Shown here one piece after another: positions 1 to 64,000 of a stretch of DNA of 64,000 nucleotides. The number at the start of each line of letters is the position of its first letter. Within the stretch, counting starts at the first letter, position 1. The notes below the pieces were generated by a model that had not been told where the DNA came from, made no database searches, and saw nothing but the letters and a program-made list of their open reading frames with translations. The position numbers and the translations under genes are program-made. The DNA is from Halobaculum magnesiiphilum (GTDB taxonomy: Archaea > Halobacteriota > Halobacteria > Halobacteriales > Haloferacaceae). The DNA lies in the NCBI RefSeq assembly GCF_019823105.1, contig NZ_CP081958.1:2728001-2792000 (forward strand). The letters run 5' to 3'.

Positions 1-828
1 GGTGCCGTCGTCGCCGTGGCACTCCAGCGAGTAGAACTCCCGGCTGCGGTGGTCGGCGTACAGGCTCGCGCGCAGGGAGACGACCGGCCCGTCGGCGAAC
101 TCGACGGTCGCCTCGACGTGCGCGGGCGCCTCCGGTCGGCGGGGCTCCCGCTCGGGCCACGCGTCGACGGCGTCGGCCGAGCGCACCCGCGCGACGGGGC
201 CGAACCAGTCGACCAGCACCGACAGCGGGTACACCGCGCCGTCGTACAGCGGGCCGACCGACAGGAAGGAGTCGGGCCGATCGTGCCACTCGGTCACCCG
301 GCCGACGTGGGCCGTCGCGTAGACGAGGCCCACGTCGCCGAGGCGGCCGTCCGACAGGAGCGTCCGGGCGTGGCGCTGGGGGTCGCAGTCGGGGGCGATG
401 GGCGCGCAACCGAGCGCGAGATCGCGGTCGCTGGCGAGCGTCAGGAGGTCGCCCGCCTCCGACGGGTCGAGCGCGAGCGGCTTCTCCGAGAAGACATGGC
501 GGTCGGCCTCCAGACACGTCCGAGTCACCGCCGCGTGGGCGGCGTGGCTCGTGAGGTTGACGACGAGGGGGGCCGACTCCGCGACGAGCATCGCGTCGAG
601 GTCGGCGTAGGCGGCGGGGGTGTCGGCGTCGCCCCCGCCCGCGTCTCCGTCGGCGTCGCCGTCAGCGTCGCCGTCGGCACCGTCGGCACCGTCGCCGACA
701 TCGGCGGCGAACGATTCCGCCCGCTCCCGGTCGAGGTCGCAGACGGCCGCGAGCGACAGCGGCGAGGCGTCGAGCCCGGCCGCGTACTGGCGGGCGACCG
801 CGCCGGCGCCGACGAACAGACAATCCAC
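1..828 (-). CDS. Gfo/Idh/MocA family oxidoreductase, C-terminus cut by the window edge
   Basis: The N-terminal 276 residues of an NAD(P)-dependent sugar or polyol dehydrogenase-type protein are visible. A Rossmann start reads LFVGAGAVARQYAAGLD, and the family's lysine motif appears as FSEKPLA at about residues 113-119. An Asp/Gly-rich tract (GDADGDADGDA, about residues 53-65) encoded by short GC repeats interrupts the Rossmann domain and is probably a surface loop. The GTG at 826-828 is chosen because a TATA-like GGTTATTTGG on the minus strand (851-860) lies about 28 nt upstream, giving a leaderless transcript. The substrate cannot be told, and the C-terminal domain continues outside the window. 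Confidence 0.85.
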   Translation of the reverse strand, partial: MDCLFVGAGAVARQYAAGLDASPLSLAAVCDLDRERAESFAADVGDGADGADGDADGDADGDAGGGDADTPAAYADLDAMLVAESAPLVVNLTSHAAHAAVTRTCLEADRHVFSEKPLALDPSEAGDLLTLASDRDLALGCAPIAPDCDPQRHARTLLSDGRLGDVGLVYATAHVGRVTEWHDRPDSFLSVGPLYDGAVYPLSVLVDWFGPVARVRSADAVDAWPEREPRRPEAPAHVEATVEFADGPVVSLRASLYADHRSREFYSLECHGDDGT

Positions 829-850
829 ACCCGATCCACGGACCGATCGA

Positions 851-860
851 CCAAATAACC
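851..860 (-). promoter_or_regulatory. TATA-like promoter of the Gfo/Idh/MocA gene
   Basis: The minus-strand sequence GGTTATTTGG is centred about 28 nt upstream of the GTG start and supports a leaderless mRNA. The remaining bases up to 1030 show no gene. Confidence 0.5.
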
Positions 861-1065
861 GGAGGGCGGAACCCCGAGGGGGACGACGGGAAGAAAACCT
901 GGTCGGCGGTCCGCCCGGCCGATGGTCGCCCGGTTGACGATTTTCCCGGCCCCGGTTTCCCAGGTCGCGTCCGACCGTCAGTGTGTGGCTCGTTCCCGCC
1001 GTTCGGTCCCGGGAGACGGAGAACGGCAGGCTTTTTCGCTCGCCGTCGGAAGCCGCTGGTAGCCT

Positions 1066-2328
1066 ATGAGCTACGACATCGCCGAACGCCCCGAGGAGGG
1101 CGAGGTCATCACCCTCGCCGACGAGGAGACGGGCGAACTCGACGTTCCCGAGAACCCGATCATCCCGATCATCCACGGCGACGGCATCGGCACCGACGTG
1201 GGGCCCGCGGCCCAGAAGGTGCTCGATGCCGCGGCCGAGGCCACCGGCCGCTCCATCGCGTGGATGCGCGTATACGCCGGCGAGTCCGCCCGCGAGAAGT
1301 ACGACGAGAACCTCCCCGACGAGACCGTCGAGGCGTTCCGCGAGTTCCGCGTCGGCATCAAGGGACCGCTGACGACGCCGGTCGGATCCGGGTTCCGATC
1401 GCTCAACGTGGCGCTGCGCAAGACGCTCGACCTGTACGCGAACGTCCGCCCCACCTATCACCTCGACGGCGTTCCGTCGCCGGTCAAGAACCCCGAGGAG
1501 ATGGACATGATCACGTTCCGGGAGAACACCGAGGACGTGTACGCCGGCATCGAGTGGGAGGCCGGCACCGACGAGGTCGAGCGGGTCCGCGAGTTCGTCG
1601 AGGAGGACATGGGCTTCGACTCGACCATCCACGACGGCCCCGTCGGCATCGGCGTCAAACCCATCACCGAGTTCGGCTCCAAGCGCCTCATCCGCGAGGC
1701 CATCGACTACGCCGTCAAGAACGACCGCGACTCGGTCACGCTCGTCCACAAGGGGAACATCATGAAGTTCACCGAGGCCGCCTTCCGCGACTGGGGCTAC
1801 GAGGTCGCCGAGGAGGAGTACGGCGAGAACGTGATCACCGAGGACGAGCTGTGGGACGAGTACGACGGCGAGCAGCCCGACGGCACCGTGGTCGTCAACG
1901 ACCGCATCGCCGACAACATGCTCCAGCAGCTCCTCACGCGGACGGACGAGTACTCCGTCATCGCGACGATGAACCTCAACGGCGACTACATGTCCGACGC
2001 CGCCGGCGCGCAGATCGGCGGCCTCGGCATCGCGCCGGGCGTCAACTACGGCGAGGGCAAGGCCCTGGCCGAGCCGGTCCACGGCTCCGCTCCCAAGTAC
2101 GCCGGCCAGGACAAGGTCAACCCGACCGCGATGATCCTCTCGGGCCGCGAGATGCTCGATTACCTCGGCTGGAGCGACGCCGCGGACCTCGTTCGCGACG
2201 CCGTCGAACAGCAGATCAGCGAGGGTCGCGTCACCTACGACCTCGAACGCCAGCGCGAGGGCGCCACGAAGCTCGCCACCTCCGAGTTCGCCGAGGAGGT
2301 CGTCGAGCGCATCCACGACCTCGCGTAA
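1066..2328 (+). CDS. icd: NADP-dependent isocitrate dehydrogenase
   Basis: The product oxidatively decarboxylates isocitrate to 2-oxoglutarate in the citric acid cycle. The 420-residue protein has the full family pattern: IIHGDGIGTDVGPAAQKVLD near the N-terminus, KGPLTTPVGSGFRSLNVALR around residues 100-120 for isocitrate phosphate binding, VTLVHKGNIMKFTEAAFRDW at about 225-245, NDRIADNMLQQLL with the metal-binding Asp region, and EPVHGSAPKYAGQDKVNPTA at about 340-360 for coenzyme binding. A TATA-like CTTTTTCGC (1031-1039) lies about 32 nt before the ATG. Length and motifs are normal for a haloarchaeal Icd. The gene appears monocistronic. Confidence 0.97.
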   Translation: MSYDIAERPEEGEVITLADEETGELDVPENPIIPIIHGDGIGTDVGPAAQKVLDAAAEATGRSIAWMRVYAGESAREKYDENLPDETVEAFREFRVGIKGPLTTPVGSGFRSLNVALRKTLDLYANVRPTYHLDGVPSPVKNPEEMDMITFRENTEDVYAGIEWEAGTDEVERVREFVEEDMGFDSTIHDGPVGIGVKPITEFGSKRLIREAIDYAVKNDRDSVTLVHKGNIMKFTEAAFRDWGYEVAEEEYGENVITEDELWDEYDGEQPDGTVVVNDRIADNMLQQLLTRTDEYSVIATMNLNGDYMSDAAGAQIGGLGIAPGVNYGEGKALAEPVHGSAPKYAGQDKVNPTAMILSGREMLDYLGWSDAADLVRDAVEQQISEGRVTYDLERQREGATKLATSEFAEEVVERIHDLA

Positions 2329-2408
2329 GCGTCGTCGCCGCGCCGCACGTTCGCGGCGCACACACGACCACACCGCAGTTTTTCAGCCTCCGACGCGTAC
2401 CCGCGGGT

Positions 2409-2705
2409 GTGAGCGACGACGACGATCCCTTCGCGGGGATCCCGGACGACCCGACCGCCGACCTCGACCGGGCCGACCAGACGCTGTCGATCCGCGTCGA
2501 GCGGCGCACCTACGACAAGCCCGTCACCGTGATCGAGGGGTTCGATCCGGACGCGACCGACCTCGCCGACCTCGCCTCGGAGCTGAAGTCCGCCGTCGGC
2601 GCCGGCGGCACCGTCGACGCCGACGCCGGCGTCATCGAAGTGCAGGGCGACCACGCCGACCGCGTGCGCGACCTGCTCGCCGACCGCGGGTTCGAGGTCG
2701 CCTGA
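2409..2705 (+). CDS. SUI1/eIF1-like translation initiation factor
   Basis: This 98-residue protein has the SUI1 fold signature: a basic strand segment RVERRTYDKPVTVIEGFDP followed by the family's conserved GGTV turn and the C-terminal motif IEVQGDHADRVRDLLADRGF. Archaeal SUI1 proteins correspond to eIF1 and act at start-codon selection on the small ribosomal subunit. The N-terminus is an acidic extension of about 30 residues. The GTG at 2409 is chosen because a TATA-like AGTTTTTCAG (2377-2386) lies 28 nt upstream. It converges with the polymerase operon on the other strand. Confidence 0.85.
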   Translation: MSDDDDPFAGIPDDPTADLDRADQTLSIRVERRTYDKPVTVIEGFDPDATDLADLASELKSAVGAGGTVDADAGVIEVQGDHADRVRDLLADRGFEVA

Positions 2706-2819
2706 GCCGCTCGGTCGGTCCGATCGATCCGGTCGATCCGGTCGGTCTGAGCGTTCCGGGACGGCGCGGTCACCGGCGGCGACGCGGAGTGACGCGCTCG
2801 CCCGGAGCGCCGCCCCCGG

Positions 2820-5084
2820 TCAGTACGCCGACAGCCGGGCGTTCCGTCCGTCGGCGAGGAACGCCGTCACGTCCTCCCGGTCCCAGCCGAACGGCGAGAC
2901 CACGCTGAGCGCGGCGCGGAGCAGTCGCTCGCGGTAGGCGTCGGCGTCGTAGCTCCCGGGGCTCTCGAAGTCGAGCCGGACCCGGTCGGCGCCGCGGGCG
3001 TCGTCGTCGACGACGACGTACGCGACCGTCTGTCCGGCCGAGCGGTCGACGCCGGCGCGCTCGTACCGCGCCAGCGCCGCCGCCGTCGTCGTGTCCCGGT
3101 CGTACGCCTCCGGGTCCTTGGAGGCGCGCGTCCGGATCACCAGGTCCGCCGGGTCGACGCCGCCGGTCCGGAGGTCGCGGAGGCGCTCGGCGAGCACGCG
3201 ACAGGCCGCCGCCGGGGGGTCCTCGACGAGGCCGGAATCGGCGTCGGGGTCGGTGTTGGCCGCTCCCGCGTCCCCCTCCGCGTTCGTCGCCTGAGCGGTC
3301 CCGTCGAGCGCGCGGATCATCTCCCGCTGTGCGTCGGCGACGAACGCCGTCGTGCTCCGCTGGCGGCACTCGATCCCGCGGACGCGGACGCCGCCGTCGG
3401 CGCGCCGGCCGAAGTACTTCGTGAGCGCCCCCGCCCGCGAGTCGCGCTTGGGGACGAAACAGACCCAGTCGTAGCGCGCCTCGAACTCCAGGGCCACGCC
3501 GACGGCGTCGCTCACGTCTGCGGCGAGCTCCCGTGCCGGAACGGGGTCGCGGTCGTCGTCGCGGGCGACCCAGACGCTGTCGACGATGGCGTGGAGGACG
3601 CGCCAGCCGCCGGCCTCGAACGCCGCCTTCGCGTCGAGCAGCGCCTCGCGGGCGTGGGCGTTGATCGCCTCGTGACACTCGATGCGGCCGAACTTCGCGT
3701 TCCGGTACCCCTGGTAGCCGAAACACGACACGAGCACCCACTTGATCGCGTCGGCGATGCGGCCGGCCCCCGCCGGGTCGACCGCGTCGCCGCCGATCCG
3801 CCGCCGCGTGTCGTCGCCGCCGGCGACGAACGCCTTCGCGGTCGCGCGGTCGTCGAGCAGGCGCCCGAGCACGCCCGGGAGGAACCCCTCGCGGTCGCAG
3901 ACGCGGTAGCCGAGGTTCGGCACCGACCCGGTTCCCGGGTCCCCGTCCCGACAGCAGTCACACCGGACCGTCTCGGGGCTGACGTTGTGCGCGCGGATGA
4001 CCGCCGGGTACAGCGAGGCGAAGTCGACCTCGACCACGTCCTCGTGGACGCCGACCCGCGGCGAGACCGTGACGCCGCCCCGGTCGGCGTCGTGCAGCGT
4101 CGAGAGGGGCTTGAACCGCTCGGGCGTCCAGGGTCGCCACGGCGCGTGGACCCCGCGGCCGCGGGCGTGGTACACCTGCATCGAGGTGAGCACGCCGCCG
4201 ATGCTCGCCCGAGCCGTCGCCTGTAACGGCCGCCGGGAACGCCGCGCGAAGTACACGAGTCCCTCCAGGCCGCCGTCCCCCCACAGGAAGCTGCCCGAGC
4301 GGTCGACGACGGCCCGGCCGGGGACGACGTACCGCGCGGGCGAGAAGCCGACCCGGCCGTAGCTCTCGTAGCTGTTCGCGCCGGCGACCCGGCGGACCTG
4401 TCGCTCGTCGTGGCGGCCCCACCGGAACGACACGCCGAGGTCGTCCGCGCGCTCGGCGACCACCGGGAGGAGGTCGCCGTCAGAGACCACGAGCGCGTCC
4501 GGGTCGCGGCGGGCGAGCGTTCCGTGCAGCGTCTCGATCGCGGCCCGCTCGTCGCCGTCGGGCGCCGCCGGGTCGCCGCCGATCCGGAGCGCGCCGGCGT
4601 CGCCGGCCGCCAGCGCGTCCTCGGGCAGGTCGACCCGGAGCGTCGTGAGGTCCGCGTCGCCGGCGTCGGGGACGGGCCGCGCCCCTGTGTCGAGGCAGTA
4701 GCGGAACGTCGGGTCCAGGTCCACGTCGAACAGGCGCAGCGTCCCCGGCGCGTAGTGCGCGCGCTCGAACCCCCGCCGGACGCGACGCGCGACCGACCGA
4801 ACGGCGGCGGGGTCGCGAACGCCGACCCGAAGCATGCGTTCGCCCTCGCGGTCGGCGAGCGACCGGTAGCGACGGCGGGTCGCGGTCCCGGTCACGCGGT
4901 CGTCGCCGGCGAGCCAGTCGGCGAGCCGGGCCCGGGCCCGCGAGGGCCCGGCGACGAGGAACGCCGGCTCGTAGTCGGGATCGCGGCGAGGGACGGCGGT
5001 CGCGGGCTCCCCCGGCGGCGTCGCCTCTGCCGGACGCTCCCAGACGACCGGGTCGCCGTCGACGAACTCGATCGCGACGGTCAC
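2820..5084 (-). CDS. polB2: Family B DNA polymerase, divergent PolB2 type
   Basis: A 754-residue family-B polymerase. Motif A is intact (DFASLYPAVI, about residue 353). Motif B is altered (KWVLVSCFGYQG, about 446, where KxxxNSxYG is usual). Motif C is degenerate: HAIVDSVWV (about 496-504) keeps the second Asp and Ser of YxDTDS but lacks the first Asp and Thr. The exonuclease region has only a remnant (DALVVSDGDLLPVVAERA) without the usual Asn and Asp pair, so proofreading is probably lost. A Cys cluster (CDCC) follows motif A. No intein is present. The GTG at 5084 overlaps the stop of the preceding gene as GTGA, so this is the last gene of a three-gene operon. PolB2 enzymes are not the replicative archaeal polymerase, and in Sulfolobus PolB2 has been linked to damage-induced synthesis. 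Residual activity here is an inference. Confidence 0.88.
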   Translation of the reverse strand: MTVAIEFVDGDPVVWERPAEATPPGEPATAVPRRDPDYEPAFLVAGPSRARARLADWLAGDDRVTGTATRRRYRSLADREGERMLRVGVRDPAAVRSVARRVRRGFERAHYAPGTLRLFDVDLDPTFRYCLDTGARPVPDAGDADLTTLRVDLPEDALAAGDAGALRIGGDPAAPDGDERAAIETLHGTLARRDPDALVVSDGDLLPVVAERADDLGVSFRWGRHDERQVRRVAGANSYESYGRVGFSPARYVVPGRAVVDRSGSFLWGDGGLEGLVYFARRSRRPLQATARASIGGVLTSMQVYHARGRGVHAPWRPWTPERFKPLSTLHDADRGGVTVSPRVGVHEDVVEVDFASLYPAVIRAHNVSPETVRCDCCRDGDPGTGSVPNLGYRVCDREGFLPGVLGRLLDDRATAKAFVAGGDDTRRRIGGDAVDPAGAGRIADAIKWVLVSCFGYQGYRNAKFGRIECHEAINAHAREALLDAKAAFEAGGWRVLHAIVDSVWVARDDDRDPVPARELAADVSDAVGVALEFEARYDWVCFVPKRDSRAGALTKYFGRRADGGVRVRGIECRQRSTTAFVADAQREMIRALDGTAQATNAEGDAGAANTDPDADSGLVEDPPAAACRVLAERLRDLRTGGVDPADLVIRTRASKDPEAYDRDTTTAAALARYERAGVDRSAGQTVAYVVVDDDARGADRVRLDFESPGSYDADAYRERLLRAALSVVSPFGWDREDVTAFLADGRNARLSAY

Positions 5085-5401
5085 GTGTCGGACTCCGGGG
5101 GGCCGGCGGACTCCGCCGACTCGGCGGGTTCGGTGTCGTCCGTCCCCGCCGACTCGACGGCGTCGAGCCGGTCCCGGAGGCGACGGATCTCCGCCCGGTG
5201 GGCCAGTAGCATCGAGAGGTACATCGCCTCCAGCGCGTCCGGCGGGTTCTGGAGGCCGGCGGCGTGCGCGTGGGCGGCCGCGCCCTCGAACAGCCGGTCG
5301 AAGTCGCCCCGGTGCTCGCGGCGCAGCGCGCGCCGGTAGTCGGCCCAGTCGTCCTCGTAGGCGTCGAGGAACCGCCGGTAGGTGGGCGTCGTGCGCCCCA
5401 T
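5081..5401 (-). CDS. Small helical protein of the PolB2 operon
   Basis: This 106-residue protein of unknown function sits between the RadA-like gene and polB2. The ATG shares its A with the upstream stop (TGATG at 5399-5403) and the stop overlaps the polB2 start (GTGA at 5081-5084), so translation of all three is probably coupled. The sequence is predicted helical, with TYRRFLDAYEDDWADYRRAL at the N-terminus and a conserved-looking core (QNPPDALEAMYLSMLLAHR), then an acidic disordered tail of about 25 residues. There is no known catalytic motif. Position suggests an adaptor between the ATPase-like protein and the polymerase, which is inference only. Confidence 0.8.
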   Translation of the reverse strand: MGRTTPTYRRFLDAYEDDWADYRRALRREHRGDFDRLFEGAAAHAHAAGLQNPPDALEAMYLSMLLAHRAEIRRLRDRLDAVESAGTDDTEPAESAESAGPPESDT

Positions 5402-6126
5402 CAGCCACCCCCGTCGCCGGCGTCGGCGGTCGCAGCCAGCGGTCCGGTCGTCGCCGCCGCGACGGCCGCCGGCGAGGCCGTCGACAGCGGGTCCGCGGGG
5501 TCGACGCCGAACAGGTCGACCCAGTAGGGGACCGTCGTCTGCCAGCCGCCGGCGACGCGGTAGCCCCGGACGGTCTCTCCCGGCGCGTCGAAGCGGGTCC
5601 CGAACGGCGTCGCCTCGCACTCGATGACGCGGTCGGCCGCGTCGGCGACGGCGTCGGCGTGGTCGCCGTCGCCGGCGACCGACACGAGGACGGGACAGTC
5701 GAACGCGGCCGCGAGCTCTGTCAGGACGGCCGTGCCCGCCCGGCGGAGGCGACGGGCCTCGTCGTCGGGCGCGTCGCCCTCGCGGTACGGGCGCGCGGCG
5801 TCGGCGACGACCATCAGCCGCGTCCCGGGGCGGGCGCGCCGGGGGAGCCGGCGGATGAGTTCGGCGTGCTGGTAGGCGGTGAACGCCCGGGCGACGCGAA
5901 GCCCCGCGAGCGTCCGGCGGGTCGGGGCGGCGTCGTACAGCCGGCGGGTGTCGGCAGCGCCACCGGCGTCGACCCAGTAGGCCGGCCCGGGGTCGCGCGC
6001 GAGCCAGTCGGTCGCGAGGCGGGCGACCGCGCCGCCCCCGGCGCGCTCGGTTCGCAGCACGGTGACGCCCGGCTCCGGGGCCGGACGGTCGGTCGGCGCG
6101 GGACGGTCCGTCGTCGGGAGTCGCAT
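5401..6126 (-). CDS. RadA/RecA-like protein with degenerate Walker A
   Basis: A 241-residue protein that resembles the core of archaeal RadA without the N-terminal HhH domain. The segment AYWVDAGGAADTRRLY corresponds to the RadA strand after the P-loop helix, VARAFTAYQHAELIRRL resembles the RadA VARA..N.NHQ region, and RLMVVADAARPYRE resembles the Walker B strand and loop. The Walker A position reads RAGGGAVARL and has no GKS/T, so ATP hydrolysis is unlikely. It is the first gene of the operon leading into polB2. Minus-strand CACTTAGTC-type AT bases at about 6148-6156 may be its promoter. Bacterial ImuA (a RecA-like partner of mutagenic polymerases) is a functional parallel, not a demonstrated homolog. 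Confidence 0.75.
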   Translation of the reverse strand: MRLPTTDRPAPTDRPAPEPGVTVLRTERAGGGAVARLATDWLARDPGPAYWVDAGGAADTRRLYDAAPTRRTLAGLRVARAFTAYQHAELIRRLPRRARPGTRLMVVADAARPYREGDAPDDEARRLRRAGTAVLTELAAAFDCPVLVSVAGDGDHADAVADAADRVIECEATPFGTRFDAPGETVRGYRVAGGWQTTVPYWVDLFGVDPADPLSTASPAAVAAATTGPLAATADAGDGGG

Positions 6127-6354
6127 GGTCGAGGGATCCGCCGCTCGACACTTAGTCGCGAGCCGTGAGCGCGGTGGAAGTGAACCGACTCACGAGGCGA
6201 ATCCGGTACAGAGGCGGCTCGAATACGCAGAATTTCGGCTGTTCGATCTGTACTCTCCGGGCGGAAGTGAACGTCGACGCGACCGCGGCGCCGCGGGACC
6301 TCGATCCCATCGGCGGGTCCCGGACCGCCGCGGAGGACCGACCGTCCCCGGGGA

Positions 6355-7725
6355 TCAGTTCCCGAGGATCCGGTTGGCGCACTCGTAGCCGGCGACGACG
6401 CCGCCGTTCAGGCTGCGCTCGGGGTACTGCGCCTCGCTGGCCATCCCCGCGTAGTAGAGCCCGTCGGCGACCTCGTCGCCCAGATCGTAGGGGACGACCA
6501 GGTCGAGGTAGCCGCGCTCGTAGACGGGCGCCGCCCGCGGCGCGCGCGCGAGCCGGAACTCGGTGACCGCGTCGCGCGAGAAGTCGGGGAACATCTCCGC
6601 GACGTGATCGAGCCAACGGTCTTCGATCTCCTCCTCGTCGGCGGTCGCGAGCCACTCGTCCTCGGTTTGCACGTAGCTGGCGACGTACAGGAGGTGGTCG
6701 CCGCCGTAGCGCTCGGGCGGCACGAAGTTCGTGTGCTCGATGAGCGCGCCGAAGGGGGCGTCGTGGGCGATGTTGAGCCAGTAGGTGTCCGTCAGCGGCT
6801 CCTCCATCGTGACCACCGCGCAGACGGCCCCCTGGAAGTCGATGTCGCAGGCGTAGCCAGTCAGGCCCTCCAGCACGTTCGGCATCGTCGCGACGACGAC
6901 GCCGTCGACTGCCTCCGTTCGCGTCTCCCCGTCCTGCTCGACGGTGATCGCCGAGACCGCGTCGGCGCCGTCGGTTTCGTTGCTCTCTCTGTCTCCGTCG
7001 CCCTCTCCGTCGCCGGCGCCGTCGATGTCGAGGTCGACGACGCGGGCGTTCGTCTCGACGTTCTCCATCCCCACGTCGTCGACCAGCGCGTCGATGACGG
7101 GCGCGAAGCCGCCGTCGAAGTAGCCGAGGATCTCCCCCCGGAGGAGGTCGCGCTCGCCGCGGAACTTCACCCGACCTAGGAGCCAGGCGGCGCTCACGTC
7201 GTCCTTGCGGCTGCCGAACTTCGCGTCCAGCAGGGGCTCGAAGAAGTTCTCGTACACGCCGCGGGAGGTGTGTTCGACGAGGAACTCCCGGATCGGAACG
7301 TCCTCGAAGTCCGCGAGGTCGTCGTACGTGTCGAACGAGGGGATCCCGCCGCGCACGTCGATCTCCAGGGTGAGCATCCCCAGCCGGAACTTGTCGTACA
7401 CGCTCATGTGCGGGTACGCGAGGATCTGCCACGGCGTGTCCAGCGGGTGCACGACGCCGTCGACGTAGTAGGCGTTCTTCCCGACGAGCCACTCCAGGCG
7501 GTCGCCGACGCCCAGCTCCTCGGCCAGCTCGACGATCGTCTCCTCGGACTTCGAGAGGTGGTGGTAGAACTGCTCGATGTCGTCGCCCGCGGTCCCGTAG
7601 GTGCGCGCGAGCCCGCCCAGCGCGTCCTCGCCGCCGGCCTCGTACACCGTCACCTCGCGCCCGTTCGAGCGCAGGCGACGGGCGGCGGCCAGGCCCGCGA
7701 TGCCGCCGCCGACGATAGCGATCAT
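6355..7725 (-). CDS. FAD-dependent amine oxidase/PPOX-like oxidoreductase
   Basis: A 456-residue flavoprotein. The N-terminus MIAIVGGGIAGLAAARRL is the dinucleotide-binding GxGxxG motif, followed by an acidic residue (YEAGGEDALGGLARTY) that would bind the FAD ribose. The C-terminal LYYAGMASEAQYPERSLNGG matches the second FAD contact of amine oxidase or protoporphyrinogen oxidase-type enzymes. The start is set at the ATG (7723-7725) just before the Rossmann strand; upstream in-frame sequence is not protein-like. An acidic linker around residues 255-280 (GAGDGEGDGDRESNETDG) looks like a haloadaptive loop. The substrate is unknown. It is monocistronic and separated from the polymerase operon by about 230 bp. 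Confidence 0.85.
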   Translation of the reverse strand: MIAIVGGGIAGLAAARRLRSNGREVTVYEAGGEDALGGLARTYGTAGDDIEQFYHHLSKSEETIVELAEELGVGDRLEWLVGKNAYYVDGVVHPLDTPWQILAYPHMSVYDKFRLGMLTLEIDVRGGIPSFDTYDDLADFEDVPIREFLVEHTSRGVYENFFEPLLDAKFGSRKDDVSAAWLLGRVKFRGERDLLRGEILGYFDGGFAPVIDALVDDVGMENVETNARVVDLDIDGAGDGEGDGDRESNETDGADAVSAITVEQDGETRTEAVDGVVVATMPNVLEGLTGYACDIDFQGAVCAVVTMEEPLTDTYWLNIAHDAPFGALIEHTNFVPPERYGGDHLLYVASYVQTEDEWLATADEEEIEDRWLDHVAEMFPDFSRDAVTEFRLARAPRAAPVYERGYLDLVVPYDLGDEVADGLYYAGMASEAQYPERSLNGGVVAGYECANRILGN

Positions 7726-7837
7726 GCCGTGGACTGCGGGACGGCGTGGCAAGTCGCTTGTGGATGGGCGACGGTCGGCCCTGAGCGAGCCCGGCGCGGC
7801 GGGAACGCTGAAACCGCTGGCGAACGAACGCGGACGT

Positions 7838-8224
7838 ATGACGGACGACGACATCGAGGTGGAGGTCGAGGTTGAAGTGGAGGTCGACGGCGACGAACTG
7901 GAGGTCGAGGTCGGCGACGCGACCGAGTACGAGGCCGAGTTGGAGACCGACGGGCTGGAGATCGAAGTCGAGGTGGAGGTGGAGCGCCACGGCGGAAGCG
8001 ACCACGGGGAACACGGTCACGAGGGCGCGGGAGACGAGGACGAGGACGGGGAGCACGAAGGGCACGAGGAGGCTGATCACGAGGACGAAGATCACGAGGA
8101 GGGGAAGGGCGTGCTCGACCCGGACGAGGAGGTCGGGGAGGTCGGCCAGCCGGAACACGAGGCCGACGTGGACGCGGATCCGGACCCCGACACGGAGGGG
8201 CCGGCCCACGAGAACTACGAGTGA
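7838..8224 (+). CDS. Very acidic Glu/Val-repeat and His-rich protein
   Basis: A 128-residue protein with extreme composition. The first half alternates Glu with Val (IEVEVEVEVEVDGDELEVEV, then a second copy DGLEIEVEVEVE), a pattern that fits beta-strands. The second half is Asp/Glu/His-rich (HGEHGHEGAGDEDEDGEHEG), which could bind metal ions. A weak TATA-like GCTGAAACC lies about 28 nt upstream of the ATG. Nothing in it identifies an enzyme. Because composition is so biased, a spurious ORF cannot be fully excluded, but the opposite strand offers no better frame and codon use suits this frame. Confidence 0.55.
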   Translation: MTDDDIEVEVEVEVEVDGDELEVEVGDATEYEAELETDGLEIEVEVEVERHGGSDHGEHGHEGAGDEDEDGEHEGHEEADHEDEDHEEGKGVLDPDEEVGEVGQPEHEADVDADPDPDTEGPAHENYE

Positions 8225-8354
8225 TGGTCGGCGAGGGGCCCGCGGTCGGGATCGGGGCCGTCCGCCGGACGCGACCCCGACCCGGCAGACGTGCGACCGC
8301 GGCGTCGCCGGCGACGAACGCGCTTTTTAACCCACGCGGGAGCCAACGGCGGGT

Positions 8355-8888
8355 ATGAGCGAACCGCGCGTCCCCGGAGGCGGGGACGACGCCGTCGAGC
8401 TGCCGTGCGGCGAGACGCGGCCGATGTCGGTGTTCGACCTCGGCATGCGCGAGTACGACTGCGCGTGCGGGGCGACCCACGGCGTCGTCACCGACGTGAA
8501 CCCGCCCGAGCGCTTCCTCCCGGAGTTCCTGGTCGGGACGCTGCGGGAGGCCGTCGAGACGACCAGCGACGAGATGCCGGAGTTCGGCACCCCGCACCTG
8601 ATGGGCATCGTGCTGGAGGAGTTCCCCGAACGGGTGACGGCAGTCGACGCCAGCGAGAACCCCGACATGGGCTACTCGATGCTGTGGGTGACGGAGTTCG
8701 ACTCCCGGCGCCTCCACGAGATCGTCGTCGAGTTGGTGATCGAGCTGATGGAGCACGCCGTCAGTCACGCCGACGACTCGACGGCGATGACGCAGTTCGA
8801 AGAGCAGATGCTGGAGTTCGACGTGAGCGATTTCGTCGAGCAGTACCGCGCCGAGCGGGACCTCGAAGCCGACGACGTGTACGTCTGA
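8355..8888 (+). CDS. Haloarchaeal conserved protein with Cys pair (DUF5815-like)
   Basis: This 177-residue soluble protein has no recognised catalytic motif. N-terminal cysteines (LPCGE and YDCACGATHG, about residues 18-38) could form a small zinc site. The middle, EFLVGTLREAVETTSDEMPE and FGTPHLMGIVLEEFP, and the long helix IVVELVIELMEHAVSHAD look well structured. A good TATA-like GCTTTTTAA (8322-8330) sits 28 nt before the ATG, supporting the start. I associate it with a haloarchaeal domain of unknown function (probably DUF5815) from memory, which should be checked. Confidence 0.8.
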   Translation: MSEPRVPGGGDDAVELPCGETRPMSVFDLGMREYDCACGATHGVVTDVNPPERFLPEFLVGTLREAVETTSDEMPEFGTPHLMGIVLEEFPERVTAVDASENPDMGYSMLWVTEFDSRRLHEIVVELVIELMEHAVSHADDSTAMTQFEEQMLEFDVSDFVEQYRAERDLEADDVYV

Positions 8889-9126
8889 TCTCCTGCGAGT
8901 CTTGCGTTTCTGTTGTCGGTACCGATTCGGTCGATCGGCTCGGACAGCGACCGCGACCGCCGCGGCGACGGCGACGACGACCGCGAAAGCCCCGCGGCTG
9001 TCGGCTCGGGCGGCTCGCTGCGCTCCGCTCACGGGTCACTTCGTTCCCCGTTCGCATCGAGGCCTCACTCCGTTCGGCCTCGCTCGCCTCCCTGCGGTGC
9101 TTGCGTTACCGGCCTTCGCCGACAGC

Positions 9127-9341
9127 CGCGGCCCCTTTCAGTCCCACCCGGCCCGGGTCGGTCGAGCGTCGAACCCATACGCACGGTGTGCACGAACTGG
9201 GGGCGGTCGGCGCGCGCCGCCGCGGCTCCGTCCGCGGCGGAAGCGCGCGAGGGCGAGCGAGCGAACGGAGTGAGCGAGTGAGTCGGTTGGGGAGGACGAG
9301 GTGCGGTGCGGTCGCGGTGGGTGGGACTGAAAGGGGCCGCG
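9127..9341. repeat. 215-bp element with 23-bp perfect terminal inverted repeats
   Basis: The left arm (9127-9149) begins cgcggcccctttcagtccca and the right arm (9319-9341) contains gggtgggactgaaaggggcc; the arms are perfect reverse complements over 23 nt. Inside lies a strong hairpin at 9212-9248 (ccgccgcgg and ccgcggcgg around a ctccgt loop, extended by a gcgcg/cgcgc stem). There is no transposase and the flanks (gacagc and tagcga) show no target-site duplication. It could be a MITE-like repeat, a structured RNA or a regulatory site. The perfect arms are seen directly; the function is unknown. Confidence 0.7.
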
Positions 9342-9478
9342 TAGCGACACGGGGGCTTTCGAGAACAGCGACTTCATCAACGCCAGCGACTCCTCACCCA
9401 CGCCGGGGACACTGCCCGGCCGGAACCGTCCGATCCACATCCGACAGCCGCGACCACGGCGTGTGTCACGCCGTACCA

Positions 9479-9493
9479 TTACGAATTTCGTAA
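9479..9493. promoter_or_regulatory. Operator-like palindrome upstream of carB
   Basis: TTACGAATTTCGTAA is a 15-nt palindrome (7-1-7) about 40 nt upstream of the carB TATA. It is followed by half-site-like TACGAAA (9500-9506) and TACGAG (9512-9517), suggesting a regulator-binding array. A pyrimidine or arginine-responsive regulator is possible but unproven. Confidence 0.5.
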
Positions 9494-9522
9494 AGTCGCT
9501 ACGAAAATCGGTACGAGTCGTC

Positions 9523-9533
9523 GGCCTTATTAC
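9523..9533 (+). promoter_or_regulatory. carB TATA box
   Basis: The tract gccttattacg is centred about 28 nt upstream of the ATG at 9557, which favours that start over the ATG at 9548. Confidence 0.5.
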
Positions 9534-9556
9534 GATGAACGCACTCGATGGCGGTA

Positions 9557-12500
9557 ATGAGTCAGGACACCGACGAGGAGACCCGGACCATTCTCCTCAT
9601 CGGCAGCGGGCCCATCCAGATCGGACAGGCGGCAGAGTTCGACTACTCCGGCGCGCAGGCGTGTCGCGCGCTGCAGGAGGAGGGCGCGCGAGTCGTCCTC
9701 GTCAACTCCAACCCGGCGACGATCATGACGGACCCGGAGATGGCGGACAAGGTGTACATCGAGCCGATCACCACCGAGGCGATCTCGGAGGTCATCGCGA
9801 CAGAGCAGCCCGACGGCGTCATCGCCGGCCTGGGCGGCCAGACCGGCCTCAACGTCACCGCCGAGCTGGCCGAGGAGGGCGTGCTCGAGGAGCACGACGT
9901 GGAGATCATGGGGACGCCCCTCGACACCATCTACGCGACCGAGGACCGCGACCTGTTCCGCCAGCGCATGGAGGAACTGGGCCAGCCGGTCCCCGCCTCG
10001 ACGACCATCTCGATGGACGAGGACGAATCGGTCTCACAGCTCACCGAGGACGACCTCCGCGAGCGCGTCGAGGACGCCGTCGACGAGGTGGGCGGCCTCC
10101 CGGTCATCGCGCGCACGACCTACACGCTCGGCGGGAGCGGGTCGGGCGTCGTCGACGACATGGAGGAACTGATCGCCCGCGTGCGCAAGGGGCTGCGCCT
10201 CTCGCGCAACTCTGAGGTGCTCATCACCGAGTCCATCTCCGGGTGGGTCGAGCTGGAGTACGAGGTGATGCGCGACGCCGACAACTCCTGTGTCATCATC
10301 TGCAACATGGAGAACCTCGACCCGATGGGCATCCACACGGGCGAGTCCACCGTCGTCACGCCCTCGCAGGTCATCCCCGACGACGGCCACCAGAAGATGC
10401 GCGACGCCGCGCTCGAAGTCATCCGCGACCTGGGCATCCAGGGCGGCTGTAACATCCAGTTCGCGTGGCGCGACGACGGCACCCCCGGCGGCGAGTACCG
10501 CGTCGTCGAGGTGAACCCGCGCGTCTCGCGCTCCTCCGCGCTGGCGTCGAAGGCGACGGGCTACCCCATCGCCCGCGTCACCGCGAAGGTCGCGCTCGGC
10601 AAGCGCCTGCACGAGATCACCAACGAGATCACCGGCGAGACGACCGCCGCCTTCGAGCCGGCCATCGACTACGTCGTCACGAAGGTGCCGCGCTGGCCCA
10701 TCGACAAGTTCGAGGAGACCGACTTCACGCTCTCGACGGCGATGAAGTCGACCGGCGAGGCGATGGCGATCGGGCGCACCTTCGAGGAGAGCCTCCTGAA
10801 GGCGCTCCGGAGCTCCGAGTACGACCCCGCCGTCGACTTCGGCGACCTGGAGGACGACGAACTGACCGAGCAGTACCTCGAACGCCCGAGCCCCGACCGG
10901 CCGTACGCGATGTTCGAGGCGTTCGAGCGCGGCTTCTCGGTCGAGGAGGTCGTCGAGGCGACCGGCATCTACGAGTGGTACGTCGAGCGCTTCCACCGCA
11001 TCGTCGAGGCGAGCAAGGAGGTCGTCGACGGCGAGTTCACCGAGGCGGCGACCGCGGGCTTCACGAACGCGGAGATCAGCGCGCTCGCGGGCAACGTCTT
11101 CGAGGACTCCAGCCTCACGTGGCTGCCGGAGACGCGCGGCGCGTGGCGCGAGGCGAGCGACGCGACCGCGGCCGCGGCGACCGCCGGCGGCGACGCCGAT
11201 GCCGACGCGGGCGGCGACCTCCCGGTGTCGGCGGCCCGCGCCGGCGTCGGCGAGGTCGAGGCGAACGTCCCCGGCCGGACGTACAAGCAGGTCGACACCT
11301 GCGCCGGCGAGTTCCAGGCGTCGACGCCGTACTACTACTCCTCGCGCAAGCCGGAGTGGTTCTCCGGCCCGTTCGAGGGCGACGCCGCCGGCGGCGAGCT
11401 CCGCGTCGACCGCGACGCCGAGAGCGTCGTCGTCGTGGGCGGCGGCCCCATCCGCATCGGGCAGGGCGTCGAGTTCGACTACTGCTCGGTCCACGCGGTG
11501 CGCGCGCTGCGCGAGCAGGGCATCGACGCCCACGTCGTCAACAACAACCCCGAGACCGTCTCCACCGACTACGACACCTCCGACGGGCTGTTCTTCGAGC
11601 CCATCACCGCCGAGGAGGTCGCCGACGTGATCGAGGCGACCGCCGCCGACGGCGTGATGATCCAGTTCGGCGGGCAGACCTCCGTCGACATCGGCGAGCC
11701 CCTCGCCGACGAACTCGACCGCCGCGGCGTCGAGTGCGACATCATGGGCACCTCCGTCGAGGCGATGGACCTGGCGGAGGACCGCGACCGCTTCAACCGC
11801 CTCATGGACGAGCGCGAAATCGCCCAGCCGGAGGGCGGCAGCGCCACCAGCGAGGAGGAGGCGCTGGAACTCGCGCGCGACATCGGCTACCCGGTGTTGG
11901 TCCGGCCGAGCTACGTGCTCGGCGGGCGCGCGATGCGCGTCGTCGACGACGACGACGAGCTGAAGGAGTACATCGAGGAGGCCGTGCGCGTCTCCCCCGA
12001 CAAGCCGATCCTCGTCGACGAGTTCCTCGCGGACGCGGTCGAGCTCGACGTGGACGCCGTCGCAGACGGCGAGGACGTGCTCATCGGCGGCGTGATGGAG
12101 CACGTCGAGGCCGCGGGCGTCCACTCGGGCGACTCCGCCTGCGTCATCCCGCCGCGCTCTCTGGACGACGAGACGATGTCCCGCGTGCGCGAGGTGACCG
12201 AGGAGATCGCCGACGCCCTCGACACGGTCGGCCTCATGAACGTCCAACTGGCCGTCCGTGACGAGAGCGAGGCGCGGAGCGCCTCGGATGCGAGCGGTGA
12301 AACCGCGAGCGAGGTGTACGTGCTGGAGGCGAACCCGCGCTCCTCGCGCACCGTCCCGTTCGTCTCGAAGGCGACGGGCGTCCCCATCGCGAAGCTCGCC
12401 GCGCGCGTGATGGCCGGCGAGTCGCTCGCGGACATCGGCGCCGAGGAGTCGGTGCCCGAGCACTTCTCGGTGAAGGAGGTCGTCCTCCCGTTCGACCGCC

Positions 12501-12961
12501 TGCCGAACTCGGACCCGCGGCTGGGCCCCGAGATGAAGTCGACGGGCGAGGTGATGGGCACGGCCAGCGACTTCGGCGTCGCCTACGGCAAGGCGCTCGA
12601 CGCCGCCGGCCAGCGGCTCCCCGACGGCGGCACCGTCGCCTTCGAGACCGTCGGCGACAGCCTCCCGTTGAAGGGCACCGAGGAGTACGAGCACCTCCGC
12701 GCGGGCTTGGAGGAGTACTACGAGATCGAGCCGGTCGGCGACGTGGAGGAGGCCCTGCGCCGCGGCGACATCGACCTCCTGATCTCCGACGAGGTCGACG
12801 CGCTGCGCGCGGCCGTCACCGAGGAGGTCGCGTACCTCTCGACGACCGAGTCCGTCGAGGCGTCGCTTTCGGCGCTCGCCTCCCGCGGGAAGGACCTGGA
12901 CGTGCTCGCGGTCTCCGAGCGCCCGCGCCACAACGAGGCGTGGGGGCGCGCCGACGACTGA
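9557..12961 (+). CDS. carB: Carbamoyl phosphate synthase large subunit
   Basis: The protein makes carbamoyl phosphate for pyrimidine and arginine synthesis together with the glutaminase subunit CarA. The 1134-residue chain has the duplicated ATP-grasp architecture: the first half starts ILLIGSGPIQIGQAAEFDYS and the second VVVVGGGPIRIGQGVEFDYC, with VNSNPATIMTDPE and VNNNPETVSTDYDTSDGLFF as paired PurK-type repeats. The C-terminal MGS-like allosteric domain ends at a shortened TESVEASLSAL region. Two haloarchaeal features stand out: an acidic Ala/Asp linker near residues 540-560, and an insert with two DNA palindromes at 12260-12310. The ATG at 9557 is preferred from TATA spacing; an ATG at 9548 is the alternative. 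No carA is adjacent. Confidence 0.97.
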   Translation: MSQDTDEETRTILLIGSGPIQIGQAAEFDYSGAQACRALQEEGARVVLVNSNPATIMTDPEMADKVYIEPITTEAISEVIATEQPDGVIAGLGGQTGLNVTAELAEEGVLEEHDVEIMGTPLDTIYATEDRDLFRQRMEELGQPVPASTTISMDEDESVSQLTEDDLRERVEDAVDEVGGLPVIARTTYTLGGSGSGVVDDMEELIARVRKGLRLSRNSEVLITESISGWVELEYEVMRDADNSCVIICNMENLDPMGIHTGESTVVTPSQVIPDDGHQKMRDAALEVIRDLGIQGGCNIQFAWRDDGTPGGEYRVVEVNPRVSRSSALASKATGYPIARVTAKVALGKRLHEITNEITGETTAAFEPAIDYVVTKVPRWPIDKFEETDFTLSTAMKSTGEAMAIGRTFEESLLKALRSSEYDPAVDFGDLEDDELTEQYLERPSPDRPYAMFEAFERGFSVEEVVEATGIYEWYVERFHRIVEASKEVVDGEFTEAATAGFTNAEISALAGNVFEDSSLTWLPETRGAWREASDATAAAATAGGDADADAGGDLPVSAARAGVGEVEANVPGRTYKQVDTCAGEFQASTPYYYSSRKPEWFSGPFEGDAAGGELRVDRDAESVVVVGGGPIRIGQGVEFDYCSVHAVRALREQGIDAHVVNNNPETVSTDYDTSDGLFFEPITAEEVADVIEATAADGVMIQFGGQTSVDIGEPLADELDRRGVECDIMGTSVEAMDLAEDRDRFNRLMDEREIAQPEGGSATSEEEALELARDIGYPVLVRPSYVLGGRAMRVVDDDDELKEYIEEAVRVSPDKPILVDEFLADAVELDVDAVADGEDVLIGGVMEHVEAAGVHSGDSACVIPPRSLDDETMSRVREVTEEIADALDTVGLMNVQLAVRDESEARSASDASGETASEVYVLEANPRSSRTVPFVSKATGVPIAKLAARVMAGESLADIGAEESVPEHFSVKEVVLPFDRLPNSDPRLGPEMKSTGEVMGTASDFGVAYGKALDAAGQRLPDGGTVAFETVGDSLPLKGTEEYEHLRAGLEEYYEIEPVGDVEEALRRGDIDLLISDEVDALRAAVTEEVAYLSTTESVEASLSALASRGKDLDVLAVSERPRHNEAWGRADD
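12260..12310 (+). repeat. In-frame palindromic insert within carB
   Basis: Two adjacent hairpin sequences sit inside the second ATP-grasp half: cgaggcgc-gga-gcgcctcg (12268-12286) and gcggt-gaa-accgc (12294-12306). They encode the low-complexity peptide ESEARSASDASGETAS between conserved strands. A similar double palindrome occurs in herA. Confidence 0.6.
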
Positions 12962-13037
12962 AGCGACGCTGACGGCCGAGGCCACGCCGCGGCCGAATCG
13001 CCTCCGACTGAAGCGACGCCGCCGGCCGAGGCCACGC
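12955..13037 (+). repeat. Imperfect 33-bp direct repeat at the 3' end of carB
   Basis: Copies at 12955-12987 and 13005-13037 share 31 of 33 bases (both begin cgactgaagcgacgc), 50 bp apart. The first copy carries the carB stop codon, so this looks like a small local duplication of the gene's tail. Confidence 0.6.
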
Positions 13038-13114
13038 TGACCGTCGATTCCGACCCCCGGCCCTCGGCTTCGGTCCCCGACCCGCTTTTCACGCCGCTCC
13101 GCGAACGGCGGCCC

Positions 13115-13789
13115 ATGACCGACGACGCTCCGTCCTCGACAAACGACGACACGCCCCAGCCGGTAGCCGACTCGCTCCCGGACGACCTCGCCGAGGTCTT
13201 CCCCGCGTACGCCGAGATCGCCGACCCCGACCTCCGCGTCGGCGTCCGCGACGCGTACGCGGTCGCGCTCGCGGAGACCGACTGGACCGACCTCGACGCG
13301 GTGCCGTGGCTCCCGGACGAGCAGGCGCGGCTGGGCCTCCCAGACGAGACGAACGTCAGGCACGTCAACGACGTGGCGGCGCTGGCGACGGCGCTCGCGG
13401 ACGCGTTGCTCGCGCGCCGCCCCGACTCGGGGCTCGACCGCGACCTCGTCGTCGCGGGCGCGCTCCTCCACGACATCAGCAAACTGTACGAGTTCGGTCC
13501 CGGGGACGCCGACGCGTTCGACGGGGACGAGGGTCCCGACGGCGACGAGGCGACCGTGGACGGCCGGTACGGCACCGAGTACTACGACCTCCTCGGCCAC
13601 CCGTACGTCGGCGTTCACGTCTGCGAGGCCGCGGGGCTGTCGGTCGAACTCTCACACGTCGTGCTGTCACACACCGGCCGCACCGCCGTCGAACCGGCGA
13701 CGCTGGAGGCCGAGATCGTGAAGCGGGCCGACGAGGTCGCCGCCGCGACGATCCGAGCGCGGGCGCTGGAGGACCTGCGCGACACCTGA
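13115..13789 (+). CDS. HD domain metal-dependent phosphohydrolase
   Basis: A 224-residue soluble protein with the HD superfamily metal ligands in order: RHVNDVAALA (first His), LLHDISKLYEFG (HD pair), GHPYVGVHV and LSHVVLSHTGR (later His residues). An acidic insert around residues 130-150 (DADAFDGDEGPDGDE) separates the HD pair from the next helix. A TATA-like CTTTTCAC (13085-13092) lies 28 nt before the ATG. Substrates of this family include nucleotides and cyclic nucleotides; none can be assigned here. Confidence 0.87.
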   Translation: MTDDAPSSTNDDTPQPVADSLPDDLAEVFPAYAEIADPDLRVGVRDAYAVALAETDWTDLDAVPWLPDEQARLGLPDETNVRHVNDVAALATALADALLARRPDSGLDRDLVVAGALLHDISKLYEFGPGDADAFDGDEGPDGDEATVDGRYGTEYYDLLGHPYVGVHVCEAAGLSVELSHVVLSHTGRTAVEPATLEAEIVKRADEVAAATIRARALEDLRDT

Positions 13790-13818
13790 TCCGGGGCGGG
13801 AACCCGACCCCGCGGCGA

Positions 13819-14640
13819 CTACTCCAGCTTCCCGAGGGCCTCGAAGAAGTCCGCGGAGGGCCCGGCGATCCGGACGGGCGGCTCCGTCGTCGCGACGGTC
13901 ACCTCCGTCGGCACGTCGAACGAGCGCCCGCCGCGCCCGTCGGTGATGACGATCGCCTCCTCGGCGTCGGTGAGGGTGAGGCTCACCGACGCGTCCGGCC
14001 CGGTCACCAGCGGGGGCATCCCGTCCTCGGCGCACATCTCGGTGACGACGAGGCCGTCGACCGACGGGTGGACGAGCGGGCCGCCCTCCGAGAGGTTGTA
14101 CGCGGTCGACCCGGTCGGCGTCGACACGAGGACGCCGTCCGCGTGGCCGCTGGAGTACAGCGAGCCGTCGACGCGGACCTCGTAGCCGACGCCGCCGCCG
14201 CGCCCGCGGCGGCCGCCCTGGACGACGATCTCGTTGGCTGCCGGCTCCGAGTGCCACCCGTCGCAGGCGGCCGCGAGCCGGGGTGCCTCACGGACGTGCA
14301 TCCCCTCCCCGCGAAACGCCTCCACCTCGTCGAGGACGGCGTCGACGGCCTCGCCCGGGGAGACGGCGTTGAGGAACCCGACCTCGCCGAGGTTGACGCC
14401 GAGGATCGGCACGCCGCCGGCGCCGCGGGCGGCGAAGAGGAAGGTGCCGTCGCCGCCGATCGAGACGACGAGATCGACGCCGTCCATCGCCGAGACAGGG
14501 ACGCCGTCGAGGTCGAGCGCGTCGGCGGTCGCCTCGTCGACGGCGACGCGCACGTCGGCCGCACGGAGCCTGTCGCGCAGGTCCTCCGCGAGGTACGCCG
14601 CGCGGTTGTTCCCTCGCTGAGCGACGATGCCGACTTCCAT
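13819..14640 (-). CDS. nadK: NAD kinase
   Basis: The product phosphorylates NAD to NADP. The 273-residue protein contains the GGDGT motif of the NAD kinase/diacylglycerol kinase fold ([15 protein letters not shown], about residues 60-75), the NE/D motif ([10 protein letters not shown]), and the conserved [20 protein letters not shown] substrate-binding stretch. An inserted Arg/Gly run ([12 protein letters not shown]) replaces a loop after the NE motif. The minus-strand TATA GGCTTTTTGCCC (14661-14672) is about 26 nt upstream of the ATG. It converges with the HD gene. Confidence 0.96.
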
Positions 14641-14818
14641 ACGCGGACCTCGCCGTCCCCGGGCAAAAAGCCACCCGACAGCGGTTTCGCCCGCCCGACA
14701 ACGGCCGCCCCCGCCCGACGGCGCCCGCCCGCGCTCGACAGTCGTCGCCTGTGCGTGCGGTCGGCTCCGGCGACGCGCTGGGGAACATTCATGCCGGCGG
14801 CCCGTCTCCGGGGTGACG

Positions 14819-14908
14819 ATGAGCGAACGGCCGACGCCGGCGCGCGCCGTCAGCGTCCCGCCACGGCAGGCGCCGGTCGGTCGAGCTCACGGGAGGTGGC
14901 GACCGTGA
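14819..14908 (+). CDS. Short ORF coupled to the KaiC-like gene
   Basis: A 29-codon ORF (begins [12 protein letters not shown], ends [10 protein letters not shown]) whose TGA overlaps the GTG start of the KaiC-like gene as GTGA. A TATA-like GAACATTCATG (14783-14793) sits about 30 nt upstream of its ATG, so an mRNA could begin here. It may be a real microprotein or a translational-coupling leader. It is basic and Pro/Arg-rich, unlike typical haloarchaeal proteins, so a purely regulatory role is more likely. Confidence 0.4.
14892..14898 (+). promoter_or_regulatory. Shine-Dalgarno site of the KaiC-like gene
   Basis: GGAGGTG ends 6 nt before the GTG start. Such strong sites are uncommon in this mostly leaderless genome and support the GTG at 14905 as an internal, reinitiating start. 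Confidence 0.6.
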
Positions 14909-16365
14909 GCGACGACGAGGACTGGTTCGAGCGCGCCCTCCGCGAGGACAACCGGGACGACGACGACGGGGACGAACCCGACGACGAGCGAGCGGACGAC
15001 GCGGACGGTGCGGACGACGCTGGCGGCGGGAACGGGGCAGACGGCGCGAACGCCGCAGACGGCGCGGAGGATGAAGCGGCGGGCGTCGAGGACGACATCG
15101 ACGGCGACCGCGACGCGCCGTCGCCTGACGACTCGCCGCTCGACGTCGATGTCGACCACGTCGACGAGGAGTTCGACGATATCGACGACGGCTCGCTCGA
15201 CGCCGCGTTCGCGGACGACTTCGAGGGGGACGCCACCGACGCCGCCGAGCCGGAGTCGGTCGACGGCGACGGGTTCGACGGTGAGGAGATCGATGCCGGC
15301 GGATTCGGCGGCCTCGACGGGAACGGCGGCGTCGACGACGGTCCGGCGGCGGACCCGTTCGGCGGCCCACGCGACGAACCGGACGGCGACGCAACCGACG
15401 GCTCCGAGCCCGTCGACCGTGACGGTGGCGACGCGACCGACGATCCCGAGTCCGGCGACCGCGACGCCGACCCCGCCGAGGACCCGTTCGGCGAGGGCTT
15501 CGGCGCGGCGATGCGGAACACACCCGGGGCTGGCGGTCCGGACGGCGGTGCTGGCGGCGGGGGACCGGCGGAGCCGGGGAGCGACGACTTCGGCGGCGGG
15601 TTCGGCGACTTCGGCGGTGACTTCGGGGGCGGCGGTCCCGAGTTCGACGAGGAGGAGTTCGACTCCGACATCGCGCGCATCGACATCGGCATCGAGGGGC
15701 TCGACGAGATGATCCTCGGCGGGGTCCCCGAGCGGTCGCTGATGGCCGTCATCGGGAGCGCGGGGACGGGGAAGACGACGTTCGGGCTCCAGTTCCTCAA
15801 CGAGGCGCTGGAGAACGACGGCGACGCGGTGTACATCACCCTCGAGGAGTCGAAGGAGGCGATCCTCTCGACGGCCGAGGAGAAGGGGTGGGAGTACCGC
15901 CGCTTCGCCGAGGAGGACCGCCTCGCGGTCGTCGCGATGGACCCCATCGAGATGGCGAACTCGTTGGACTCCATCCGCGACGACATCTCCCGGCTCGTGA
16001 CCGAGTTCGACGCCGACAGGCTCGTGCTCGACTCCGTCTCGCTGTTGGAGATGATGTACGACCACCCGAGTAAACGCCGCTCGGAGGTGTTCGATTTCGC
16101 CCGCTCGCTGAAACGGGCCGGCGTGACGACGATGCTGACCAGCGAGGCGAGCGAGGACAATCCCTACGCGTCGCGCCACGGCATCGTCGAGTACCTCACC
16201 GACGCCGTGTTCGTCCTCCAGTACGTCCGCCCGTCGGACTTCCGGGAGACTCGCCTCGCCGTGGAGATCCAGAAGATCCGCGACGCGAACCACTCCCGGG
16301 AGACGAAGCCCTACGAGATCATGAGCGACGGGATCTCAGTGTACCGGCAGGCGAACATCTTCTGA
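14905..16365 (+). CDS. KaiC-like RecA-fold ATPase with long disordered N-terminus
   Basis: The 486-residue protein has two parts. Residues 1 to about 250 are Asp/Gly-rich and almost certainly disordered (for example FGGGFGDFGGDFGGGGPEFD near the boundary). From about 254 the single KaiC/RAD55 domain begins (IDIGIEGLDEMILGGVPERS), with Walker A GSAGTGKT at about 282-289, ITLEESKEAI, and Walker B ADRLVLDSVSLL near 370-380. It ends DGISVYRQANIF. Such single-domain KaiC-like ATPases are common in Halobacteria, often near signalling genes; none is adjacent here apart from the downstream UspA gene. The start is fixed by the GGAGGTG site and the overlap with the short upstream ORF. Confidence 0.88.
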   Translation: MSDDEDWFERALREDNRDDDDGDEPDDERADDADGADDAGGGNGADGANAADGAEDEAAGVEDDIDGDRDAPSPDDSPLDVDVDHVDEEFDDIDDGSLDAAFADDFEGDATDAAEPESVDGDGFDGEEIDAGGFGGLDGNGGVDDGPAADPFGGPRDEPDGDATDGSEPVDRDGGDATDDPESGDRDADPAEDPFGEGFGAAMRNTPGAGGPDGGAGGGGPAEPGSDDFGGGFGDFGGDFGGGGPEFDEEEFDSDIARIDIGIEGLDEMILGGVPERSLMAVIGSAGTGKTTFGLQFLNEALENDGDAVYITLEESKEAILSTAEEKGWEYRRFAEEDRLAVVAMDPIEMANSLDSIRDDISRLVTEFDADRLVLDSVSLLEMMYDHPSKRRSEVFDFARSLKRAGVTTMLTSEASEDNPYASRHGIVEYLTDAVFVLQYVRPSDFRETRLAVEIQKIRDANHSRETKPYEIMSDGISVYRQANIF

Positions 16366-16568
16366 ACCGACCGGGAGGCACCGACCGGAGGTCACCGACC
16401 CTCCACCGTATCCGAGCGCGCGCCGCCACGTCGCCAGCGCCGACACCGACCTGTCGGTCCGCCGATCCGATATCCCGATCCATCACGAACGTCGCCAATG
16501 TAATGGACGTTCATACGCTATCAGTCTGTAATGGTCGATACCTTCGTTTTATTCTCCGCACACATGGA

Positions 16569-16578
16569 CAAATATTTG
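16569..16578 (+). promoter_or_regulatory. Promoter of the UspA gene
   Basis: CAAATATTTG is a perfect 10-nt palindrome containing the TATA-like AAATATTT about 30 nt upstream of the ATG. The 238-bp gap before it (16366-16603) holds no gene, only short direct repeats (accgaccgg) at its left end. Confidence 0.55.
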
Positions 16579-16603
16579 GTGTTGGGGCCATATCGGTGTA
16601 GTA

Positions 16604-17095
16604 ATGGCAACTACGAGTTCGAGCATCGACGCGGTGGACGAGGGGGCGGTCGGTTCGGGCGCGACGGCGGTCGGCGCGTTCGACCGCGTGCTCCTCGCGG
16701 TCGACGGCGACACGGACGAGCGGGTACGGGAGGTGGCGGTCTCGCTGGCGGCCGCACACGGCGCCGAGTTGGACGTGCTGTCGGTGGTACCGCTGGATTC
16801 GTCCGTCGACCACTGGGACATGGTCGTCGAGCGTCGCGAGGACGAGGCGGAGGCGGCGCTCGACGGCGTCGGCGAGGTAGCCGACGCCGCGGGTGTTCCG
16901 GTCTCGAAGCGGCTCCGCTACGGCACGCCTGCCGAGGAGATCGGGCTGTACGCCGACGGCAACGACGTCGACCTCGTCGTCGTCGCCGAACCCGACCGGA
17001 GCGGGTTCAAGCGGCTGTTCTCCCCGTCGAACCTGGCGAGCGACGTTCGGGACGCGACCGCCGTGCCGGTGGTCTCGGTTCCGACGAACGAGTAG
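16604..17095 (+). CDS. Universal stress protein, UspA family
   Basis: A 163-residue UspA-fold protein with an N-terminal extension of about 25 residues before FDRVLLAVDGDTDERVREVA. The core shows the usual strands (LDVLSVVPL, VDLVVVAEPD) but the ATP-binding GxxGxxxxxxxxxGS/T loop is changed to EPDRSGFKRLFSPSNLASDV. It may therefore bind nucleotide weakly or not at all. The final strand ATAVPVVSVP is typical. It follows the KaiC-like gene on the same strand with its own promoter. Confidence 0.85.
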   Translation: MATTSSSIDAVDEGAVGSGATAVGAFDRVLLAVDGDTDERVREVAVSLAAAHGAELDVLSVVPLDSSVDHWDMVVERREDEAEAALDGVGEVADAAGVPVSKRLRYGTPAEEIGLYADGNDVDLVVVAEPDRSGFKRLFSPSNLASDVRDATAVPVVSVPTNE

Positions 17096-17149
17096 TCGGT
17101 CGCCACTGGCGGATCGCCGCGGTCGGTCCGCGGTCGCGGGTCGCGCTGA

Positions 17150-17854
17150 TCAGACCTCGGCCGTCCAGTAGGACACCGACGAGAGCTTCTCCCCGATCGC
17201 GTTGCCGCCGACCGTCCGATCGACCGACCAGAACGGGTCGGCGACGGCGTTGGGAACCTCGCGGTAGAAGCCGTACGGGAACACGAAGTCGTGGTCGGCG
17301 TGGCGGAGCCGCAGGCCGGCGCCGTCGATGAGCCGCTCGACCTCCTCGCGCCCGTACAGCCGCGAGCCCATCGGCAGCGCCCAGTTGTACAGCACGCGGA
17401 ACGAGGAGCCGCGGAACGTGTCGAAGAAGACGACGTCCTTCGAGACGCGGGCCATCTCCGCGAGGAACTTCGCGGGGGTGTCCGCGAGGTGAAAGAAGCG
17501 CATCGCGAACACGGCGTCGAAGTGGTCGTCGGGGAACGGGAGCCGGGCGGCGTCGCCGCGCATGAACTCGACGGTCGACTCCAGCCCCGCCCGGCGCGCC
17601 TTCTCGCGCCCCTGCGCGAGCATCGCGTCGGAGATGTCGAGGCCGACGATGTCGGCGCCGCGCTCGGCGAGCATCACGGTGAACCGGCCGGTGCCGCAGG
17701 CGATCTCCAGCACGCGCTCGTCCTCGACCGGCGCGAGCGCCTCGAGCACGGCGCGCTTCTCGCGGCGGTCGATGAGCCGTCCGCCCTTCGAGAATCGCTT
17801 GTCGTCGTACTCCTCGGCGACCGAGTCGGCCTGGTACCACTCCTGGCCCTTCAC
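17150..17854 (-). CDS. Class I SAM-dependent methyltransferase
   Basis: A 234-residue methyltransferase with motif I RVLEIACGTGRFTVMLAERG, motif II DIVGLDISDAML, and the motif FPDDHFDAVFAMRFFHLADT. The C-terminal half is a lid-like region without a known substrate signature. GTG at 17854 is preferred because GAGGTAGT lies just upstream and a minus-strand TATA CGTTTTACC (17879-17887) lies about 28 nt upstream. The substrate is unknown; overall it resembles UbiE/type-11 methyltransferases. Confidence 0.85.
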   Translation of the reverse strand: MKGQEWYQADSVAEEYDDKRFSKGGRLIDRREKRAVLEALAPVEDERVLEIACGTGRFTVMLAERGADIVGLDISDAMLAQGREKARRAGLESTVEFMRGDAARLPFPDDHFDAVFAMRFFHLADTPAKFLAEMARVSKDVVFFDTFRGSSFRVLYNWALPMGSRLYGREEVERLIDGAGLRLRHADHDFVFPYGFYREVPNAVADPFWSVDRTVGGNAIGEKLSSVSYWTAEV

Positions 17855-17954
17855 ACTACCTCGGGGTCCTCGGGCGAACGGTAAAACGATACTGATAGCC
17901 CCTCGGCCACCCCGCGATCCGCGACCACCTGTCGGTCGGTCGCGGACCCCTCGT

Positions 17955-18347
17955 TCAGCCGCTCGTGACGATCTTCTCGGTCGGGATCCGGACGATGACG
18001 CGCGGGCCGGACTCCTCGCCGTGGTGGGGGTACTCGTCGACGCCGAAGTACCGGTTCGCCAGTTCGTCGATGTGCTCGACGGCACCCTCCTCGGTGAGCT
18101 CCGCCTCCCCCATGACCGACACGTAGCGGTACGGGTCGTCGGGGTCGGTGACCGAGAGCCCGACCTTCGGGTTGTTGCGGACGTTCTTCTCCTTTCGACG
18201 GCCGCGTGCGGTGTTGACGAGCACGTACTCGCGGTCCTCGTGGTCGACCCACACCGGCGTGACCTGCGGCGTGCCGTCGGGCATGACCGTCGAGAGATGG
18301 GCGAACGACTCCGACTCGAAGATGTCGACGTGCGACTCGGGGATCAC
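17955..18347 (-). CDS. PPOX-class pyridoxamine 5'-phosphate oxidase-like flavoprotein
   Basis: A 130-residue split-barrel protein. The pattern IPESHVDIFESESFAHLSTV, MPDGTPQVTPVWVDHEDREY and VNTARGRRKEKNVRNNPKVG is typical of the PPOX-class, F420- or FMN-dependent family, which reduces quinone-like or heme-breakdown compounds. The chosen start is the GTG at 18345-18347, with GGGAGG about 6 nt upstream. A longer form from the ATG at 18428 would add 27 residues not typical of the family. Confidence 0.82.
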   Translation of the reverse strand: MIPESHVDIFESESFAHLSTVMPDGTPQVTPVWVDHEDREYVLVNTARGRRKEKNVRNNPKVGLSVTDPDDPYRYVSVMGEAELTEEGAVEHIDELANRYFGVDEYPHHGEESGPRVIVRIPTEKIVTSG

Positions 18348-18534
18348 GTGCCTCCCTCGCACGCGGACAACTTGGTCGTTGGCGTCGACGAGGTGGTCGC
18401 TTGGGTCGACGAGGGATCGGGGCGCCAACGTGGAGCAATCACGGCACCGACACGATGGCGCCGACGCACCGCAGATCGCCCGACACCGTTTGGGTCACGT
18501 CGCGATCGGCGCAGCTCGCGGCCCGATAATATGC

Positions 18535-18549
18535 GTATAAGGGATATAC
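18535..18549. promoter_or_regulatory. Inverted repeat upstream of the winged-helix gene
   Basis: GTATAAGGGATATAC has GTATA/TATAC arms around 5 nt and lies about 25-40 nt upstream of a TATA-like ACCTTTACC (18574-18582). It is a candidate autoregulatory operator for the gene starting at 18607. Confidence 0.4.
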
Positions 18550-18606
18550 ACGAGTTGGACTTGTATTGAGGCAACCTTTACCACCACCCTCGGACTTCGC
18601 TGGAGT

Positions 18607-18879
18607 ATGAGCACCAGTACCGCGGACCCGGACGCCGCAGACGCGCTCACCGACACAGAATATCGCGACCTCCTCAGCGACCTGCCGCCGAGCGCGAAGC
18701 TCGTCGCCAAGGTTCTCGAGGGCGACGCGCCGCTCTCGCAGGGCCAGCTGGCCGAGGAGTCGCTGCTGCCCGACCGCACCGTGCGCTACGCGCTCAATCG
18801 GCTGGAGGAGCAGGGGCTCGTCGGCTCGCGCTACTCCTTCAAGGACGCGCGCAAGCAGGTCTACTACCTGAACCGGTAG
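18607..18879 (+). CDS. Winged-helix transcriptional regulator (MarR/TrmB-like)
   Basis: A 90-residue DNA-binding protein: LPPSAKLVAKVLEGDAPLS leads to the recognition helix region LAEESLLPDRTVRYALNRLE and a wing GSRYSFKDARKQVYYLNR. It is a clear paralog of the winged-helix protein encoded at 41202-41468 beside PAN; both share the blocks PPSAKLVAKVLE, RTVRYAL and DARK. Its own TATA (18574-18582) lies 28 nt upstream. Targets are unknown. Confidence 0.85.
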   Translation: MSTSTADPDAADALTDTEYRDLLSDLPPSAKLVAKVLEGDAPLSQGQLAEESLLPDRTVRYALNRLEEQGLVGSRYSFKDARKQVYYLNR

Positions 18880-19002
18880 ACGATCGACCGGCGCGGCGAC
18901 GCCGACGGGTCGTCGTTCGACGCCGTCGCCGACGGCGGTGCGTTCGGCCCGGAACCCGATCTGAATCCCCCCTTTTAAGTCCACGACTTCCTACAATCGG
19001 CT

Positions 19003-19917
19003 ATGGAGCTCTCGGTGGTCGTCCCGACGCTCAACGGTCGGGACAGGCTGGCGGCCAGCCTCGACGCGCTGGCGGCCGTCGCGCCTGACGCGGAGGTGAT
19101 CGTCGTGAACGGTCCCTCCGCCGACGGGACGACCGGGATGGTGCGCGACCGCGACGACGTGGACGTCCTCGTCGAGATCGCGGCGCGCAACGTGAACGTC
19201 GCCCGCAACGCGGGGCTGGAGGTCGCCGACGGGGACGCGGTCGCCTTCCTCGGCTACGACCACGAGGTGGAGCCCGGCTGGCGCGAGGGCGTCGCCGACG
19301 CGTTCGCCGAGGGCGCGTCGGTCGTCACCGGGCCGCTGCGTCGGACAGTGCGCGGCGGCGCGACCAGCGACGGGCTGGAAAGACGCCGCATCGGCGACCG
19401 GGAGGTGTCGTACTTCAACGGCCGAAACGTCGTCTTCGCGCGCCCCGTGCTGGATGATCTGGACGGGTTCGACGAGTACCTCGAGACCGGCGGCGCCCGC
19501 GACGCCGCCCACCGTCTCGCCGGGATGGGCGTGGACGTGACCTGGAGCGGCGACGCCGCGGCCCGGCGGCGCACGGAGGCGACCGACGGCGGGATCGAGC
19601 GCCGCGACCTCGGGTGGAAGTACCGGGCGCTCGCGTACCGGCTCGCGAAGAACTACGGGATCCGCCCGACGGTCGTTCGCCGGACGATCAGCCACGCCGT
19701 CGGCGACGCCGTGGGCGCGATGCGCGACGTCTTCGGCGGCGAGGCGACCCCGACCTCGTGGGCGCGGAACGGACGCGACGTGGTCGTGGGGATCTCCCGG
19801 GGGGCGTCCGACGGGCTCGTCGCTCGCGCGCGGGACCGCTCGCCGAAGCGGAACCCGAACGGCGTCACCGTTCGGGCCGACCGGGCCGTCGCCCGGTACG
19901 ACCGACGAACCGAGTAA
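19003..19917 (+). CDS. Family 2 glycosyltransferase
   Basis: The 304-residue protein begins MELSVVVPTLNGRDRLAASL, the nucleotide-sugar-binding start of GT-A family 2 enzymes. A DXD-like motif is not classical: AFLGYDHEVEPGW occupies the position. The middle contains YFNGRNVVFARPVLDDLDGF and DEYLETGGARDAAHRLAGMG, a typical acceptor segment with the ED-like pair altered. There is no transmembrane anchor. A TATA-like CTTTTAAG (18972-18979) sits 28 nt before the ATG. The acceptor is unknown. Confidence 0.85.
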   Translation: MELSVVVPTLNGRDRLAASLDALAAVAPDAEVIVVNGPSADGTTGMVRDRDDVDVLVEIAARNVNVARNAGLEVADGDAVAFLGYDHEVEPGWREGVADAFAEGASVVTGPLRRTVRGGATSDGLERRRIGDREVSYFNGRNVVFARPVLDDLDGFDEYLETGGARDAAHRLAGMGVDVTWSGDAAARRRTEATDGGIERRDLGWKYRALAYRLAKNYGIRPTVVRRTISHAVGDAVGAMRDVFGGEATPTSWARNGRDVVVGISRGASDGLVARARDRSPKRNPNGVTVRADRAVARYDRRTE

Positions 19918-19972
19918 CGGACGGTTCCCGTAACCGACGATATCGGGGGCAAAACGGGGATCAGCGGACGGC

Positions 19973-20806
19973 TCAGGCGTCGGCGCCGGGCGCCAGTGCC
20001 TCGATGACGCGCGCGGCGTTCTTCGAGAGCGCGCGATCGAGGAGGTCCTCTGGCACGTCGAGCGTGAGCACCTCCATCACGCCCACGTCGGGGTGGGTGT
20101 CGGGCGCGCCCGAGCCGAACAGCACGCGGTCGGGGTGTTCGAGGAGGCCGCGTTCGAGCACGTCCCGGAATCGGACGAACGCGGTGTCGAGATAGAGGTC
20201 GTCGTGGGAGTCCAACAGCTCCAGCGCCTCGTCCATCAGCGTCCGGTCGAGGGGGTAGCCGCCGAACGACGAGAGGATCGTCGGGAAGTCGTACGACAGC
20301 ACCGTGTCGGCGACTGCGCGGGGCGGATACCCGCGCCCGGCGTGGACGAGCACCGGTTCGCCGGCGGCCTCGATCTGTTCGAGCGTCGCCTCCGTGGGGA
20401 GGCCGTCGTTCACCGGGTCGAGCACGAAGCCGTGGAGGCGGCTGTCGTAGGCGTACTGCTCTACGTCCCCGGGGTCGGTGTGGTGGTCCTCGGGGGCCGC
20501 CGCGAGGTTGCGCAGCCGGGAGACGGGCGAGTCGCCGGGGTCGCGCGGGCCGTTCAGCCGGGCCATCGCGCGGAACGGCCGGTCGACCGAGAGCCGCGCG
20601 ACCGCGTTGTTCGCGCGGAGGTACCCCTCACCCGCGGGACGCGGCCCCGGCGCGACGGCCGACTGCACGACGCCGGCCTGGTGCATCTCGCGTTGGAGCC
20701 GTTCGGGAGTGATGTCGCGCCCGCGTGAGGCGACGACCGCGCCGTCGTCCGGGTCGAGGCGGGCGTGCACGTCGACCACGCGGAACCCGTGCTCCAACTC
20801 CAGCAT
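19973..20806 (-). CDS. Amidohydrolase-family protein
   Basis: A 277-residue TIM-barrel protein of the amidohydrolase-2 type: the N-terminal VVDVHARLDPDD replaces the usual metal-binding HxH by HAR, VLVHAGRGYPPRAV supplies the strand-5/6 His, and the C-terminal VLFGSGAPDTHPDVGVMEVL holds the final Asp. YDFPTILSSFGGYPL also matches the family. Because the first HxH is incomplete, metal binding and activity are uncertain. The ATG start overlies a weak upstream AT tract (20831-20839). Confidence 0.78.
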   Translation of the reverse strand: MLELEHGFRVVDVHARLDPDDGAVVASRGRDITPERLQREMHQAGVVQSAVAPGPRPAGEGYLRANNAVARLSVDRPFRAMARLNGPRDPGDSPVSRLRNLAAAPEDHHTDPGDVEQYAYDSRLHGFVLDPVNDGLPTEATLEQIEAAGEPVLVHAGRGYPPRAVADTVLSYDFPTILSSFGGYPLDRTLMDEALELLDSHDDLYLDTAFVRFRDVLERGLLEHPDRVLFGSGAPDTHPDVGVMEVLTLDVPEDLLDRALSKNAARVIEALAPGADA

Positions 20807-21007
20807 CTATCACCCCCCAACGACGCGCTCGACTTGAGTGTTGCAGTCTCCGGGCGCCGGTCGAGATCCCGGAGGCGTCGGCGCTCCGCCGACCGATCCG
20901 CCGGCGACGCTGACGAGCGCTATCACGCCGCAGTCGTGTAGTTTCCGACCGGAACAGCTACGATAACTTCATATAGAACCACAACCATTCTACTCGTTGA
21001 TCACTCC

Positions 21008-22576
21008 ATGAGCTACATGCAGCAACCCCTCTACGTCCTGGCGGAGTCGACCCAGCGAACCAGCGGCGCCGACGCGCGCCGGTCGAACGTCGCCGCGGGT
21101 CGAGCCGTCGCCAACGCGGTCCGAACGACGCTCGGACCTCGCGGCATGGACAAGATGCTCGTCGACTCCTCGGGCGGCGTGGTCGTCACGAACGACGGCG
21201 CGACGATCCTGAAGGAGATGGACATCGAGCACCCCGCCGCCCAGATGCTCGTCGAGGTCGCCGAGTCCCAGGAGGCGGAGGTCGGCGACGGCACGACGAC
21301 GGCGGCGGTGCTGGCGGGCGAGCTGCTCGCACGCGCCGAGGACCTCCTCGACGACGACGTCCACGCGACGGCCGTGGTCGAGGGGTACCACGAGGCGCTG
21401 CGGCTCGCGCTCGACGCCGTCGACGGCATGCTGATCGACGGCGAGGTCGACCGCGAGGCGCTCGTGACGGTCGCCGAGTCCGCCATGACCGGCAAGGGAA
21501 CCGGCGACATCGCGACCGGCGTCCTCGCGGCCATCGTCGTCGACGCCGTCCTCCAGGTGGCCGACGACGACCGCCGCGTCGACCGCGACGACATCCGCGT
21601 GTTCACCCACACGGGCGCCTCCGCGGCCGCGACGGAGCTCGTCCGCGGCGTCGTCTTCGAGGAGGAGCCCGCCAACGACAACATGCCCCGGAGCGTCGAG
21701 GACGCGACCGTCGCGGTGCTGGACACGAAACTCGACGTCCGCTCGGGCGAGGTCGACACCGAGTACACGATCACCTCCGTCGACCAGCTCGACGCCGCGC
21801 TCTCGGCGGAGGACGCCGAGCGTCGCGCCATCGCCGAGACCCTCTCGGCGGCCGGCGTCGACGTGGTGTTCTGCTCGAAGAAGATCTCCGACCCCGTCGC
21901 CGCGTACCTCGCTGACGCGGGCATCCTCGCGTTCTCGAACGTGAAGGCGTCGGAGGCGCGCGCGTTCGCCCGCTCGACCGGCGCGCGCCGCCTCGGGACC
22001 ATCGACGACATCGAGGCGAGCGACCTCGGCACCGCCGCGTCCGTCCGCGTCGAGCGCCACGGCGGCGACGACGTCGCCTTCCTCGAGGGGAGCGACGACT
22101 CCCGCACCGTGACGCTGTACGTGCGCGGCTCGACCGACCACGTGGTCGACGAGACCGAGCGCGCGATCGACGACGCCCTCGGCGTGACGGTCGCCGCCTA
22201 CGAGGACGGCGAGATCGTCCCCGGCGCCGGCGCCGTCGAGGTCGCGATCGCCGACCGGCTCCGCTCGGGCGCCAACGCGGTCACCGGCCGCAAGGCGCTG
22301 GCGGTCGAGGCGTTCGCCGACGCCGTCGACGCGATCCCGCGCACCCTCGCGGAGAACGCCGGGCTCGACCCCATCGACGCGCTGGTCGACCTCCGCGCGC
22401 GCCACGACAGCGAGGGCGTCGCCGGCATCGTGATCGACGGGCCGTCCGTCGCGATCACCGACCCCCGCGAGGACCACGTCGTCGACCCCGCGGCCGTCAA
22501 GCGCGAGGCGCTCGAGTCCGCCACCGAGGCGGCGACGATGATCCTCCGCATCGACGACGTGATCGCGGCGAACTGA
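21008..22576 (+). CDS. cct3: Thermosome (group II chaperonin) subunit lacking the GGM tail
   Basis: An ATP-driven protein-folding chaperonin subunit of 522 residues. It carries [34 protein letters not shown] and [17 protein letters not shown] in the equatorial ATP site and [15 protein letters not shown] near the C-terminus. It ends at [11 protein letters not shown], with no Gly/Met-rich tail. The short length and missing tail resemble Haloferax Cct3 rather than Cct1 or Cct2, so the symbol is by analogy. AT-rich CTTCATATAGAA (20968-20979) is the likely TATA in a 200-bp promoter region where a heat-shock element might lie. Confidence 0.92.
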
Positions 22577-22602
22577 GGGGGCGACCGCCCCGCGGTCGAC
22601 TC

Positions 22603-22674
22603 CCGGAATCCCCCGGTACTCCGGAATCCCCCGGTACTCCGGAACCCCCCGGTACTCCGGAACCCCCCGGTACT
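22603..22674 (+). repeat. Four tandem copies of an 18-bp repeat
   Basis: The unit ccggaatcccccggtact (copies 3 and 4 have ccggaaccccccggtact) occurs four times in full, with a partial fifth copy to 22682. It lies between the chaperonin stop and the permease promoter (agtttagttt at 22715-22724). Near-identity suggests recent slippage. Confidence 0.9.
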
Positions 22675-22745
22675 CCGGAACCTCTCGTTCCTTCGCTCCG
22701 GGATCGGCCGTGCGAGTTTAGTTTTCGACGCGACCACCGTTCCCC

Positions 22746-24101
22746 GTGAGCGACGACGGATCGTTCGGCGTCGTCGAGGGGGTGTCGATGGCGCTTGGCG
22801 GCATGATCGGCGGGGGGATCTACGCCGTCCTCGGCGTGGTGACCACGATCGCGGGGGCGACGACGTGGGCCGCGTTCGTGCTCGCGGGGGTCGTCGCGCT
22901 GTGTGCGGGCTACTCCTACACCGTCCTCAACGCGATCGCCGACCAGAACGGCGGGTCGGTGACGTTCGTCCAGTGTTTCACCGGCAACACCACGCTCGCG
23001 GGGATGACGGGCTGGACGCTGCTGTTCGGCTACGTCGGCTCGATGGCGATGTACGCGTTCGCGTTCGGCGAGTTCGCCGTCGCGCTTCCGGCGGTCCCAG
23101 AGTCGGCGTTCGGGGTCCCGCTTCGCCCGGTCGTGTCCGTGGCCGCGGTGGCGGGGTTCACGGGACTGATCCTGCTCGGGTCGCGCGTAACCGGGCAGGC
23201 CGAGAACGTCCTCGTCGGGGCGAAGGTCGCCATCCTCGTCGCCTTCGGCGTCGGCGGGATCGCCTACGTCTACCTCGTCTCGCCCGACCCCGCCGAGTAC
23301 GGGGTCGCCGGGGTGGCGTCGTTCGGCCCGATCATGGCCGCGGGCGTCTCGTTCGTCGCGTTCCAGGGGTGGCAGCTCCTCTTCTACGACCAGGAGAACA
23401 TGAGCGACCCCGTCGGGACGACCCGGCGGGCCGTACTCATCTCGATCCCCGCCGCGGTGCTGGTGTACGTGCTCGTCGCCGTCGCCACGTACAACCTCGC
23501 GCCGGAGGCGCTCCGGAGCCATCCGCACACCGCGTTGACGGATGCCGCCGCGCGGATCGCGGGCGTCGTCGGCCCGGCGGAGGTCGGCGCGGTCGTCATG
23601 TCGCTGTCGGCGCTGTTCTCGACCGGGAGCGCGATCAACGCGACGCTGTTCTCGGCGGGCCACTTCGCGAAGGGGCTGCTCTCGAAGGACCTGCTCCCCG
23701 ACCGCGTCGGCGACGCGAGCGCCGACGGCGTCCCCGAGCGGACGCTGCTGGCGCTGGGTGCGATCACGGCCGCCCTCACCTCGGTCGGGACCCTGGGCGC
23801 GATCACGAACTTCGCGTCGATCGCGTTCATCGTCGTGTTCGCCGCGATGAGCGCGCTCGCGTTCCGCCACCGCGACGGCGACGCGGTCAACCCCGTGCCG
23901 CCGGCGGTCGGCGCCGTCGGCGCCGGCGCGTTCCTCCCCCTGATGACGTGGCACCTCTACACGACCCGGCCGAGCACCTTCTACACGGTCGTCGCGCTGG
24001 CGGCGTTCGTCGTCGCCGTCGAGCTGCTGTACTTCGAGCGGGAGACGCTCGCCGAGGAGATCGAACCGGTCGAGGAGATCCTCGACGACGTGGGCGGATG
24101 A
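22746..24101 (+). CDS. APC-superfamily amino acid permease
   Basis: A 451-residue integral membrane transporter with about 12 hydrophobic segments. The first segment contains GVSMALGGMIGGGIYAVLG, the helix-1 signature that forms the substrate site in APC transporters. Later helices include FVAFQGWQLLFYDQENM (helix 6 region). The acidic C-terminal tail (EEIEPVEEILDDVGG) is cytosolic. Start GTG 22746 is 28 nt after the TATA-like tract. The substrate, probably an amino acid, is not determined. Confidence 0.9.
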   Translation: MSDDGSFGVVEGVSMALGGMIGGGIYAVLGVVTTIAGATTWAAFVLAGVVALCAGYSYTVLNAIADQNGGSVTFVQCFTGNTTLAGMTGWTLLFGYVGSMAMYAFAFGEFAVALPAVPESAFGVPLRPVVSVAAVAGFTGLILLGSRVTGQAENVLVGAKVAILVAFGVGGIAYVYLVSPDPAEYGVAGVASFGPIMAAGVSFVAFQGWQLLFYDQENMSDPVGTTRRAVLISIPAAVLVYVLVAVATYNLAPEALRSHPHTALTDAAARIAGVVGPAEVGAVVMSLSALFSTGSAINATLFSAGHFAKGLLSKDLLPDRVGDASADGVPERTLLALGAITAALTSVGTLGAITNFASIAFIVVFAAMSALAFRHRDGDAVNPVPPAVGAVGAGAFLPLMTWHLYTTRPSTFYTVVALAAFVVAVELLYFERETLAEEIEPVEEILDDVGG

Positions 24102-24150
24102 GCACGAACTGCACGGGCGGACGGGGACCGGTGTGGAGCCGGCGTGCCGC

Positions 24151-24783
24151 TCACAGCGACGGCAGCGACCATCCGCGCCGAACCGCGAGCACCCGGAGCG
24201 CGAACACGCCGACCGCGACCCCGAGCGTCGCGGTCGCCCCGCGGACGCCGACCGCGCCGGCGACGACGTAGGCGACGCCGCCGCACAGCGCGGGCGTCGC
24301 GTAGAAGTCCTCCCGGAGGACGACCGGCACCCGCGCGAGCAACAGGTCCGACAGCGACCCCCCGCCGACGCCGGTGAGCGTTGCCGTGACGACGACGCCG
24401 AACGCCGACAGTCCCGCGTCCGCGCCGACGGCCGCGCCGGAGGCAGCGAAGGCGGCGAGCCCGACGGCGTCGGCGACGAGGAACGCCGGATGGTCGCGGA
24501 CGCGACCCGCCCCGCCGGACAGCGCCCACGCGACGAGGAGGCCGACGCCGACGCCCGCGAGCACGACGAGCACGTCGCCGGTCGAGCGCAGCGCGGCGGG
24601 GACGCGCCCGACGAGCACGTCGCGGACGGTGCCGCCGCCGAGCGCGGTGAGCACGCCGAGCGTGGCGACGCCGAAGGGGTCGAGTTCCGCGTCGGCGCCC
24701 TTGAGCGACCCCGCGACGGCGAACGCCAGCAGGCCGACGAGGTTCATCGCGGTTACCGCGGCGGCGGCGGAGACGACGCCCAC
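24151..24783 (-). CDS. TRIC-type cation channel family protein (UPF0126/YadS-like)
   Basis: A 210-residue protein with about seven hydrophobic segments arranged as two similar halves, each with a Gly-rich turn: LTALGGGTVRDVLVGRVP and LTGVGGGSLSDLLLARVP. This is the hallmark of bacterial and archaeal TRIC-like channels, which conduct K+ or other monovalent cations. GTG at 24783 is 2 nt downstream of the SAM hydrolase stop, so the two are co-transcribed. An internal ATG (MNLVGLLAF) is an alternative start. Confidence 0.85.
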   Translation of the reverse strand: MGVVSAAAAVTAMNLVGLLAFAVAGSLKGADAELDPFGVATLGVLTALGGGTVRDVLVGRVPAALRSTGDVLVVLAGVGVGLLVAWALSGGAGRVRDHPAFLVADAVGLAAFAASGAAVGADAGLSAFGVVVTATLTGVGGGSLSDLLLARVPVVLREDFYATPALCGGVAYVVAGAVGVRGATATLGVAVGVFALRVLAVRRGWSLPSL

Positions 24784-24785
24784 GG

Positions 24786-25595
24786 TCAGGCCGTCGGCAC
24801 CGTCGCCGCGAGCGCCTCCTCGAACGAGAGGGTCACGGCCCGGCCCGGCGCCAGGTCGAACGCCTCGTCGCCGCGCCCCTGGTTCGCGTCGCACTCCACG
24901 TAGCCGTGGCTGCCGACGGTGACCAGCGGGTCGTGTTTGTTCACGTCGGCGAACGTCTCGACGACCGGCACCTCGCGGACGCCCGCGGCAGTCTCGACGG
25001 CGATCGTCTCGCCGACGCGCCCGTCGAGGAACGAGCCGGGGACGTTGGTGATCGCGTTACCGAAGTCGTCGACGACGAGCACCTCGCCGGCGGCCGTCTC
25101 CGCCTCGACCCACGCCCTCGGGATCTCGAAATCGTCGTAGTCGTCGACCCGACGGAAGCCGTCGAGGGACCCGATCGCGTCGACGCCGGCCTCGTGGACG
25201 CGGGCGGCCGCGGGGGCGAACACGTCGCGGCCGTGGAAGGTGCTGGACCGGGGGTCGGCCTCGTCGACAGCGTAGACTTCCACGTCGTCCTCCTCGCCCG
25301 CCAGCTCCCTCGCGGGCGGAAGGAGACAGCCGTTGTCGGGGCCGACGAGGGCGTGATCGCCCGCGCGGACGCAGATCGCCGCGCGGTCGGTGCCGACGCC
25401 GGGGTCGACGACGACGAGGTGGACGCCCGGCGGGAACTCGGGGAGGACGAAGCGCAGCCAGAAGGCGGCCGCGCGGGGGTCGCCCTGGGGGAGGTCGTGG
25501 GCCACGTCCACGAGGTCGGTGACGCCGCGCGAGCGGAGGACGCCCTTCATCGCGGCGGGGTACGGCGAGCCGAAGTCGGAGGCGAGCGTCAACAT
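24786..25595 (-). CDS. SAM hydrolase (S-adenosyl-L-methionine hydroxide adenosyltransferase, DUF62)
   Basis: The protein splits SAM to adenosine and methionine. The 269-residue chain has the family motifs in order: LASDFGSPYPAAMKG, VAHDLPQGDPRAAAFWL, VHLVVVDPGVGTDR, VGPDNGCLLPPA, SSTFHGRDVFAPAAA and VVDDFGNAITNVPG. It lies 7 nt downstream of the NMN adenylyltransferase gene and directly before the TRIC-type gene, forming a three-gene operon. The physiological role of this family in archaea is poorly defined; removal of excess or racemised SAM has been suggested for relatives. Confidence 0.92.
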   Translation of the reverse strand: MLTLASDFGSPYPAAMKGVLRSRGVTDLVDVAHDLPQGDPRAAAFWLRFVLPEFPPGVHLVVVDPGVGTDRAAICVRAGDHALVGPDNGCLLPPARELAGEEDDVEVYAVDEADPRSSTFHGRDVFAPAAARVHEAGVDAIGSLDGFRRVDDYDDFEIPRAWVEAETAAGEVLVVDDFGNAITNVPGSFLDGRVGETIAVETAAGVREVPVVETFADVNKHDPLVTVGSHGYVECDANQGRGDEAFDLAPGRAVTLSFEEALAATVPTA

Positions 25596-25602
25596 CGGGG
25601 GA

Positions 25603-26166
25603 TCACGCCGGGTCGGCGGTGGAGCTGTCGTGGTCGAGATCGAGGGAGTCGCCGGTGCCGTTGGCGTCCGAGGAGGCCACCTGCCGGATGCGGTCGACGC
25701 CGTCGATCTCGGCGATCGTCTCGACGACCTCGTCGGGGACGAGGTCCTCCCAGCCGTCGCCGCGGATCATGCGATCGCGGAGCTCGCTCCCCTCCAGCAC
25801 CTCCCGGCGGAACATCGGCGAGGAGCGCACCTCGACGCCGGCCTCCTCGAACAGGCGAACCACGAGGGGGTTGTTCGAGTACGCCACGTCGAACTTCGGC
25901 GACATCGACTGGACGTGGCTCACCCACACGGAGTTGCGCTCCAGGTCCTCGATGGGGACCACGTAGGTGGTCAGGTCCAGATCCGCCAGCGCCTTCGTCA
26001 CCATCATGACGCGCTCGCCGGCGGTGAACGGGTTGCGCCGGGTGTGGGAGTCGCCCGCGGAGCCGATACCGAGGACGAGCTCGTCCACCTCGCCGGCGAT
26101 CTCCTCGACCATGTGGTGGTGGCCGTTGTGATACGGCTGGAACCGCCCGATGTAGAACCCCCGCAT
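25603..26166 (-). CDS. nadM: Nicotinamide-nucleotide adenylyltransferase
   Basis: The product forms NAD from NMN and ATP. The N-terminus MRGFYIGRFQPYHNGHHHMV contains the nucleotidyltransferase (T/H)xGH motif as HNGHH. The segment HTRRNPFTAGERVMM and the C-terminal EGSELRDRMIRGDGWEDLVP (equivalent of the ISSTxxR loop) fit archaeal NadM enzymes. After residue 165 comes a short acidic tail. The minus-strand TATA GCTTTTAAAC (26189-26198) gives a leaderless start at 26166. It heads the operon with SAM hydrolase and the TRIC-like gene. Confidence 0.93.
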   Translation of the reverse strand: MRGFYIGRFQPYHNGHHHMVEEIAGEVDELVLGIGSAGDSHTRRNPFTAGERVMMVTKALADLDLTTYVVPIEDLERNSVWVSHVQSMSPKFDVAYSNNPLVVRLFEEAGVEVRSSPMFRREVLEGSELRDRMIRGDGWEDLVPDEVVETIAEIDGVDRIRQVASSDANGTGDSLDLDHDSSTADPA

Positions 26167-26287
26167 GGGTTGACGTATCTCGCGGCGAGTTTAAAAGCCC
26201 GGCGAGTGCCGCGGGCGCCGTGGTCCGTCGGATTCAGCGGCGCTACCGGCGGTTCTAGTTCGGGCAGGGGCGGCTCACAGGGGGAGA

Positions 26288-26297
26288 AAGTATATGA
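26288..26297 (+). promoter_or_regulatory. lonB TATA box
   Basis: AAGTATATGA lies about 40 nt upstream of the chosen ATG, with a second AT tract GTTTTACG (26311-26318) in between; transcription probably starts near 26317, leaving a leader of about 15 nt. Confidence 0.45.
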
Positions 26298-26332
26298 ATC
26301 GACGGACCCTGTTTTACGGTAGCGACGATTCT

Positions 26333-28465
26333 ATGAGCAACGATCGAAACGACAGCCGGGACGGCGGCGATGTCCTGGATCCGGAGGACGCCCCCGCCGA
26401 TCGCGGCCCCGAGTCGAACGGGGCCGACGACGGGCGGTCCGGCGGCACGACCGGCGGCCGGTCGGTCGGCGCCTCCAACGATCCCTCCGACCAGGAGGCC
26501 GACATCGACGACCTCGGGAGCGACGTCGAGATCGACGCCGAGATCGACGAGGAGATCGCCGAGGAGCATCTGCTCGGCGGCCTCCAGATCGACTCGACCG
26601 ACGACATCGAGGTTCCCGACCGACTCGTCGACCAGGTGATCGGGCAGGAACACGCCCGCGACGTGGTGATGAAGGCGGCCAAGCAGCGCCGCCACGTGAT
26701 GATGATCGGCTCGCCCGGGACGGGCAAGTCGATGCTCGCGAAGGCCATGTCCGAGCTGCTCCCGAAGGAGGAGCTGCAGGACGTGCTCGTGTATCACAAC
26801 CCCGACGACGGCAACAACCCGAAGGTGCGGACGGTGCCGTCGGGCAAGGGCGAACAGATCGTCGACGCCCACAAGGAGGAGGCCAGAAAGCGCAACCAGA
26901 TGCGCAGCTTCCTCATGTGGATCATCATCGCGGTGGTGCTGGGCTACTCGCTGCTCGTCGTGAGCAACATCCTGCTGGGCATCCTCGCGGCCGGTATCAT
27001 CTACCTCGCGTTCCGCTACGGCTCGCGCGGCAGCGACTCGATGATCCCGAACCTCCTCGTCAACAACGCCGACGAGAAGTCGGCACCCTTCGAGGACGCA
27101 ACCGGCGCCCACGCCGGCGCGCTGCTGGGCGACGTGCGTCACGACCCGTTCCAGTCCGGCGGGATGGAGACGCCGAGCCACGACCGCGTCGAGGCCGGCG
27201 CCATCCACAAGGCGAACAAGGGCGTGCTGTTCGTCGACGAGATCAACACCCTCGACATCCGCTCTCAGCAGAAGCTGATGACCGCGATCCAGGAGGGCGA
27301 GTTCTCCATCACCGGCCAGTCCGAGCGCTCCTCGGGCGCGATGGTCCAGACGGAGCCCGTCCCGACGGACTTCATCATGATCGCGGCGGGGAACCTCGAC
27401 GCGATGGAGAACATGCACCCCGCGCTGCGCTCGCGCATCAAGGGGTACGGCTACGAGGTCTACATGGACGACACCATCGAGGACACCCCCGAGATGCGCC
27501 GCAAGTACGCCCGCTTCGTGGCCCAGGAGGTCGCCAAGGACGGCCGGCTGCCGGCGTTCAGCGAGGAGGCCATCGAGGAGGTCATCCTCACCGCCCGCCG
27601 CCGCGCCGGTCGGAAGGGCCACCTCACGCTGGAGCTGCGGAACCTCGGCGGGCTGGTCCGCGTCTCGGGCGACATCGCCCGCGGCGAGGACGCCGAGCGC
27701 GTCACTCGCGACCACGTACTCCAGGCGAAGGGCCGCTCGCGCTCCATCGAGCAGCAGCTCGCCGACGACTACATCGAGCGCCGCAAGGACTACGAGCTGC
27801 AGGTCGCCGACGGCTACCAGGTCGGCCGCGTGAACGGTCTCGCCGTCATGGGCGAGGACTCGGGCATCATGCTCCCGGTCATGGCCGAGGTCACCCCCTC
27901 GCAGGGGCCCGGCCAGGTGATCGCCACCGGCCAGCTCCAGGAGATGGCCGAGGAGGCCGTCCAGAACGTCTCGGCGATCATCAAGAAGTTCTCCGACGAG
28001 GACATCACCGAGAAGGACATCCACATCCAGTTCGTCCAGACGGGCCAACAGGGCGTCGACGGCGACTCGGCGTCCATCACGGTCGCCACCGCCGTCATCT
28101 CCGCGCTGGAGAACGTGGGCGTCGACCAGAACCTCGCGATGACGGGCTCGCTGTCGGTCCGGGGCGACGTGCTCCCGGTCGGCGGCGTCACCCACAAGAT
28201 CGAGGCCGCGGCCAAGTCCGGCTGCGACACGGTCATCATCCCGAAGGCGAACGAGCAGGACGTGATGATCGAGGACGAGTACAAGGAGATGGTCGAGATC
28301 ATCCCGGTCGAGCACATCTCGGAGGTGCTCGACATCGCGCTGGAGGGCGAGCCCGAGAAGGACTCGCTCGTCGACCGCCTCAAGAGCATCACCGGCTCCG
28401 CGCTGGAGAAGACCGGCGAGGGCGCCGGCACCGGCCGCGGACCGACCAGCCCCAGCCCGCAGTAA
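26333..28465 (+). CDS. lonB: Membrane-bound ATP-dependent protease LonB
   Basis: A 710-residue archaeal LonB. The acidic N-terminus (about 75 residues) is followed by the AAA+ domain with Walker A GSPGTGKS at about 126-133 and VLFVDEINTLDI as Walker B. Two transmembrane helices (SFLMWIIIAVVLGYSLLVV and the following ILLGILAAGIIYLAF, about 195-230) are inserted into the ATPase domain, as in the family. The C-terminal protease domain has the Ser-Lys dyad, Ser579 in VDGDSASITVA and Lys622 in GGVTHKIEAA. It degrades misfolded and regulatory membrane-proximal proteins and is essential in studied haloarchaea. Confidence 0.96.
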   Translation: MSNDRNDSRDGGDVLDPEDAPADRGPESNGADDGRSGGTTGGRSVGASNDPSDQEADIDDLGSDVEIDAEIDEEIAEEHLLGGLQIDSTDDIEVPDRLVDQVIGQEHARDVVMKAAKQRRHVMMIGSPGTGKSMLAKAMSELLPKEELQDVLVYHNPDDGNNPKVRTVPSGKGEQIVDAHKEEARKRNQMRSFLMWIIIAVVLGYSLLVVSNILLGILAAGIIYLAFRYGSRGSDSMIPNLLVNNADEKSAPFEDATGAHAGALLGDVRHDPFQSGGMETPSHDRVEAGAIHKANKGVLFVDEINTLDIRSQQKLMTAIQEGEFSITGQSERSSGAMVQTEPVPTDFIMIAAGNLDAMENMHPALRSRIKGYGYEVYMDDTIEDTPEMRRKYARFVAQEVAKDGRLPAFSEEAIEEVILTARRRAGRKGHLTLELRNLGGLVRVSGDIARGEDAERVTRDHVLQAKGRSRSIEQQLADDYIERRKDYELQVADGYQVGRVNGLAVMGEDSGIMLPVMAEVTPSQGPGQVIATGQLQEMAEEAVQNVSAIIKKFSDEDITEKDIHIQFVQTGQQGVDGDSASITVATAVISALENVGVDQNLAMTGSLSVRGDVLPVGGVTHKIEAAAKSGCDTVIIPKANEQDVMIEDEYKEMVEIIPVEHISEVLDIALEGEPEKDSLVDRLKSITGSALEKTGEGAGTGRGPTSPSPQ

Positions 28466-28474
28466 CGACCCGAC

Positions 28475-29461
28475 GTGACGCGCTGGACGGCGTTCGCGGG
28501 GCTGGCGACCGTCGTCCTGCTTCTCCTCTTGGGCCTCGCGCGGCTATCCGAGGCACAGTTCGCACCCGTCGACGAGCCGGCGGCTCGCGGCGGCGACCGT
28601 TACGGCGACGGCAACGCTGACCGCGCCACAGGTGCCACGGGTGGGACCGACACCGCGCCGGAAACTCACGGGCCCACGGCGACTTCGTCACGTCCGGAGA
28701 CGCCGTCACGTCCGGAGACGCCGTCACGTCCGGAGACGCCGTCACACCCGGCGACGACTCCCGACGCGGACCGGTCGCTGTCGGCGCCCGAGCGCAGCCC
28801 CGTCGCCGCCGCGGAGGCGGAGGCGTCGCTGTCGGCGGGCGTGTTGCTGGCGAACGTCGCGCTCTCGCAGGGCGTCTTCGGCGCGATGCTCGTCGCCGCC
28901 GCGGTGTGGGCCGACGTGCCGGCCGCGGCGCTGGGGCTCGTCCCGGCGGCGACGCCCCCGGACCTTGCGCTGGGCGTCGGTCTCGGTGTCGCGCTGTGGC
29001 TCGCCAGCGAGGCGGGCGGCCGGTTCGCCGAGCGGGTCGGGATCGAGGTGAACGAGGCGCTGCGTGGCGCGCTCGCGCCCGACACGCTCGCGGGCTGGGC
29101 GATCCTGTTGCTCGCCGTGTTGCCGACGGTCGCACTGTTCGAGGAGTTCCTCTTTCGGGCCGTGCTCGTCGGCGCCTTCGGCGTCGGCTTGGACGCGCCG
29201 GCGTGGCTGCCGGCGGGTGTCGCGGGCGTCGACCCGTGGCCGTGGCTGCTCGCGGTCGGCTCGTCGCTCGCGTTCGCGCTCGGCCACGGCGCGCAGGGGC
29301 GGGCGGGGATCGTCGCCACCGGGGCGCTGGGGTTCGTGCTCGCGGGGGCGTTCGTCCTCACCGGGAGCTTCGCGCTCGTCGCCGTCGCCCACTACCTCGT
29401 GAACGCGCTCACGCTGGTCGTCCACGAGTTCGACCCCGCCGCCATCGGCGTCCGCCGGTAG
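28475..29461 (+). CDS. CPBP-family intramembrane metalloprotease
   Basis: A 328-residue membrane protein with one N-terminal hydrophobic segment (FAGLATVVLLLLLGLARL), a long Thr/Pro/Glu spacer containing a tandem repeat, then about six further transmembrane segments. The CPBP/Abi motifs are present: LFEEFLFRAVL (EExxxR, about residue 224), SSLAFALGHGAQ (FxxxH) and VAVAHYLVNAL (HxxxN). Relatives include CAAX prenyl proteases and bacteriocin-immunity proteins. The GTG start lies 9 nt after the lonB stop, so the gene may be read from the lonB transcript. Confidence 0.88.
   Translation: MTRWTAFAGLATVVLLLLLGLARLSEAQFAPVDEPAARGGDRYGDGNADRATGATGGTDTAPETHGPTATSSRPETPSRPETPSRPETPSHPATTPDADRSLSAPERSPVAAAEAEASLSAGVLLANVALSQGVFGAMLVAAAVWADVPAAALGLVPAATPPDLALGVGLGVALWLASEAGGRFAERVGIEVNEALRGALAPDTLAGWAILLLAVLPTVALFEEFLFRAVLVGAFGVGLDAPAWLPAGVAGVDPWPWLLAVGSSLAFALGHGAQGRAGIVATGALGFVLAGAFVLTGSFALVAVAHYLVNALTLVVHEFDPAAIGVRR
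28687..28740 (+). repeat. Three perfect 18-bp tandem repeats inside the CPBP gene
   Basis: The unit gtcacgtccggagacgcc occurs three times without mismatch, coding for the hexapeptide SRPETP. It adds a Pro-rich spacer between the first transmembrane segment and the CPBP domain, and length may vary between strains. Confidence 0.9.
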
Positions 29462-29492
29462 CTCTTTGTCCCGTGCTCGCCGCCTTCGATCC

Positions 29493-29966
29493 ATGAGCGA
29501 CGTTGACAACCACGCGTGGGACATGGCCGCGGAGGCGGAGGCCGACGTGGAGGTGCTGAGCATAGACGAGGCCCACGAGGAGTGGCAGATGATCGGAGGC
29601 GAGGACGGCGAAAACGACGACGGGAGCACCGACGACGCCGCGGACGATCCGGACACGTACTACCTCGACGTGCGCGACGTGCGCGAGCGGTGGATCGAGG
29701 GCGCGATCCCCGACGACACGCACGCCCCGCGCGGGATGTTGGAGTTCTGGGCGGACCCCGAGACGGAGTACTACCGCGACTACTTCGAGACGGACCGCCG
29801 GTTCGTGTTGTACTGCAACGAGGGCGGCCGGTCGGCGCTGGCGGCGAAGGCGCTGCGCGACATGGGGTTCGCGGACGTGGCCCACGTCGAGGGCGGCTTC
29901 ACCGCGTGGCAGGAGGCGGGGTACGAGCAGGCCGACGTGGAGCAGCCGGACTACTCGGACCGGTAA
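29493..29966 (+). CDS. Rhodanese-like sulfurtransferase domain protein
   Basis: A 157-residue single rhodanese domain. The catalytic loop is present as VLYCNEGGRSALAAKALRDM, with Cys at about residue 109, and the domain ends with the usual HVEGGFTAWQEAGYE. The strand YYLDVRDVRERWIEGAIPDD carries the conserved D-R-xx-x-GxI pattern. A disordered acidic insert lies near residues 35-50. A TATA-like CTCTTTGTC (29462-29470) is 28 nt before the ATG. Its sulfur acceptor is unknown. Confidence 0.9.
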   Translation: MSDVDNHAWDMAAEAEADVEVLSIDEAHEEWQMIGGEDGENDDGSTDDAADDPDTYYLDVRDVRERWIEGAIPDDTHAPRGMLEFWADPETEYYRDYFETDRRFVLYCNEGGRSALAAKALRDMGFADVAHVEGGFTAWQEAGYEQADVEQPDYSDR

Positions 29967-30044
29967 CTCCCGCGTCGGACGGACGGCGGACGATCGGCGG
30001 ACGGCGACGCCACGCTTACCTACGTCCCGGCCGCGTCCTGTGGT

Positions 30045-30392
30045 ATGCACGCGTCGAAGCGGAGCGTCGACCTGTCGACCGGGGCGGCGGTGTTCCTCGC
30101 CTGCGCGGCGGTCGTCGCCGGCGTCGGCGGCTGGTACCGCGGGACCGTCCCGGTCGACATGGCCGTCGGGGCGGGAATGCTCGCCGTCGGCGTCCTCGCG
30201 AGCCAGCGGACCATGTGGCTGCACGGCTCGCCCACCGAAGCCGGCGCGCTCTCGAACGCCGGGCTGTTCGCGCTCGCGACGGGCGCGAAGATCGGCGGCG
30301 TCGACCTCGGGATCGCCCCGATGGAGACCGCGGGCGAGGCGCTGTTTCTCATCGCCATCGCGTACTACCTCGTCCGCGCGTACGGTCGCTGA
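30045..30392 (+). CDS. Small haloarchaeal membrane protein of unknown function
   Basis: A 115-residue protein with three or four hydrophobic segments (AAVFLACAAVVAGVGGWY, MAVGAGMLAVGVLA, ALSNAGLFALATGAKI, and FLIAIAYYLVRAYGR at the C-terminus). No catalytic motif is visible. The TATA-like CGCTTACCT (30013-30021) is 28 nt upstream of the ATG. No neighbour suggests a role. Confidence 0.75.
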   Translation: MHASKRSVDLSTGAAVFLACAAVVAGVGGWYRGTVPVDMAVGAGMLAVGVLASQRTMWLHGSPTEAGALSNAGLFALATGAKIGGVDLGIAPMETAGEALFLIAIAYYLVRAYGR

Positions 30393-30492
30393 CGGTCGAA
30401 CGCCGGCCGAGAATCGACCGAACATTGACCACCGACCGAGCACCGTCCGACCTCCGGCCGATCATGCCCCCACCGGCCGACCGCCCTCTCGC

Positions 30493-30984
30493 TCAGAACG
30501 ACTGAATTCCCTCGATCTCCCTGAGCCGAGCGGCCACCGCGCCGGGCGTCGCGCCCCCGACGTCGCGGACGCGGTGATCCGGGATGACGATCGGGATCGG
30601 GTTCGCACGGAGGGCCTCCCGGGCGGCCTCCAGGTCGGCCTCGTCCTCGTGATCGAGGTCGGCGGTCATCTTCACGACCCGCGCGAGGTCGACCGACTCG
30701 CCGTACGGGACGTTGCGAACCGACTCCAGCACCGACCGTCGGTCGGTGGGGACGGTGATGGCGACCTCGACGTCGGCGAAGTCGTCCTCGGCGCCGGCGA
30801 GGTACTCGCCGATCCGGTCCAACAGCGGGTGGTCGCCGTCGGCGTCCGACGGGAGGGTCTCCGGAAACGAGACGGAGATGAGCCGCCCGCTCGCGGTTCC
30901 CAGTTCCACCGCACGGTCGATCGCGTCGAAGCGGCGCCCGAACACGCCGGTGTCCCCCGGGCCGCCGCCGATGGTCGCAGCCAT
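30493..30984 (-). CDS. MGMT-fold (Ogt/Ada C-terminal) protein with catalytic Cys replaced by Asp
   Basis: A 163-residue homolog of O6-alkylguanine-DNA alkyltransferase. The DNA-binding helix-turn-helix region starts NVPYGESVDLARVVKM, and the active-site stretch reads ANPIPIVIPDHRVRD, where normal enzymes have PCHRV. The alkyl-accepting Cys is Asp136 (codon at 30577-30579). It therefore cannot repair by methyl transfer and may act like alkyltransferase-like (ATL) proteins, which have Trp or Ala here and flag lesions for excision repair. A minus-strand TATA ATTGAAGC (31009-31016) supports the ATG at 30984. Confidence 0.8.
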   Translation of the reverse strand: MAATIGGGPGDTGVFGRRFDAIDRAVELGTASGRLISVSFPETLPSDADGDHPLLDRIGEYLAGAEDDFADVEVAITVPTDRRSVLESVRNVPYGESVDLARVVKMTADLDHEDEADLEAAREALRANPIPIVIPDHRVRDVGGATPGAVAARLREIEGIQSF

Positions 30985-31172
30985 ATCCGATCGAACGCGA
31001 CGACGACGCTTCAATCCCGCCCGTCGCGGTCGCCGTCGGCGAGCGGATCGGGGGGCCGATGCCGAGCAGATCGCGGGGTCGACGGCGATCCGACGCGGGA
31101 CCGACAGCGCCGGCGACCGAGCCGGCGACGACCCCCGACGCCCACCGAATCTTCGCCCCCACCGACGCAACA

Positions 31173-31180
31173 CTTTTGAA
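31173..31180 (+). promoter_or_regulatory. trpCBA promoter
   Basis: CTTTTGAA lies about 30 nt upstream of the trpC ATG and gives an essentially leaderless trp operon transcript. The approximately 190 bp to the left of it hold no gene. Confidence 0.5.
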
Positions 31181-31205
31181 CGAAAGCGCCCACTGATGTA
31201 CATAG

Positions 31206-32008
31206 ATGAACACACGATCCGAGGAGCTCGCGCCGGCGGTGCGATCGATCCTCGAGGCCGCGAGCGAGCGGTCCGGCGGCGACGAGCGCGTGTCCGTCGA
31301 CGCGCGGTCGCTGTCGGAGGCGTTCGCGGCCGCGGAGGCCGACGGGCGCGTCCCGGTGATCGCCGAGGTGAAGCCGACGAGCCCGACGACCGACGGCGCG
31401 CGCGACGACGACCCGGTCGCGCTGGCGGCGTCGATGGTCGAGGGCGGCGCCGCGGCACTGTCGGTGCTGACCGAACCGGAGCACTTCGACGGCTCCGTCG
31501 AGAACCTGACGCGCGTCCGTGAGGCGGTCGACGTGCCCGTGTTACGGAAGGACTTCATCGTCCGCGAGGACCAGCTCGACGCCGCGGAGGCGGACCTGGT
31601 GCTCCTCATCGCGCGGTTCGTCGGCGACGACCTCGCCGACCTGGTCGAGGCCGCGCGCGACCGGGGCTTCCAGCCGCTCGTCGAGGTTCACACGCGCGAG
31701 GAACTCGCCGCGGCGCTGGCGGCCGGCGCGGAGCTGATCGGCGTCAACAACCGCGACCTGGGGAGGCTGGAGGTCGACCTCTCGACGTTCGAGTCGGTCG
31801 CGCCCGAGGTGCCCGACCGGGTGACGGTGATCGCCGAATCGGGGATCACGACGCCCGCGGACGCCCGACGGATGCGCGAGGCCGGGGCGGACGGGCTGCT
31901 CATCGGCTCCGCGATCATGGATTCCGAGGGGGAGGACGCGTCCGGTACCGGCGGCGACGTTTCTGCCAACACCCGTCGGTTTACGGCCGCGGAGTCCGAG
32001 GAGGAGGT

Positions 32009-32012
<4 letters not shown>
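31206..32012 (+). CDS. trpC: Indole-3-glycerol phosphate synthase
   Basis: The product closes the indole ring in tryptophan synthesis. The 268-residue TIM barrel has [16 protein letters not shown] (with the catalytic Lys of strand 2), [38 protein letters not shown] (second Lys), [20 protein letters not shown] and [18 protein letters not shown]. The final 25 residues are acidic. It overlaps trpB by 4 nt (ATGA), indicating translational coupling in a trpC-trpB-trpA operon. Confidence 0.97.
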
Positions 32013-33297
<1,285 letters not shown>

Positions 33298-33301
<4 letters not shown>

Positions 33302-34191
33302 CGATGGCGGAGGACCGCCGCGGCGACGCCGGCGACGACCGGTCGGCCGGCGACCCCGTCGCCGACGCGTTCGCCGACGGCCCGGCGTTCGTCCCGTACC
33401 TCGCCGTCGGCGACCCCGATTACGAGTCGTCGCTCGCGTACGTCGAGGCGCTCGCCGAGGGTGGCGCCGACGTGATCGAGCTCGGGCTCCCGTTCTCCGA
33501 GCCCATCGCCGAGGGACCGACGATCCAGAACGCCGTCGCGCGCGCCCTGGAGGCGGGGATGACGCCGACGCGCTTCTTCGAGTTCGTCGAGGATCTCGAC
33601 GTGGACGTGCCGCTCGTCTGCATGACGTACTACAACCTGATCTACCAGTTCGGTTCCGGGCAGGGCCCGCGCCCGTTCGTCGAGAGGGCCGCCGAGGTGG
33701 GCATCTCGGGGTTCGTCGTCCCGGACCTCCCGGCCGAGGAGGCCGGGCCGCTCCGGGAGGCCTGCGACGAGTTCGGCCTTCACCTGATCTCCATCGTCGC
33801 GCCCACGACCGACAAGGAGCGCCTGGAGAAACTCGTCGAGGTGTCCTCGGGGTACGTCTACGTGCAGGCCCGCCTCGGCGTCACCGGCGCGTCGTCGTCG
33901 GTGTCCGACCGGACCGGCGAGTCGCTCGCGCGCCTCTCGGACGTGGACCTCCCGAAGGCGGTCGGGTTCGGCATCTCCTCGGGGGAGCAGGCCGCGACGA
34001 TCGTCGAGGCGGGCGCCGACGGGATCATCGTCGGCTCGGCGCTGGTGGACATCGTCGCCGAGGGCCACGAGCGGGGCGAATCGACCGAGGCGGTCGCCGA
34101 CCGACTCGAAACGAAGGCACGCGAACTGAAGCGGGGCGCGCTCGACGGGTACGGGCGACGGACGCCGGCACCCGAAGGTACTTCCGATTGA
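33298..34191 (+). CDS. trpA: Tryptophan synthase alpha subunit
   Basis: It cleaves indole-3-glycerol phosphate and passes indole to TrpB. The 297-residue barrel has the catalytic Glu in [51 protein letters not shown] and [20 protein letters not shown]. In the first motif the common LGxPFSDP Asp is Glu (SEP), a minor haloarchaeal variation. The GTG at 33298 overlaps the trpB stop; the ATG at 33304 is the alternative start. Confidence 0.96.
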
Positions 34192-34235
34192 GTCGTTCGC
34201 AAGCCATTTACTCCCGATCACGCCATACCACACCA

Positions 34236-35033
34236 ATGGAACACGCCGGACTCGCCGCACGCATGGATCGCATCTCCACCGACGACCGAATCCTCATGGT
34301 CCCGATGGACCACGGGATCACGCTCGGGCCGGTACGGGGGCTCAAGGACATCGAGGGGACCATCGACGCCGTCACCCGCGGGGGCGCCGACGCGGTACTC
34401 ACCCAGAAGGGGATCGCCCCGCGCGTCCACGCCAACCTCAACGGCGCGGGCTACGTCGTCCACCTGAACGCCGGAACCTCGATCGGACCGGACAGCAACG
34501 ACAAACGCCCCACCGGTACCGTCAAGGGTGCCATCCGCTCGGGCGCCGACGCCGTCTCGATGCATATCAACGTCGGCTCGGACTACGAGCCGGGACAGAT
34601 GACGTTCCTCTCGGAGCTGTGTGAGGAGGCGGCCGACTACGGCGTGCCCGTGCTCGCGATGGCGTACGCTCGCGGCGCCAACCTCGCAGGCGACGATCCC
34701 GAGCACGACGCCGAGAACCTCGCGCACGCCGTCCGCCTGGCCGAGGAGTGCGGAGCCGACCTCGTGAAGACGGCGTACTCGGGCGACTCCGCGAGCTTCG
34801 AGCACGTCTGTGAGTCCACCCGACTGCCGGTCATCATCGCCGGCGGGTCGCCCTCGGGCGACCTCCGGACGCTGAAGGACGTGCGCGGCGCGATGGACGC
34901 CGGCGCCGCCGGCGTCTCGATGGGCCGCACCATCTTCCAGCACGACGACCCCGAGGCGATGACCGCGGCGGTCTCGGCGGTCGTCCACGAGGACGCCGAC
35001 GCCGAGGACGCCCTGTCGGCGTCGGGGCTGTAG
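34236..35033 (+). CDS. 2-amino-3,7-dideoxy-D-threo-hept-6-ulosonate synthase (class I aldolase family)
   Basis: The 265-residue class I aldolase-type barrel starts the archaeal alternative shikimate route, which avoids DAHP synthase. It has LMVPMDHGITLGPVRGL, VLTQKGIAPRVHAN, VSMHINVGSDYEPGQM, and the Schiff-base Lys in ADLVKTAYSGDSASFEHV. Class I fructose-bisphosphate aldolase is the other possibility; the nearby 3-dehydroquinate synthase II gene favours the aromatic role (AroA'). A TATA-like CATTTACTC (34205-34213) lies 28 nt before the ATG, so it has its own promoter after trpA. Confidence 0.9.
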   Translation: MEHAGLAARMDRISTDDRILMVPMDHGITLGPVRGLKDIEGTIDAVTRGGADAVLTQKGIAPRVHANLNGAGYVVHLNAGTSIGPDSNDKRPTGTVKGAIRSGADAVSMHINVGSDYEPGQMTFLSELCEEAADYGVPVLAMAYARGANLAGDDPEHDAENLAHAVRLAEECGADLVKTAYSGDSASFEHVCESTRLPVIIAGGSPSGDLRTLKDVRGAMDAGAAGVSMGRTIFQHDDPEAMTAAVSAVVHEDADAEDALSASGL

Positions 35034-35116
35034 GACCGCCCACGGGACGCTCGGGTCGCCACCGCCGTCTCGTCGGGTGCTCGTCCGGTTCTCGGCCGCA
35101 CTCGGTCGGTGCCCGG

Positions 35117-35123
35117 TTTTTTT
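35117..35123 (+). terminator. T-tract downstream of the ADH synthase gene
   Basis: A run of T residues about 85 nt after the stop codon in an otherwise GC-rich region could terminate transcription in archaeal fashion. It could equally serve as an upstream promoter element for the next gene. Confidence 0.35.
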
Positions 35124-35202
35124 GTCCCCGCAGCTATCCTTGTGAGCGGATGGCACCCAGACGAGCGCGCGTCCCGAGCCGTGATACGGAGGGATCCGTC
35201 CC

Positions 35203-35616
35203 GTGAACTACGTGTTCTGGGCGGTGGTGGCGATGGCGTGTTACTCGTTCGCGTTCCTGTTCATGAAGCTCGCGATGCACGACCTGCCCGCGTTCACCGT
35301 CATGCCGATCGCGGTCGTGACGCTGGCGGTGGGAGCGACGACCGTGACGGCCCTGTTCGGCGGCTGGTCGCTTCCCTCGGTGCGCAGCCTGCCGGTCGTG
35401 TTCGCCCTCGCGGCGGGGGTCTGTCTCGTCGGCGCCGTCGTCGGGTACTTCCGGGCGCTCTCGACCGGCCCCGTCAGCGTCGTCGTCCCGATCTTCGGGA
35501 TGTTCCTCGTCGGGGGCACGCTCCTCGGCATCGTCGTGTTGGGGGAGGGCGTGACGGCGAGGAAGGTCCTCGGCATCGCGTTCGGGGCCGTCGCGATCGT
35601 TCTCATCGCCACCTGA
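35203..35616 (+). CDS. EamA/DMT-superfamily half-size membrane transporter
   Basis: A 137-residue membrane protein with about five hydrophobic segments. The opening VFWAVVAMACYSFAFLFMKL and the closing LGEGVTARKVLGIAFGAVAI match one EamA repeat, the half-size form that resembles small multidrug-resistance transporters and would dimerise. The GTG start is supported by GGAGGG (35188-35193) with a 9-nt spacing. Cargo is unknown. It lies between two shikimate genes, but nothing shows that it takes part in that pathway. Confidence 0.82.
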   Translation: MNYVFWAVVAMACYSFAFLFMKLAMHDLPAFTVMPIAVVTLAVGATTVTALFGGWSLPSVRSLPVVFALAAGVCLVGAVVGYFRALSTGPVSVVVPIFGMFLVGGTLLGIVVLGEGVTARKVLGIAFGAVAIVLIAT

Positions 35617-35696
35617 GTCCGGGCCCGTCTCGTTTCGTGTCGCCCCCCGTCGCCGTATCCGCCAACTTGAAGCGCCGTCCACGATAGCGACCGACA

Positions 35697-36893
35697 ATGA
35701 CCCGAACGCGATCCGTCTGGATCCGGGCCGACGGCGACGTGGGCGACTGGGACGCGCGGCGCGAACGAATCACCGCCGGGCTCGAGGCCGGCGTCGACTG
35801 GGTGCTCGTCGACGAGCGCGACGTGGCGAAGGTGCGCGAACTGGGCGACGTGAACGTCGCCGCCTTCCGCTCGGACGCCGACGTGGACGTCATCGGCGAC
35901 GCCGAGTCCGACGGCGACGAGGCGGTCGCGGACGCCTACATCGTCGGCAAGGACGGCGAGGGCGACGGCACGGTCGATCTCCCCTCGGACTTCTCCGGCT
36001 CGGCGGACCTGTCGACGCTCCGCCGCGGCGACAACCGCGCGCAGGGGGCGTTCGTCCGCATCTTCGACGAGGACTACGAGGCGTTCGCGGAGGCGGCCGC
36101 CCGCGACGCGGAGTTCCTCGTCGTCGCCAGCGAGAACTGGGAGATCATCCCGCTGGAGAACCTCATCGCCCGCATCGGCGACGACACGACGCTCGTCGCC
36201 GGCGCGACGACCGCCGAGGAGGCCAGGACGGCGTTCGAGACGCTCGAACTCGGCGCCGAGGGCGTCCTGCTCGACACGGACGACCCCGACGAGATCCGCA
36301 AGACGGTGGAGGTTCGCGACGAGGCCGACCGCGAGACGCTCGATCTCACGACCGCGACGGTCACCGCCATCGAGCGCACCGGCTCCGCCGACCGCGTCTG
36401 CGTCGACACCGGGACGATGATGGACCACGACGAGGGGATGCTCGTCGGGTCGATGAGCAGGGGGCTGTTCTTCGTCCACGCCGAGACGGCCGACTCGCCG
36501 TACGTCGCCTCCCGGCCGTTCCGCGTCAACGCCGGCGCGGTCCACGCGTACGTTCGAACGCCCGACGGCGGCACGAAGTACCTGAGCGAACTGCGCTCGG
36601 GCGACGAGGTGCAGGTGCTCGACACCGACGGGAAGACGCGCGAGGCCGTCGTCGGCCGCGTGAAGATCGAGAAGCGGCCCATGTTCCGAGTGCAGGCGGA
36701 GGTCGAGACCGACGACGGCGAGGTCGACCGCATCGAGACGCTCATCCAGAACGCCGAGACGGTGAAGGTCGCGACCGCGGACGGCCGCAAAGCCGTCACC
36801 GACCTCGGGGAGGGAGACGAGGTGCTCGTCTACTACGAGGACGTGGCCCGCCACTTCGGCGAGGCCGTCGAGGAGTCGATCATCGAGCAGTAG
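35697..36893 (+). CDS. 3-dehydroquinate synthase II
   Basis: This archaeal enzyme (AroB') oxidatively deaminates and cyclises the ADH synthase product to 3-dehydroquinate. The 398-residue protein begins [20 protein letters not shown] and has the family blocks [59 protein letters not shown] and [25 protein letters not shown]-like AACTTGAAG (35664-35672) is 28 nt upstream of the ATG. It partners with the aldolase-type gene at 34236. Confidence 0.95.
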
Positions 36894-36930
36894 CGGGGCC
36901 GAGTTCGGCCCGACCGTCGGTCGCGGCCGG

Positions 36931-37332
36931 TCACCCCTCCGTCCGCTCGAACGACTCCACGAGTCCGTCCTCGAACAGCTCCGCCGTCCCGTCGGGGCCC
37001 GAGATCCTGAGCCAGGTCTCCTCGTACGGTGGCGAGATCTCGATGCTGTAGGCGGCGAACGAACAGCATCGGCGCTCCGCCGAGACGAACCCGGCCACGT
37101 CCGCGATCGTCCCGTCGATCCCGTCGAACACGAGGACGATCCCGTCCTCGGCGTCCCTCGTTCCTCGATACGCGTCCGCGAGCGTCGACCGGGCCCGTTC
37201 GGCGCGCTCGCGGCGCTCGTCCTCGGTCAGCGTACACGCGACCGCGAGGTCGGCGGCGGCCTCCTCACCGCCGGCGGTCGTCTCGCTCGCGTCGCTCGCC
37301 TCGCCTTCGTCGTGTGTGTCGGGGTCGTCCAT
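36931..37332 (-). CDS. Small Cys-Cys motif protein divergent from an HxlR regulator
   Basis: A 133-residue soluble protein with an acidic N-terminal 30 residues. The middle LTEDERRERAERARSTLADA is helical and the C-terminal part has VSAERRCCSFAAYSIEISPP, a vicinal Cys pair like the C-C-P-F motif of small proteins found beside metal-response genes. The function is unknown; a metal or thiol-responsive role is a guess. It shares a divergent promoter region of about 80 bp with the HxlR gene. Confidence 0.75.
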   Translation of the reverse strand: MDDPDTHDEGEASDASETTAGGEEAAADLAVACTLTEDERRERAERARSTLADAYRGTRDAEDGIVLVFDGIDGTIADVAGFVSAERRCCSFAAYSIEISPPYEETWLRISGPDGTAELFEDGLVESFERTEG

Positions 37333-37383
37333 CGTCGGTCCGTGTTCGGGTGGCGGAGGGGTTAAGTTGTCAAGTAGCGATCA

Positions 37384-37398
37384 TCGAAGCGACTTCGA
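37384..37398. promoter_or_regulatory. Operator-like inverted repeat between divergent genes
   Basis: TCGAAG-CGA-CTTCGA is a perfect 6-3-6 palindrome just upstream of the HxlR ATG (37412), with a third half site TCGAAG at 37403-37408. It suits a dimeric winged-helix regulator and suggests autoregulation together with control of the divergent gene. Confidence 0.55.
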
Positions 37399-37411
37399 CC
37401 GATCGAAGCAC

Positions 37412-37780
37412 ATGACCGACCCAGCCCCCGACGCCGACGACCGAGGCGAGCCGGACCGCGAGCGATGTTACTGCCGGCTGAACCCGCTGTTCGACCTGCT
37501 CTCCCGGCGCCACGCGATGGGAGTCGTCTGCATCGTCGGCGCGGCACAGCCGGTCAGATACTCGGAGATCGAGGCGACCTTCGGGGAGGTGAGCAGCTCG
37601 ACGCTCTCGGCGCGTCTCGACGAGCTCACGGAGGCGGGCCTCCTCGACAGGGAGCAGCGGGAGACGATCCCGCCCCGCGTCGAGTACGCGCTCACCGACG
37701 ACGGCGAACGGCTCCGCGAACGGCTCGAGCCGGTCCGCCGCTGGACCGCCGATCGGTCCGAGCGATCGGATGGCTGGTGA
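37412..37780 (+). CDS. HxlR-family winged-helix transcriptional regulator
   Basis: A 122-residue regulator. The HxlR pattern is clear: CYCRLNPLFDLLSRRHAMGV near residue 20, YSEIEATFGEVSSSTLSARL for the recognition helix, and the wing REQRETIPPRVEYALTDDGE. The N-terminal CYC is in place of the single Cys many HxlR proteins use for redox or aldehyde sensing. The ATG at 37412 is chosen because the operator-like palindrome sits immediately upstream. Confidence 0.9.
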   Translation: MTDPAPDADDRGEPDRERCYCRLNPLFDLLSRRHAMGVVCIVGAAQPVRYSEIEATFGEVSSSTLSARLDELTEAGLLDREQRETIPPRVEYALTDDGERLRERLEPVRRWTADRSERSDGW

Positions 37781-37820
37781 TCGGGCTCGGGAAAGCGGCC
37801 CGATCGACCCCCGTCTCAGG

Positions 37821-38189
37821 CTACTCGTCGACGTACTCGAACTCGACCGAACAGTACCAGCAGAAGCCGATCGAGAGGTCGACTCCCCGGCCGCATCGGG
37901 GACAGGCGATCCCGGTCGGGCGGGCGTCCCGCTGGGCGAGCACGTAGGCGTCGACCGCCGACAGCGCGAGCACCACCGCGACCGGCACGGCGATCCGGAG
38001 CGCCGTCGTCACGGACGGGCCGAGCGACGACGGCGCGATGTCGTCGACGCCGAACATCCCGGCGAAGACGAGCGTCGCCCCGGCCAACAGCGTGAGCCAG
38101 GCGAGCCCGCGCGTCCATCGCCGCAGGTAGGCGTGCCCGAGCGCCGGCACGACCGCGAGCGCCGCCGCGAACGCCGGGCGTCGTCGCAT
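37821..38189 (-). CDS. Membrane protein with C-terminal zinc ribbon
   Basis: A 122-residue protein with three hydrophobic segments (FAAALAVVPALGHAYL, GLAWLTLLAGATLVFAGMF, ALRIAVPVAVVLALSAVDAY) followed by a zinc ribbon with two Cys pairs: GIACPRCGRGVDL and GFCWYCSVEFEY. Haloarchaea have many such zinc-ribbon membrane proteins of unknown function. The ATG at 38189 is preferred; a GTG at 38198 would add three residues. Confidence 0.82.
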   Translation of the reverse strand: MRRRPAFAAALAVVPALGHAYLRRWTRGLAWLTLLAGATLVFAGMFGVDDIAPSSLGPSVTTALRIAVPVAVVLALSAVDAYVLAQRDARPTGIACPRCGRGVDLSIGFCWYCSVEFEYVDE

Positions 38190-38344
38190 ACCACTCACTC
38201 ATCCCAGCCACGGGCATGAAGGTTCTCACGCGGCGTCGGACGCGCGGCCGCCGGGGAGCGGACGCGCGTCCGAACGGGGTCGCGGGCGCCTCGAGTCCCA
38301 CGCCGGCGGCGACGACCTCGCCGGGTCGCGTCGGACCGCCCGAG

Positions 38345-39052
38345 CTACCGGAGGTCGTCGACGAGCCGCCGGAGCGTCGCGAGGTCGTACTGGCCCGGCG
38401 CGGTCGCGTCGGCGGCGTCGACCGGCGCGTAGCCGAGCCGGGAGCCGTACACCGGCGCGACAGCGCGCGTGTGGCTCCCGTGTTCGCCCATCGCCATCGT
38501 CGCCACGCGGTCGCCACGGGCGGTCGCCCGATGGGTCGCCGCCAGCAGCGCCAGCGCCTCGCCCTTCGTGTGGGCGGTGACCGCCAGTTTACCCACGTCG
38601 CCTGCGGCGGCGGCCGCCCGAAGCAGGAGATCCAGCGTCGCCGCCGGCGGCGTCCCGTCGAAGTCGTGGACCGACGCGACGACCGCCGCGTCGTGCTCGC
38701 GGGCGTGGGCGACCAGCCCCTCGGCGTCGACCTCGTTCGTTCCAGTCGGTCGACCCCGGAGGGTGGCGAGCTCCACGTCGACGGCGGCGACCGCCTCGTG
38801 TTCGACCGCCGCGGCGAGGGCGTCGAGCCGGTTGTACGGGGCGGTCTCGCCGCCCTCCCAGCGTGGTCGGTTCGTCACCAGGAGCGGGAGGTCGCCGTCG
38901 TACGTCGACAGCGCGTCCAGCGGGTCGTCGGCGAGATCCATCCGGAACTCGACGCAGTCGGCGTGCTCGCGGGCGGCCGGCTCCGCCGCGAGGTCGGCGG
39001 TGCTGGCGCACAGGCGAAACGAGTCGAGGTCGAGGACGTACGCGTCGCTCAT
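38345..39052 (-). CDS. aroD: 3-dehydroquinate dehydratase, type I
   Basis: The third step of the shikimate pathway. The 235-residue barrel carries CVEFRMDLADDPLDAL, LLVTNRPRWEGGETA, the catalytic His in VVASVHDFDGTPP and the Schiff-base Lys in AGDVGKLAVTAHTKGEAL. The C-terminal LGYAPVDAADATAPGQYDLA is also conserved. The minus-strand TATA GGTTTTGCG (39074-39082) lies about 26 nt upstream of the ATG. It lies 1.5 kb beyond 3-dehydroquinate synthase II, in the aromatic gene neighbourhood but on the opposite strand. Confidence 0.95.
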   Translation of the reverse strand: MSDAYVLDLDSFRLCASTADLAAEPAAREHADCVEFRMDLADDPLDALSTYDGDLPLLVTNRPRWEGGETAPYNRLDALAAAVEHEAVAAVDVELATLRGRPTGTNEVDAEGLVAHAREHDAAVVASVHDFDGTPPAATLDLLLRAAAAAGDVGKLAVTAHTKGEALALLAATHRATARGDRVATMAMGEHGSHTRAVAPVYGSRLGYAPVDAADATAPGQYDLATLRRLVDDLR

Positions 39053-39110
39053 GGTCGGGGAAGGTGGGCGGCACGCAAAACCGTGGGTGGTCGCGGGTCG
39101 GCCGGCGACG

Positions 39111-40109
39111 TTACGCGACGAGGCCGTCCTCGGCCTCGAGCAGCTCGTGGTAGCGGTTGCGGATCGTGACCTCGGAGATGTCGGCGACCTCCGAGACGGC
39201 CGCCTGCGTCGTCTTCTCGTTGGTGAGCAGCGCGGCGGCGTAGACGGCGGCCGCCGCGAGGCCGACGGGGGACTTGCCGGAGTGGACGCCCTTCTCCTTG
39301 GCGTTCTTCAGGAGTTGTTTCGCGCGCATCTCCGACTCCTCGGAGAGGTCGAGCGAGGAGGCGAACCGCGGGACGTACTGCTCGGGGTCGGCGGGCTTGA
39401 CCTCCAGCTTCAGCTCACGGACGACGTAGCGGTACGTGCGCGCGACCTCGTCCTTCGAGACGCGCGACACGTCGCTGATCTCGTCGAGCGAGCGCGGGAC
39501 GCCCGCCATCCGGGCGGCCGCGTACACGCAGGCCGTCGAGACGCCCTCGATGGAGCGGCCGGGGAGCAGGTCCTCGTCGAGCGCGCGACGATAGATGACG
39601 GAGGCGGTCTCGCGAACGTTGTCCGGGAGTCCGAGGGCGCTCGCCATGCGGTCGATCTCGCCGAGCGCCTGCTTCAGGTTGCGCTCCTTGGAGTCGCGCG
39701 TGCGGAAGCGCTCGTTCCACTTGCGCAGGCGGCGCATCTTCTGGCGCTGGCGGGCGCCGAGCGAACGGCCGTATGCGTCCTGGTCGCGCCAGTCGATGTT
39801 GGTCGACAGCCCCTTGTCGTGCATCGTGTTCGTGGTCGGGGCGCCGACGCGGGACTTCTGGTCCTTCTCGGCGGCGTCGAACGCGCGCCACTCGGGGCCG
39901 CGGTCGACGGAGTCCTCCTCGATGACGAGGCCGCAATCCTCACAGACCGTCTCGCCGTGCTCCTCGTCGGAGATGACGTTGCCCGAACACTCGGGACAGG
40001 CGAGCTCGTCGCCCGACTGCTCCTCCTGTTCGGATTCGTCCTGGTGTTCGTGTGCTGTTCGTCGGTCGCGCCCGGCGGGTCGCCGGCGGGTGTGTGTGTT
40101 CTCGCTCAT
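39111..40109 (-). CDS. tfb: Transcription initiation factor TFB
   Basis: The archaeal TFIIB homolog bridges TBP-DNA and RNA polymerase. The 332-residue protein has an acidic, poorly conserved N-terminus (about 40 residues), a zinc ribbon (LACPECSGNVISDEEHGETV followed by CEDCG), the B-reader/linker region RVGAPTTNTMHDKGLSTNI, and two cyclin-like repeats containing GRSIEGVSTACVYAAARMAG and KSPVGLAAAAVYAAALL. Haloarchaea have several TFBs with different promoter preferences; the particular paralog is not assigned. The promoter is unusual and is described separately. Confidence 0.96.
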   Translation of the reverse strand: MSENTHTRRRPAGRDRRTAHEHQDESEQEEQSGDELACPECSGNVISDEEHGETVCEDCGLVIEEDSVDRGPEWRAFDAAEKDQKSRVGAPTTNTMHDKGLSTNIDWRDQDAYGRSLGARQRQKMRRLRKWNERFRTRDSKERNLKQALGEIDRMASALGLPDNVRETASVIYRRALDEDLLPGRSIEGVSTACVYAAARMAGVPRSLDEISDVSRVSKDEVARTYRYVVRELKLEVKPADPEQYVPRFASSLDLSEESEMRAKQLLKNAKEKGVHSGKSPVGLAAAAVYAAALLTNEKTTQAAVSEVADISEVTIRNRYHELLEAEDGLVA

Positions 40110-40144
40110 TGCGTCTGATGGGGCGGGAGCCCGAAAGGGGATAC

Positions 40145-40196
40145 AAAAAACCCCGGGTGACTCTGTGCCCAAAGGAAGCGCGATCAGTATATAAAA
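40145..40196 (-). promoter_or_regulatory. tfb promoter and leader
   Basis: The minus strand has a strong TATA TTTTATATA (40188-40196) about 80 nt upstream of the ATG, then a CCCGGG followed by a run of six T (40145-40150). The first implies a leader of about 50 nt, uncommon in this genome. The T tract could attenuate transcription or act as a second TATA for a short leader. Confidence 0.45.
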
Positions 40197-40306
40197 CAAA
40201 CGGTGTGAGCACGACAGTGGGACGCCGTCACGTGATCCGGAAACCGCCCGACGGGAGGTATTTATGCGATCGACTCTCACGGGCTAACGATGGTGATCGT
40301 TGCGCG

Positions 40307-41140
40307 ATGGTGACCGAACGGGTCGTCTCGCTGGCGCCGAGCGCGACGGCGATCCTCGGCGCGCTCGGCGCGCTCGACGCGGCCGCGGGGCCGCCACGGG
40401 GGGAGTCCGCGGACGGATCGACGGTCGCGGACGCACCGTTCGTCGCGGACGCGCTCGTCGGGGTGACGCACGCCTGCGGCCCGCCAGCGGGGGCGTCGCC
40501 GACCGTCGTCGGCGGGTGGCCGAACCCCGACCTCGACGCCGTCGAGCGACTGGATCCGACCGTCGTGCTGACGTGTGACCCGCTACAGCGCGAGACGGCC
40601 GACACGCTGCGCGACCGCGGCCTGGTCGTCGAGCACGCCGAGCCGACCCGACTGGCGGAAGTGTACGAGTACGTCGCGGACGTGGGAGCGGCGGTCGGTC
40701 GACCCGACGCCGGCGACCGGCTGGCGGGCGATCTGCGCGACCGCGTTGACCGGGTTCGGGCGGCGGTCCCCGACGACCCCGCCGAGCGACCCGTCGTCTA
40801 CGCCGAGGAGTGGGGCGATCCCCCGATGGCCGCGGGCAACTGGGTGCCCGACGCCGTCGCCGCCGCCGGCGGGCGGTGTCCGTTCGTCTCGGCGGGCGAG
40901 CGCTCACACGAGGTTGACGCCGCGGCGGTCGAACGTGCGGACCCGGATCACGCGGTGTTCCACTGGTGTGGCGCGAACCGCAATCCGGGACCCGACCCGC
41001 TCTCGGACCGCGACTGGGATATCGATCCCGCGGTCCACGTGATCGACGATTCCCTGTTGAACCAGCCGAGCCCGCGACTGGTCGACGGGATCGAGACGTT
41101 GGCGGAACTGTTCCACGGCGTGAACGTGTCCGAGACGTAG
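40307..41140 (+). CDS. Cobalamin-binding/BtuF-like periplasmic-binding-fold protein without signal peptide
   Basis: A 277-residue protein of the helical-backbone metal receptor fold: RVVSLAPSATAILGALGALD at the N-terminus, VGGWPNPDLDAVERLDPTVV and AAGNWVPDAVAAAGG later. BtuF-type proteins normally have a secretion signal and lipobox, which are absent, and no BtuCD transporter genes are adjacent. A cytosolic corrinoid-related or nucleotide role is therefore possible. The ATG 40307 follows a TATA-like GGTATTTATG (40257-40266) by about 45 nt. Confidence 0.82.
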   Translation: MVTERVVSLAPSATAILGALGALDAAAGPPRGESADGSTVADAPFVADALVGVTHACGPPAGASPTVVGGWPNPDLDAVERLDPTVVLTCDPLQRETADTLRDRGLVVEHAEPTRLAEVYEYVADVGAAVGRPDAGDRLAGDLRDRVDRVRAAVPDDPAERPVVYAEEWGDPPMAAGNWVPDAVAAAGGRCPFVSAGERSHEVDAAAVERADPDHAVFHWCGANRNPGPDPLSDRDWDIDPAVHVIDDSLLNQPSPRLVDGIETLAELFHGVNVSET

Positions 41141-41201
41141 ACTGGATAGCCGGCCGGGCGGTCGACCGGATCGCGGACCGGGCGGGTCGCCTACGAAGCG
41201 C

Positions 41202-41468
41202 CTACAGGTCCAGCGAGTAGAGCCGCTTGCGCGCGTCGGTAAAGGAGAAACGCGACTCGACGGCGTCCGCCTCCTCCAGCCGGGTCAACGCGTAGCGGAC
41301 GGTTCGCGGCGGGAGCAGCGTCTCCTCGGCGAGCTCGCTCTGGCTCAGGGTGTCCTCGTACTCCAGTACCTTCGCGACCAGCTTCGCGCTCGGCGGCAGG
41401 TCGCGAACGCGTTCCCATTCCTCGATCGAGGCGTCGTCGACGACGGCCTCCGCGTCGGATGCGCTCAT
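41202..41468 (-). CDS. Winged-helix regulator divergent from PAN
   Basis: An 88-residue winged-helix protein, paralogous to that encoded at 18607-18879. It shows LPPSAKLVAKVLEYEDTLSQ, ELAEETLLPPRTVRYALTRL and SRFSFTDARKRLYSLDL. It shares the 127-bp intergenic region with the PAN gene; on the minus strand the TATA-like CTATTAACA lies at 41493-41501. Control of PAN expression is an attractive but unproven role. Confidence 0.85.
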   Translation of the reverse strand: MSASDAEAVVDDASIEEWERVRDLPPSAKLVAKVLEYEDTLSQSELAEETLLPPRTVRYALTRLEEADAVESRFSFTDARKRLYSLDL

Positions 41469-41595
41469 ACTATCTGGATCCACGCGATGCCGTTTGTTAA
41501 TAGTTTCTATTCTCATTATTACCTTTGAGCATCCGATTCTCACGGTCCTCACCCCGACCCGAAGTCTCTTGGTACTCACCGCCCTAGCCTCGCCG

Positions 41596-42813
41596 ATGAC
41601 TGACACCGTTGACGACGTCGACCTCCCGTACGAGGAGGAGGCGGCGTCGCAGCAGGAGAAGATCGAGGCCCTTCAGGAGCGCCTCGAGGTTCTCGAGGGG
41701 CAAAACGAGGAGATGCGTGACAAGCTCCTGGACGCGAACGCCGAGAACAACAAGTACCAGCAGAAGCTCGAGCGGCTTACCCACGAGAACAAGAAGCTCA
41801 AGCAGTCACCGCTGTTCGTCGCGACGGTCCAGGAACTGACCGACGACGGCGTCGTGATCAAACAACACGGCAACAACCAGGAGGCGCTGACGGAGGTCAC
41901 CGACGAGATGCGCGAGGACCTCGACCCCGACGACCGGGTCGCCGTCAACAACTCCCTGTCGGTCGTGAAGAAGCTGGAGAAGGAGACGGACGTGCGCGCT
42001 CGCGTCATGCAGGTCGAGCACTCGCCGGACGTGACCTACGAGGACATCGGCGGGCTCGACGAACAGATGAACGAGGTTCGCGAGACCGTCGAGATGCCGC
42101 TGAAGAGCCCGGAGATGTTCACCGACGTGGGCATTCAGCCCCCGAGCGGCGTGCTGCTGCACGGCCCGCCCGGGACCGGGAAGACGATGCTCGCGAAGGC
42201 CGTCGCGAACCAGACCGACGCGACGTTCATCAAGATGGCCGGCTCGGAGCTGGTCCACAAGTTCATCGGCGAGGGCGCGAAGCTCGTGCGCGACCTGTTC
42301 GAGGTCGCCCGCGAGAACGAGCCGGCGGTCATCTTCATCGACGAGATCGACGCCATCGCCTCCAAGCGCACCGACTCGAAGACCTCCGGCGACGCCGAGG
42401 TCCAGCGCACGATGATGCAGCTCCTGAGCGAGATGGACGGCTTCGACGAGCGCGGGGAGATCCGCATCATCGCGGCGACGAACCGCTTCGACATGCTCGA
42501 CCCCGCGATCCTCCGCCCGGGCCGGTTCGACCGCCTCATCGAGGTGCCCAAGCCCGAGGCCGAGGGGCGCGAGCTCATCTTCAAGATCCACACCCGCGAC
42601 ATGAACGTCGCCGACGACGTGGACTTCGCGAAGCTCGCGGAGCTCGCCGAGGGCGCCTCCGGCGCGGACGTGAAGGCCGTCTGTACGGAGGCCGGCATGT
42701 TCGCCATCCGCGAGGACCGCACCGAGATCACGATGGCGGACTTCGAGAACGCCTGGGAGAAGACCTCCCAGGCCGAGGAGACCGACGCCGACGACTCGCT
42801 CGCGTTCGCGTAA
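41596..42813 (+). CDS. pan: Proteasome-activating nucleotidase PAN
   Basis: The AAA+ unfoldase that feeds substrates to the 20S proteasome. The 405-residue protein has an N-terminal coiled coil (QEKIEALQERLEVLEGQNEE and following heptads, residues about 18-72), an OB-fold region (ATVQELTDDGVVIKQHGN), Walker A GPPGTGKT at about 190-197, AVIFIDEIDAIASKR and the arginine-finger region NRFDMLDPAILRPGRFDR. It ends SLAFA; the last three residues AFA only loosely resemble the HbYX proteasome-docking motif, Phe replacing Tyr. Haloarchaea have two paralogs (PanA, PanB); which one this is cannot be decided. Confidence 0.95.
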   Translation: MTDTVDDVDLPYEEEAASQQEKIEALQERLEVLEGQNEEMRDKLLDANAENNKYQQKLERLTHENKKLKQSPLFVATVQELTDDGVVIKQHGNNQEALTEVTDEMREDLDPDDRVAVNNSLSVVKKLEKETDVRARVMQVEHSPDVTYEDIGGLDEQMNEVRETVEMPLKSPEMFTDVGIQPPSGVLLHGPPGTGKTMLAKAVANQTDATFIKMAGSELVHKFIGEGAKLVRDLFEVARENEPAVIFIDEIDAIASKRTDSKTSGDAEVQRTMMQLLSEMDGFDERGEIRIIAATNRFDMLDPAILRPGRFDRLIEVPKPEAEGRELIFKIHTRDMNVADDVDFAKLAELAEGASGADVKAVCTEAGMFAIREDRTEITMADFENAWEKTSQAEETDADDSLAFA

Positions 42814-42956
42814 CGACCGGCGTTTCTACCGACCGCAGTTCGTCCGACCACTGTTCTCCCGATCGCCGTTCCCCCGATCCCCAGTTCTTCCGACCGCCCG
42901 TCCCTTGAGCGACCGCGCCCCGAGCGGCTTTTGTTCCGTGCGGCGAACCAACGGGT

Positions 42957-43493
42957 ATGACCTTGGAGGCCGCGGTCGCCGCGCCGTTTCGCGGCGCCGG
43001 CACCGACCGGATGGGCGAGGGCGAGTTCGTCGTCGCGCTCTCGCTCGATCGCGACTGGTTCTCCCCCGATCAGGCGAAGCGACTCGTCGACATCGCGACG
43101 GCCCGGGGGCTGTTGGCCGAGGAGGGCGGCGACCTCCGCGCGCAGTTCGACCCCGCGGAGGTGCACGTCCCCGCGGACTTCGTCCCGGACGAGTCGATCC
43201 TCCGCGAGCAGTCGACGTTCGAGAAAGCGGTCGACGCGGTCGTCGCGGACGGGATGGAGAAGCGCGACGCCGTCGCCGCGGCGAACCGTCGCCAGCGCGA
43301 AGCCGGCGTGACCCTGGAAACCGCGGCCGTACTCGTCGCCCGCGAGCGGGGCGTCGACGTGAGCGACATCGCCGACGCGGCACGCGAGGAACTGACGGCG
43401 GACGCGACCGAAGGGGAAGAACCGGACGGGTCGCCCGACGCCGACGACGCCACTGACGCCGCCGGCGACGACGCGTCCACGGGGGGAGCGTGA
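42957..43493 (+). CDS. DUF2240-like archaeal protein
   Basis: A 178-residue soluble protein. The conserved-looking core runs EFVVALSLDRDWFSPDQAKR, LVDIATARGLLAEEGGDLRA, STFEKAVDAVVADGMEKRDA and ETAAVLVARERGVDVSDIAD, which fits archaeal DUF2240; no catalytic residues are evident and the function is unknown. The last 45 residues are an acidic tail. A TATA-like CTTTTGTTC (42928-42936) precedes the ATG. The stop overlaps the start of the next gene (TGATG). Confidence 0.82.
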   Translation: MTLEAAVAAPFRGAGTDRMGEGEFVVALSLDRDWFSPDQAKRLVDIATARGLLAEEGGDLRAQFDPAEVHVPADFVPDESILREQSTFEKAVDAVVADGMEKRDAVAAANRRQREAGVTLETAAVLVARERGVDVSDIADAAREELTADATEGEEPDGSPDADDATDAAGDDASTGGA

Positions 43494-43912
43494 TGGTCGC
43501 CGACCGAACCACCGACGGCGTCCGCATCGCACAGCTGCTCGCCTCGGAGCTGGTCGGCGACGGCGACGCCCTCGCGGCCGTCCGCGTGAGCGACGCCGAC
43601 CCCGACGTGGAGCCGACGACGCAGGGGACGCTCGCGTACCGGGTTCGGCTCGACGCCGAGGACGAGGTGAGCACTGGGGAAAGCGAGGGCGCCGGCCGTC
43701 CGCTCGCGGAGGTGTACGTCCACCCCGAGCGCGCGCACGTCGAGTTCGTCGTCGCCCCCGACGCCGCCGCGACCGCGGCGGAAGACTCCGGCCTGCGCGT
43801 GCGCCCGAAGGCGGTCACGCCCCCGCGGACGGTCGTCTTCGTCGAGGACGGCGCACAGGTGAAGCGGGTGCTGCCGGCGTTCGAGGCCGTCGTGAGCTCC
43901 GACGCAACGTAA
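43493..43912 (+). CDS. Hypothetical haloarchaeal protein
   Basis: A 139-residue acidic protein in operon with the DUF2240-like gene, its ATG sharing one base with the preceding stop and preceded by GGGGGGAG. Visible segments are DGVRIAQLLASELVGDGDAL and RAHVEFVVAPDAAATAA, then PPRTVVFVEDGAQVKRVLPA. It looks like a small alpha/beta domain. No family was recognised with confidence. Confidence 0.75.
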   Translation: MVADRTTDGVRIAQLLASELVGDGDALAAVRVSDADPDVEPTTQGTLAYRVRLDAEDEVSTGESEGAGRPLAEVYVHPERAHVEFVVAPDAAATAAEDSGLRVRPKAVTPPRTVVFVEDGAQVKRVLPAFEAVVSSDAT

Positions 43913-43995
43913 CGCGGCAGGCACAGATACGGTAAGGGCGGCAGCGTCGGAGTGATGACGCCGCCAGCGACGCCGGCGGCGGCGACGATGCCGGG

Positions 43996-44661
43996 TTACA
44001 GCTCCCGGAGGATGTCGGGGAGGTCCCGGGCGAGGTGGTCGCGTGGGACTGTCGCGTCCGCCTCCGGCGCAGGATCGTCCCCGTCGCCGAGGACGTGGAC
44101 GGTCCGCAGCCCCGCCGCGGCGGCGCCCCGCACGTCCTCGACCGGGTGGTCGCCGACGAACGCCGTCTCGTCCGGGTCGCTCCCGAGCCCGTCCAACAGC
44201 GCTTCGAAGGCGCGCTCGTCGGGCTTGCCCGCGGGGAGGTCCCCCGATATGTGGACGGTGTCGAACGCGTCCCACCAGCCGAGGTAGTCGAGCTTCGCCG
44301 ACTGCGCGCGCACGGGGCCGTTGGTGAGCAGGCCGACGGGGTACTCCTCCCGGAGGTCGGCGATCAACTCACGCGTGCCGCTCACCGGGACGAGCGCGGT
44401 CGTCACCGCCTCGCGGTAGGCGTCGGCCAGGGCGGCCGGGTCCGCCTCCGCGTCGTGCGGTTCCAGCAGCTCGGCGAAGACGGGCTCCCTGCTGTCGGCG
44501 GTGCGGTGGTTGGCGTGGGCGTCGAGGTACGCCGCCCGATCGACGGTGTCGGTCAACTCCGGGGCGCCGCCGGCGTCGAGCGCGTCCGCGAGGATCCGCG
44601 ATCGCGGGCGTTCCGGGACGGCGAGCGTGGCGTCGAGGTCGAACCCGACCGCGCGTATCAC
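43996..44661 (-). CDS. HAD-superfamily hydrolase
   Basis: A 221-residue phosphatase-type protein. Motif I is GFDLDATLAVPE (DxDxT with both Asp present), motif II is in YPVGLLTNGP, motif III lies near DLPAGKPDERAFEALL (Lys in AGKP), and motif IV is TAFVGDHPVEDVRGAAAAGL. The insertion between motif I and II forms a small helical cap, as in phosphoglycolate phosphatase-like enzymes. GTG 44661 is chosen because the conserved N-terminus begins there (VIRAVGFDLD). The substrate is unknown. Confidence 0.88.
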   Translation of the reverse strand: MIRAVGFDLDATLAVPERPRSRILADALDAGGAPELTDTVDRAAYLDAHANHRTADSREPVFAELLEPHDAEADPAALADAYREAVTTALVPVSGTRELIADLREEYPVGLLTNGPVRAQSAKLDYLGWWDAFDTVHISGDLPAGKPDERAFEALLDGLGSDPDETAFVGDHPVEDVRGAAAAGLRTVHVLGDGDDPAPEADATVPRDHLARDLPDILREL

Positions 44662-44791
44662 GACCGGGGGAAGGGTGCGGGAGGGTATGAAGACAGCGAC
44701 GCCGGCGGACCGGGCGGCGTGCGGGCGGGCGGGACGATCCCCCACGTCGCCGACCGCACCGTTTTTGCGCCGTCGGCGCCCGCGTTCGGCC

Positions 44792-46045
44792 GTGACGCTG
44801 GACCCCGTTCACGTCGACACCATCGCCTACCTCGCCTCGGCCATCGCCGACGGGGTCGACGACGCCGACCACGACGACCTCGCGGGCACGGCGTGGGCGG
44901 AGTGGCTCGACCCCCTCCACGACGACGGCCGGGTCGTGCTGGAGTCGCTCGGCGACCACGAGCTGCGGCGCACGCCCGTCGAGGACGCCGCGCTCGCGGA
45001 CCGCCCGTTCGAGACGAGCCACGGCGTCGACTCCGGCACGCTCAACCCCACGTCGTTCAAGAACGGCCTCGTGCTCGACGTGGCGCAGGCGGCGATGGGC
45101 GCCGAACCGACGGATCTGGACCTCCACCGTGCGCGCTCCATCGTCGTCACGGTCCACGCCAACGACGCGACGGTGGTGTTCCCCGACGTGCCCGACGGCT
45201 GGATGCCGTACGACGACGGCAACTCCGAGCGCCGGGTGCTGAAGGTGCCCCGGAGCCGCCGGTTCGCCGACGAGATGGTCCACGAGCTGGCGCTGTCGCT
45301 GGCGGAGTCCCACCACGCGCGCAAACACCTCGAACGCGGCGAGGTATCGGACCTGCTCGTGCTCGACGGGCCGCTGTACCCCAAGCGCCTGCTCAACTGG
45401 GCGACCCGCGACCGGGAGCTGCGCGAGGTCGCCCACGGCGAGACGGTGCAGGAGGCGGTCCGCACCTACGTCCGGCTCGTGGAGTCGTGCATCGAGCGCG
45501 GCGTGCCCGTGCTCGGGTTCGTGAAGAACCCGACCTCGGGGTACGTCACCCGGACGCTCGACCGCAAGGGCGTCGAGGCGCCGTGGCCCGACGACGCCGC
45601 GCTGTTCACCCGGCTGCTGGAGCGACGGCCGGACGGCGAGCGGGCGGACGACGCGATCACGTTCACCTCGTGGCTGCGCTCGCGGGGCGGCTCGGACGCG
45701 CCGCTGGCGAGCGACGGCGACGCCCTCGGCGTCGAGCGCGACCTCGACCCGGCCGGGTACGAGGTGACGTTCATGCACGTGTACGAACCCCGCGAGGACG
45801 TGCTGTTCAAGGTCGAGGCGCCCGCCGCGTTCACGGACGACCCGGCGGCGCGCGAGCGCCTCACCCGGCAGGTGATCTCGGAGGTCGCCGCCGAGGCCGG
45901 CCCGCCGACGCCGGTGGCGAAGGCCGACGAGCTGGCGCGGATCGGCGTCGGCGAGACGAAGGCGCTGCGCGGGAAGTTCGAGGAACGCTTCGGTGCCGAG
46001 CACCTGCGGACGTACGACGACGTGCGGTGGACTGAGTCGGAGTGA
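44792..46045 (+). CDS. nurA: NurA nuclease
   Basis: The 5'-3' nuclease that works with HerA and Mre11-Rad50 in DNA end resection. The 417-residue protein has the NurA-domain landmarks: an N-terminal SHGVDSGTLNPTSFKNGLVL, DLLVLDGPLYPKRLLNWATR with the metal-ligand Asp, and VLGFVKNPTSGYVTRTLDR. GTG 44792 is supported by a TATA-like GTTTTTGCG (44761-44769) about 28 nt upstream. The herA gene lies 0.5 kb downstream, separated by an opposite-strand gene. Confidence 0.92.
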   Translation: MTLDPVHVDTIAYLASAIADGVDDADHDDLAGTAWAEWLDPLHDDGRVVLESLGDHELRRTPVEDAALADRPFETSHGVDSGTLNPTSFKNGLVLDVAQAAMGAEPTDLDLHRARSIVVTVHANDATVVFPDVPDGWMPYDDGNSERRVLKVPRSRRFADEMVHELALSLAESHHARKHLERGEVSDLLVLDGPLYPKRLLNWATRDRELREVAHGETVQEAVRTYVRLVESCIERGVPVLGFVKNPTSGYVTRTLDRKGVEAPWPDDAALFTRLLERRPDGERADDAITFTSWLRSRGGSDAPLASDGDALGVERDLDPAGYEVTFMHVYEPREDVLFKVEAPAAFTDDPAARERLTRQVISEVAAEAGPPTPVAKADELARIGVGETKALRGKFEERFGAEHLRTYDDVRWTESE

Positions 46046-46120
46046 CGCCGGGGGCGGCGTCGACCGGGACGATACCGACGCCGGCACCGACCGAAGCGAC
46101 GCTGGTGTCGACCCGACCGG

Positions 46121-46456
46121 TCACTCGGGGTCGCGCTTCTCGACTTCGATCTCCACGTCGGCCTCGCGAACGCCGACGCGGGCGAACTGCGTTCGGACGT
46201 GTTCCTTCGCGGCCGCGAGCGCCTGCTCTCGGGTGTCGAACCCGCGGGGCGCGGGCGACTCGAAGGCGACGCGGATCGCCTCGCCGTCGACGACCAGCTC
46301 CGAGCCGCCGGACTCCACCTCGTAGAACGCGTCACACACCCACACGTACGGCGCGTCCTCGTCGGGCGCGCCCTTGAACGTCGGCGCGCGCTCGCCGCGC
46401 TCGTACACCGTGCCGGTGAGCGCGGTGCCGCCGCCCCGCCCGCGGACGAGTAACAT
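46121..46456 (-). CDS. Small conserved haloarchaeal protein between nurA and herA
   Basis: A 111-residue acidic protein on the strand opposite its neighbours. Segments include LLVRGRGGGTALTGTVYERG, YVWVCDAFYEVESGGSELVV and AFESPAPRGFDTREQALAAA, suggestive of a small beta-rich domain. No catalytic motif is seen. I recall similar haloarchaeal proteins under a DUF7113-type label, not verified. A TATA-like CGCTTTTCC on the minus strand (46477-46485) lies about 25 nt upstream of the ATG. Confidence 0.75.
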   Translation of the reverse strand: MLLVRGRGGGTALTGTVYERGERAPTFKGAPDEDAPYVWVCDAFYEVESGGSELVVDGEAIRVAFESPAPRGFDTREQALAAAKEHVRTQFARVGVREADVEIEVEKRDPE

Positions 46457-46561
46457 AGCGAAAAGTAGCCGTCCGAGTCGGAAAAGCGGTCGCATCCGGG
46501 CCGAGCGCGGCCCCGTCGCCCGACGGATACGGTTTTCACCCCGGGTCACGCAGGCCGTGAC

Positions 46562-48586
46562 ATGACCGACGCCGGAGAGCCGAACCTCGGCGACTTCGAG
46601 GACCCCGGCCAGTTCGACGAGACGGGCGACGGCGACGCGAGCGGGAACGACGCCGCCGACCCCGAGGACGGCGCGGCCGACTCGGCAGACCCGGCCGACG
46701 GGTCGGCGGATCGTCCGGCGGACGAGCGGGCGGGCGCCGACGAGGGCGCGACCCGCGAGGGCGACGCCACCCCTTCCTCCACCGCCGGCACCGGCGACAG
46801 CGACAGCGACACCGACGCCGACGCGGACTCCGGGTTCGCACAGTACGCGATGGAGGCGGCGGAGGCGGGGACCGCCGACGGCATCGGGACCGTCTCGGTC
46901 GCCCAGGGGCTGCGCGTCGCCGAGGACGACGACGAGACGAGCCTCAAGGCGTTCGTCACCGTCGGGAACCGCGAGGACGTCCGCATCGGGAAGTACCTGA
47001 TCGTGCCGTACCCCGACGGCGAGCAGCTGTTCTGTCGGATCACGGCGCTGGAGTACGACCAGGAGTTCCGCACGGACGACGCGACCGAGCTGACCGCGCG
47101 CCGGCGGATGCAGACGGGCGGGGGCGAGTTCACCGAGGCCGACTACAAATACCTCGCCGAGCTGTCGCCCGTAGCCGTGTTGTTCGAGGACAGCGGGGCG
47201 CGAAGCGCCTCGGGCAGCCGGACGGAGTCCGGCGACGCCGATCTGAAGCGCCGGATGGTCGACCGCGTGCCCAAGCCGGGCGCGCTGGTCCGGCAGGCGG
47301 GCGACGCCGAGCAGATCAAGACCGGGCTCGCGATCCCCGAGGACGGCGTGTTCCTCGGCCACCTCTCGGTCGGGGGCGAGAAGGTGCGGACGGCGGCGGA
47401 GCCGCCGACCGTCGACTACCGGTTGAAGGACGACTACGCCGACGGTGACCCGCTTGTGTTCCGGCACACGCTCGTCGCCGGCGGGACGGGCTCGGGGAAG
47501 ACCCACGGCGCCAAGAACGTCCTCCGACAGTACCTCGGGCGAACCTACGAGACCGACGACGGGCGCGACGCGCGCGCGGCCGTCGTGATGTTCGACCCGC
47601 AGGACGAGTACGCTCAGATGCACGACGACAACCCCGCGCTCGACGAGGAGCTGGCGCGGCGGCTCGAACGCGAGAACGTCGCCTACGGCGGCCACGACGA
47701 CACGATCGCGCTCGTGCCGAAGGAGGCGGGAGTCAGCTATCCCGGGCACGGGCATCGCGCGGAGCAGGTCGAGTTCACGATCCCGTTCTCGGTCGTGGAC
47801 GAGTACGACATGCCGTGGCTCGTCGCCGGGGCGTCGCTCAACGAGAACCAGTACCCCGCGCTGCTCACGCTCATCAACCGCTTCTTCCGCAACTACGACG
47901 ACGGCACCTACCGGCAGTTCCTGAACTTCCTCGACGACCCGGCGCTGAAGGAGGAGCTCGACGAGACCGGCCGCGTCCACGAGGCCACCTTCGACGCGGT
48001 GAAACGGCGCGTGCGCAGCGTGCCGTCGGGCGTGTTCGACCAGGACGCGACGCCGATCACGGAGCTGGACACGACGCTCGTTCGCCCGGGCGGGCTGACG
48101 GTCGTGCCCACCTATCACCTCTCGTCGGCACGGGCGAAGGAGATGTTCGTGCTCGCGGTGTCGGCGATGCTCGTCGACGACAAGCTCTCGAACTCGCCGC
48201 GAAGCGGCCGGATCGACGAGACGCCGCTGGTGCTCGGCATGGACGAGGCGCATAACTTCCTCTCGGGCGCCGACAACGTCCAGGCGCGACAGGTGGTGTC
48301 GAAGTTCACCGAGGCGGCCAAGCAGGGGCGCAAGGAGCGCCTCGGGCTGTTCCTCATCACGCAGGACCCCCAGGACATCGCCGACCCGGTGTTCAAGCAG
48401 GTGAACACCCGGCTCGTGCTCAACCTCGGCGACGAGGAGGCGATCATGTCGGTGAACATCCCGCCGTCGCTCGCCAAGAAGGTGCCGTACATGGAGAAGG
48501 GACAGCAGGTCGTCTACTCCCCGGACAACTCCGAGCCGGTGGAGGTGACCGGGCTGCCGGTGTGTGTGACCCGCCACGGGGAGTGA
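46562..48586 (+). CDS. herA: HerA DNA translocase
   Basis: The hexameric bipolar DNA pump partnering NurA. The 674-residue protein has an acidic tail at the N-terminus (about 95 residues), an HAS barrel (GTVSVAQGLRV through ITALEYDQEF), the Walker A motif GGTGSGKT at 307-314, VVMFDPQDEYAQM, PLVLGMDEAHNFLS as Walker B and RKERLGLFLITQDPQDIADP (sensor). A short in-frame insert with two palindromes lies at 47190-47240. TATA-like GGTTTTCAC (46530-46538) lies 28 nt before the ATG. Confidence 0.95.
   Translation: MTDAGEPNLGDFEDPGQFDETGDGDASGNDAADPEDGAADSADPADGSADRPADERAGADEGATREGDATPSSTAGTGDSDSDTDADADSGFAQYAMEAAEAGTADGIGTVSVAQGLRVAEDDDETSLKAFVTVGNREDVRIGKYLIVPYPDGEQLFCRITALEYDQEFRTDDATELTARRRMQTGGGEFTEADYKYLAELSPVAVLFEDSGARSASGSRTESGDADLKRRMVDRVPKPGALVRQAGDAEQIKTGLAIPEDGVFLGHLSVGGEKVRTAAEPPTVDYRLKDDYADGDPLVFRHTLVAGGTGSGKTHGAKNVLRQYLGRTYETDDGRDARAAVVMFDPQDEYAQMHDDNPALDEELARRLERENVAYGGHDDTIALVPKEAGVSYPGHGHRAEQVEFTIPFSVVDEYDMPWLVAGASLNENQYPALLTLINRFFRNYDDGTYRQFLNFLDDPALKEELDETGRVHEATFDAVKRRVRSVPSGVFDQDATPITELDTTLVRPGGLTVVPTYHLSSARAKEMFVLAVSAMLVDDKLSNSPRSGRIDETPLVLGMDEAHNFLSGADNVQARQVVSKFTEAAKQGRKERLGLFLITQDPQDIADPVFKQVNTRLVLNLGDEEAIMSVNIPPSLAKKVPYMEKGQQVVYSPDNSEPVEVTGLPVCVTRHGE
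47190..47240 (+). repeat. In-frame palindromic insert within herA
   Basis: Two hairpin sequences, ggcgc-gaa-gcgcc (47197-47209) and ccggac-gga-gtccgg (47218-47232), encode SGARSASGSRTESGDA within the region after the HAS barrel. Structure, triloops and peptide (ARSAS) match the carB insert. Confidence 0.6.
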
Positions 48587-48635
48587 CCGTCGGCGGGGAC
48601 GGATGACGGGCCGTTCGGCGCACGTCGCGACCGTT

Positions 48636-48707
48636 CGTCGGCTCCGTCGGTTGCGTCGATTCAGTCGGTTCTGTCGGTTCCGTCGGTTCCGCCGATTCAG
48701 TCGGTTC
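48636..48707 (+). repeat. Eight imperfect 9-bp tandem repeats
   Basis: Units resembling cgtcggttc occur eight times in a row (some with cgtcgattc or agtcggttc) in the 170-bp gap between herA and the UspA gene. A TATA-like CTTTTTTCTC (48725-48734) follows. The array has no coding sense on either strand. Confidence 0.8.
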
Positions 48708-48756
48708 CGTCCCCGGCGGGAGGACTTTTTTCTCGTCGTACGGGGATCGTTCAGGC

Positions 48757-49182
48757 ATGACCGACCGCATCCTGATCGGCGTAGACGACTCCGAGCAGGC
48801 GCGAGACGCGCTGACGTTCGCGGCCGACGAGTGGCGCGACGCGGACCTGGTGCTGGTGACCGTGATCGACCCCTCCGAGGCGGGGCACACGCCGGGCGCG
48901 GGCATCCCCAGCGGGGCCGAGCAGTGGTACGAGCGCCGGAAGTCAGACGCCGAGGAGTTGCTCGCGGGGTCGGCCGACTCGCTCGACATCGCCGGCACCG
49001 TCGAGACGGCGACGACGGTCGGCAAGCCCGCGGCCGCCATCGTCGAGTACGCCGCCGACCACGACATCGACCACATCGTCGTGGGGAGTCACGGTCGAAG
49101 CGGGATCTCGCGGATCGTGCTCGGCAGCGTCGCGGAGGCCGTCGTCCGCAACTCCCCGGTTCCAGTCACCGTCGTCAGGTAG
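48757..49182 (+). CDS. Universal stress protein with intact ATP-binding loop
   Basis: A 141-residue UspA protein. It begins DRILIGVDDSEQARDALTFA and has the complete nucleotide loop GSHGRSGISRIVLGS, followed by VAEAVVRNSPVPVTVVR. Unlike the UspA gene at 16604, this one should bind ATP. The TATA lies 28 nt before the ATG. Confidence 0.93.
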   Translation: MTDRILIGVDDSEQARDALTFAADEWRDADLVLVTVIDPSEAGHTPGAGIPSGAEQWYERRKSDAEELLAGSADSLDIAGTVETATTVGKPAAAIVEYAADHDIDHIVVGSHGRSGISRIVLGSVAEAVVRNSPVPVTVVR

Positions 49183-49282
49183 GACCGACGCGGACGACCG
49201 GCACGACCCCACGGTTCGTCGCGGTTTCAACTTCGATAGCCGGGGGCGAGGGTTTAGGTCCGGGCCGGAACCCGCTGTGAGC

Positions 49283-49825
49283 ATGGGAGCGCGGAGCGCG
49301 GTCGTTCGCGGCGCAGTCGTACTGTTCATCGCGGCCCTGCTGGTCGGGCCGGCCGTCGGGGGGACGGCCGGCGCGCAGGCGGCGTCGTGTCAGGCGAACG
49401 GGGGCCAGCAGGTGTGTCTCACCGAGGCGAACCTCGACGGTGAGACGCTGACGGCCGGGGAATCGACGGAGCTGTCGCTAACCGTCGAGAACACCGGGGA
49501 GGAACGCGCGACGGCGATCGTCGTCCTCAACGTCGTGAGCCCCGACAACGAGACGGACTCCTACGAGCTCCGGAAGCGCTCGCTGGAGCCCGGCGAGACG
49601 CTCACGGTCACGCAGTCGGTCGACGCGAGCACGCCCGGGGAGCACGGGCTGCAGGCGGTCGTCTACGGCGACGGCTACGAGCACCGCTTCGACGCCTCCG
49701 AGCCGATGAGCGTCACCGTCGAGCGTCAGGGGCTCGGCGGCGACATCGACACGCCCGAGTACGCGCTCGCGGCGCTCGTCGGCTCGATCGCGGTGATCGC
49801 GGGGATCGTCTACCGCCGGCGGTAA
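49283..49825 (+). CDS. Secreted surface protein with Ig-like (CARDB) domain and C-terminal anchor
   Basis: A 180-residue exported protein: hydrophobic signal segment AVVLFIAALLVGPAVGG, then one beta-sandwich repeat with LDGETLTAGESTELSLTVEN and LEPGETLTVTQSVDAST, a pattern seen in CARDB-type domains, and a C-terminal transmembrane helix ALAALVGSIAVIAGIVYRRR with an Arg stop. It would sit on the cell surface. The ATG 49283 follows GGTTTAGG (49251-49258) by about 28 nt; a GTG at 49277 is also possible. Confidence 0.8.
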   Translation: MGARSAVVRGAVVLFIAALLVGPAVGGTAGAQAASCQANGGQQVCLTEANLDGETLTAGESTELSLTVENTGEERATAIVVLNVVSPDNETDSYELRKRSLEPGETLTVTQSVDASTPGEHGLQAVVYGDGYEHRFDASEPMSVTVERQGLGGDIDTPEYALAALVGSIAVIAGIVYRRR

Positions 49826-49911
49826 CGGGGACGGTCGAACACGATCGCGTCGGCGACGCCGTCGCTCGTCGGTCGCTGCGGCGGTCGTTCAAAGATCGGC
49901 CGCGGGCGCCG

Positions 49912-50322
49912 TCAGGCGTCGTCGTCGATGACTTCGCCGACGGCGAAGTTGGATTTCACTTCGGTGATCTCGATCTTCACGCGCTCGCCGACCTCGGTGT
50001 CGGGGACGATGATCACGTACCCGCGCTCGACGCGGGCGATCCCGTCGCCCTGCTTCCCGAGGTCCTCGATCTCGACGTAGCGGATCTCGCCGCGCTCGAC
50101 CGGCGGCTGCGGGCCGTCGGCGGTCGCGGTCGATCCCGCGGCGGTCGCGTCGCCGGCGTCGCCGCCGGCGCCCTCGCGCTCGATGAGCGCCACGCGGTAC
50201 ACGTCGCCGGGAGTCACCGACCCGGCGTCGACCTCGCGTTTCGGGATCTCGATCGTGTATCGGTCGCCGTCCTCGCGGACGTCCGCGCTGAACAGACAGA
50301 TGAGTTCGTCGGAGATTTCCAC
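49912..50322 (-). CDS. TRAM-domain RNA-binding protein
   Basis: A 136-residue protein. The TRAM domain occupies the C-terminal part: RGEIRYVEIEDLGKQGDGIA, RVERGYVIIVPDTEVGERVK and IEITEVKSNFAVGEVID. An N-terminal portion MEISDELICLFSADVREDGD contains one Cys, separated by a Gly/Ala linker. Small TRAM proteins in archaea act as cold-responsive RNA chaperones. The GTG start is supported by GGAGGGATA upstream and a TATA-like GGTATATGTC (50358-50367). Confidence 0.9.
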   Translation of the reverse strand: MEISDELICLFSADVREDGDRYTIEIPKREVDAGSVTPGDVYRVALIEREGAGGDAGDATAAGSTATADGPQPPVERGEIRYVEIEDLGKQGDGIARVERGYVIIVPDTEVGERVKIEITEVKSNFAVGEVIDDDA

Positions 50323-50482
50323 GGAGATATCCCTCCACCCCGCACGTTCGGGCGATGTGACATATACCTACCGCCGCACGGGAACGGCTCGCCTCCCCCG
50401 TTCGTCGGCGTGCTGAATCGCTCCCGTCGTCGGTCGGACTACCTCTCCGTCGACGGCCGGGTACTTCTCCGTCGCCAGCCGG

Positions 50483-51256
50483 CTATTCGTCAAGTCGGCT
50501 TCCGTCCGGGTGTTTGGCGCCCTCGGAGTCGTGGACGACGACCTCCCCCGACTCGGGGGAGGCGGGGTCGTAGTTGTCGCGGACGGCGATCGCCTCCTCC
50601 AACTCGCGGACGGCGCGCTCCTTCAGCGCCGTCGCCATCGACTCGGCGTCCTCGCGGTCGATGTCGCGGCCGAGCCCCTCGCACTCGTGGGCGCGGACGG
50701 TCCCCCCGGCGTCGTCGGCCTCGTCGGCTCCCCCTTGGGCGCCCAGCGCGACGCTGTCGACCGCCTCGCCCATCGGCTGGCTGGTGCCCTCCAGATCGAC
50801 CGAGAACGGGTACGTCTCGCAGATGAGCGGTCGGTCGGCGTGGACCCCGCAGGCGCCGACGCCGTCGTCGTCCTCCTCGTAGAAGACGCAGTCGCCGCAG
50901 GAATCGGTTCGGAGCGCCCACTCGAACGTCTCCCCCTCCGGCCCGTCGTCGCCGTCGACCAGGCCGTACGGCATCGGACGTGCCACGTCCCGCCAATCGC
51001 GGGGGTCGCCGCCCTCATCGCCGTCGCCGTCCGTCCTATCGCCCCCGTCGTCCTCGTCGGCGGTGCCGGCGGCGGCCGCCTCCTGCAGCCGCCGGACCTC
51101 GTCGGGGAACACCGTCGCCGTGTGCGGGTCCTCGGCCTCGCTCTTGCAACAGGCGCCACAGCGGGTGCACTCGAACCCGATCGTCTCGACGGCGTCGGCC
51201 AACTCGCTCACGTCGAGGGCGCGTGCGCGCTCCAGTTCGGCTTCAAGCGACTGCAC
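50483..51256 (-). CDS. YkgJ-family Cys-cluster protein
   Basis: A 257-residue protein with the Fe-S or zinc cluster signature ECTRCGACCKSEAEDPHTAT at about residues 28-47, then SCGDCVFYEEDDDGVGACGV and DRPLICETYPFSVDLEGTSQ, all typical of the YkgJ/CxxCxxCC family. Long acidic inserts (about residues 65-85 and 180-195) are haloadaptive. The GTG at 51256 follows a minus-strand TATA CGTTTTGTTC (51280-51289) by 28 nt. Function is unknown. Confidence 0.88.
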   Translation of the reverse strand: MQSLEAELERARALDVSELADAVETIGFECTRCGACCKSEAEDPHTATVFPDEVRRLQEAAAAGTADEDDGGDRTDGDGDEGGDPRDWRDVARPMPYGLVDGDDGPEGETFEWALRTDSCGDCVFYEEDDDGVGACGVHADRPLICETYPFSVDLEGTSQPMGEAVDSVALGAQGGADEADDAGGTVRAHECEGLGRDIDREDAESMATALKERAVRELEEAIAVRDNYDPASPESGEVVVHDSEGAKHPDGSRLDE

Positions 51257-51398
51257 GGTCGGTCGTGCGGCCCTCGCGAACAAAACGTCGTCGGGCCTCC
51301 CGACGAGGTCAATTCGCTCTACACTGCTCGGGAGTGCTCGGTACCCGCCCGGACCTGTCTTAGCGAGGTTTAAGTAGTTTCGTCGTTTTGACACGAGT

Positions 51399-51611
51399 AT
51401 GTCGGCCGCATCCGACCGGTCACCCGAGGACGTGCGCACGCCCGACCCCCGCTTTTCGGCCCCGTCGGGGCTCCGAGCGGCGGTGGTTCGCCACGACGGC
51501 GAGCCGGACCGGTGTACGGTGTATCCGGAGGACGCCGACGACGTGGCCCTCGTGACGACGTGGCTCTCGGTCGACGCCGACTGCCTCGTCGCCCTCGACG
51601 ACGCCCGCTGA
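51399..51611 (+). CDS. Small haloarchaeal protein (DUF7511-like)
   Basis: A 70-residue protein with an acidic N-terminus and a compact domain: LRAAVVRHDGEPDRCTVYPE and DVALVTTWLSVDADCLVALD. I associate it with DUF7511 from memory. The TATA-like GGTTTAAGT (51367-51375) lies 28 nt upstream. It converges on the MBL gene with a 6-bp gap. Confidence 0.78.
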   Translation: MSAASDRSPEDVRTPDPRFSAPSGLRAAVVRHDGEPDRCTVYPEDADDVALVTTWLSVDADCLVALDDAR

Positions 51612-51617
51612 CGACGG

Positions 51618-52442
51618 TTACTCCCCCTCGTGTGCGACCGGCGCGATCGACTCCGCCTCCGGATCCCACCGGACGCGCCGCTCGCGCGCCGACTTCTCGA
51701 CGTGTGCCCGGACCGTCGCGCGTGCCAGATCCCGAACGCCCGCGAGATCCTTCTCGTAGGCGTGATCCAGGACCGCATCGAGATCGCTCGCGCCCGCGTC
51801 GACCGCCGCAAGGACGGACCGTTCGCGGTCGAGCCGGTGGGCGATCAGCCGGGCACACGTCGCTCGCGGGTCGTCGATCCGGGGCCCGTGCCCCGGAAAC
51901 AGCGCCGGCGGGTCGCGGGCGTGGAGCCGGCGGAGCGCCGTCAGGTACGCGCGCATGTCGCCTTCGGGGGCGGCGACGACGACGCTCCCCTCGGCGACGG
52001 CCACGTCGCCGCAGACGACGCCGTTGCCCGTCTCGAACCCGACGCCGTCCGGCGCGTGGCCCGGGAGATCGAGGACGGTCGCCGGGCCGACGCGGTCGCC
52101 GGGGCCGAACGTTCGGTCGGGCTCGACGCCGGTCGCGTCGGCGAAGCGGTCCTCGTATCCTCGCCGTGCCCAGACCGTCGCGCCCGTCTCGGCGGCGTAG
52201 TCGGCGACGGCGCCGACGTGGTCCGGGTGTGCGTGCGTGACGGCGACGTGGTCGGCGACCTTCTCGCGGACGACGGTGTCCAGCGTGTCGGTGCGCGCGG
52301 CCGGATCGACGAGCAGCGTCTCGCCGGTGCCGACCACGTAGGCGTTGGTCGACCCGCCGGGCGCGCGCGTCTCGACGGGGACGGAGAAACGGTCGACGTG
52401 GGTGTCGGCGGCGAGCGCGGGATCGGCGGCCCGTCGGGTCAT
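51618..52442 (-). CDS. Metallo-beta-lactamase-fold hydrolase
   Basis: A 274-residue MBL-fold enzyme. The metal motif VTHAHPDHVGAVADYA (HxHxDH) is complete, the next ligands are in VLDLPGHAPDGVGFETG and VVCGDVAVAE, and a C-terminal LFPGHGPRIDDPRAT completes the set. The C-terminal helical extension with VLDHAYEKDLAGVRDLARAT resembles beta-lactamase-like proteins such as LACTB2. The ATG shares a base with the stop of the radical SAM gene (TGATG), so the two are co-expressed. Confidence 0.9.
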   Translation of the reverse strand: MTRRAADPALAADTHVDRFSVPVETRAPGGSTNAYVVGTGETLLVDPAARTDTLDTVVREKVADHVAVTHAHPDHVGAVADYAAETGATVWARRGYEDRFADATGVEPDRTFGPGDRVGPATVLDLPGHAPDGVGFETGNGVVCGDVAVAEGSVVVAAPEGDMRAYLTALRRLHARDPPALFPGHGPRIDDPRATCARLIAHRLDRERSVLAAVDAGASDLDAVLDHAYEKDLAGVRDLARATVRAHVEKSARERRVRWDPEAESIAPVAHEGE

Positions 52443-54223
52443 CAGTCGGCGCTCCGCGGGGCGGGCGCGCCGGGGTACTCCGCGTCGGCGTCGACGCCGG
52501 GGACGCCGGCGTCGGCGAAGCGCGTCAGGTCGGCGTCGGCGCCCGCGACCTCGGCGGCCTCGGCGGCGCTCGCGTACGGCCGGTTCACCACTAGGTCGCC
52601 CGCGGCCGACTTCCCGATCCCCGGGATCGCGGTCAGCTCGTTCATCGAGGCGCCGTTGAGGTCCATCGGGTACGGCACCCCCGTCACCGAGCGGTATCCC
52701 CAGTCGACGACGCCCACGTCGATCGTCCGCCCGAGCTCGCGTTCGCCGGGGACGCCGACGAGGATCGGGTAGGTGCCGAGCTGGCGCCCGAAGGTGGTTC
52801 CGTCCTCGTGGTACTCCAAGTAGACATCGGGGAGGACGGTCCCGGTCGGCATCACGCGCTCCAGCATCGGTCGGTCGACTGTCTCGCGCACCTCGCGCTT
52901 GTACCGCTTGAACTCTGCCTTGTGCTCGCGGGCGAGTTCGGCGCCGGTCTCGGCCATCTCGGTGCCCTCGAACGCCATCACCTGCCGGACGTTCACCCGG
53001 CGCAGCATCAGCCCCTCGTCCATCACCGAATCGAGGAACTCCTTGTTGTGCTCGAAGGTGTCCGCCGTCTCGCCTTCCAGCCCGTGGACGAGGTTGATCC
53101 CGGGGAGGAGCTTGGGGAGTCGCCGCGGGGCCGAGTCGCCGAAGTTGGGCGCGTCGGCAGGGGCCTCGCCGGGGCGCCAGCCGGCGGCCTCGTTGACGAC
53201 GCGAACCGCCTCCAGACACTCTTCGGCGCTGACGAGGAGGTTGTTCTTCTCTCTGACCTCGGGATCGGCCGATTCCAGGCCGAAGGCGGCCGTGTCGCCG
53301 GGCGTGTTGTGGCGGGCGATCACCTCGATGGCCTCCCGCGACGCCTCGGGGTAGTCGGTGATCGTCACGGGGTTCATGTTGTCGAGGTGGAGCGTGCGCA
53401 GGTCGGGCGCGACCTCGCGGATGCCCCCGTACAGTTGGCGGAGCGCGTCGGGGTTGGGCGCCTCGCCGTCGCCGCCGAACGCGAGGATGTCCGCCTGTCG
53501 GCCGAGTCGGAAGTGGCGCACGCCGTGGTCCGAGAGGGCGTCGACCTCCGAGACCACGTCCGGCGCCGTGCGGAAGTCGGGATCGCCGTACAGCGGCTCC
53601 GTGCAGAACGAACAGCGGTAGGCGCAGCCCCGCGATGTCTCCAACTCCGCGATGAGGTAGTCGGGGTGATTGGGGTGCTGCTCGACGACGAACGCGCCCA
53701 TGCTCGACCAGCGGCTCACCTCGTCGTAGTCGCGGATGCGGTTGCCGAACCCCTCCAGCCCGCTCTCGACCATATCGAAGGCTGCCGCCTCCACGTCGCC
53801 CATGGCGACGAAGTCGTAGTCGAGGTCGTCGCGCTCCATCTCCTGGGCGCCGGCGTTCTCGTCGCCGACGCCGAAGCGGACCGGTCCCCCGAGGAGGGTG
53901 ACGCCGTCGGCGGTCCACGCCAGCTCGCGCACCTCGTCGGGCTCCGCGGGGGTGCCGCCGACGTACTTCCCGGGGACGGTCATCCCGCCGACGTAGATCA
54001 TGAGGTCGGCGTCGGCGACGTCGCCCCACTTGCGCCGGTCATCGCGCAGTTCGTCGATGGTGTGGTAGGTGACGTTCGACTGGGGGACGCCGGCGTCGAC
54101 GAGCGCGCCCGCGGTGAAGCGCGGGTACGTCGAGACGTAGGGCGGAACGCCGAAGTGCGCCGGCTCGTCGACGTAGCCGTCGATTATCGTGACGGAGAGG
54201 TCGCTCGGGTCCGGCGCGGTCAT
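52442..54223 (-). CDS. Radical SAM protein with B12-like N-terminal and C-terminal HhH regions
   Basis: A 593-residue protein. The N-terminal third (VTIIDGYVDEPAHFGVPPYV to PVRFGVGDE) resembles a B12-binding-like Rossmann domain. The radical SAM cluster motif is at about 199-206 (SRGCAYRCSFCTEPLYG), followed by FRLGRQADILAFGGDGEAPN and GINLVHGLEGETADTFEHNK. The C-terminus holds a helix-hairpin-helix (MNELTAIPGIGKSAAGDLVV). This matches the archaeal UPF0313/MJ-type radical SAM group of unknown substrate. A minus-strand TATA GGCTTTAGCC (54245-54254) lies 28 nt upstream. Confidence 0.9.
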   Translation of the reverse strand: MTAPDPSDLSVTIIDGYVDEPAHFGVPPYVSTYPRFTAGALVDAGVPQSNVTYHTIDELRDDRRKWGDVADADLMIYVGGMTVPGKYVGGTPAEPDEVRELAWTADGVTLLGGPVRFGVGDENAGAQEMERDDLDYDFVAMGDVEAAAFDMVESGLEGFGNRIRDYDEVSRWSSMGAFVVEQHPNHPDYLIAELETSRGCAYRCSFCTEPLYGDPDFRTAPDVVSEVDALSDHGVRHFRLGRQADILAFGGDGEAPNPDALRQLYGGIREVAPDLRTLHLDNMNPVTITDYPEASREAIEVIARHNTPGDTAAFGLESADPEVREKNNLLVSAEECLEAVRVVNEAAGWRPGEAPADAPNFGDSAPRRLPKLLPGINLVHGLEGETADTFEHNKEFLDSVMDEGLMLRRVNVRQVMAFEGTEMAETGAELAREHKAEFKRYKREVRETVDRPMLERVMPTGTVLPDVYLEYHEDGTTFGRQLGTYPILVGVPGERELGRTIDVGVVDWGYRSVTGVPYPMDLNGASMNELTAIPGIGKSAAGDLVVNRPYASAAEAAEVAGADADLTRFADAGVPGVDADAEYPGAPAPRSAD

Positions 54224-54342
54224 ACCCGTCTGTGGCGGGCCGAGCGGCTAAAGCCGTGCGGTCCGGGGTCGGTTCCCGGGAGGCCGGGATCGGTCCTCGG
54301 CGGTCGTGGCTCGGTCACGCTCGCGGCAGCGGCGGCCTCGGC

Positions 54343-54585
54343 TTACCAGCCGCCGCGCGTCCGCGCGTCGCCGTCGGCCTCGAACCCGCCGACCTCCTCC
54401 TCGATGCCGCCGACGAGCGCCGCCTCCTCGTAGGTCACCCCGTCGCCGTCGGCCAGCACGTCGATCAGGTCGTCGACCGTCCGCGGCGGGTCCGCGACCG
54501 TCTCCGCGACCGACCGTCGTTCCTCCCGGTCCGCGGCCTCCCGGGCGCGTCGCTCCCGCTCGTGCTCCCGCCGTCTCGTGCGCAT
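54343..54585 (-). CDS. Small hypothetical protein
   Basis: An 80-residue protein with a basic helical N-terminus (RTRRREHERERRAREAADRE) and an acidic C-terminal half (DDLIDVLADGDGVTYEEAAL then IEEEVGGFEADGDARTRGGW). ATG 54585 is chosen; a GTG at 54594 adds three residues and is 28 nt from a minus-strand TGAATAGTC (54617-54625). The charge pattern fits a haloarchaeal nucleic-acid-associated protein but no family was recognised. Confidence 0.6.
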   Translation of the reverse strand: MRTRRREHERERRAREAADREERRSVAETVADPPRTVDDLIDVLADGDGVTYEEAALVGGIEEEVGGFEADGDARTRGGW

Positions 54586-54666
54586 TGGTTTCACCCCACA
54601 CGGTGTCTAACGCCATGACTATTCAGTGTTGCGTCGGATCGGCGCTTCATGCCGGTCTCGACGCCC

Positions 54667-55566
54667 TCAGGCGTAAATTCGGGCTTCCCGTCGATCGCGG
54701 TCGACGCGCTCGGCGTCGGGATCGACCGCCGTCCGGTAGTTCCGGGCGGCGGCGTACGCCGCCGCGACGGCGTCGAGGGCGTCGTCGGTCGCGACCGCGC
54801 AGTCGCGGGTCGCGTCGTCGGGGACCGTTTCGTCCCGGAAGCGGACGCCGGCGTCGATGAGCGCGGCGGCGTTCCGTCGTCGCGCCTCGACGTGTCGGCG
54901 CTGGCTTCCCTTGTAGCCGGTCCGGTCGACCCCGTCGAGGCGGTCGAACACCGACGCCGGGTACGTTTCAAGCACGGCGAGTCGGGGCGGCGAGTCGGGC
55001 TCGCTCCCGACCTCCGCTGGGGGCAGCGTCGGCGGGACGCACACGCCCTCGCGTTCGATCAGCCGACGGAGCACCACGGAGATGCCGTAGTAGGTCTGCG
55101 TCTTGATCCGGAAGCCAGCGGGCTCCTGTCCGCCGTGGGCGTCGTCGGTCGCGCGCCGGAGGGGCCTCCCGGCCTCCGGGTCGGCGGCGTCGTGCACCGC
55201 GTCGTACAGGTCGCGCGGGTCCTCGACCCCGTCGAGGATCCCCCACTCCTCGGGCGTGGCGGCGACGAACTCGCGCCAGGTCCGGTCGCCGAGCACCCAC
55301 GCCGGGAGGCTGAACGGCACGTCGATCCCCACGACGGCGGGACCGTCGACGCCGCCGAGGTGGGTCGCCAGCGCCGGCAGCACGTCCTCGCGGGCGGTCG
55401 AGTCGAGGTCGAGGAACTCGGCGGCGGACGCCAGCTCCGCGACGACGAGCGCGTCGCCGTCGACGACGCAACGGGCGACCCACGTGTCGGCGCCCGCACG
55501 CGTGGCGGCGGCGCTGAGGTCGACGCCGTACACCGCGTTCGGCTCGGGGATACGGGACACGAGCAT
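54667..55566 (-). CDS. DUF429-like RNase H-fold protein
   Basis: A 299-residue protein. The start NAVYGVDLSAAATRAGADTW is the first strand of the RNase H/DUF429 fold with its Asp; DGPAVVGIDVPFSLPAWVLG and LAVLETYPASVFDRLDGVDR are the family's conserved segments, and the last helix has ATDDALDAVAAAYAAARNYR. The function of DUF429 is unknown; an actin/RNase H-like nuclease is plausible. The minus-strand TATA GGCTTTGGG (55586-55594) supports the ATG at 55566. Confidence 0.85.
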   Translation of the reverse strand: MLVSRIPEPNAVYGVDLSAAATRAGADTWVARCVVDGDALVVAELASAAEFLDLDSTAREDVLPALATHLGGVDGPAVVGIDVPFSLPAWVLGDRTWREFVAATPEEWGILDGVEDPRDLYDAVHDAADPEAGRPLRRATDDAHGGQEPAGFRIKTQTYYGISVVLRRLIEREGVCVPPTLPPAEVGSEPDSPPRLAVLETYPASVFDRLDGVDRTGYKGSQRRHVEARRRNAAALIDAGVRFRDETVPDDATRDCAVATDDALDAVAAAYAAARNYRTAVDPDAERVDRDRREARIYA

Positions 55567-55719
55567 TCGAAGGGACGGGGCACCCAAAGCCGCGACGGCT
55601 CCGGGCGGGCCGCGTGGGGGCCCCGGACGGCCGCGGGATCGTCGCGCGTGCGACCGAGAGATACCGGAAGCCCCCGCCCGCCCCACGTCGTTTATGCCCC
55701 ACGCGGTCCAAGTCGGGGT

Positions 55720-55875
55720 ATGCCCGCCACGAAGGAAGTCAAGTGCGTCAGCGACGACTGCGAGCTCGACATGTTTGAGAACCACTACACCTACGACATC
55801 GCCGACGACCACACGGTCGCGGACCTGTCGTGCCCGCTGTGTGGGGGCAGCGAGCTGGAGGAGATCGAGCTGTAA
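55720..55875 (+). CDS. Tiny zinc-finger protein
   Basis: A 51-residue protein: MPATKEVKCVSDDCELDMFE then DHTVADLSCPLCGGSELEEI. The four Cys (C-x4-C and C-x2-C) would hold one zinc. A TATA-like GTTTATGCC (55690-55698) lies 28 nt upstream. It ends 2 nt before the Hsp20 ATG, so the pair is an operon. I recall related proteins under a DUF7559-like name, unverified. Confidence 0.85.
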   Translation: MPATKEVKCVSDDCELDMFENHYTYDIADDHTVADLSCPLCGGSELEEIEL

Positions 55876-55877
55876 CC

Positions 55878-56489
55878 ATGACCGAACGCGACAAATTCGC
55901 CGAGGGCACCGACCGCCTGAAGGACGTGGGCGAGTCCGCGATGAACACGGTGCTCGACCGCGTCGGCCGCGGCGTCGCGACCGTCCAGGAGAAGTCGCCG
56001 CTCGCGTTCGACCTGCTGGAGTCGGAGGACGCCTTCCTCGTCGTCTTCGACGCCCCGGGCGCCGAGCGCAGCGACGTGCAGGTGCGGTTCAACGAGGGCG
56101 CCGTCGAGGTGCGGATCGACCGCTTCCGCGACTTCCGCGAGGGGTTCGAGATGCGCTTCCCCGGGCGCGGGCTCGCGCTCGACGGGCGCGCGGAGCTTCC
56201 CCCGGGCGCGGCCGTCGAGCCCGAGGACGCCACCTCGACGCTCACCGACCACGGAACGCTCCGCGTCCGCGTCCCCAAGGCCGAGGGCGGCTCAGTCGCC
56301 GTCGAGGAGGGCGATGCCGACGCCGAAGCTGCGGACGGCGAGGACGACGAGCCGGTTCAGTTGGATATGGACGAGGACGAGTCGGATTCCGACGAGGCGG
56401 CCGGCGACGACGCCACAGACGACTCGGACGCCGACGGCTCGGAGGGCGAGACCGACGACGCCGAGTCCGACGACGCCGACGAGAAGTAG
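55878..56489 (+). CDS. Hsp20/alpha-crystallin-family protein with long acidic tail
   Basis: A 203-residue small heat-shock-like protein. The alpha-crystallin domain covers about residues 45-135: LLESEDAFLVVFDAPGAERS, VQVRFNEGAVEVRIDRFRDF, RAELPPGAAVEPEDATSTLT and DHGTLRVRVPKAEG. An N-terminal helix precedes it. The C-terminal 65 residues are almost purely Asp/Glu/Ser, and the usual I-x-I/V tail motif was not found, so oligomerisation may differ. It is coupled to the tiny zinc protein gene upstream. Confidence 0.87.
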   Translation: MTERDKFAEGTDRLKDVGESAMNTVLDRVGRGVATVQEKSPLAFDLLESEDAFLVVFDAPGAERSDVQVRFNEGAVEVRIDRFRDFREGFEMRFPGRGLALDGRAELPPGAAVEPEDATSTLTDHGTLRVRVPKAEGGSVAVEEGDADAEAADGEDDEPVQLDMDEDESDSDEAAGDDATDDSDADGSEGETDDAESDDADEK

Positions 56490-56504
56490 CGCTCCGATTC
56501 GCGG

Positions 56505-57698
56505 TCAGCTCCGCTTCTCCGCCCCGTCGTCCGTCTCGACGGCCATCCCCTCGCTGATCTCGAACTCCTCGTCGCCGTCGAAGCGACCGGGGTCGAACTG
56601 CGCGATTCCCCCTCCCTCGCCGAGCACCTGCTCGGCGATCGCCTCGCCGGTCGCCGGCGCGCGCATGAAGCCGTGGCCCTGCCAGCCGGCGGCGACGAGG
56701 ACGCCGTCGGCGACCTCGCCGAGCAGCGGGTCGCCGTCGGGCGTCGCCGTGCACAGGCCGGCCCACGCGCGCTTCACGTCGGGGTCGTGGCCCGCACGCT
56801 CGCGTAGCGTTTCGCCCACGTCCGCGAGGAACCAGTCGTCGGCGTCGCGGTCCCAGTCGTCCGGGTCGGCCTCGACCGGGACGGTGCCGTCGCCCGCGAG
56901 CAGGCCCGTCGGGTGCGGGCGCGCGTACACGCCCGCCGAGGCGTCGTACCACATCGGCCCGCCGAAGCGCCGCGCCGAGACGAGCGCCTGCACGCGGTAG
57001 GGTTTGAGCGGGACCGCGACCCCGGCGGTCGCGAGCAGCCGCTTCGTGTGCGCGCCCGCGGCGACGACGACCGCGTCGAAGCGCCGCGTGACGGGCGCCT
57101 CGCTCGCGACGGCCACGTCCGGGGGCGCCGTCGACACCGCGACCGCGCTGTCGGTCCGGATCTCGGCGCCCGCGGAGGCGGCGAGGTCGGCGACCGTCGT
57201 CACGTAGCTCTCCGGGTCCGTCCAGCCGGCGTTGCGCGCGACCGCCGCGACGGCGACGTCGTCGGTCCGGAGGCTCGGGAAGCGCACCCCGAGGTCGTCG
57301 CCGTCGACGGTCTCCACGTCGCGGTCGTGGACGCGCATCCGTTCGGCCGCGCCCTCGATCGCCTCCGCGAGGTCGTCGTCGCCCTCGCGCGCGAGCATCA
57401 CGTACGGACACTCGACGAACGAGAAGTCGCCCGTTCCCGAGAGGGTCCGAAAGCGCTCCAGCGCGCGTGCGCCCAGCTCGGCGTCGATGTCCTCGGCGTA
57501 GGCGTCGTAGAGGACGCCGGCGGCCCGGCCCGAGGCGCCCGACGCGACCTCCCCCTTGTCGAACAGCGTCACGTCCGCGCCGGCGACCGCCAGATCGTAG
57601 GCCGTGGTGACGCCGACGGCGCCGGCGCCGACGACCGCGACGCGCATGCCGTCGCCGGCCGCCGAACCGACTCCGGCGCCCGGATCGCGTCCGGCCAT
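56505..57698 (-). CDS. FAD-dependent oxidoreductase, DAO family
   Basis: A 397-residue flavoprotein. RVAVVGAGAVGVTTAYDLAV is the FAD-binding Rossmann motif and GDPLLGEVADGVLVAAGWQG followed by HGFMRAPATGEAI is the C-terminal substrate/FAD motif of D-amino-acid oxidase-like enzymes (glycine, sarcosine or D-amino acid oxidases). ATG 57698 shares a base with the creatininase stop (TGATG); the internal ATG at 57647 sits directly at the Rossmann strand. It is the last gene of a transcription unit with creatininase. Confidence 0.87.
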   Translation of the reverse strand: MAGRDPGAGVGSAAGDGMRVAVVGAGAVGVTTAYDLAVAGADVTLFDKGEVASGASGRAAGVLYDAYAEDIDAELGARALERFRTLSGTGDFSFVECPYVMLAREGDDDLAEAIEGAAERMRVHDRDVETVDGDDLGVRFPSLRTDDVAVAAVARNAGWTDPESYVTTVADLAASAGAEIRTDSAVAVSTAPPDVAVASEAPVTRRFDAVVVAAGAHTKRLLATAGVAVPLKPYRVQALVSARRFGGPMWYDASAGVYARPHPTGLLAGDGTVPVEADPDDWDRDADDWFLADVGETLRERAGHDPDVKRAWAGLCTATPDGDPLLGEVADGVLVAAGWQGHGFMRAPATGEAIAEQVLGEGGGIAQFDPGRFDGDEEFEISEGMAVETDDGAEKRS

Positions 57699-58465
57699 CA
57701 GCGGTGCGGCTCCGGGGTGAGCGCGTCGAACGGCTGCTCGGCCAGCCAGCCGACGAGCGCGTCGAGTTCGCCCGTCGCCTGCTCGAACAGCTTCCGGCCC
57801 TTCTCGGCGGTCCCCCCGGTCGGCGTTCCGACGGCGCCCGACTCGGAGAAGTCGGCGGTGTCGAAGCCGACGGCGGCGCCGTGAACCGACTTCCCCCAGG
57901 AGTCGGCCGCGCCGGCTTCCGCCTCCTCCAGGAGGGCTTCGCGGACGAGGTCGCCGGCGAGGTGGGCGACCATGCTCGTCTCCATCGCGTCGGCGTGGCC
58001 GATGCCCGACGCCCCGAACAGTTCCTCGTCGAGCCCGCCGAGGCTCGACCACCAGTTCCACGGCGCGGCGTACGCGATCCGGTCGCCGCGAAGTCTGCGG
58101 GCGGCCCGACGGAGCGCGTCGCTGTTCCCCCCGTGGCCGTTACAGAACACGAGCTTGCGGACGCCGTGGCTCGCGACGGAGGCGGCGATCTCGCCGACGT
58201 AGTCCTCGAACGTCTCCGGCTCGGCCCACAGCGTCCCGTCGAACTGGCGGTGGTGTGCGGACACGCCGACCGGCACGGTCGGCAGAACCACGGCGTCGTC
58301 GCGGTCGATCCCGCGGGCGACGGCCTCGGCCGCGAGGAAGTCCGTTCCCAGCGGGAGGGCCGGGCCGTGCTGTTCGACCGAGCCGGTCGGCACGATCGCC
58401 ACCTCGACGCCGTCGTCGAACGCCTCGCCCGCGCTCGTCGTCGTCTCCTCGTGGAGCAGTCGCAT
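57698..58465 (-). CDS. Creatininase-family amidohydrolase
   Basis: A 255-residue protein. The metal-site motif VPTGSVEQHGPALPLGTD and the HGVRKLVFCNGHGGNSDALR and HADAMETSMVAHL segments match creatininase. The family includes creatinine amidohydrolase, the FAPy deformylase of riboflavin/F420 synthesis (ArfB) and mycofactocin MftE. In archaea a F420 or riboflavin role is as likely as creatinine use. It overlaps the FAD oxidoreductase gene. Confidence 0.88.
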   Translation of the reverse strand: MRLLHEETTTSAGEAFDDGVEVAIVPTGSVEQHGPALPLGTDFLAAEAVARGIDRDDAVVLPTVPVGVSAHHRQFDGTLWAEPETFEDYVGEIAASVASHGVRKLVFCNGHGGNSDALRRAARRLRGDRIAYAAPWNWWSSLGGLDEELFGASGIGHADAMETSMVAHLAGDLVREALLEEAEAGAADSWGKSVHGAAVGFDTADFSESGAVGTPTGGTAEKGRKLFEQATGELDALVGWLAEQPFDALTPEPHR

Positions 58466-58549
58466 ACCGGCCGGTCCGCGTGCGGGAAGGTAGGCGTTCG
58501 GGTGGCGGGTGCGTCGACCGCGACTCGGCCGCGTCGGGGGCGTCGTGAC

Positions 58550-59356
58550 CTACCGCAGCGCGTCGACGCCGGTCGCCGGGTAGCCGACGACGTGGTCGAC
58601 GCCGACGGCCTTCAGGTCGCGCACGCGATCGCCGACCGTCTCGGGGTCGCCAACGAGCGCGTAGTCGCGCACCGCCGCCGAGAGCACCTCGCGGGCGCGC
58701 CCCGTCGCCGCGGCGTCGGTCGCGGCGCCCTCGGGGAGCGCCTCGCGGACGGGCCTCCGCCGGGCGGCGTAGTCGCCGACGGCGTCGAGCACGGCGTCCT
58801 CGTCGTCGGTCGGAACGACAGGGGCGTACAGGGCAACCTCGCCGTCGAAGCCGGCCGCCCGCAGTCCGCGCACGTCGCGCTCGGTCGCCCGCGAGAGCAG
58901 GTCGTACTGGACGCCGCCCGCGGCGAGCGCGAGGCGCTCGACGCCCTCGGTGCCGACCCACGGCGTGCCGCCGGCCTCGCGAACCGCGGCCGCGGCGTCG
59001 CCGAGGCGGGGCGCGACCGCGCGCTTGCGCTCGGTCTCCGAGAGGTACGCGCCGTGGCCCGCGACGAGCACGCGCTTCGCGGCCTCGGGGAGTGTCTCGA
59101 CCAGGGAGTCGTCGCCGCGGGGGTCGAAGCCGTCGGCGCGGACGGGCGTCGTCACACGGAACTCGACCGACTCCGCGAGGGCGGCGAGCGCGGCGGCGTC
59201 CGGCAGCGCCTCGCGTCCCTCGTAGTCGAGGCACACGAGGTCGACCGGGAGGTCGGCCGCGGCGGACACGTCGCACTCGGTCGGCTTGAGCGCGACCCCG
59301 TCGAGGTTCGTTCGGGCGACGACGCTGTCGGCGGCTTCGGATGCGGTGAGCTTCAT
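58550..59356 (-). CDS. Luciferase-like/F420-related TIM-barrel protein, degenerate
   Basis: A 268-residue protein. The C-terminal DYALVGDPETVGDRVRDLKA and VGVDHVVGYPATGVDALR match the end of bacterial luciferase-like and F420-dependent methylene-H4MPT reductase enzymes, but the N-terminal half (NLDGVALKPTECDVSAAADL) is shortened compared with active ones. It is similar to a haloarchaeal domain of unknown function (perhaps DUF7388, from memory). It lies 84 nt upstream of the creatininase gene on the same strand. Confidence 0.7.
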   Translation of the reverse strand: MKLTASEAADSVVARTNLDGVALKPTECDVSAAADLPVDLVCLDYEGREALPDAAALAALAESVEFRVTTPVRADGFDPRGDDSLVETLPEAAKRVLVAGHGAYLSETERKRAVAPRLGDAAAAVREAGGTPWVGTEGVERLALAAGGVQYDLLSRATERDVRGLRAAGFDGEVALYAPVVPTDDEDAVLDAVGDYAARRRPVREALPEGAATDAAATGRAREVLSAAVRDYALVGDPETVGDRVRDLKAVGVDHVVGYPATGVDALR

Positions 59357-59413
59357 GTGAGAGAGACGGTCGGGTGATCGGTGATCGGTCGAGGCGTCGA
59401 GCGGTCGGATCCG

Positions 59414-59467
59414 GATGTCGGCGTCGGTGTCGATGTCGGCGTCGGTGTCGATGCCGGCGTCGGTGTC
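59414..59467. repeat. Three tandem 18-bp repeats
   Basis: The unit gatgtcggcgtcggtgtc occurs three times (the third has gatgccggcg) in the region between the LLM-like gene and the first small membrane-protein gene. The surrounding 275 bp (59357-59631) have no gene. Confidence 0.85.
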
Positions 59468-59631
59468 GGCGTCGCCGACGCCGTCGGCGGAGAACTAGAA
59501 CGGTCGCGGAACGCGATCCATCGCCTGTGCGGCCATACTACTGGTGAACACGCTCGCGGGAATAAGCGTGGTGTTCTCGTCAGAATCGGCGAGGCCGGGG
59601 ATTCTTGTTCCAGGACATACACGAACGCGAT

Positions 59632-59796
59632 ATGTCCGACGCGGGCGACGCCGACAGGGGGCCGATCGTCACGAGCGGCGAGCGGTCGATCGCCGACCGG
59701 TTCGGGAGCGTCGACGGCTGGGCGAAGGCGTCGATCGCGCTCGCGGGCGTCCTCGTGCTGTTCTTTCTCGCGCTCGTGGTCGTGAGCTACGTCTGA
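59632..59796 (+). CDS. Mini membrane protein A (54 aa)
   Basis: A 54-residue protein with a polar N-terminus (MSDAGDADRGPIVTSGERSI) and one C-terminal transmembrane helix ending LVLFFLALVVVSYV. The TATA-like GATTCTTGTTC (59600-59610) lies 28 nt before the ATG, supporting a real leaderless gene. It resembles the protein encoded at 59837-59977, which ends LGLFFLALVVLSYV. Function unknown. Confidence 0.75.
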   Translation: MSDAGDADRGPIVTSGERSIADRFGSVDGWAKASIALAGVLVLFFLALVVVSYV

Positions 59797-59836
59797 GCGG
59801 CGCCGACTACTTGTAGACCCACCGCCTACCGGCGGT

Positions 59837-59977
59837 GTGGACCTCAGTAACCTCTCGGTGGGCACCGAGGACGGCGGCCGGAGCGTCGTCCAGTCGAGCC
59901 GCGTGGTCTCCATCCTCGTGCTGGCCGGCGCGCTGGGCCTGTTCTTTCTCGCGCTCGTCGTCCTCAGTTACGTGTGA
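59837..59977 (+). CDS. Mini membrane protein B (46 aa)
   Basis: A 46-residue protein starting at GTG (VDLSNLSVGTEDGGRS) with a single transmembrane helix VSILVLAGALGLFFLALVVL and the end SYV. A TATA-like ACTACTTGTAG (59806-59816) lies about 28 nt upstream. Both nucleotide and protein sequence of the last 15 codons match mini-protein A, indicating a tandem duplication. Function unknown. Confidence 0.7.
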   Translation: MDLSNLSVGTEDGGRSVVQSSRVVSILVLAGALGLFFLALVVLSYV

Positions 59978-60007
59978 GCGCCGCTCCGCGGGCCCCGAAG
60001 CCCGCGC

Positions 60008-60607
60008 TCACACCGGCAGGTCGGCGTCCGGGTCGACGACGCGGTCGACCTCCGCGGGCATCTCCCAGTCGGTGAGCAGTTCGAGCAGTTGAACGAGCAT
60101 GCGGCCGGTCGCCCCCCAGACAGTGTAGCCGTCGACGTGGAAGAAGTGGAGGCGGACCTCCCCGTAGTGTGGGTGATCGCGGCGCTCGGACTCGTAGTTC
60201 TCGCGGGCGGTCAGCTCCGAGACGGGGAGGATCGCGATCTCGGCGACCTCGTCGTCGCTGGGGACGTACGTCCGGTCGGGCGCGGTGCCGACGAACGGCG
60301 TGACCGCGTACTCCGAGACGGTTTGGATGTCGTCCATGCGGCCGATCACCTCGACCTCCTCGGGCCGCAGGCCGATCTCCTCGTCGGCCTCGCGCAACGC
60401 CGTCGACGTGAGGTCAGGGTCGTGCGACTCGACGCCGCCGCCGGGGAAGCTCATCTGCCCGGGGTGGCTCCCGAGGTGGTCCGCACGCTTCGTGAAGAGG
60501 ACGTGCGGCGCGCCGCCCCGGTCGACGATCGGCGCCAGCACCGCCGCGCGTCGCTCGGCGTCCGTCACCTCGACGGGGGCGTACCGACGAACGCGCTCGA
60601 AGTCCAT
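60008..60607 (-). CDS. Nudix hydrolase, CoA pyrophosphatase type
   Basis: A 199-residue Nudix protein. HVLFTKRADHLGSHPGQMSF then PGGGVESHDPDLTSTALREA and DEEIGLRPEEVEVIG give the NudL/CoAse signature (LLTKRS..GQ..FPGG) with the Nudix box READEEIGL. Such enzymes hydrolyse CoA or related pyrophosphates. A minus-strand TATA GGTTGAAGC (60630-60638) lies about 28 nt upstream of the ATG. Confidence 0.9.
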   Translation of the reverse strand: MDFERVRRYAPVEVTDAERRAAVLAPIVDRGGAPHVLFTKRADHLGSHPGQMSFPGGGVESHDPDLTSTALREADEEIGLRPEEVEVIGRMDDIQTVSEYAVTPFVGTAPDRTYVPSDDEVAEIAILPVSELTARENYESERRDHPHYGEVRLHFFHVDGYTVWGATGRMLVQLLELLTDWEMPAEVDRVVDPDADLPV

Positions 60608-60708
60608 ACCCCCTATGCTGGCCCGTCCGGCTTCAACCGTGCGGTCGTGTCGGACGTTTCGATCGGCCGCCGTCGCCCGAACACGTTCAGTCGGCCGGGG
60701 CCGTCCCG

Positions 60709-61824
60709 TCACTCGTCGGTTACGTCGCCGTTCGCCGCGTCGCGCGTGTCCGCCGTCGCGGCGGCAGCAACGTCGTCCGGCGACAGGGAGACATCGTTCC
60801 AGGGCGGGAGCCGGGTGTCGGCACCCGGCGCCGCGATGGACTGGGCGTACGTCCGCACCTGATCGCGCTCGCCGCCCCGATCGTAGGAGAGCCCGTTGAA
60901 CGCCGCGTCGGCGGCGTAGCGGTCGACGTACGACTCGGCGGCCCCGCGGTAGGCGTCCGGCAGCGCGTCGTAGTCGGGCTCGACGCCGTGCTCCTCGGCC
61001 GCGCGCAACAGCGCCGCGCCGACCGACCGGCTCATGTCCGAGAGCCCGGTCGGCCCCGAGACCGCGCGATGGTCGTGTTCGTAGCTTCCCAGGTCGACCT
61101 GCGCGGCGCCGTCGATACCGACCGCGTCGTATGCGGCCGCGAGTGTCCCGACCTCCAACCCCCAGGTGCGCTGGACGGGCATCGCGGCGACCACGTCGCC
61201 GGTCGCGGCGAACTCGCCGGCGAGCGCGTACCGGAACGCGGCCATGTACTCGAGGAACTCCGAGTCCGGGTGGGCCTCGCGCAGCGCGCGGACCAGGGGC
61301 GTGTAGAACAGCCGGAAGAGCCGCCCGTACAGCTGTCCGTTCTCGACGCGGGCGTAGTATCCCTTCGAGAAGTCGAACCCGTTCGCCAGCGGGAACAGCA
61401 GCCGCCGGACGTATTCCCGTGAGTAGGACTTCGTGTCGGCGTCGTGGACGACGACGTACTCCTCCTCCAGTGCGCGCCCCAGGGCCAGCCACACGTCCCG
61501 ACCCTTCCCGCGCTCCCCGGCGAGCCCGGCGTCGGCGAGCAGGTCCCCGACGCGCGGGCCGTCACACCACAGCGTCTCCAGCGGGAGGTCGAAGCCGTCG
61601 AGCCACTCGCGGAAGGCGCCGACCCGCTCGGCGGGCGCGCGGAGGGGGACGACCACCCGCGCGGGGTCCAGCGCCTCCAGCTCCGAGAGCACGCGCTCGG
61701 CGGCGAGGCCGGCGTACTCCCGCTCGGTCATCGGCACGACGACGGCCGCCCGGTCGGCGGGCGCGTCGGGCGCCCCCTCGCCGAACGCGTGGAGCGTGGC
61801 GACGCGCTCCTGCACGTATTCCAT
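60709..61824 (-). CDS. Glucosyl-3-phosphoglycerate synthase-like glycosyltransferase
   Basis: A 371-residue GT-A-fold glycosyltransferase: YVVVHDADTKSYSREYVRRL has a DxD motif (about residue 130) and the following LANGFDFSKGYYARVENGQL, GRLFRLFYTPLVRAL and AAFRYALAGEFAAT are like GpgS/GT81 enzymes that make glucosyl-3-phosphoglycerate, a compatible-solute precursor. The start ATG (61822-61824) follows a TATA ATTTATTCG (61848-61856). The C-terminus is an acidic Ala/Asp tail. Confidence 0.85.
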   Translation of the reverse strand: MEYVQERVATLHAFGEGAPDAPADRAAVVVPMTEREYAGLAAERVLSELEALDPARVVVPLRAPAERVGAFREWLDGFDLPLETLWCDGPRVGDLLADAGLAGERGKGRDVWLALGRALEEEYVVVHDADTKSYSREYVRRLLFPLANGFDFSKGYYARVENGQLYGRLFRLFYTPLVRALREAHPDSEFLEYMAAFRYALAGEFAATGDVVAAMPVQRTWGLEVGTLAAAYDAVGIDGAAQVDLGSYEHDHRAVSGPTGLSDMSRSVGAALLRAAEEHGVEPDYDALPDAYRGAAESYVDRYAADAAFNGLSYDRGGERDQVRTYAQSIAAPGADTRLPPWNDVSLSPDDVAAAATADTRDAANGDVTDE

Positions 61825-62098
61825 CCCCTGAACGCAGGGGGGCGCGGCGAATAAATCCGGGGATGCCGGGCGCGTCGACGGGGAACCCGTTCGGTGTCGT
61901 CGCGGGCCCACCGGAGTGAACCGAGGGGTCCGAACCGAACCGAATCGAACCGGGTGGAACCGGGACGGGCCGATTCGAGTCGGTCGGACGCGTCCGAGTT
62001 CGGGGATTGAAACGGTTACGGAACCGGGATCGGTGTATCGAAGAAATATTCTCTTCGAACATGCTAACGGAGCGACGATCTGATAACATTCATGGTGT
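61825..62098. other. Intergenic region before the symporter genes
   Basis: About 275 bp without a gene. It holds the glycosyltransferase promoter, a degenerate short-repeat stretch of ccgaa/tcgaa units near 61928-61958, and AT-rich sequence (aagaaatatt at 62041-62050, tgataacatt at 62081-62090) that should contain the promoter for the rightward genes. Confidence 0.6.
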
Positions 62099-62119
62099 AT
62101 GAATTACTACCACCAGGTG

Positions 62120-62347
62120 ATGACGCGAACTCGAAGTGACGCGCTGTGGATCGCGGCGTTCGGGCTGCTGGTCGCGTTCGCCGTCCCGTGGTTCCTCTGG
62201 GGCGACGCGACGGTCGTCGCGGGGTTGCCGCTGTGGCTGTGGTGGCACGTCGGCTGGATGGCGCTGGCGAGCGTGGTCTTCGCCGCGTTCGCGCGCGGCG
62301 GCGCGTGGGACCGCGGCGTCGACGCGGAGGTGATCCGCCGTGGCTGA
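62120..62347 (+). CDS. DUF3311 membrane protein
   Basis: A 75-residue protein with two transmembrane segments (ALWIAAFGLLVAFAVPWFLW and GLPLWLWWHVGWMALASVVF), the small partner often encoded before sodium:solute symporters. ATG 62120 is preceded by AGGTG; an ATG at 62099 would add seven residues not typical of the family. Its end overlaps the symporter gene by 8 nt. Confidence 0.88.
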   Translation: MTRTRSDALWIAAFGLLVAFAVPWFLWGDATVVAGLPLWLWWHVGWMALASVVFAAFARGGAWDRGVDAEVIRRG

Positions 62348-63818
62348 CCTGGGCGTCTCGCTGGGCGTCGTCGTCGGCTACCTCCTGATCGCCCTCGCGA
62401 TCGGTGTGGTGGCGTACCGGCTCACCGACCGCACGGCCGAGGACTACTACCTCGCGTCGCGGTCGGTCGGGACGGTCGTGTTGCTGTTCACGACGTTCGC
62501 GACGCTGCTGTCGGCGTTCACGTTCTTCGGGGGGCCGAACCTCGCGTTCTCGGCGGGGCCCGAGTGGATCCTCGTGATGGGCCTGATGGACGGGATCCTG
62601 TTCGCGCTGCTGTGGTACGCGATCGGCTACAAGCAGTGGCTCGTCGGGAAGGCCCACGGCTACGTGACCCTCGGGGAGATGCTCGGCGACCGGTTCGACT
62701 CGACGGCGCTGCGGGGGCTCGTCGCCGGCGTGAGCCTGCTGTGGCTGTTCCCGTACGTGATGCTCCAGCAGATCGGCGCCGGCCAGGCGCTCGTGGGGCT
62801 GACCGACGGCGTCGTCCCCTATTGGGCCGGCGCGGCGCTGATCACGGTGTTCATGGTCGCGTACGTCGGCCTCTCGGGGCTTCGCGGCGTCGCCTGGACG
62901 GACACGCTGCAGGGCGTGTTCATGCTCGGCGTGATCTGGCTGGCGGTCGCGTGGATCGCGACCGCCGAGGGCGGCGTCTCGGCGCTGACCGCCGGGATGA
63001 CCGACTCCGCCCCGGAGTTCGCGGCGCTGGGGGGCGGGCTGTACTCGCCGCAGTGGATGATCGCGCAGGCGGTCGTCATCGCCTTCGGCGTCGCGGCGTT
63101 CCCGCAGGTGAACCAGCGGTTCTTCATGGCCGACCGCGTCGAGACGCTCAAGCGCTCGTTCGCGCTGTGGCCGGTGCTGGTCCTCCTGCTGTTCGTCCCG
63201 GCGTTCCTGCTCGGGTCGTGGGCGGTCGGGCTGGGGATCGAGGTGCCCGACGGGAGCAACGTCCTCCCGCTGCTGTTGAACGAGTACACGCCCGCGTGGT
63301 TCGCGGCGCTGGTGATCGCCGGCGCGCTGGCGGCGATGATGTCCTCGTCGGACTCGATGCTGCTGTCGGGGTCGTCGTACTTCACCCGCGACCTCTACCG
63401 CCCGTTCGTCGCGCCCGACGCGAGCGACGCCCGCGAGGGGTGGGTCGCCCGCGTCGGCGTCGCCGTCTTCGCGGGGTCGACGTTCCTCGCGTCGCTGCTC
63501 GTCGGCGCCGGCGGGGGGCTGGACGCGCTCGTCACCCTCGGGGACACGGCATTCGGCGGCTACGCTCAGCTCACGATCCCGCTGCTCCTCGCGCTCTACT
63601 GGGGCGGCACGACCCGTGACGGGATGATCGCCGGCGTCGTGAGCGCCGAGCTGGTGTACCTCGCGCACGTGTTCCTGCCGCTGCCGGCGACGTACCTCAC
63701 GTGGGACTTCGCGCTGTGGTGCATGCTGCTGTCGCTGGTCGCGACGGTCGCGGTGTCGACGGTGACGGCACCCGCGCCCGCGGCCAACGCCGAGAAGTTC
63801 GGCGTCGGCGCCGACTGA
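62340..63818 (+). CDS. Sodium:solute symporter family transporter
   Basis: A 492-residue membrane transporter with about 13 hydrophobic segments. It has the SSSF features YYLASRSVGTVVLLFTTFAT near helix 1-2 and AFGVAAFPQVNQRFFMADRV in the middle, with FAALVIAGALAAMMSSSDSM forming the Na+-site helix. The C-terminal region ends in a short disordered tail. Substrate could be an organic acid, amino acid or sugar. It is translationally coupled to the DUF3311 gene (GTG at 62340). Confidence 0.92.
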   Translation: MADLGVSLGVVVGYLLIALAIGVVAYRLTDRTAEDYYLASRSVGTVVLLFTTFATLLSAFTFFGGPNLAFSAGPEWILVMGLMDGILFALLWYAIGYKQWLVGKAHGYVTLGEMLGDRFDSTALRGLVAGVSLLWLFPYVMLQQIGAGQALVGLTDGVVPYWAGAALITVFMVAYVGLSGLRGVAWTDTLQGVFMLGVIWLAVAWIATAEGGVSALTAGMTDSAPEFAALGGGLYSPQWMIAQAVVIAFGVAAFPQVNQRFFMADRVETLKRSFALWPVLVLLLFVPAFLLGSWAVGLGIEVPDGSNVLPLLLNEYTPAWFAALVIAGALAAMMSSSDSMLLSGSSYFTRDLYRPFVAPDASDAREGWVARVGVAVFAGSTFLASLLVGAGGGLDALVTLGDTAFGGYAQLTIPLLLALYWGGTTRDGMIAGVVSAELVYLAHVFLPLPATYLTWDFALWCMLLSLVATVAVSTVTAPAPAANAEKFGVGAD

Positions 63819-63864
63819 TCCGCGCCACGGCACGCTTTTCCCGTCACCCGATCACGGTCCGATC

Positions 63865-64000
63865 ATGCAGACGCACGTCGTCCCGGTCGGCTTCGACTAC
63901 GACCGGCTCATCGCGCCGCTGGTTCGCGACCAGTTCGACGTGGATCGGGTCGTCCTCCTGGAAGGTGCGGTGGGGAGCGAGGCCAACGTCGAGTACTCCC
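63865..64000 (+). CDS. Start of a DUF6293 (HFX_2341-like) gene, cut by the window edge
   Basis: Only the first 45 codons are visible: MQTHVVPVGFDYDRLIAPLV and FDVDRVVLLEGAVGSEANVE. This matches the beginning of haloarchaeal DUF6293 proteins, which have a CARF-like N-terminal domain and a winged-helix C-terminus. The TATA-like GCTTTTCCC (63834-63842) lies 28 nt upstream of the ATG. The rest is outside the window. Confidence 0.75.
   Translation, partial: MQTHVVPVGFDYDRLIAPLVRDQFDVDRVVLLEGAVGSEANVEYS

Follow-up and report, generated by a model that had tools for sequence, protein, structure and literature searches.

Several described systems resemble the element analysed here. REP, BIME and REPIN sequences share with it an intergenic location, many copies, a conserved tag 5' of a palindrome, inverted doublets, and variable stems in which pairing is kept. 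In the available part of PMC3733652, REPs measure 20-40 nt and carry the tag GTAG or CGTC, whereas the module described below measures 110-170 nt and begins with GGGYGGGACUGAAAGGGGC (core GGGACTGAAAGGGGC); it also differs in having conserved internal loops and no REP-associated transposase gene seen nearby. The PATEs, SMRs and MITEs of Haloquadratum walsbyi are, like our element, haloarchaeal, transposase-free, short and palindromic. As far as the consulted text of PMC3119063 goes, SMRs and PATEs make no target duplication, the SMR families are about 110 bp long with homogeneous copies, and PATEs have IS605-like ends without terminal inverted repeats, whereas the window element has an outer inverted repeat; that text, compared by description, has a covarying hairpin for none of the three. 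The terminal inverted repeat of a MITE has its counterpart in the 10-bp outer repeat of the window element, while single modules lack a paired copy.

BOX repeats are modular, with conserved ends and a variable middle, and are transcribed in some cases. In the accessible part of PMC3049150, BOX and RUP of Streptococcus pneumoniae are dispersed repeats, as ours are, but their sequences are unrelated and contain no G-tract module. GOLLD, ROOL and OLE are structured noncoding RNAs, and a plasmid region described below is similarly long and conserved; in contrast to these RNAs, as presented in the part of PMC12286853 available, our element is archaeal, consists of a repeated module and has no Rfam match. 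In Haloferax volcanii, G-quadruplexes (G4s) have been reported in DNA and RNA (PMC12873603) and their stability has been measured at high potassium (PMC12678505). The likeness lies in G4-forming DNA and RNA in a haloarchaeon with potassium-rich cells; the parts of these two papers at hand concern dispersed predicted G4s and do not mention a class-wide family joining a G4 to a hairpin.

The family appears to be undescribed. The open-licence literature, subscription papers and supplements being outside this scope, yielded no description of the element, which may have been published under another name, and a search with letter strings of the core returned no haloarchaeal paper by title. The portion of the RepRanger main text that was available (PMC12306157) names no genus beginning with Halo or Natr. 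A cmscan of window positions 8300-9700 against Rfam 15 gave two matches, to lncRNA or antisense models, both far below gathering scores. The string GUGGGACUGAAAG resembles what we take to be the end of a haloarchaeal CRISPR repeat.

Organization of the element in the window

The window is the whole stretch of 64,000 nt of Halobaculum magnesiiphilum contig NZ_CP081958.1 that was analysed. It contains one perfect inverted repeat of at least 18 nt with arm starts at most 400 bp apart; its left arm of 23 nt at 9127-9149 recurs at 9319-9341 as an exact reverse complement, with 169 nt in between, and the longest inverted repeat found in 30 dinucleotide shuffles of the window measured 17 nt. The sequence-only reading had reported this repeat, with an internal hairpin, as a unit of 215 bp. 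The repeat is exact and beyond chance and the hairpin is present at 9211-9249 (read from the letters), but the unit has different limits: the full element spans about 8984-9361, and the 23-bp repeat is only its inner part. Each arm is the 5' core of one copy of a module; the two copies are arranged head-to-head and face outward, and their hairpins sit outside or at the edge of the 215-bp span. The layout of the module is GGGYGGGACUGAAAGGGGC, a hairpin, and then GGGGCUUUC.

The complete copy lies on the minus strand at 8984-9149 (cmsearch, 80 bits, E 7.9e-13) and comprises the core, a hairpin with 53 nt of extra loop sequence, and the 3' end CUUUCG. Its core, located by its letters and by the genome pattern search, is at 9131-9145, and the arms of its P1 stem (8992-9005 and 9118-9131; 14 nt, 100% complementary) extend beyond the 215-bp span. 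The left arm of the 23-bp repeat, 9127-9149, holds the 5' core and the first P1 bases of this module. The second module, on the plus strand at 9319-9361 (39.1 bits, E 2.3e-5), starts with the right arm, 9319-9341, and has a stub in place of the hairpin, so that it consists of the core, a short remnant and GGGGCTTTCG. The ends of the element form an outer inverted repeat of 10 nt, CGAAAGCCCC at 8984-8993 and GGGGCTTTCG at 9352-9361, which are 100% complementary. Between the two cores we distinguish, with approximate limits, a weakly conserved spacer "B" upstream of the minus-strand module (9150-9204, minus strand, delimited by eye) and a block "A" upstream of the plus-strand module (9205-9318, plus strand), which includes the hairpin at 9211-9249 and TCGGTTGGGGAGG at 9283-9295.

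In the window, the full fold is possible for the minus-strand module only. As RNA, this module folds with -88.2 kcal/mol (z -4.33), and none of 200 shuffles is as good; the fold of the entire 388-nt element is no more stable than those of shuffled sequences (z -1.34; 8 of 100). By eye, the flanks of the element do not establish a target duplication.

The surroundings of the element have two other features. At 7838-8224 on the plus strand there is an open reading frame with long alternating runs of acidic and hydrophobic residues (EVEVEVEV...) and a tail rich in His, Asp and Glu, an unusual low-complexity acidic protein. The tRNA search of the window found one tRNA-Arg, at 50072-50163, unrelated to the element.

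Distribution in the genome and across the Halobacteria

The sequence-only reading had linked the core to other haloarchaeal intergenic regions and had proposed that, in the absence of both a second copy and a transcript, the repeat would be a matter of chance. The link was correct, and further copies are abundant. The exact core GGGACTGAAAGGGGC occurs 32 times in the genome, or 38 times with one mismatch, always on contig C1, and the reversed core, used as a control pattern, has no copy in the genome. Each core forms the 5' flank of a hairpin that is closed by GGGGCTTTC; the stem sequences vary among copies but always pair. Judging from core positions, five head-to-head pairs exist in this genome, and most copies are single. 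A covariance model built from 51 diverse modules gives 42 matches at E <=0.01 in the genome, corresponding to 41 places (two matches overlap), of which 39 are on C1, one on C2 and one on C3.

Beyond this genome, 119 genomes of the family were sampled; the exact core is present in 64 of them and in 20 of their 28 genera, with up to 74 copies (genome G014). At E 1e-5 the covariance model finds the module in 88 of 116 sampled genomes of the class Halobacteria, representing 35 of 45 genera; at most 32 candidates per genome were scored in this survey, and per-genome counts of 30-32 are lower bounds. Among 196 genomes searched for the exact core, the 11 carriers all belong to the same order, and none of 163 genomes sharing only the phylum has it. 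This absence outside the class is weak evidence because Halorubrum has the module without the exact core. One Halorubrum genome holds near-identical copies of the module. As negative controls, the 16 contigs of the viral collection with an exact core (best E 0.63) and the 11 bacterial contigs with the core among the matches listed contain no module according to the covariance model.

Copies are spread evenly along the chromosome of H. magnesiiphilum, whereas all eight exact cores of genome G015 lie within about 190 kb (C2:2543554-2733801). Inside the hairpin loops of five modules (L004, L008, L010, L020 and L028) there are nested perfect palindromes of the type CTCTCGTGAGCC...TCAGAACGC.ACGCGTTCTGA, with the same double insert common to L008 and L010. 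They have the look of another, smaller palindromic repeat that inserts into hairpin loops, much as SMRs insert into PATEs.

Conservation of the fold and strand bias

When 117 modules (116 distinct rows) are aligned to the covariance model, 96.9% of the cells pair and 26 of 30 pairs show changes on both sides. The covariation score is 0.604, compared with 0.148 (sd 0.006) in shuffled alignments, none of 500 reaching the observed value, and it falls to 0.023-0.055 when the partner is slid as a control of register. The alignment used for these values was fitted to the model. For 51 modules aligned with MAFFT without such fitting (A1), RNAalifold predicts the same helices, with both-side changes in 23 of 30 predicted pairs. 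The pairing covaries beyond what column make-up and register explain, and the fold is under selection. Since the shape is kept while the letters change, the element probably does something.

The outer helix P0, GAAAG with CUUUC, is nearly invariant outside Halorubrum. In that genus, all 13 modules from three genomes have CUCAAAG...CUUUG in place of CUGAAAG...CUUUC, a compensatory swap. The GGG/GGG internal loop between P0 and P1 is invariant while both of its neighbours vary.

Over 31 pairs of A1 read on the GGGACUGAAAG strand, there are 48 G-U and 24 A-C combinations (p 0.006, relatedness ignored); P1 accounts for 26 versus 7, and the inner pair at columns 48/93 shows 14 versus 1. This bias is missing from P2 (6 versus 10) and P3 (1 versus 3) in A1. 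With both mismatches penalised alike, P1 shows 23 G-U versus 6 A-C in 143 modules, these being the part of 224 core sites that remains once chance sites, stubs and hairpins missed by the end pattern are set aside. The bias favours one strand as the working molecule, for which RNA is the natural reading.

A putative quadruplex between P0 and P1

Columns 1-3, 5-7, 16-18 and 251-253 of the 117-module alignment (A2) are all GGG in 98 of 112 modules, five gapped rows having been left out; some plasmid copies have GG-N-GG in place of the first two tracts. The arrangement GGG-N-GGG-ACUGAAA-GGG-C-[hairpin]-G-GGG-CUUUC fits a putative three-layer quadruplex between P0 and P1 with a loop of about 90 nt. 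A compact G4 within the first 30 nt is possible in only 16 of the 117 modules, so the hairpin would have to lie in the quadruplex loop.

Genomic context and orientation

All 35 core sites viewed in the genome are intergenic according to our own gene calls. To describe orientation we used 88 elements from many genera, 26 of them from this genome, that have neighbours within 900 bp on both sides; the genes are codon-score calls of our own rather than annotation. The 73 single elements comprise 29 in the arrangement ->E->, 14 in ->E<-, 20 in <-E-> and 10 in <-E<-. Elements codirectional with both neighbours outnumber those antisense to both by 29 to 10 (p 0.003), and 49 of the 73 have a codirectional gene downstream (p 0.005); without this genome, the tandem asymmetry is 18 versus 8 (p 0.08). 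The 15 pairs lie in nine tandem gaps, five divergent and one convergent; the other intergenic gaps of the same loci number 272, 135 and 71, respectively. In codirectional cases viewed by eye, the next start codon is about 100-130 bp past the hairpin. In this genome, the sequence after the modules contains no T-rich terminator.

Block A (TGGGGAGG, with TGGGG(A/T)GG within 200 nt upstream) accompanies 15 of the 32 cores in this genome and none of 30 positions in a control stretch; it was also seen in nine Halorubrum copies, all of one genome. After clustering 581 predicted proteins encoded near modules, the top 25 clusters viewed held housekeeping families and no recurrent transposase; on this sample we rejected an autonomous element.

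Plasmid copies

With one module as query, blastn at E <=10 matched 140 of 72,556 plasmid records, some of them by chance at this threshold (e.g., Streptomyces), and 60 matches cover at least 80% of the query. Six records (Halopiger, Natrinema, Halorubrum, Haloarcula, Haloplanus and DL31) have the module 445-570 bp upstream of, and pointing away from, a gene whose product has about 287-299 aa and a weak OB-fold match. This OB-fold-like gene occurs in 188 plasmid records and in no phage record. The noncoding region of about 450 nt between the divergent gene and module is highly conserved and contains long palindromes (L260-L265 and L296; e.g., L264:3537-4000). The whole plasmid region is present in 28 fetched loci, 25 without near-duplicates, and the module stands at the end of the conserved noncoding region in all seven plasmid stretches checked, including the plasmid of H. 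magnesiiphilum itself (C2; module at 36.1 bits). There, the OB-fold gene is replaced by a neighbour that we presume to be TFB-like. The OB-fold locus of Halobacterium pNRC100 has no module (16.2 bits, E 0.31).

RNAalifold gives -157 and -150 for the two strands of the 450-nt region, which is not decisive for the strand, and a cmscan of plasmid locus L264 against Rfam gave four matches to miRNA models, below gathering scores. We regard the region as a candidate for a large structured RNA or for a replication or regulatory region. A link between copy number and the OB-fold gene was considered and is not supported: genome G045 has 36 exact cores but only a weak OB match.

Presence, exchange and loss of hairpins among congeners

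The window copy is missing in all 10 congeners compared: their 1469 bp upstream of carB contain neither a core nor a match to the model. It is therefore dispensable there, and its absence favours mobility; the empty sites are too diverged to define the exact junction. In congener G098, carB is 99% identical and the gene upstream of it is different. About 60 bp upstream of carB in G098 (L231), there is a rearrangement end near where the element stands in the window. The region upstream of carB at window positions 9480-9540 also has a palindrome ATTACGAATTTCGTAA (or a near form) and a second half-site CTACGAAAATCG; with small variations, the palindrome and half-site are present in the 11 Halobaculum genomes compared, and we take them to be a likely regulator site for the synthesis of pyrimidines or arginine.

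Hairpins are kept, exchanged or lost in place between sister genomes. Of 19 hairpins compared with G098, eight are 96-100% alike and 11 are not. Six of the latter have similar flanks (78% or more directly upstream of the core and 72% or more further downstream) around hairpins that are 22-64% alike, being exchanged at L006, L018, L021 and L024 and lost on one side at L023 and L025, where the L025 partner retains the P1 palindrome alone; the other five prove little because their flanks aligned poorly. The interior of the hairpin at L006 is inverted relative to congener locus L355. None of the modules compared is a near-identical donor for the exchanged hairpins. Intragenomic gene conversion was rejected as their source, the best similarity between different sites being about 0.88, with the exception of L026 and L061, two hairpins within this genome that are 94% identical.

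Alternative explanations

Chance as the origin of the inverted repeat has a practically negligible probability, being refuted by the copies in the genome and in the family, by the covariation, and by the maximum of 17 nt in shuffled sequence. The sequence-only reading had offered a non-autonomous element, a self-folding RNA or a chromosomal architecture site, and the first two of these still stand; for the third we found no evidence. We lean tentatively, with a little less than even confidence, toward a dispersed structured-RNA element that acts between transcription units, that is, a Halobacteria-wide intergenic family selected for its fold on one strand. The module would be transcribed, and its four invariant G tracts would build a quadruplex that the potassium-rich cells of haloarchaea stabilise and that is held between two helices, the outer P0 (GAAAG/CUUUC) and the P1 stem of the hairpin. 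Such an RNA knob may end, protect or insulate transcripts, separating the upstream unit from the following promoter, and new copies would reach new sites through recombination or mobilisation. In favour of this reading we count the covariation, the compensatory swap of P0 in Halorubrum, the strand bias, the intact G tracts, the orientation relative to neighbouring genes, and the place of the module at the end of the conserved plasmid region. Against this RNA reading, 20 of the 73 single elements and five of the 15 pairs lie between divergent genes, 10 singles are antisense to both neighbours, and the orientation bias outside this genome is only 18 versus 8 (p 0.08). P2 and P3 have no strand bias, modules in this genome have no T-rich terminator after them, the whole 388-nt element folds with a z of only -1.34, hairpin loss is tolerated, the window included, and the window copy is dispensable in 10 of 10 congeners. 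The strand bias could also arise from single-stranded DNA.

The main rival, which we consider possible although it falls well short of probable, is non-autonomous mobile DNA of the REP/REPIN, SMR or MITE sort, with hairpins that serve as single-stranded substrates of an enzyme acting in trans; the fold would persist because unfolded copies cannot move. Such an origin agrees with the dispersed intergenic copies and those on plasmids, the head-to-head pairs with outer inverted repeats, the near-identical copies in one Halorubrum genome, the 94% identity of L026 and L061, the copy missing from 10 of 10 congeners, and a strand bias that single-stranded DNA could also yield. It agrees less well with the lack of a recurrent transposase among the clustered neighbours, the prevalence of single modules, and the several sites in common with G098, 8 of the 19 comparisons giving hairpins that are 96-100% alike; nor did the flanks, viewed by eye, establish a target duplication, or the compared sets contain a near-identical donor for the exchanged hairpins. 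The RNA and mobile readings overlap: that copies spread is plain, and so is selection on the fold. A double-stranded protein-binding or cruciform site, involved in chromosome organisation or promoter insulation, would suit intergenic positions that are often upstream of promoters; we hold it to be very unlikely, as stem sequence is fully free to vary and both orientations occur along the chromosome, and cruciform DNA is disfavoured because it predicts no G-U/A-C bias, which is observed. Conserved ends around a middle replaced in six of the 19 comparisons with G098, and the inverted interior at L006 relative to L355, recall a folded single-strand recombination site like the integron attC, with hairpin cassettes exchanged between conserved ends. 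We give this very little credence, even less than the double-stranded site: homologous recombination between strains accounts for the exchange too, and no gene cassettes were seen between modules.

Implications

An extended form of the structured-RNA reading, which we judge unlikely as a whole, would describe an archaeal device found throughout the class, in which two helices clamp an RNA quadruplex whose long loop is an exchangeable hairpin cassette. On haloarchaeal plasmids it would form the 3' domain of a conserved structured RNA, and at dispersed chromosomal sites it would regulate or insulate transcripts. The fixed ends and interior loops might be its recognition surface, and free exchange of the stem among strains might keep neighbouring copies from recombining or cross-pairing.

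If the element is mobile DNA instead, it would be a new palindromic repeat, very widespread in archaea, and the enzyme that moves it would be the next thing to look for. If it is a structured RNA, a structured element absent from Rfam has tens of copies in many Halobacteria and would offer a natural test of quadruplex RNA function in cells with molar potassium, a system in which whole hairpins are replaced at a fixed site between close relatives with pairing kept, and a handle on the conserved noncoding region beside the OB-fold gene on many haloarchaeal plasmids.

What the first reader, a model, noticed from the sequence alone, without database searches (positions are those of the whole stretch)
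59632..59977. Tandem pair of tiny membrane proteins sharing LFFLALVVxSYV
Two adjacent ORFs of 54 and 46 codons each have their own TATA spacing and nearly identical C-terminal transmembrane ends at both DNA and protein level, while N-termini differ. This indicates duplication of a functional microprotein family.
Basis: seen in the sequence. Interest (0 to 1): 0.6.

Follow-up and report, generated by a model that had tools for sequence, protein, structure and literature searches.

The report
Paired tiny membrane proteins in Halobaculum
A salt-loving archaeon of the genus Halobaculum carries two neighbouring, related genes for very small single-helix membrane proteins; they are real, conserved genes found only in Halobaculum and two related genera, and probably attach to a larger membrane protein that is still unknown.

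Summary
P1 (59632-59796, ATG, 54 aa) and P2 (59837-59977, GTG, 46 aa) are two small ORFs 40 nt apart. Each has one C-terminal transmembrane helix ending ...LxxFFxxLVxxSYV and its own TATA-like box about 28 nt before the start codon, so each is predicted to make its own leaderless mRNA. The family is conserved: all 11 Halobaculum genomes held, all 3 of a sister genus (g16), and Ca. Halobonum have it, in the slot between a DUF7388 gene and a Nudix gene. It is essentially absent from the other genomes sampled in the class. Copy number is 1-3. Purifying selection is evident (pN/pS 0.43 for P1, 0.27 for P2), and seven C-terminal residues are invariant across 23 copies. The duplication predates the Halobaculum/g16 split, so DNA identity of the ends is mostly protein constraint plus GC-rich codon bias. 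No Pfam, NCBIfam or PDB family matches. Most likely these are N-in/C-out membrane microproteins that pack through the invariant helix face onto a membrane partner or each other (inferred). An archaeal tandem toxin array is the main rival and is disfavoured. In passing I found a class-wide 12-13-codon, apparently leaderless leader peptide (M[VA]AQ[TA]MDRVPxx) ahead of DUF7388.

The parts
59632..59796 (+). P1 microprotein gene, 54 aa, ATG start, TGA stop; hydrophilic N-half MSDAGDADRG..., C-terminal TM helix
   Evidence: AlphaFold helix 27-53, pLDDT above 90 in its C-terminal part
59728..59793 (+). P1 C-terminal hydrophobic helix (residues about 33-54, KD 2.95), ending ...VLVLFFLALVVVSYV
59602..59609 (+). 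TATA-like box of P1 (TTCTTGTT, -30..-23); most orthologues have TTCTT at the same distance
59837..59977 (+). P2 microprotein gene, 46 aa, GTG start, TGA stop; MDLSNLSVGTEDGGRSVVQSSRV + TM helix
59903..59974 (+). P2 C-terminal hydrophobic helix (residues about 23-46), ending ...LGLFFLALVVLSYV
59808..59815 (+). TATA-like box of P2 (TACTTGTA, -29..-22)
58550..59356 (-). Flanking gene: DUF7388 protein (PF24114, E 1e-119), weakly like luciferase-type monooxygenases; divergent from P1
60008..60607 (-). Flanking gene: Nudix hydrolase (CoA pyrophosphatase-like); convergent with P2

Best explanation
P1 and P2 are two old paralogues of a lineage-specific haloarchaeal microprotein family. Shown by sequence: each is a conserved coding gene with its own TATA-like box at the leaderless distance, a variable hydrophilic N-half and a single C-terminal transmembrane helix that ends the protein with an invariant L-x2-FF-x2-LV-x2-SY pattern. 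Inferred: they sit in the membrane N-in/C-out, and the invariant residues, which fall on one side of the helix, pack against a larger membrane protein (or form homo/hetero-oligomers of P1 and P2) to tune its activity or stability, in the manner of small accessory or regulatory subunits such as AcrZ, CydX or KdpF. Paralogues with different N-halves would give the same membrane anchor different cytosolic contacts. The partner is not encoded next door.
For: Conservation in 11/11 Halobaculum, 3/3 g16 and Ca. Halobonum genomes. pN/pS 0.43 (P1) and 0.27 (P2); P1 is 54 aa in 8 species and P2 46 aa in 8; third codon positions vary most (35/53 and 29/45). Synonymous divergence is as high as or higher than in the neighbouring Nudix gene for most species pairs, so selection acts on the protein rather than an overlapping RNA. 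L, F, F, L, V, S, Y are invariant in all 23 aligned copies and cluster on one helix face (p 0.0003-0.03 depending on angle and background chosen; whole-profile periodicity test p 0.25, or 0.10 detrended). The C-terminal helix is predicted with block pLDDT 90-98. A TATA-like peak lies at -31..-26, and in Haloferax most transcripts are leaderless and start on the start codon (PMC4983044).
Against: No partner is identified and no neighbouring membrane protein co-travels. The helix-face signal is weak in the whole-profile test. pN is roughly 1.5-4 times that of the Nudix neighbour for most pairs, so much of the protein is loosely constrained. No expression or protein data are available here.
Confidence: 0.5

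Rival explanations
1. Archaeal membrane-toxin array: the tandem small hydrophobic proteins work like bacterial type I toxins (Ldr, Ibs, ZorO), depolarising the membrane when released from control.
For: Under 60 aa, one hydrophobic helix, tandem copies varying from 1 to 3, narrow distribution, intergenic location. Tandem duplication was used as a search criterion for type I toxins such as ZorO (PMC8309996).
Against: TATA-like boxes imply leaderless mRNAs with no 5' UTR for antisense or structure control. No synonymous constraint as an overlapping antisense RNA would give. About 22-32 residues of hydrophilic N-half, conserved within each paralogue. The review states that membrane-associated type I toxins are described only in Proteobacteria and Firmicutes. 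No homologue of P1 in the plasmid, phage or viral-contig collections searched.
Confidence: 0.12
2. General membrane-stress microproteins: the helices act on the lipid bilayer or membrane potential without a specific protein partner, as reported for E. coli YohP.
For: Short, single helix, no recognisable catalytic domain; YohP lowers membrane potential and alters membrane composition (PMC12719787).
Against: Seven invariant positions including polar Ser-Tyr at the helix end suggest specific contacts; the N-half is conserved within P1 and within P2.
Confidence: 0.2
3. Not genes: conserved non-coding DNA or chance ORFs in a GC-rich genome.
For: Short ORFs are common in GC-rich DNA (52 ORFs of at least 30 aa listed around the locus).
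Against: Reading-frame and length conservation, pN/pS below 1, third-position variation, position-locked promoter box, E-values down to 1e-27 in other species.
Confidence: 0.02
4. Recent duplication or gene conversion keeps the two C-terminal ends alike at DNA level.
For: 80% identity over 69 nt and a 20-nt exact run in this species.
Against: Paralogous ends differ at 35-68% of synonymous sites within genomes; P1 and P2 orthologues group by type, not by genome.
Confidence: 0.05

Closest known systems
Small accessory/regulatory membrane subunits (AcrZ, CydX, KdpF type)
   Same: Under 60 aa, one transmembrane helix, no enzymatic domain, conserved residues on the helix
   Different: No sequence relation found; no partner gene adjacent; archaeal, tandem paralogues, lineage-restricted
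Bacterial membrane type I toxins (Ldr, Ibs, ZorO)
   Same: Tandem, small, hydrophobic, single helix
   Different: Predicted leaderless mRNA, longer hydrophilic N-half, no sign of antisense RNA constraint, archaeal host
Sec61-beta / Sec61-gamma, the conserved archaeal small membrane proteins
   Same: Small, single C-terminal helix with a cytosolic N-half
   Different: No Pfam match; not universally conserved; duplicated in tandem

Membership tests
Membrane-associated type I toxins | Hydrophobic peptide under 60 aa with one helical TM segment | tested here: met
   criterion from PMC8309996
Membrane-associated type I toxins | Small antisense RNA antitoxin pairing with the toxin mRNA | not testable with these tools
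   No RNA data; indirect: synonymous sites are not constrained
Membrane-associated type I toxins | Translation control through a 5' UTR (structure sequestering the RBS, as in ZorO) | tested here: inconclusive
   TATA-like box at -31..-26 in most copies predicts transcripts that start at the start codon, i.e. no 5' UTR (PMC4983044), but transcription starts are not mapped
AcrZ/CydX/KdpF-like accessory subunits | Single-TM microprotein | tested here: met
AcrZ/CydX/KdpF-like accessory subunits | Partner membrane complex encoded in the same operon (CydX and KdpF, from general knowledge; AcrZ is unlinked) | tested here: not met
   Neighbours are DUF7388 (divergent) and Nudix (convergent), both soluble-type and on the opposite strand
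AcrZ/CydX/KdpF-like accessory subunits | Physical binding to a larger membrane protein | not testable with these tools
   needs pull-down
Sec61-beta / SecE or any Pfam/NCBIfam family | Profile match above curated cut-off | tested here: not met
   No family near its cut-off for either protein, and no E below 0.01 for any of 23 members in Pfam
Any family with a solved structure | Sequence-profile match in PDB | tested here: not met
   Best E 9.1

The most novel reading that the evidence does not exclude
A gene family that arose in, or was inserted into, one ancestral intergenic slot (between DUF7388 and Nudix) of the Halobaculum/g16/Halobonum lineage and became an ordered array of membrane microproteins sharing one anchor but carrying different cytosolic heads, working as a heteromeric membrane switch or as the first archaeal tandem membrane-toxin array.
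Probability: 0.15. Interest if true: 0.6.

Novelty: new member of a known kind. Interest (0 to 1): 0.3.

Why it matters
Archaeal small membrane proteins are scarcely studied: a survey notes that most conserved ones are hypothetical (PMC10903887). This is an undescribed, well-delimited family with a fixed genomic address, variable copy number and a sharp invariant helix motif. That makes it a tractable case for studying how lineage-specific microproteins arise and find membrane partners.

Tried and rejected
Recent duplication or gene conversion: rejected by synonymous divergence and tree. Mobile or viral origin: no homologue of P1 in plasmids, phages or IMG/VR. Known families: none in Pfam, NCBIfam or PDB. 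RNA element: only sub-threshold Rfam matches, far below gathering score. Wider family: a first profile search gave borderline hits in other genera. G070 (MTAMDMDMGLEIRGATEPGSRFKTVGVLFGLLLIAFLCLFVFSYV, between glnK-like and hemL-like genes) and G404 look alike in architecture but are not syntenic; a second iteration that included them drifted into unrelated TM segments, so I do not count them as members. Helical-face periodicity: significant for the invariant set (p 0.0003-0.03), not for the whole conservation profile (p 0.25, or 0.10 detrended). A hairpin at the P2 start (CACCGCC-TACC-GGCGGTG, 59820-59837) is not kept intact in the closest relative. The search for related loci with P2 or A1 could not run.

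Full report
Observation. P1 spans 59632-59796 (ATG, 54 aa) and P2 spans 59837-59977 (GTG, 46 aa), on the + strand and 40 nt apart. Their last 20 residues match at 15/20; at DNA level a 69-nt stretch is 80% identical. Both starts have a TATA-like box at about -28.

Where it is. The locus lies between a divergent DUF7388 gene and a convergent Nudix gene. A GpgS-like, Nudix, DUF7388 gene string is widespread in Halobacteria, often with only about 70-280 nt between Nudix and DUF7388. The microprotein genes fill that slot only in Halobaculum, a sister genus (g16, unnamed here) and Ca. Halobonum tyrrellensis. No such ORF appeared in the slot of the other named loci examined.

Distribution and copy number. 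All 11 Halobaculum genomes and all 3 g16 genomes have 1-3 copies. P1+P2: seven Halobaculum genomes (the window genome G000, plus G098, G093, G103, G067, G032, G108). P1 only: G004, G087. P2 only: G078. P1 plus two divergent copies: G052. In g16, a P2 orthologue is followed by a third type in G016 and G058; only the third type was found in G040. One reading is an ancestral ordered array P1-P2-P3 with losses (inference). In G032 and G058 the cassette stays together although extra DNA separates it from DUF7388, so it does not depend on the DUF7388 promoter. Of 391 genomes in the class, 19 match at E 0.01 or better, and matches outside these genera are weak and not syntenic.

Coding evidence. All eight P1 orthologues compared are 54 aa and all eight P2 orthologues 46 aa. 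Pooled pN/pS is 0.43 for P1 and 0.27 for P2, with variable columns by codon position of 23/22/35 and 14/10/29. Synonymous divergence equals or exceeds that of the adjacent Nudix gene for most pairs, while pN is higher: a fast-evolving protein under purifying selection, without overlapping nucleotide constraint.

Promoters. Aligning the 60 nt before 26 start codons gives an AT peak of 0.68 at -31..-26 against a mean of 0.35; no rotated control of 5000 reaches it. Typical forms are TTCTTGT, TACTTGT, TATTTAT and GGTATAC. In Haloferax volcanii 72% of protein-coding transcripts are leaderless, mostly starting on the start codon, the proposed haloarchaeal TATA motif is TTWT, and GUG-start leaderless mRNAs exist but are weaker (PMC4983044). 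So both genes are predicted to be separate leaderless units, with P2 perhaps weaker. This is an inference from position, not a mapped start. The single Halobonum copy has no ATG/GTG at the aligned start (GTC there; a GTG lies upstream), so its start is unsure.

Protein anatomy. Every copy has a hydrophilic N-half and one hydrophobic helix running to the C-terminus. AlphaFold on the P1 alignment gives helix 27-53 with block pLDDT 94, 98 and 90 from residue 31 on, and an uncertain helix 10-24. Across 23 copies M1, L41, F44, F45, L48, V49, S52 and Y53 (P1 numbering) are invariant. The helix residues cluster on one face (p 0.0003-0.03 by background), though the full conservation profile is not significantly periodic (p 0.25; 0.10 after detrending). 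I treat helix packing as suggestive. N-in/C-out is inferred from the lack of any tail after the helix.

Age of duplication. P1 (99/98) and P2 (88/78) form separate groups, and g16 has a P2 orthologue, so the split predates Halobaculum (deep branches are weakly supported in so short an alignment). Synonymous differences between paralogous ends within genomes are 35-68%. The shared DNA run in this species reflects invariant residues and codon bias.

Mechanism. The best account is an N-in/C-out microprotein pair using the L-x2-FF-x2-LV-x2-SY face to bind a membrane partner or each other. This is inferred; no partner is known. The main alternatives are a bilayer-acting stress microprotein like YohP (PMC12719787) and a tandem toxin array like Ldr/ZorO. 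For the toxin reading, size, helix and tandem arrangement fit, but predicted leaderless mRNAs, lack of synonymous constraint and the conserved N-half do not, and membrane-associated type I toxins are described only in Proteobacteria and Firmicutes (PMC8309996).

Novelty. No Pfam, NCBIfam or PDB match; a paper search for Halobaculum with 'small proteins' gave one paper, whose title and abstract concern pleolipoviruses (not read further). It is an undescribed family of a known kind (single-TM microproteins), with modest interest until a partner or phenotype is found. Whether databases already annotate these ORFs as hypothetical proteins could not be checked.

By-product. Divergent from P1 lies a mini-ORF on the minus strand, 59536-59495, ATGGCCGCACAGGCGATGGATCGCGTTCCGCGACCGTTCTAG (MAAQAMDRVPRPF), with AATAAG (minus-strand CTTATT) 25-30 nt before its ATG. 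My pattern picked up a candidate in 67 of 80 DUF7388 loci; two of these (L114, L121) are evidently spurious, leaving 65, nearly all 12 or 13 codons long. Consensus M[VA]AQ[TA]MDRVP, then 1-4 variable codons and a stop. GAT is used rather than GAC, and GTT rather than GTC, almost without exception. It is single-copy in 59 of 145 class genomes, and in the family genomes shared it appears only where DUF7388 is present. The variable codons and stop after the conserved core argue that it is translated. It looks like a conserved leader peptide of DUF7388 and may deserve its own study.

Noticed in passing
window 59495-59536, minus strand (and upstream of DUF7388 in L057-L136): Conserved, apparently leaderless 12-13-codon leader peptide (M[VA]AQ[TA]MDRVPxx, then stop) upstream of DUF7388 across Halobacteria (about 65 of 80 loci; single copy in 59 of 145 genomes), with a TATA-like box 25-30 nt before its ATG in the window and strong codon-level conservation (GAT, GTT). 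Possibly a regulatory or arrest peptide; no literature found for DUF7388.
   Followed up: partly
window 58550-61824: GpgS-like, Nudix, DUF7388 form an ancestral gene string in Halobacteria; the microprotein cassette sits in the Nudix-DUF7388 gap only in Halobaculum, g16 and Halobonum.
   Followed up: yes
L047/L182, L183, L185 (G404, G328, G365): Other haloarchaeal genera have short ORFs with a similar C-terminal helix (e.g. VLVGFLVVFFLLLVLLG); two lie beside a luciferase-like monooxygenase-type ORF (read by eye). Possibly a separate microprotein family.
   Followed up: partly
L048 (G070), match near 1501-1578: 46-aa-frame ORF ending VLFGLLLIAFLCLFVFSYV between glnK-like and hemL-like genes in another genus of the same family; possible distant relative at a different locus.
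   Followed up: partly
window 59413-59480: Short degenerate tandem repeat (about 18 nt, GTCGGCGTCGGTGTCGAT) between DUF7388 and its leader peptide; not shared in detail by relatives.
   Followed up: no
L011 (G032), about 400-1450: Extra DNA between the DUF7388 leader and P1 that appears to hold a further minus-strand ORF (PIN-like by eye, not searched).
   Followed up: no
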